A stretch of DNA of 11,361 nucleotides, taken from Limnobacter sp. Lineage in GTDB: Bacteria; Pseudomonadota; Gammaproteobacteria; Burkholderiales; Burkholderiaceae_B. Each line of letters opens with the position of its first letter. Position 1 is the stretch's first letter. The DNA lies in contig JAAURO010000025.1 of NCBI GenBank assembly GCA_012032215.1, forward strand, positions 1-11,361, in the 5' to 3' direction. Of the stretch, positions 1 to 11,361 are shown piece by piece. Under the pieces are notes generated by a model that was not told the DNA's origin, ran no database searches, and saw nothing but the letters and a program-made list of their open reading frames with translations. The position numbers and the translations under genes are program-made.

Positions 1-89
1 GCGAGGAGCAAAACAGACAGTTTTATAGCCTACTTTTTTTAAAATACACGACAGATTGTTTGACAACTACCGGGAAGGCCAGTTACTGA

Positions 90-1951
90 AAACGGTACTG
101 CAAAATCAAGAGCGATAGTGATAGCAACCCGTCTCATCAGGAAAAAGGCTATGCCGACCGATACCGCATGTTTTTCGGAACAGAAAAAAGCGGTTCAGGC
201 AGACTGTGCGTGTTGGATAGCGGTGAAAGTTTGAAAGGTATCGGTAGAACGCCGCTGGCCCCGCTAACGTCTGTCGGCCATTGGGATGGGTGTGCCGGTA
301 TCGAAGAGGCAGTACTCGAAGTCAACGCAGGCGAAGCATTGAATCACCTGCTTCCGGAAAAAAACCGTACGACTCGCGTGCTGGCTATCATTGCCCCGAA
401 AATTGAATGGAATGTACCGTGGCGGGAAACCAATCCGATGATTATAGTCCGCGTGGGCGTCAACCTAAGACCTGCCCATTTTTTGCTTGGACAAGGCGTG
501 TGGGCTAAGGGAATCGATAACAAAAAAATGAAGAAAGCCGCCGATAGGGTGTTCGATAAGGGCAGCGCCGTGCTGAACAGCGATACCCTGCTCAGGGCGC
601 ACGCGCAAACGGCAGCCGCTCTGACGCGCTGGCGGATTTTACACGGATCGGTTAACGAATCAAATATGGCATTCGATGGCGGTACGTTGGACTTCGGAAC
701 GTTTACGGCACAGCCACATACGGCGCCAATGTACAGCTTGAAATCAAGTGTGTTGAGTTGGCTGAGCAATGACAATGAGTGTCTGGAGGTGGTTAACATG
801 GCACTGTTCGGTGCTGAGCATAAGGCAAACCGGGATATTCTGGCGGAGCTGTTCCCTGGCGATCCCGGGCTTCAGGCCCGCTGGAAAAAAACATACACGG
901 AAGAAAAAAACAGGCAGACGTTGGCTTCCTTGGGCATTCCTGAAGAAGATGTAGCAATGTTGCTTCAGGACTATCCGCAGCAAACCGCGTCGCTCGGAAA
1001 ACATCTGCGTTTTCTGGACCGTCTTTTTTATCGGAACCATTCTACCGATACACGCAATCACTGGGACGAGGCAGCGGGAGCGTCTTTCGTGGACCGGTAC
1101 GCATTGATGGCCGAAATGCCGAAAATATTTTTTGATCGCAGTACAGGAGCCGCGCAGCAGGTTACCGGGGAAACGTTGATGGATCATTTGGAGGTGCTGA
1201 GCGGCAAGGTTTGTCAGCAAGTGGAGATCCGTGGCGCCGCCGCCTGCCTATCAACAAGTACGGCATATCGAATGCGCGGGAAGGGAAAAAACGGATTCGG
1301 AATTGCCTGGACATCATTGCCACGCACTATCCGGCATTGATCCAGGAGCTAGCGAAAAAAGGTATCGCACAAGGGAAATGGGCGAATCTTGCCGACTGCC
1401 TGGATCATTTGGCGGCGCGCGCGAAACATGAGAACCTGCCAATGGAAAGCTTGTTTGCGCCCGTTTTGTGCGGAAAAATCAAAGATGCCATTGGCAATTA
1501 CTATGGCGGCGCACAAACGAACGCCAGCGTTGACTCTCGGAAAAAAGAACTGTTTGCGACGGTGTCAAACATCATCGACAGCACAATGTCTGACGCCACG
1601 CGTCGGGTGAGCGACCTGTTGTTCAATTCGTCGGTCGAAGCTGGCCCGGAAAAAGGAACGTTTCACCTGCAAAAACAGCGCATCGAAAACGATGTTTATT
1701 ATTTGGAAATCAACGAAGCCGGTAAGTGCCATGTGTGCGTTGAATCCCTGTTTGCCTCCGGCAGCGATAAGGAAAAACTGGTGTCCCGATACGAGGTATC
1801 GCCTTATCAGTACGCTACCTTCAACCCGGCGCAGATACCTGCATCGCACGCAGCTGAACTAGGGCAAAGCGTGCGCAAATATCATTTTGCGGTGCCTAAC
1901 CCGTTCGAGCTGAGCGAAATCTTGCAGGCAGCCGACATTGAAAAAAATTAG
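90..1951 (+). pseudogene. SelO/YdiU-like pseudokinase (protein adenylyltransferase fold), 5'-truncated and frameshifted
   Basis: SelO proteins have a kinase-like fold that moves AMP from ATP onto protein hydroxyls. The frame is open from base 90; the first ATG is at 168 and has no Shine-Dalgarno. Codons before it already resemble SelO (a His-Gln at 135-140 where SelO has GHQFG), so the coding region started further upstream and the N-terminal part is missing. Numbering from the 168 ATG: LKGIGRTP at 22-29 holds the ATP-binding Lys; GEALNHL matches the SEAM helix with its Glu; RVGVNLRPAHF matches RVAPSHLRFGHF; HGSVNESNM at 159-167 and LDFG at 174-177 match HGVMNTDNM and LDYG. The metal-binding Asn and Asp remain, but the Asp before the Asn is Ser. 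Near 1240 (GCCGCCGCC) reading moves to another frame, which runs to the TAG at 1949-1951; one extra base would join them. The roughly 240 C-terminal residues resemble no SelO tail I know. Family call fairly sure, function unproven. Confidence 0.6.
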
Positions 1952-1982
1952 GTGCGGGGGGCTCAACTTCGAAATACCATCG

Positions 1983-1999
1983 TTAATTTACGAAATTAA
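1983..1999. terminator. AT-rich inverted repeat between convergent genes
   Basis: A perfect 7-bp inverted repeat (TTAATTT, 3-base spacer, AAATTAA) lies between the end of the SelO-like gene and the end of the minus-strand ORF that stops at 2009. Its position fits a bidirectional terminator, but the stem is all A/T and no long T tract follows, so it is a weak candidate. Confidence 0.2.
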
Positions 2000-2008
2000 G
2001 CACTAGGC

Positions 2009-2461
2009 TCAACTACTCAATACGCCAGACACTAATACAACTAAACCCGTTACCCCCCCTATAATCGTTGATATGCTAACACCACTTATCACGTAGTTCG
2101 AAAGTGGTGCCTTGTCAAGGCCAGCATCGAAGCTATTCGCAGTTATTTCTCCCAACTTTATAATACAACCGTCTATCGCCCCTACTGCTGCTCCTCCTGC
2201 TGCCCCCACGAGGACAGCTGCAAGCCCGCACGCTGTCACGGCGCAGCCACATCCTAGCGCATCGATGCACGCATCGGCACACTGTCTGATTTTTGTGTGT
2301 TCACGCCCCAATTTTGGGGTTGTTGTACTTGCATTTGCACTGGCATTTTTTGTTTTCCGAAAAGTGAAAGTAGTTGGTGACCCCCCCCAAAAAAAGTTCC
2401 TTTTTATTTCAAAAACCCGCATCCCAATAGCATCACGCTCGAAAGCACCGATTTTTGGCAC
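2009..2461 (-). CDS. Hypothetical small Gly/Ala-rich membrane protein (doubtful)
   Basis: This 150-codon frame opens at a GTG inside the 67-bp repeat; the first internal ATG is codon 14. Neither start has a good Shine-Dalgarno. The N-terminal 60 residues are polar and Thr/Lys-rich. Residues about 71-96 (with GAAGGAAVGA) and 123-148 (Ile/Val/Gly-rich) could each span a membrane, and the GxxxG-like spacing would suit helix packing. A Cys cluster (CADACIDALGCGC, 61-73) comes before the first segment. The frame crosses a T7G8 run on the coding strand, so its reading phase before about codon 28 is uncertain. No family is recognised. It is convergent with the SelO-like gene. A plus-strand frame over the same bases is about as long, which lowers confidence; a small hydrophobic peptide or toxin is possible but nothing proves it. 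Confidence 0.35.
   Translation of the reverse strand: MPKIGAFERDAIGMRVFEIKRNFFWGGSPTTFTFRKTKNASANASTTTPKLGREHTKIRQCADACIDALGCGCAVTACGLAAVLVGAAGGAAVGAIDGCIIKLGEITANSFDAGLDKAPLSNYVISGVSISTIIGGVTGLVVLVSGVLSS
2381..2395. repeat. Mononucleotide tract C8A7
   Basis: Eight C are followed directly by seven A on the plus strand (T7G8 on the minus strand). The tract falls inside the minus-strand ORF 2009-2461. A G8 run of this kind can slip during replication or be miscalled in sequencing, and either event would change the frame of that ORF. Confidence 0.8.
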
Positions 2462-2506
2462 AATCCTGTGCCGAACGCTATGCCCTATTGTGGTTTTCTT
2501 GCTATA
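2440..2506. repeat. 67-bp direct repeat, copy 1
   Basis: This copy matches bases 5925-5991 in the same orientation at 66 of 67 positions (C at 2485, A at 5970), and similarity ends sharply on both sides. It contains a hairpin at 2457-2472: stem GGCACA/TGTGCC, loop ATCC. The last codons of the 64-aa gene, including its TAG, lie within its right end. With copy 2 it brackets the four-gene accessory module, which suggests the module came or moved by recombination at this sequence. It is not recognisably an attC, tRNA or dif site. Confidence 0.85.
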
Positions 2507-2696
2507 GCCTCAAATGAGGCCCCAGATACGCCACATAAATACGCTTGCCTACGGCATCAGGATAAAAATGCATTCGATATCCACTGGGTAACTTCACATG
2601 ATTTTCGCAATACACTTGTCGGCCATCGTCCAGCCAAAACATTCGCTCTTTTTTCTTTCTGGGGTCATTTTTAACACTGGATGACTCACCGCTCAC
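2502..2696 (-). CDS. 64-aa hypothetical protein, last gene of the accessory operon
   Basis: The gene starts with GTG and its first four bases overlap the TGA of the preceding gene (GTGA), so translation is probably coupled. The N-terminus is short and charged (DPRKKKERMF). The rest looks like a compact beta-rich domain: WLDDGRQVYC, then HVKLPSGYRMHFYPD, then RIYVAYLGPHL. The alternating HxKL / RxHFYPD / YLGxHL pattern resembles the C-terminal end of longer proteins found in defence-type operons, so this may be the detached C-terminal domain of the 260-aa upstream protein; that is from memory of the pattern, not a search. The stop lies in the direct repeat. The coupling and clear codon structure make it credible despite its size. 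Confidence 0.6.
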   Translation of the reverse strand: MSGESSSVKNDPRKKKERMFWLDDGRQVYCENHVKLPSGYRMHFYPDAVGKRIYVAYLGPHLRL

Positions 2697-3477
2697 CTCT
2701 GCCGCAAGCCCAACTCTTTTAAATACTCGTGCCGATACTCAGCGTATTCACCGGTGCTCCACTTGGCAGCAAACCACTCCAACACATGCAGTGTATCCTT
2801 AGCTTTCAACAACACATCTTGCCGTGCAGACCAATTTTGCAAAGCAGTGCCAAGTTGATCGGAAAGTAAAATCAGGTGCGGAAAAAATTCATTTCTTTGT
2901 TGCCAAATCTCTTTGGCGCTGCCAAGTAGCGCATCGCGGCGCTGTTTTAGTTCTGCTTCATGAACATCAAGACTGGGTTTATCAAACAGATTTAACACCA
3001 CTCCTTCTCTTTGCTCCAATGTTGCATGAGCCTCAAGAACCCAAACCTGAATACGGGCACTCTGCCAGGCTGGCTGAGCAGTAAAACTGGCGAGAAAAGT
3101 CTCTAAATAAAATGCAGCCAATAACACCGGTTTACCTGAACTCTCGCCGCACAAGCCGACTTCGAGATTCTCTATGCTGCTGCTCTCAACAGCTTCAAAA
3201 AGTGGCTGCTTGGTTTCCAACAATTTTAAGAATCGCCACCAATCTCTAAGTTCAGGAACGGTGCCTGCCACAGCATACCAATCACGTACACAGTAGTCCT
3301 CGGGCCAACTCCACGGCCCATCAGGGATTTGTCTTGGTCCTCATCGACCAAAAGAATTTTTAAGCCGTATCTCCGGCAAACTTTGAGTGCCTCAAAAAAA
3401 GCCAACAAACCCTTCTCGGCATCCTGTTTGCATGCAAAAGGCAAAGAGTGGTGGTTCAGTACAAGGCTATGGCTCAT
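2693..3477 (-). CDS. Unrecognised protein of about 260 aa in the DUF262/ATPase operon (one frameshift)
   Basis: The ATG at 3477 overlaps the TGA of the ATPase gene (ATGA) and is preferred over the longer frame that begins at 3531 inside that gene. The first frame runs through LLVDEDQDKS. Near 3324-3326 (CCC on the coding strand) one extra base would join it to a frame reading PDGPWSWPEDYCVRDWYAV and on to the stop at 2693. The corrected protein is soluble and rich in Trp, Leu and Glu, with no signal peptide or membrane span. Visible marks are LVLNHHSLPF at the N-terminus, an acidic Trp-rich segment at about 47-65, and a mostly helical second half ending in basic residues (KELGLRQR). I recognise no family. 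Its place right after a DUF3696 ATPase suggests it is a partner or effector subunit of that system; this is inference. Confidence 0.6.
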
Positions 3478-4582
3478 AGCAGTTGGTCTAGCTCTTTGTC
3501 CCATTGGTCGAAAAAGCCATCTGGCCAACAATCCATTCTGCCGTGTTCATCAATTTTTGGGTACATCACCTCAGAAGCATGAATTGAGTTGTGCACATCA
3601 CGCTGTAAAAAGAACACCTTTACACAACTTGCATCAACGATTTGTCGTTTCACTGCTACCCGGATACCATTCAGAAAATGGTCAGAATGGGACTCAACCA
3701 TCAACTGCACACCACTTGTTGCGGCAATGGCGCACAATTTACCCATCAGTGACTGACCAGCCGGATGCAAATGCGATTCCGGATTTTCAATGATGAGCAA
3801 ATCACCCTTGGCAGCACTCAATATGCTGGTAACAACAGGCAACACATAACTCAAACCAAAGCCTACATTTTGTGGTTTAAACTCTTCTGTTGTTTCTTTA
3901 CCTTGATTAAAGGAGTAACTCAGGCTTGCGGAGTTAAATTGAGGCTGTGCCACGGCTTTGATTCTCAGGCCGGGCGTAATATCTGACATCCAGGCTTCAA
4001 TATTTGCCAACAAAGTGGTCGCAAGTGCCTGGGGGTGTTTTAAAGCTTCAATTTCAAGCTCTTTGGCCCCATTGACCGCAATAAAATGCACCGCAAACTC
4101 ACCATGATGCCCCAATGACTTTAAATCTCGAATATGAAACTCAGACAATTGGTGGTGGCTTTGAGGCCCCAATCTGTCTGCACTAAGATATTGAAAACTG
4201 GAATTAAAAAGGCTCAATTTTGTGAACGTTCATCAAGACCTACTTCACGCAACGGCAATAAGTCAGAATCGTGCTGATAGCCAAATTCAAATTTCACTGG
4301 TTTTTCAAACTCACTCCATTTAACGGTAAAAACAATTTCCTCCTGCGCACTAAAACTTGAAAGTGCATCTTTTCCAGTCCCAATGTTTGCATAATCTCCA
4401 TTCAGCAATAGCCCTCTGCTTTTTAGTGTATTTCGCTCATTGGATTGCCGCAATAACAACAGGCTTTGTATCAAAGTTGACTTACCCATCCCATTAAGAC
4501 CAGAAAACAAATTCAGAGCACCAAGTGGAAAGCGGGCATCGAGCAAAGTTTTAAAATTTTTAATATGGATAAACTCAAGCAT
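3474..4582 (-). CDS. AAA/ABC-type ATPase with DUF3696-like C-terminus (one frameshift)
   Basis: This is an OLD/SMC-like ATPase of about 370 aa. The first part (4582 to about 4219) starts MLEFIHIKNFKTL, the usual opening of this class, followed by the Walker A motif GLNGMGKST at residues 28-36. Near 4218-4221 (AAAA on the coding strand) one extra A joins it to the second part, which has FQYLSADRLGP, a signature-like NVGFGLSYVLP, Walker B with the D-loop (DLLIIENPESHLHP) and a switch His in VESHSDHFLNGIRV. The end, GRMDCWPDGFFDQWDKEL, is typical of DUF3696. Known relatives couple ATP binding to a partner nuclease or effector. Its start overlaps the end of the DUF262 gene by 8 bases and its end overlaps the next gene by 4. 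All ATPase motifs survive, so a functional enzyme is likely if the break is a sequence error. Confidence 0.85.
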
Positions 4583-5706
4583 TCAGTACCTCTTTAATCA
4601 GTTCTTCCACTTTTTTATAGCGCGTCTCAACGTGTTCTCTCTTCTGGGTCGAATAGGTAATTGAATCAAAAAACTTGCCGTCTTCCAGCAAGGCACGTGT
4701 TTTACTCTGAAATTCGTCTTTTTTATCAAGCAATTGCTTAAACTCGGCGGACGAAAGCTTGGCCATCGTAACCATCCACACTTCAAACAAGGTTGAATTC
4801 TTGAAACGCTTGCCAGAATTTAACACTGGCTTTTTTCAAATCCATTTTCGCCGAGTAGTTGAAAACAACGTTGGATGGCTGTGGAGTAGTGGTGTTTAAA
4901 CTCCTTGTGATGGATGTCATCTCCTTCTTGAATGTCTGCCATCGCTTTGTCTAGAAATGAGGCCATGTCTTTTTTGTAATCGCCATCCAAGTAGTTAAAC
5001 CGATAAAAAGCCCAAAAGCGCAGCACCAGCTCCTGGTCTTTCATGCGCGTGGACAAGTCACCCAACATGGCTTTGGTGCACTCCAGGTTTGCCAGTTCTT
5101 TTAGCAAGTCGCGCTCTCGGGAATTGGCCATTGCATTGCGTATTTCCTGGTTATTTAGCATGAGCCCACCGGTATTTATTCGGCGAAACACAGAGTACTT
5201 CACCTCTTTGGGTGTACCTGGTTTAATCATGTAGACGGTAACGGGACACTCTTCGATACGGCGCTGATATTGCCGAGGCAGTTTGTCAAAAGTCTTGCCA
5301 TTGAGGTCCGTTAAAAACTCAAGACCGGTTAGGCGCAGGTCTCCATCCAAAACAAATTTTTTAATGCTAGAAAGACGCTGCAAACCATCGACAATCAGCC
5401 AGTTGTTTTCATCCGATGCATCAAAATAAAAAACGGGCATGGAAATCGAATCAAAATAGACTCGATTAAGCGGCTCATTTGTGGGCTTTTCCACAAATTG
5501 GCATGCCGCTGAAAATCAGTATTCATGTCAATTTCTTTGTTTTTTATGCGCTTGATCAGCGTGTCCAGCGATTTAGGCTCTACCACAATGTCAATGTCAG
5601 CCGGGTTAAACGGGTGCATTACTTCGTCTAACAGCTCAACTTCCCCATCGCTAGAACCCGGTTGGCTCAACTCTTCTTCCAGTTCGCTTTCTTGGTGATC
5701 AGCCAT
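4575..5706 (-). CDS. DUF262 family protein (GmrSD N-terminal / ParB-like fold), two frameshifts
   Basis: DUF262 domains occur in GmrSD-type restriction enzymes and other phage-defence proteins, with a ParB-like fold and an NTPase or nuclease role. A good AGGAA Shine-Dalgarno lies 5 bases before the ATG at 5706. The acidic N-terminus (about 30 aa) leads into the domain. Family motifs in the corrected product are NTDFQR (62-67), DGLQR (about 107-111), RRINTGG (about 175-181) and LNNQEIRNA (about 184-192). The C-terminal part has LFEVWMV and a KxxxF.SIT.ST-like helix typical of this group. Two single-base breaks split it: near 5439-5443 (FPCP should run on to PVFYFD) and at 4831-4836 (six A on the coding strand; seven restore the frame). 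Corrected length is about 377 aa, normal for stand-alone members. It is the first gene of the operon and lacks the DUF1524 HNH half of GmrSD. Confidence 0.85.
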
Positions 5707-5710
5707 ATTG

Positions 5711-5719
5711 CTTCCTTTT
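5711..5719 (-). promoter_or_regulatory. Ribosome binding site of the DUF262 gene
   Basis: AAAAGGAAG on the minus strand places AGGAA 5 bases upstream of the ATG at 5706. It fixes this start and is the strongest Shine-Dalgarno in the accessory module; the downstream genes rely on overlapping starts. Confidence 0.7.
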
Positions 5720-5757
5720 AGTCGATTGTTCTTTCGGTATTCACAACTCTTTCTGCC

Positions 5758-5785
5758 ATATTAAGTTTTATAAAAATTGCGTCAT
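5758..5785 (-). promoter_or_regulatory. Possible promoter of the accessory operon
   Basis: On the minus strand ATGACG (5785-5780) and TAATAT (5763-5758) are 16 bases apart, each matching the sigma-70 consensus at 4 of 6 positions. They lie about 50 bases upstream of the DUF262 start, in AT-rich sequence just inside the second repeat copy. The match is weak, but this is the only gene-free stretch where the module's own promoter could sit. Confidence 0.3.
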
Positions 5786-5920
5786 TGAATTTTAACCAAT
5801 GTTTTCTTATTCACCAACGGAATAAAATATAGCAGGAAAAATATAATATGGCATAGGATTTCCGATTCTACTTTCTTGCCCTGGCACTTGGGGCATGCCA
5901 CCCGGCTAAGGCGTTGCCAT

Positions 5921-5934
5921 GGTGCGAAAGCACC
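5921..5934. other. Hairpin with GAAA tetraloop at the edge of repeat copy 2
   Basis: GGTGC-GAAA-GCACC forms a perfect 5-bp stem with a GNRA-type loop on the plus strand, followed by GATTTTT. It straddles the left boundary of the 67-bp repeat; in copy 1 the left arm is altered, so this stem is lost there. The T run makes it terminator-like for plus-strand transcription, but no plus-strand gene precedes it closely. It may mark the original, uninterrupted form of the repeated element. Confidence 0.4.
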
Positions 5935-5991
5935 GATTTTTGGCACAATCCTGTGCCGAACGCTATGCCATATTGTGGTTTTCTTGCTATA
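5925..5991. repeat. 67-bp direct repeat, copy 2
   Basis: This is the second copy of the repeat at 2440-2506, in the same orientation with one mismatch. It carries the same internal hairpin (5942-5957, stem GGCACA/TGTGCC, loop ATCC). It begins 17 bases after the stop of the EpsG-like gene, so it marks the border between the polysaccharide cluster and the accessory module. Confidence 0.85.
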
Positions 5992-6007
5992 TAAAAATTT
6001 TCCCAAC

Positions 6008-7090
6008 TTATTCAGTTTCTGATGAAATAAACAAATAATTGCTGTAATTAATATACGCAAATCCCGAATTGGAAAAATAAAACCAGAACACGGCTACCGC
6101 AATCAGAAACACGCCTGCCCCCAAATACACAAACTGGCTGCTGCTTTTCGTTTTTGCCCAAATCGGGATGCATCCAAAAAAGCACACCGACACCGGGAAC
6201 AGGTACATGGAAATCCGGCTAATGGCAGTAGAAGCCACCATGGCACCTGGAATCAGGGCTACCGAAAACAACGCCATGCACAGCAGCAAGCGGTTCAGCC
6301 CCCGTGCCCAACCACCCCTAAGCCACGAAATGACAATCATCAACCCCGGGCCGGCGTTAAACAACAAATGGGCCAAGGCACCACTGGCCTCCACCACTTT
6401 GCGCTGGTCGTCACCACCACGCAAGCCATACAGTTTGTCGTAATATTCAAACCGATCCATGGTTTCGGCTGACAAATAGGCGGCTGCAAACAATGCGGCT
6501 GCCAAACCCAGTTTGATGTACACACTTTTGCGCAGTTCAAGAATAACAAACAGGGTCATTAACATGGCGCTGGTGTGGCACAACGAGGCCAGGCCAATAA
6601 AAACCAGCCGTCTGAATACGCCGTATTGATACCAGTGGGCCACCAGGTACAACAAGATGCCTGCTGCCATGGCCTGCCGGTTGGCAGACATGGCAAAGGT
6701 GAAGACACACAGTGGCAAGGCTGCCAGCAAGCCTGCCCAACGGTTGGGCAAGCTGTTGCAAAACGCAAAAAGCCCTATGCAAAACACGGTAGAGGAAATC
6801 AGGTTGGCAACATGGATGTCAAAACCCAGGTAGTTGGCAATGTGCATGGTGAGGTAATACAACCACTCGGTGTAATCGAACACCTGGGAAAAATGTTCGC
6901 CTTTGACGCGCTCAAACTGGGCCAGGTAGTTGTTCCAGTCCATGCCCACGTGGTGACGAAAGCCAATGAAAAACACCAACAGCACGAATGCAAATTTCCA
7001 GATGGGTTCGTCGTCGCGGGCGTTAATGCGATCGTTTTTCAGTGCGCCCATGCCAAATACAAAAGCCATTAACATGGAGTAGTAAATCAT
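6008..7090 (-). CDS. EpsG/Wzy-like polysaccharide polymerase, 360 aa
   Basis: This is an inner-membrane protein that most likely polymerises the repeat units of the surface polysaccharide made by this cluster. It is intact and hydrophobic nearly throughout, with about ten membrane spans and no cleaved signal peptide. Marks of the EpsG family are FRHHVGMDWNNYL at 44-56 (the usual R-x-G-x-D-x-x-Y loop), NRQAMA at 137-142 and HTSAM at 172-176. A larger hydrophilic loop (about 210-235, with YGLRGGDDQRK) is probably periplasmic. The ATG overlaps the TGA of the asparagine synthase gene (ATGA), and GGAAAG upstream can act as ribosome binding site. It is the last gene of the operon. Polymerases of this type are very diverse, so the linkage it makes cannot be told. 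Confidence 0.8.
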   Translation of the reverse strand: MIYYSMLMAFVFGMGALKNDRINARDDEPIWKFAFVLLVFFIGFRHHVGMDWNNYLAQFERVKGEHFSQVFDYTEWLYYLTMHIANYLGFDIHVANLISSTVFCIGLFAFCNSLPNRWAGLLAALPLCVFTFAMSANRQAMAAGILLYLVAHWYQYGVFRRLVFIGLASLCHTSAMLMTLFVILELRKSVYIKLGLAAALFAAAYLSAETMDRFEYYDKLYGLRGGDDQRKVVEASGALAHLLFNAGPGLMIVISWLRGGWARGLNRLLLCMALFSVALIPGAMVASTAISRISMYLFPVSVCFFGCIPIWAKTKSSSQFVYLGAGVFLIAVAVFWFYFSNSGFAYINYSNYLFISSETE

Positions 7091-9120
7091 TGCTTCTTTC
7101 CTTCATTGTGACCAAGCCAATCCTGAAACATGAGCACACTCCACAACTTGGCAGAATGATCAAACCGGCCCGACAAATGCTCGCGCCAAAGTTTCTGCAC
7201 GGGCTGTGAATGCAAATACCCCTGCTGCTCCAGGTGCACGGGTTGCAGTAAACTTTCGGCCCAGTCGCGCAGCGGACCACGCAACCACGCCGCCAGTGGA
7301 ATGGCAAAACCGGCTTTCGGGCGCTCGATTAATGCCTGGGGCACGTATTTGTACAGCACCTGACGCAAGGCCCATTTACCCACTCCGTTGCGGATTTTCA
7401 TGTGCATGGGCAATCGCCATGCCACCTCAGCCACACGGTGGTCCAGAAACGGGGCACGGGTTTCCAGGCTGATAGCCATCGCGGCGCGGTCTACTTTGCA
7501 CAGAATGTCGCCTGGCAGGTAGCTGAGTGCATCGCGGTACATCATGCGGGCTGCAAAATCATCCATGCCCGCGCCGGGCAAGGCAAGGTTCAGGGTAGAA
7601 AAGCCTGTACTGTTGCTGTGGGCTTTAACCAGGGTTTCTGGCCAGCGCCATTCGCTGACCAGGCTTTGGTAAAACTCATCGGCTGATGCAGTGCACTGTA
7701 TGCGATTGGCAAGTTTGTGCAACTTTTCACCCACGCGGATGACCCCACCCACCCCCGCACCAGGGCGGCCGTGTTTCAAAACCCCCGCCAACGTGTCCCA
7801 CGCCGAAGGTGGCAGCATTTTCAGAGCATGGGCTGCCATGTTGCGTCCAGTACTGCCCATTTTCCCAAACACATTCCACATGCGTGCGCCCAGAAATAGC
7901 GGTTGTAGCCACCAAAAATTTCATCGCCCGCGTCGCCCGACAAGGCCACGGTGGCATGTGCACGCGCAGATTGGCACACCAGGTGAGTGGGAATTTGCGA
8001 GGAGTCGGCGAAGGGTTCGCTGTACATGCCGGGCAGATCTGCAATTACATTCAGTGCATCTTGCGCGGTCAGCCGCAATTCGTGGTGGTTGGTGCCTAAG
8101 TGCCGGGCCACCGCGGCAGCGTGGGCGGATTCGTCGTAGCCGGGAACATCGAACCCCACGGTAAAGGTGTCTATTTTGCGGGTGGCGTTTTTCTGCATGA
8201 GGGCCACAATGGTGCTGGAATCTACCCCGCCCGATAAAAATGCCCCCAAGGGCACATCTGCAAGAGTTTGGCTGCACACTGCCTGCTCCAGCACCTGCTC
8301 TGCTGTGTGCAAAGCTTCTGCTTCATCGTGAAACACAGCGTGCTGGGCTTTCTCGATGGTTTCGCGGTAACTCCAGTAACTGCGCGGCTTAAACCCGGGT
8401 TGTGGATGTTCAGCCTGCGGCAATACAGGCTGCAGTTGCCGGGCATTTAATTCCAGCACGCAGCCCGGCTGCAGTTTGTAAATGCCCTGGTAAATGGAAT
8501 GCGGCTCGGGCACATAAAGATAGCGAAAATAATTGCCAAGCGCGTTGGGTGCAGATGGGGTTTTCAAAACCGGGGAAAGCCTTCAGCGCTTTGAGCTCTG
8601 AACCAAATACCAGCACCTGGCCCGTTTGGGGTTGCTTGCTTTGTACCCAGCCGTAATACAGCGGTTTTTCTCCGAAACGGTCGCGTGCCAGATACAGTGT
8701 GCGCGACTGCGTGCACCACAGCGCGAGCGCAAACATGCCCACGGTTTTTTCCAGCGTGGCATTTATGCCCCAATGCTCGAAGGAGGTCAGCAGGGTTTCG
8801 GTGTCAGAGTGGCCGCGCCATGCCATGGCACCAAACTGTGCTTGCAATTCGCGGCGCAATTCCAGGTGGTTGTAAATTTCTCCGTTAAAGGCAATCACAA
8901 AGCGTTCTGTGGCGCTGTGCATGGGTTGGTGCCCAGCAGGCGACAGATCCAGAATGGCCAGGCGCCGGTGCGCCAGCCCTATCTGGCTTTGTGTATCGGC
9001 CCAATACCCAAACGAATCGGGCCCTCTTGAGACCATTTGATCGGCCATACGGGCAAGGGTTTCCTGGGGGGGGTGCTCGGGCACCACGGAGGAACGTAAA
9101 AAACCGGCCAAACCGCACAT
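7087..9120 (-). CDS. asnB: Asparagine synthase (glutamine-hydrolysing), polysaccharide-cluster type, two frameshifts
   Basis: It uses glutamine ammonia and ATP to amidate a carboxylate; in glycan clusters the target may be a sugar acid rather than aspartate. The N-terminal glutaminase is complete: Cys2 nucleophile in MCGLAGF, then RGPDSFG, HRRLAILDLS, FNGEIYNH and LARDRFGEKPLYY. The synthetase half has the PP-loop LSGGVDSS, then TVGFDVPGYDES, SGDAGDEIFGGYNRY and KVDRAAMAISLETRAPFLD. Two breaks split it. At 8557-8560 (CCCC on the coding strand) one more C joins GFENP to SAPNALGNYFRYL. Near 7883-7888 one more base joins RYFWA to MWNVFGK. Corrected length is about 678 aa, near the usual 620-660. 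All catalytic motifs are present, so the enzyme would work if the breaks are sequence errors. It starts 11 bases after kdsA with no clear Shine-Dalgarno. Confidence 0.88.
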
Positions 9121-9131
9121 AACACGAAGAC

Positions 9132-9998
<867 letters not shown>

Positions 9999-10034
9999 TT
10001 ACAAAAGCAGAAAAGAGGGGTGTTCTTCCATGCT

Positions 10035-11130
10035 TCAGGAAACGGGGCAAAGTCTTGAAATCTCCTGAAACAAATCGTGTGCCGCATTTGTGGCGTGTTC
10101 CAGGTAGGCTTGCACTTGTGTAAACTCGCTTTCAGACCAGTGGCGCAAACGCTGCACTTTATCGGGCAAGTCGCCCGTATTTTCTACCAGGCGATCGGGG
10201 TTTAAGCCCGCATCCCTGAGCAAACCCCTTAACTTGTGGCCATCGGTGTAGGTGGCTTTTTGCGCCGGCACTACTGCCAGAAAAAGGAGTGCCTACAGAA
10301 AGTGCAATGGTAGCAGCATGAAAACGCGCGCTCACCAGCAAGTCCAGGCTGCTGACCTGCTGCAAAAAATCCGGCAAGGAATGAACAATCTGTTGGTAAT
10401 GGAACGAACCATAGCCCACCTTTCGCAGCAACAGGCCAGGTTGCTTGAGGTCTTTTTTCTCTATCAGCGAGCGAACGAACCAGAATGCACGCGGGAAACG
10501 TGGTTCGGCAAAGCGAATGGCCACCAACTGCGCCCCCTGCTGCCGCCCGAAGGCATGCAGTTCAAGCGCCATGCGCACCGAGACAGAATCGGTGTAGCCC
10601 ATTTTGAACTGGGTGCCTTTGCCCGCACGGGCCAGGTAATCGCTGTAACTGCCCGACATGCCGTGCGGGTGCTGCCGGGCATTCCACAGTGTTAAATCGG
10701 GCACGCGCCTGCAACTTCCGCCCTGTGCGGTAAACTCAGCCTCGCTCAGCGATTCACGCACCGAGACCACTGGCAATCCATGGGCAATCTGCATGAAATC
10801 CTGTCCGTTGCCCTGCCACGAACAATTGATCAGAGCAACCGGTTTGCCCTGTGCCTGCGCAAGCGCAGCCAGTTGAAGCAACAGCCCACCTGTGTGCGCA
10901 TTGTGGTGAATGGTGCCTTCGCCGTTAATGAGGACAAGATCACAGTTGTTCAACCAGGCGGTGTTTTGCAACAGGCCAGTGAATTCGAATTTACCAAAGG
11001 TGCGCACCACGCGCATGCCATAGCGGGCGCACAGGGCGTGAAGGTTAGACACCACCAGCTCGCAGCCATAATGACAATCAACCCGGGTGTCGTTTAACAA
11101 CACCACTCGATGCATGGTTTGCCCGTTCAT
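10035..11130 (-). CDS. Polysaccharide pyruvyl transferase family protein (one frameshift)
   Basis: Members of this family move pyruvate from phosphoenolpyruvate onto sugars as a ketal, or in related forms modify glycans in other ways. The ATG at 11130 overlaps the TGA of the methyltransferase gene (ATGA), which favours it over longer frames. Family marks are LLNDTR at 11-16, GCELV, LVLINGEGTIHHN at 65-77, GKPVALINCSWQ, VSVRESLSE, VPDLTLW and, near the C-terminus, SARFHAATIALSVGTPF. At 10281-10285 the coding strand has five T; four would keep GTPF in frame with LAVVPAQKATYTDGHK and the normal ending LLRDAGL... down to the TGA at 10035. Without the change the frame continues to a non-homologous tail ending at 10159. 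Corrected length is about 365 aa. All of the core is intact, so loss of function is not certain. Confidence 0.82.
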
Positions 11131-11361
11131 GCTGACTGGTGGTCGTGAAGCACTTCGGTGCCAGCCGATTTGTACGACACACACACCCAATAGGGCATCT
11201 GGCTGGAAAACTCTACCTGCGTAAAGCCCGCCTTGTGCAGCATGGCGGTAATCTGCTTCTTGCTGAAACGCTGTTCCAGGCGGGTGCCAAACCGGTCGAG
11301 CGCATCGGTTTTTCCCCCGATATAGTAGACGAGCTGGCGCGATTCCGCGGCCAGACGGCTC
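11127..11361 (-). CDS. SAM-dependent methyltransferase, C-terminal fragment (continues beyond the window)
   Basis: Only the last 77 codons are inside the window. The reading is ESRQLVYYIGGKTDAL, then FGTRLEQRFSKKQITAML, then HKAGFTQVEFSSQMPYWVC and a short tail. The pattern of a beta strand, a helix with the phrase RFSKKQI and then AGF..VEFS...PYW is typical of the last strands of class I methyltransferases found in O-antigen and exopolysaccharide clusters. The SAM-binding motifs would be outside the window. Its TGA overlaps the start of the pyruvyl transferase gene by four bases, so both are in one operon. The substrate is unknown. Confidence 0.6.
   Translation of the reverse strand, partial: SRLAAESRQLVYYIGGKTDALDRFGTRLEQRFSKKQITAMLHKAGFTQVEFSSQMPYWVCVSYKSAGTEVLHDHQSA

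Follow-up and report, generated by a model that had tools for sequence, protein, structure and literature searches.

The question raised by this locus is whether a compact cluster of minus-strand genes, regarded in a preliminary description as a four-gene set without a match to any named system, is indeed new or belongs to a defence system which already carries a name. The cluster lies in the window, that is, the whole stretch of DNA analysed here, which is contig C149 in its entirety (11,361 bases) and belongs to a draft genome of 1.94 Mb, divided into 306 contigs and 66% complete.

Gene content and identity of the operon

Based on the list of open reading frames (ORFs), the operon is present at 5706..2502 on the minus strand, where it had been placed. 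The gene content described earlier was recovered by Pfam searches, namely a DUF262 (GmrSD_N) protein followed by an ATPase of the AAA_15/AAA_21 type with a DUF3696 end and by a third product. PADLOC assigned these in the same order to NsnA, NsnB and NsnC, and the claim of novelty fails because the gene set matches a named system exactly. The gene identities and the three-gene architecture were observed directly, with the following features:

nsnA, 4575..5706, minus strand: DUF262/GmrSD_N protein, read in three frames (5706-5395, 5494-4820 and 4826-4575)
nsnB, 3474..4582, minus strand: ABC/OLD-like ATPase with C-terminal DUF3696, read in two frames (4582-4214 and 4217-3474)
nsnC, 2502..3477, minus strand: predicted effector, with pieces in ORFs 3531-3226, 3271-2693 and 2696-2502
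So-called fourth gene, 2502..2696, minus strand: the C-terminal 64 residues of NsnC, which belong to its predicted RelE/YoeB-fold domain

The pieces of nsnA matched the PADLOC NsnA profile with E values of 2.1e-24, 6.3e-73 and 6.7e-18 as well as Pfam GmrSD_N, and a motif search located DGLQR in the middle piece. The two pieces of nsnB matched the NsnB profile (E 9.5e-28 and 8.4e-85) and, in Pfam, AAA_15, AAA_21 and DUF3696 (the last with an E value of 2.2e-18); Walker A (GLNGMGKS) and Walker B (LLIIENPE) motifs were identified in this protein.

We take NsnA, NsnB and NsnC to be the genes of Menshen, the discovery paper of which is reportedly Millman et al. 2022; a NAR paper of 2025 is said to treat its domain polymorphism. 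As a name in the literature, NsnB was met in unrelated subjects only. The window shares with Menshen (PDLC03877, PDLC03878 and PDLC03879) all three proteins, the order A-B-C and a tight overlapping arrangement, and no systematic difference was found; the assembled copy of the window is set apart by its frame breaks. The account of Menshen within one review, a DUF262 gene plus a predicted OLD-type protein, agrees with the equation of Nsn with Menshen (PMC10952713). The operon of the window is an already known system, the named three-gene Menshen.

Relatives were collected by searching the 247-aa NsnB piece against one genome per species, whereby 171 stretches matched, 128 were confirmed and the best 80 were kept. 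The preliminary description had called for a check of co-occurrence across genomes, and this was borne out by direct observation: nsnA adjoins nsnB in 76 of these best 80 of 128 loci (it was not found in L046, L055, L078 and L096), and 75 of the 80 have a downstream gene with the N-terminal motif of NsnC, for which a loose N-x-x-S pattern was used. The five loci lacking such a gene comprise one that is frame-broken (L046), two at a contig end (L075 and L106) and two in which no ORF was found (L078 and L102). In one Rhodobacteraceae draft genome (L036:3513-5744) NsnA and NsnB were observed in one 743-aa frame, which may reflect either gene fusion or an error in the sequence.

The apparent fourth gene and the frame breaks

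The overlaps of 8, 4 and 4 bases reported between four genes hold as the ends of ORFs, but the last of them falls within one gene. The third and fourth ORFs match successive stretches of the single PADLOC profile for NsnC (PDLC03879), of which three successive pieces cover positions 1-50, 69-244 and 248-304 of 305. In the six loci L027-L032 NsnC is one protein of 325-326 residues, just as NsnA is a single protein of 375-377 aa. Over its full length, the 64-aa ORF aligns with residues 263-326 of NsnC from Neptuniibacter marinus (L027), and H295, R303, Y319, G321 and H323 (L027 numbering) are kept. Both small ORFs, which had been thought to encode two system-specific subunits, are one protein, NsnC, as judged from the profile and the relatives. 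In seven of the 80 loci (L027-L032 and L045) the overlaps have the same lengths as those of the window, 8 and 4 bases exactly.

It is highly improbable that the locus represents a genuine variant with four genes, formed by the division of NsnC into two polypeptides. A 4-base overlap does exist between the ORFs as read, and the C-terminal segment occupies a separate ORF in 4/80 loci as well, but it shares an ORF with the start of nsnC in 50/80, including L027-L033 (in the other 26 it had no BLAST match). The four exceptions (L037, L046, L047 and L086) are draft sequences in which the overlap between the ORFs amounts to 37 to 116 bases, as would be seen after a frame break; furthermore, the cut lies within a folded domain according to the structure model, and frame breaks are also found in core genes of the draft genome. 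The four-gene system was rejected on the coverage of the NsnC profile, the single-ORF relatives and the survey of 80 loci.

Alignment of the L027 proteins to the window revealed two frame breaks in nsnA, one in nsnB and two in nsnC. Breaks of the same kind were observed directly elsewhere: the asparagine synthase gene of the window (9120..7087) is divided into three ORFs with two frame changes, and in the same draft genome the reading frame changes within rpoB on contig C247 and within translation-factor-type GTPase domains on C47 and C74. Other GTPase domains in the draft genome look unbroken, for example that at C47:2744-3331. The simplest account of the breaks would be small insertion or deletion errors of the assembly, since rpoB and two translation-factor GTPase genes are broken too and it is unlikely that all of these are dead. 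Five breaks within 3.2 kb, together with a repeat element which occupies the stop codon of nsnC, could instead be taken as real mutations in a decayed and non-functional Menshen operon. This is improbable in view of the similar breaks in rpoB, the two GTPase genes and the asparagine synthase gene, and of the motifs searched and the toxin-domain residues checked, all of which are intact. In all, the locus is in good likelihood a Menshen (nsnABC) operon, probably horizontally acquired, whose apparent gene breaks result from small indel errors in the draft assembly.

Spread and genomic setting

The nearest relatives, with 88-90% identity over the 247-aa NsnB piece, belong to Neptuniibacter marinus (L027), Vibrio lentus (L028), a Marinomonas sp. 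(L029) and an Enterobacteriaceae isolate (L030). Similarity of this degree between members of different genera suggests that the operon has spread horizontally. A search of 72,556 plasmid records found relatives of NsnB in 45, and one of 50,697 phage records found them in 16, with at least 80% of the protein covered in two of these; no plasmid DNA was found near the first 6,010 bases of the window. The NsnA model was matched in four of 15 congeners and in one further member of the family (L021-L025). By their ORF lists, these loci look like an ORF of DUF262 length beside one smaller ORF, which is apparently not nsnABC.

In the Neptuniibacter and Vibrio lentus loci, nsnABC is located between hsdM-hsdS and hsdR, with hsdS and nsnA overlapping by 8 bases, and in the former a Schlafen/AlbA-type gene lies between nsnC and hsdR. 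In the Enterobacteriaceae isolate an hsdS tail is found directly upstream of nsnA. Based on this setting, Menshen could guard type I restriction, sensing its loss or inhibition in the way that PARIS senses anti-restriction proteins and then freeing a RelE-type RNase; within this idea the hsdS tail of L030 is read as a scar. We regard such a role as doubtful. Matches to hsd proteins were obtained in 7/80 loci, three of them the sources of the queries; a length of at least 10 kb is reached by only 44 of the 80. Upstream of the window nsnA, an alignment to hsdS was equalled by 4 of 1000 shuffles when compared with L027 and by 1 of 1000 with L030, and by 703, 456, 566 and 146 of 1000 with L028, L029, L031 and L032, respectively, which gives a weak hint of a faint hsdS scar.

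The operon is bracketed by direct 67-nt repeats, which do not belong to the system itself:

Left 67-nt repeat, 2440..2506, no strand given: 99% identical to 5925-5991
Right repeat copy, 5827..5992, no strand given: an element whose 30-nt ends match each other as inverted repeats (87%)

The edge of the left repeat supplies the stop codon of nsnC (2502-2504). The ends of the element are inverted (TATAGC...GCTATA). With only 40 of 90 candidates scored, the genome search listed 62 matches to it in the draft genome, a figure which counts partial and overlapping matches, and none in the 15 congeners. The repeat reads as an amplified MITE-like element. That the flanking repeats are integron attC sites or the borders of a mobile defence cassette is unsupported, given the inverted ends and the matches listed in the draft genome.

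The neighbours of the operon in the window are genes for EpsG, asparagine synthase, a DAHP-synthetase-I-family protein and a polysaccharide pyruvyl transferase. On the plus strand, a frame-broken gene at 168-1951 was weakly matched to the SelO family of protein adenylyltransferases (best E value 2e-4, below the cut-offs); one further match to it, 31% identical, was found on contig C74 of the same genome, and none in the other 39 of the 40 genomes searched. A 150-aa ORF with glycine/alanine-rich hydrophobic stretches is located at 2009-2461 on the minus strand and gave no Pfam or PADLOC match. Its listed start is inside the left repeat, and the true start may be further in.

Predicted activity and relation to named systems

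The effector was investigated using profile searches and a structure model. In the model of a relative's NsnC (pLDDT 92), the C-terminal third groups with the RelE/YoeB/HigB toxins with moderate scores, and a Pfam YoeB domain is present in the NsnC variants of sister operons. Both the model and these profile matches support a RelE/YoeB fold for the C-terminal domain, and NsnC is most likely a RelE-family RNase, a DNA nuclease being judged less likely. Pfam YoeB did not recognise NsnC of the window type, the NsnC profile matched no solved structure by sequence up to an E value of 1, and no clear fold was obtained for the N-terminal domain. Seven loci (L082, L084, L098, L099, L100, L101 and L103) share the N-terminal motif and have C-terminal ends unlike the window type; of these, the four scanned (L084, L098, L101 and L103) gave no match to Pfam YoeB. 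They possibly represent further effector types.

Passages of a recent review place the mechanism of Menshen under "Unknown" (PMC12926258, 2026), and another review mentions DUF262 genes as required for Menshen resistance (PMC10952713). In PARIS, the ring of AriA holds the toxin AriB and frees it upon infection, in the description consulted (PMC11455837), and by analogy a similar restraint of NsnC by NsnB may be proposed. NsnA, carrying DUF262, an NTP-binding ParB/Srx-type domain without DUF1524, would sense a cue of infection, which may be located on DNA. The ABC-type ATPase NsnB, which has no Toprim nuclease, would pass the signal on and would otherwise keep NsnC inactive. Once freed, the C-terminal RelE/YoeB-fold domain of NsnC would act as a ribosome-dependent RNase cutting mRNA, translation would stop and abortive infection would follow. 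We only infer the sensing, the restraint, the RNA cutting and the abortive infection, from the analogy. The cluster very probably serves as an anti-phage module under ATP-dependent control, a prediction made in the preliminary description as well. The observation made there is confirmed in part, and its interpretation is partly supported.

A different division of labour, in which NsnA and NsnB are DNA nucleases (a restriction-like DUF262 protein and an OLD nuclease) and NsnC is an adaptor, is improbable. An OLD nuclease has been predicted in print, in the portion of the review concerned with Menshen (PMC10952713), and "putative nuclease function" is credited to the DUF262 protein in part of another paper (PMC11980606); by sequence, NsnB showed a weak match to an OLD-family protein among solved structures, where the NsnA profile had no match up to an E value of 0.01. 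Against this, DUF1524, the HNH nuclease of GmrSD, was absent from Pfam scans of the window pieces and of full-length NsnA from L027 and L030, and so was Toprim from the corresponding scans of NsnB, in which the window pieces and the full-length proteins of L027 and L030 alike gave AAA-type and DUF3696 matches. NsnB, moreover, stops about 100 residues past Walker B, within DUF3696, and the toxin-like domain belongs to NsnC. NsnA has the DUF262 domain with the DG(Q/L)QR motif in common with GmrSD, BrxU and SspE but differs from them in that the DUF1524 nuclease half was not found by Pfam, just as NsnB differs from OLD nucleases in lacking a match to a C-terminal Toprim.

The resemblance to PARIS is partial. 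NsnB is related by profile to the ABC ATPase AriA, but its match to NsnB is far stronger, and an RNA-cutting effector which stops translation is a fact for PARIS and a prediction for NsnC (PMC11455837, in part). In the same source, AriB is a Toprim/OLD-family nuclease, not RelE-like, and PARIS is described with two proteins and no DUF262 partner. AriB was not listed among the PADLOC matches of the third-gene pieces, which were to NsnC models only.

A closer counterpart is ptuXYZ, called a novel potential defence locus in the section concerned of Gerdes 2025, entitled "Mono- and multidomain defense toxins of the RelE/ParE superfamily", and composed of a DUF262 protein without DUF1524, a P-loop ATPase and a PIN-like-plus-YoeB protein (PMC11980606). 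The window operon likewise encodes a DUF262 protein without a DUF1524 match followed by a P-loop ATPase (Pfam), and NsnC corresponds to the two-domain third protein with a C-terminal BECR (RelE/YoeB/HigB) fold. The NsnA and NsnB profiles are matched by two operons whose third gene is of the YoeB type. The likeness to ptuXYZ is one of description, and the window-type NsnC differs in being unrecognised by Pfam YoeB. Among the papers searched, the name ptuXYZ was found in the Gerdes 2025 paper only, in the main text of which "Menshen" has zero occurrences (PMC11980606). Because the gene content and the YoeB-type operons agree, ptuXYZ and Menshen are very likely two names for a single system.

The window copy itself adds little that is new, being a named system met in one draft genome. 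It carries a warning that extra small genes in error-rich drafts may be sheared domains. If ptuXYZ is Menshen, the identification would join the defence and the toxin literature.
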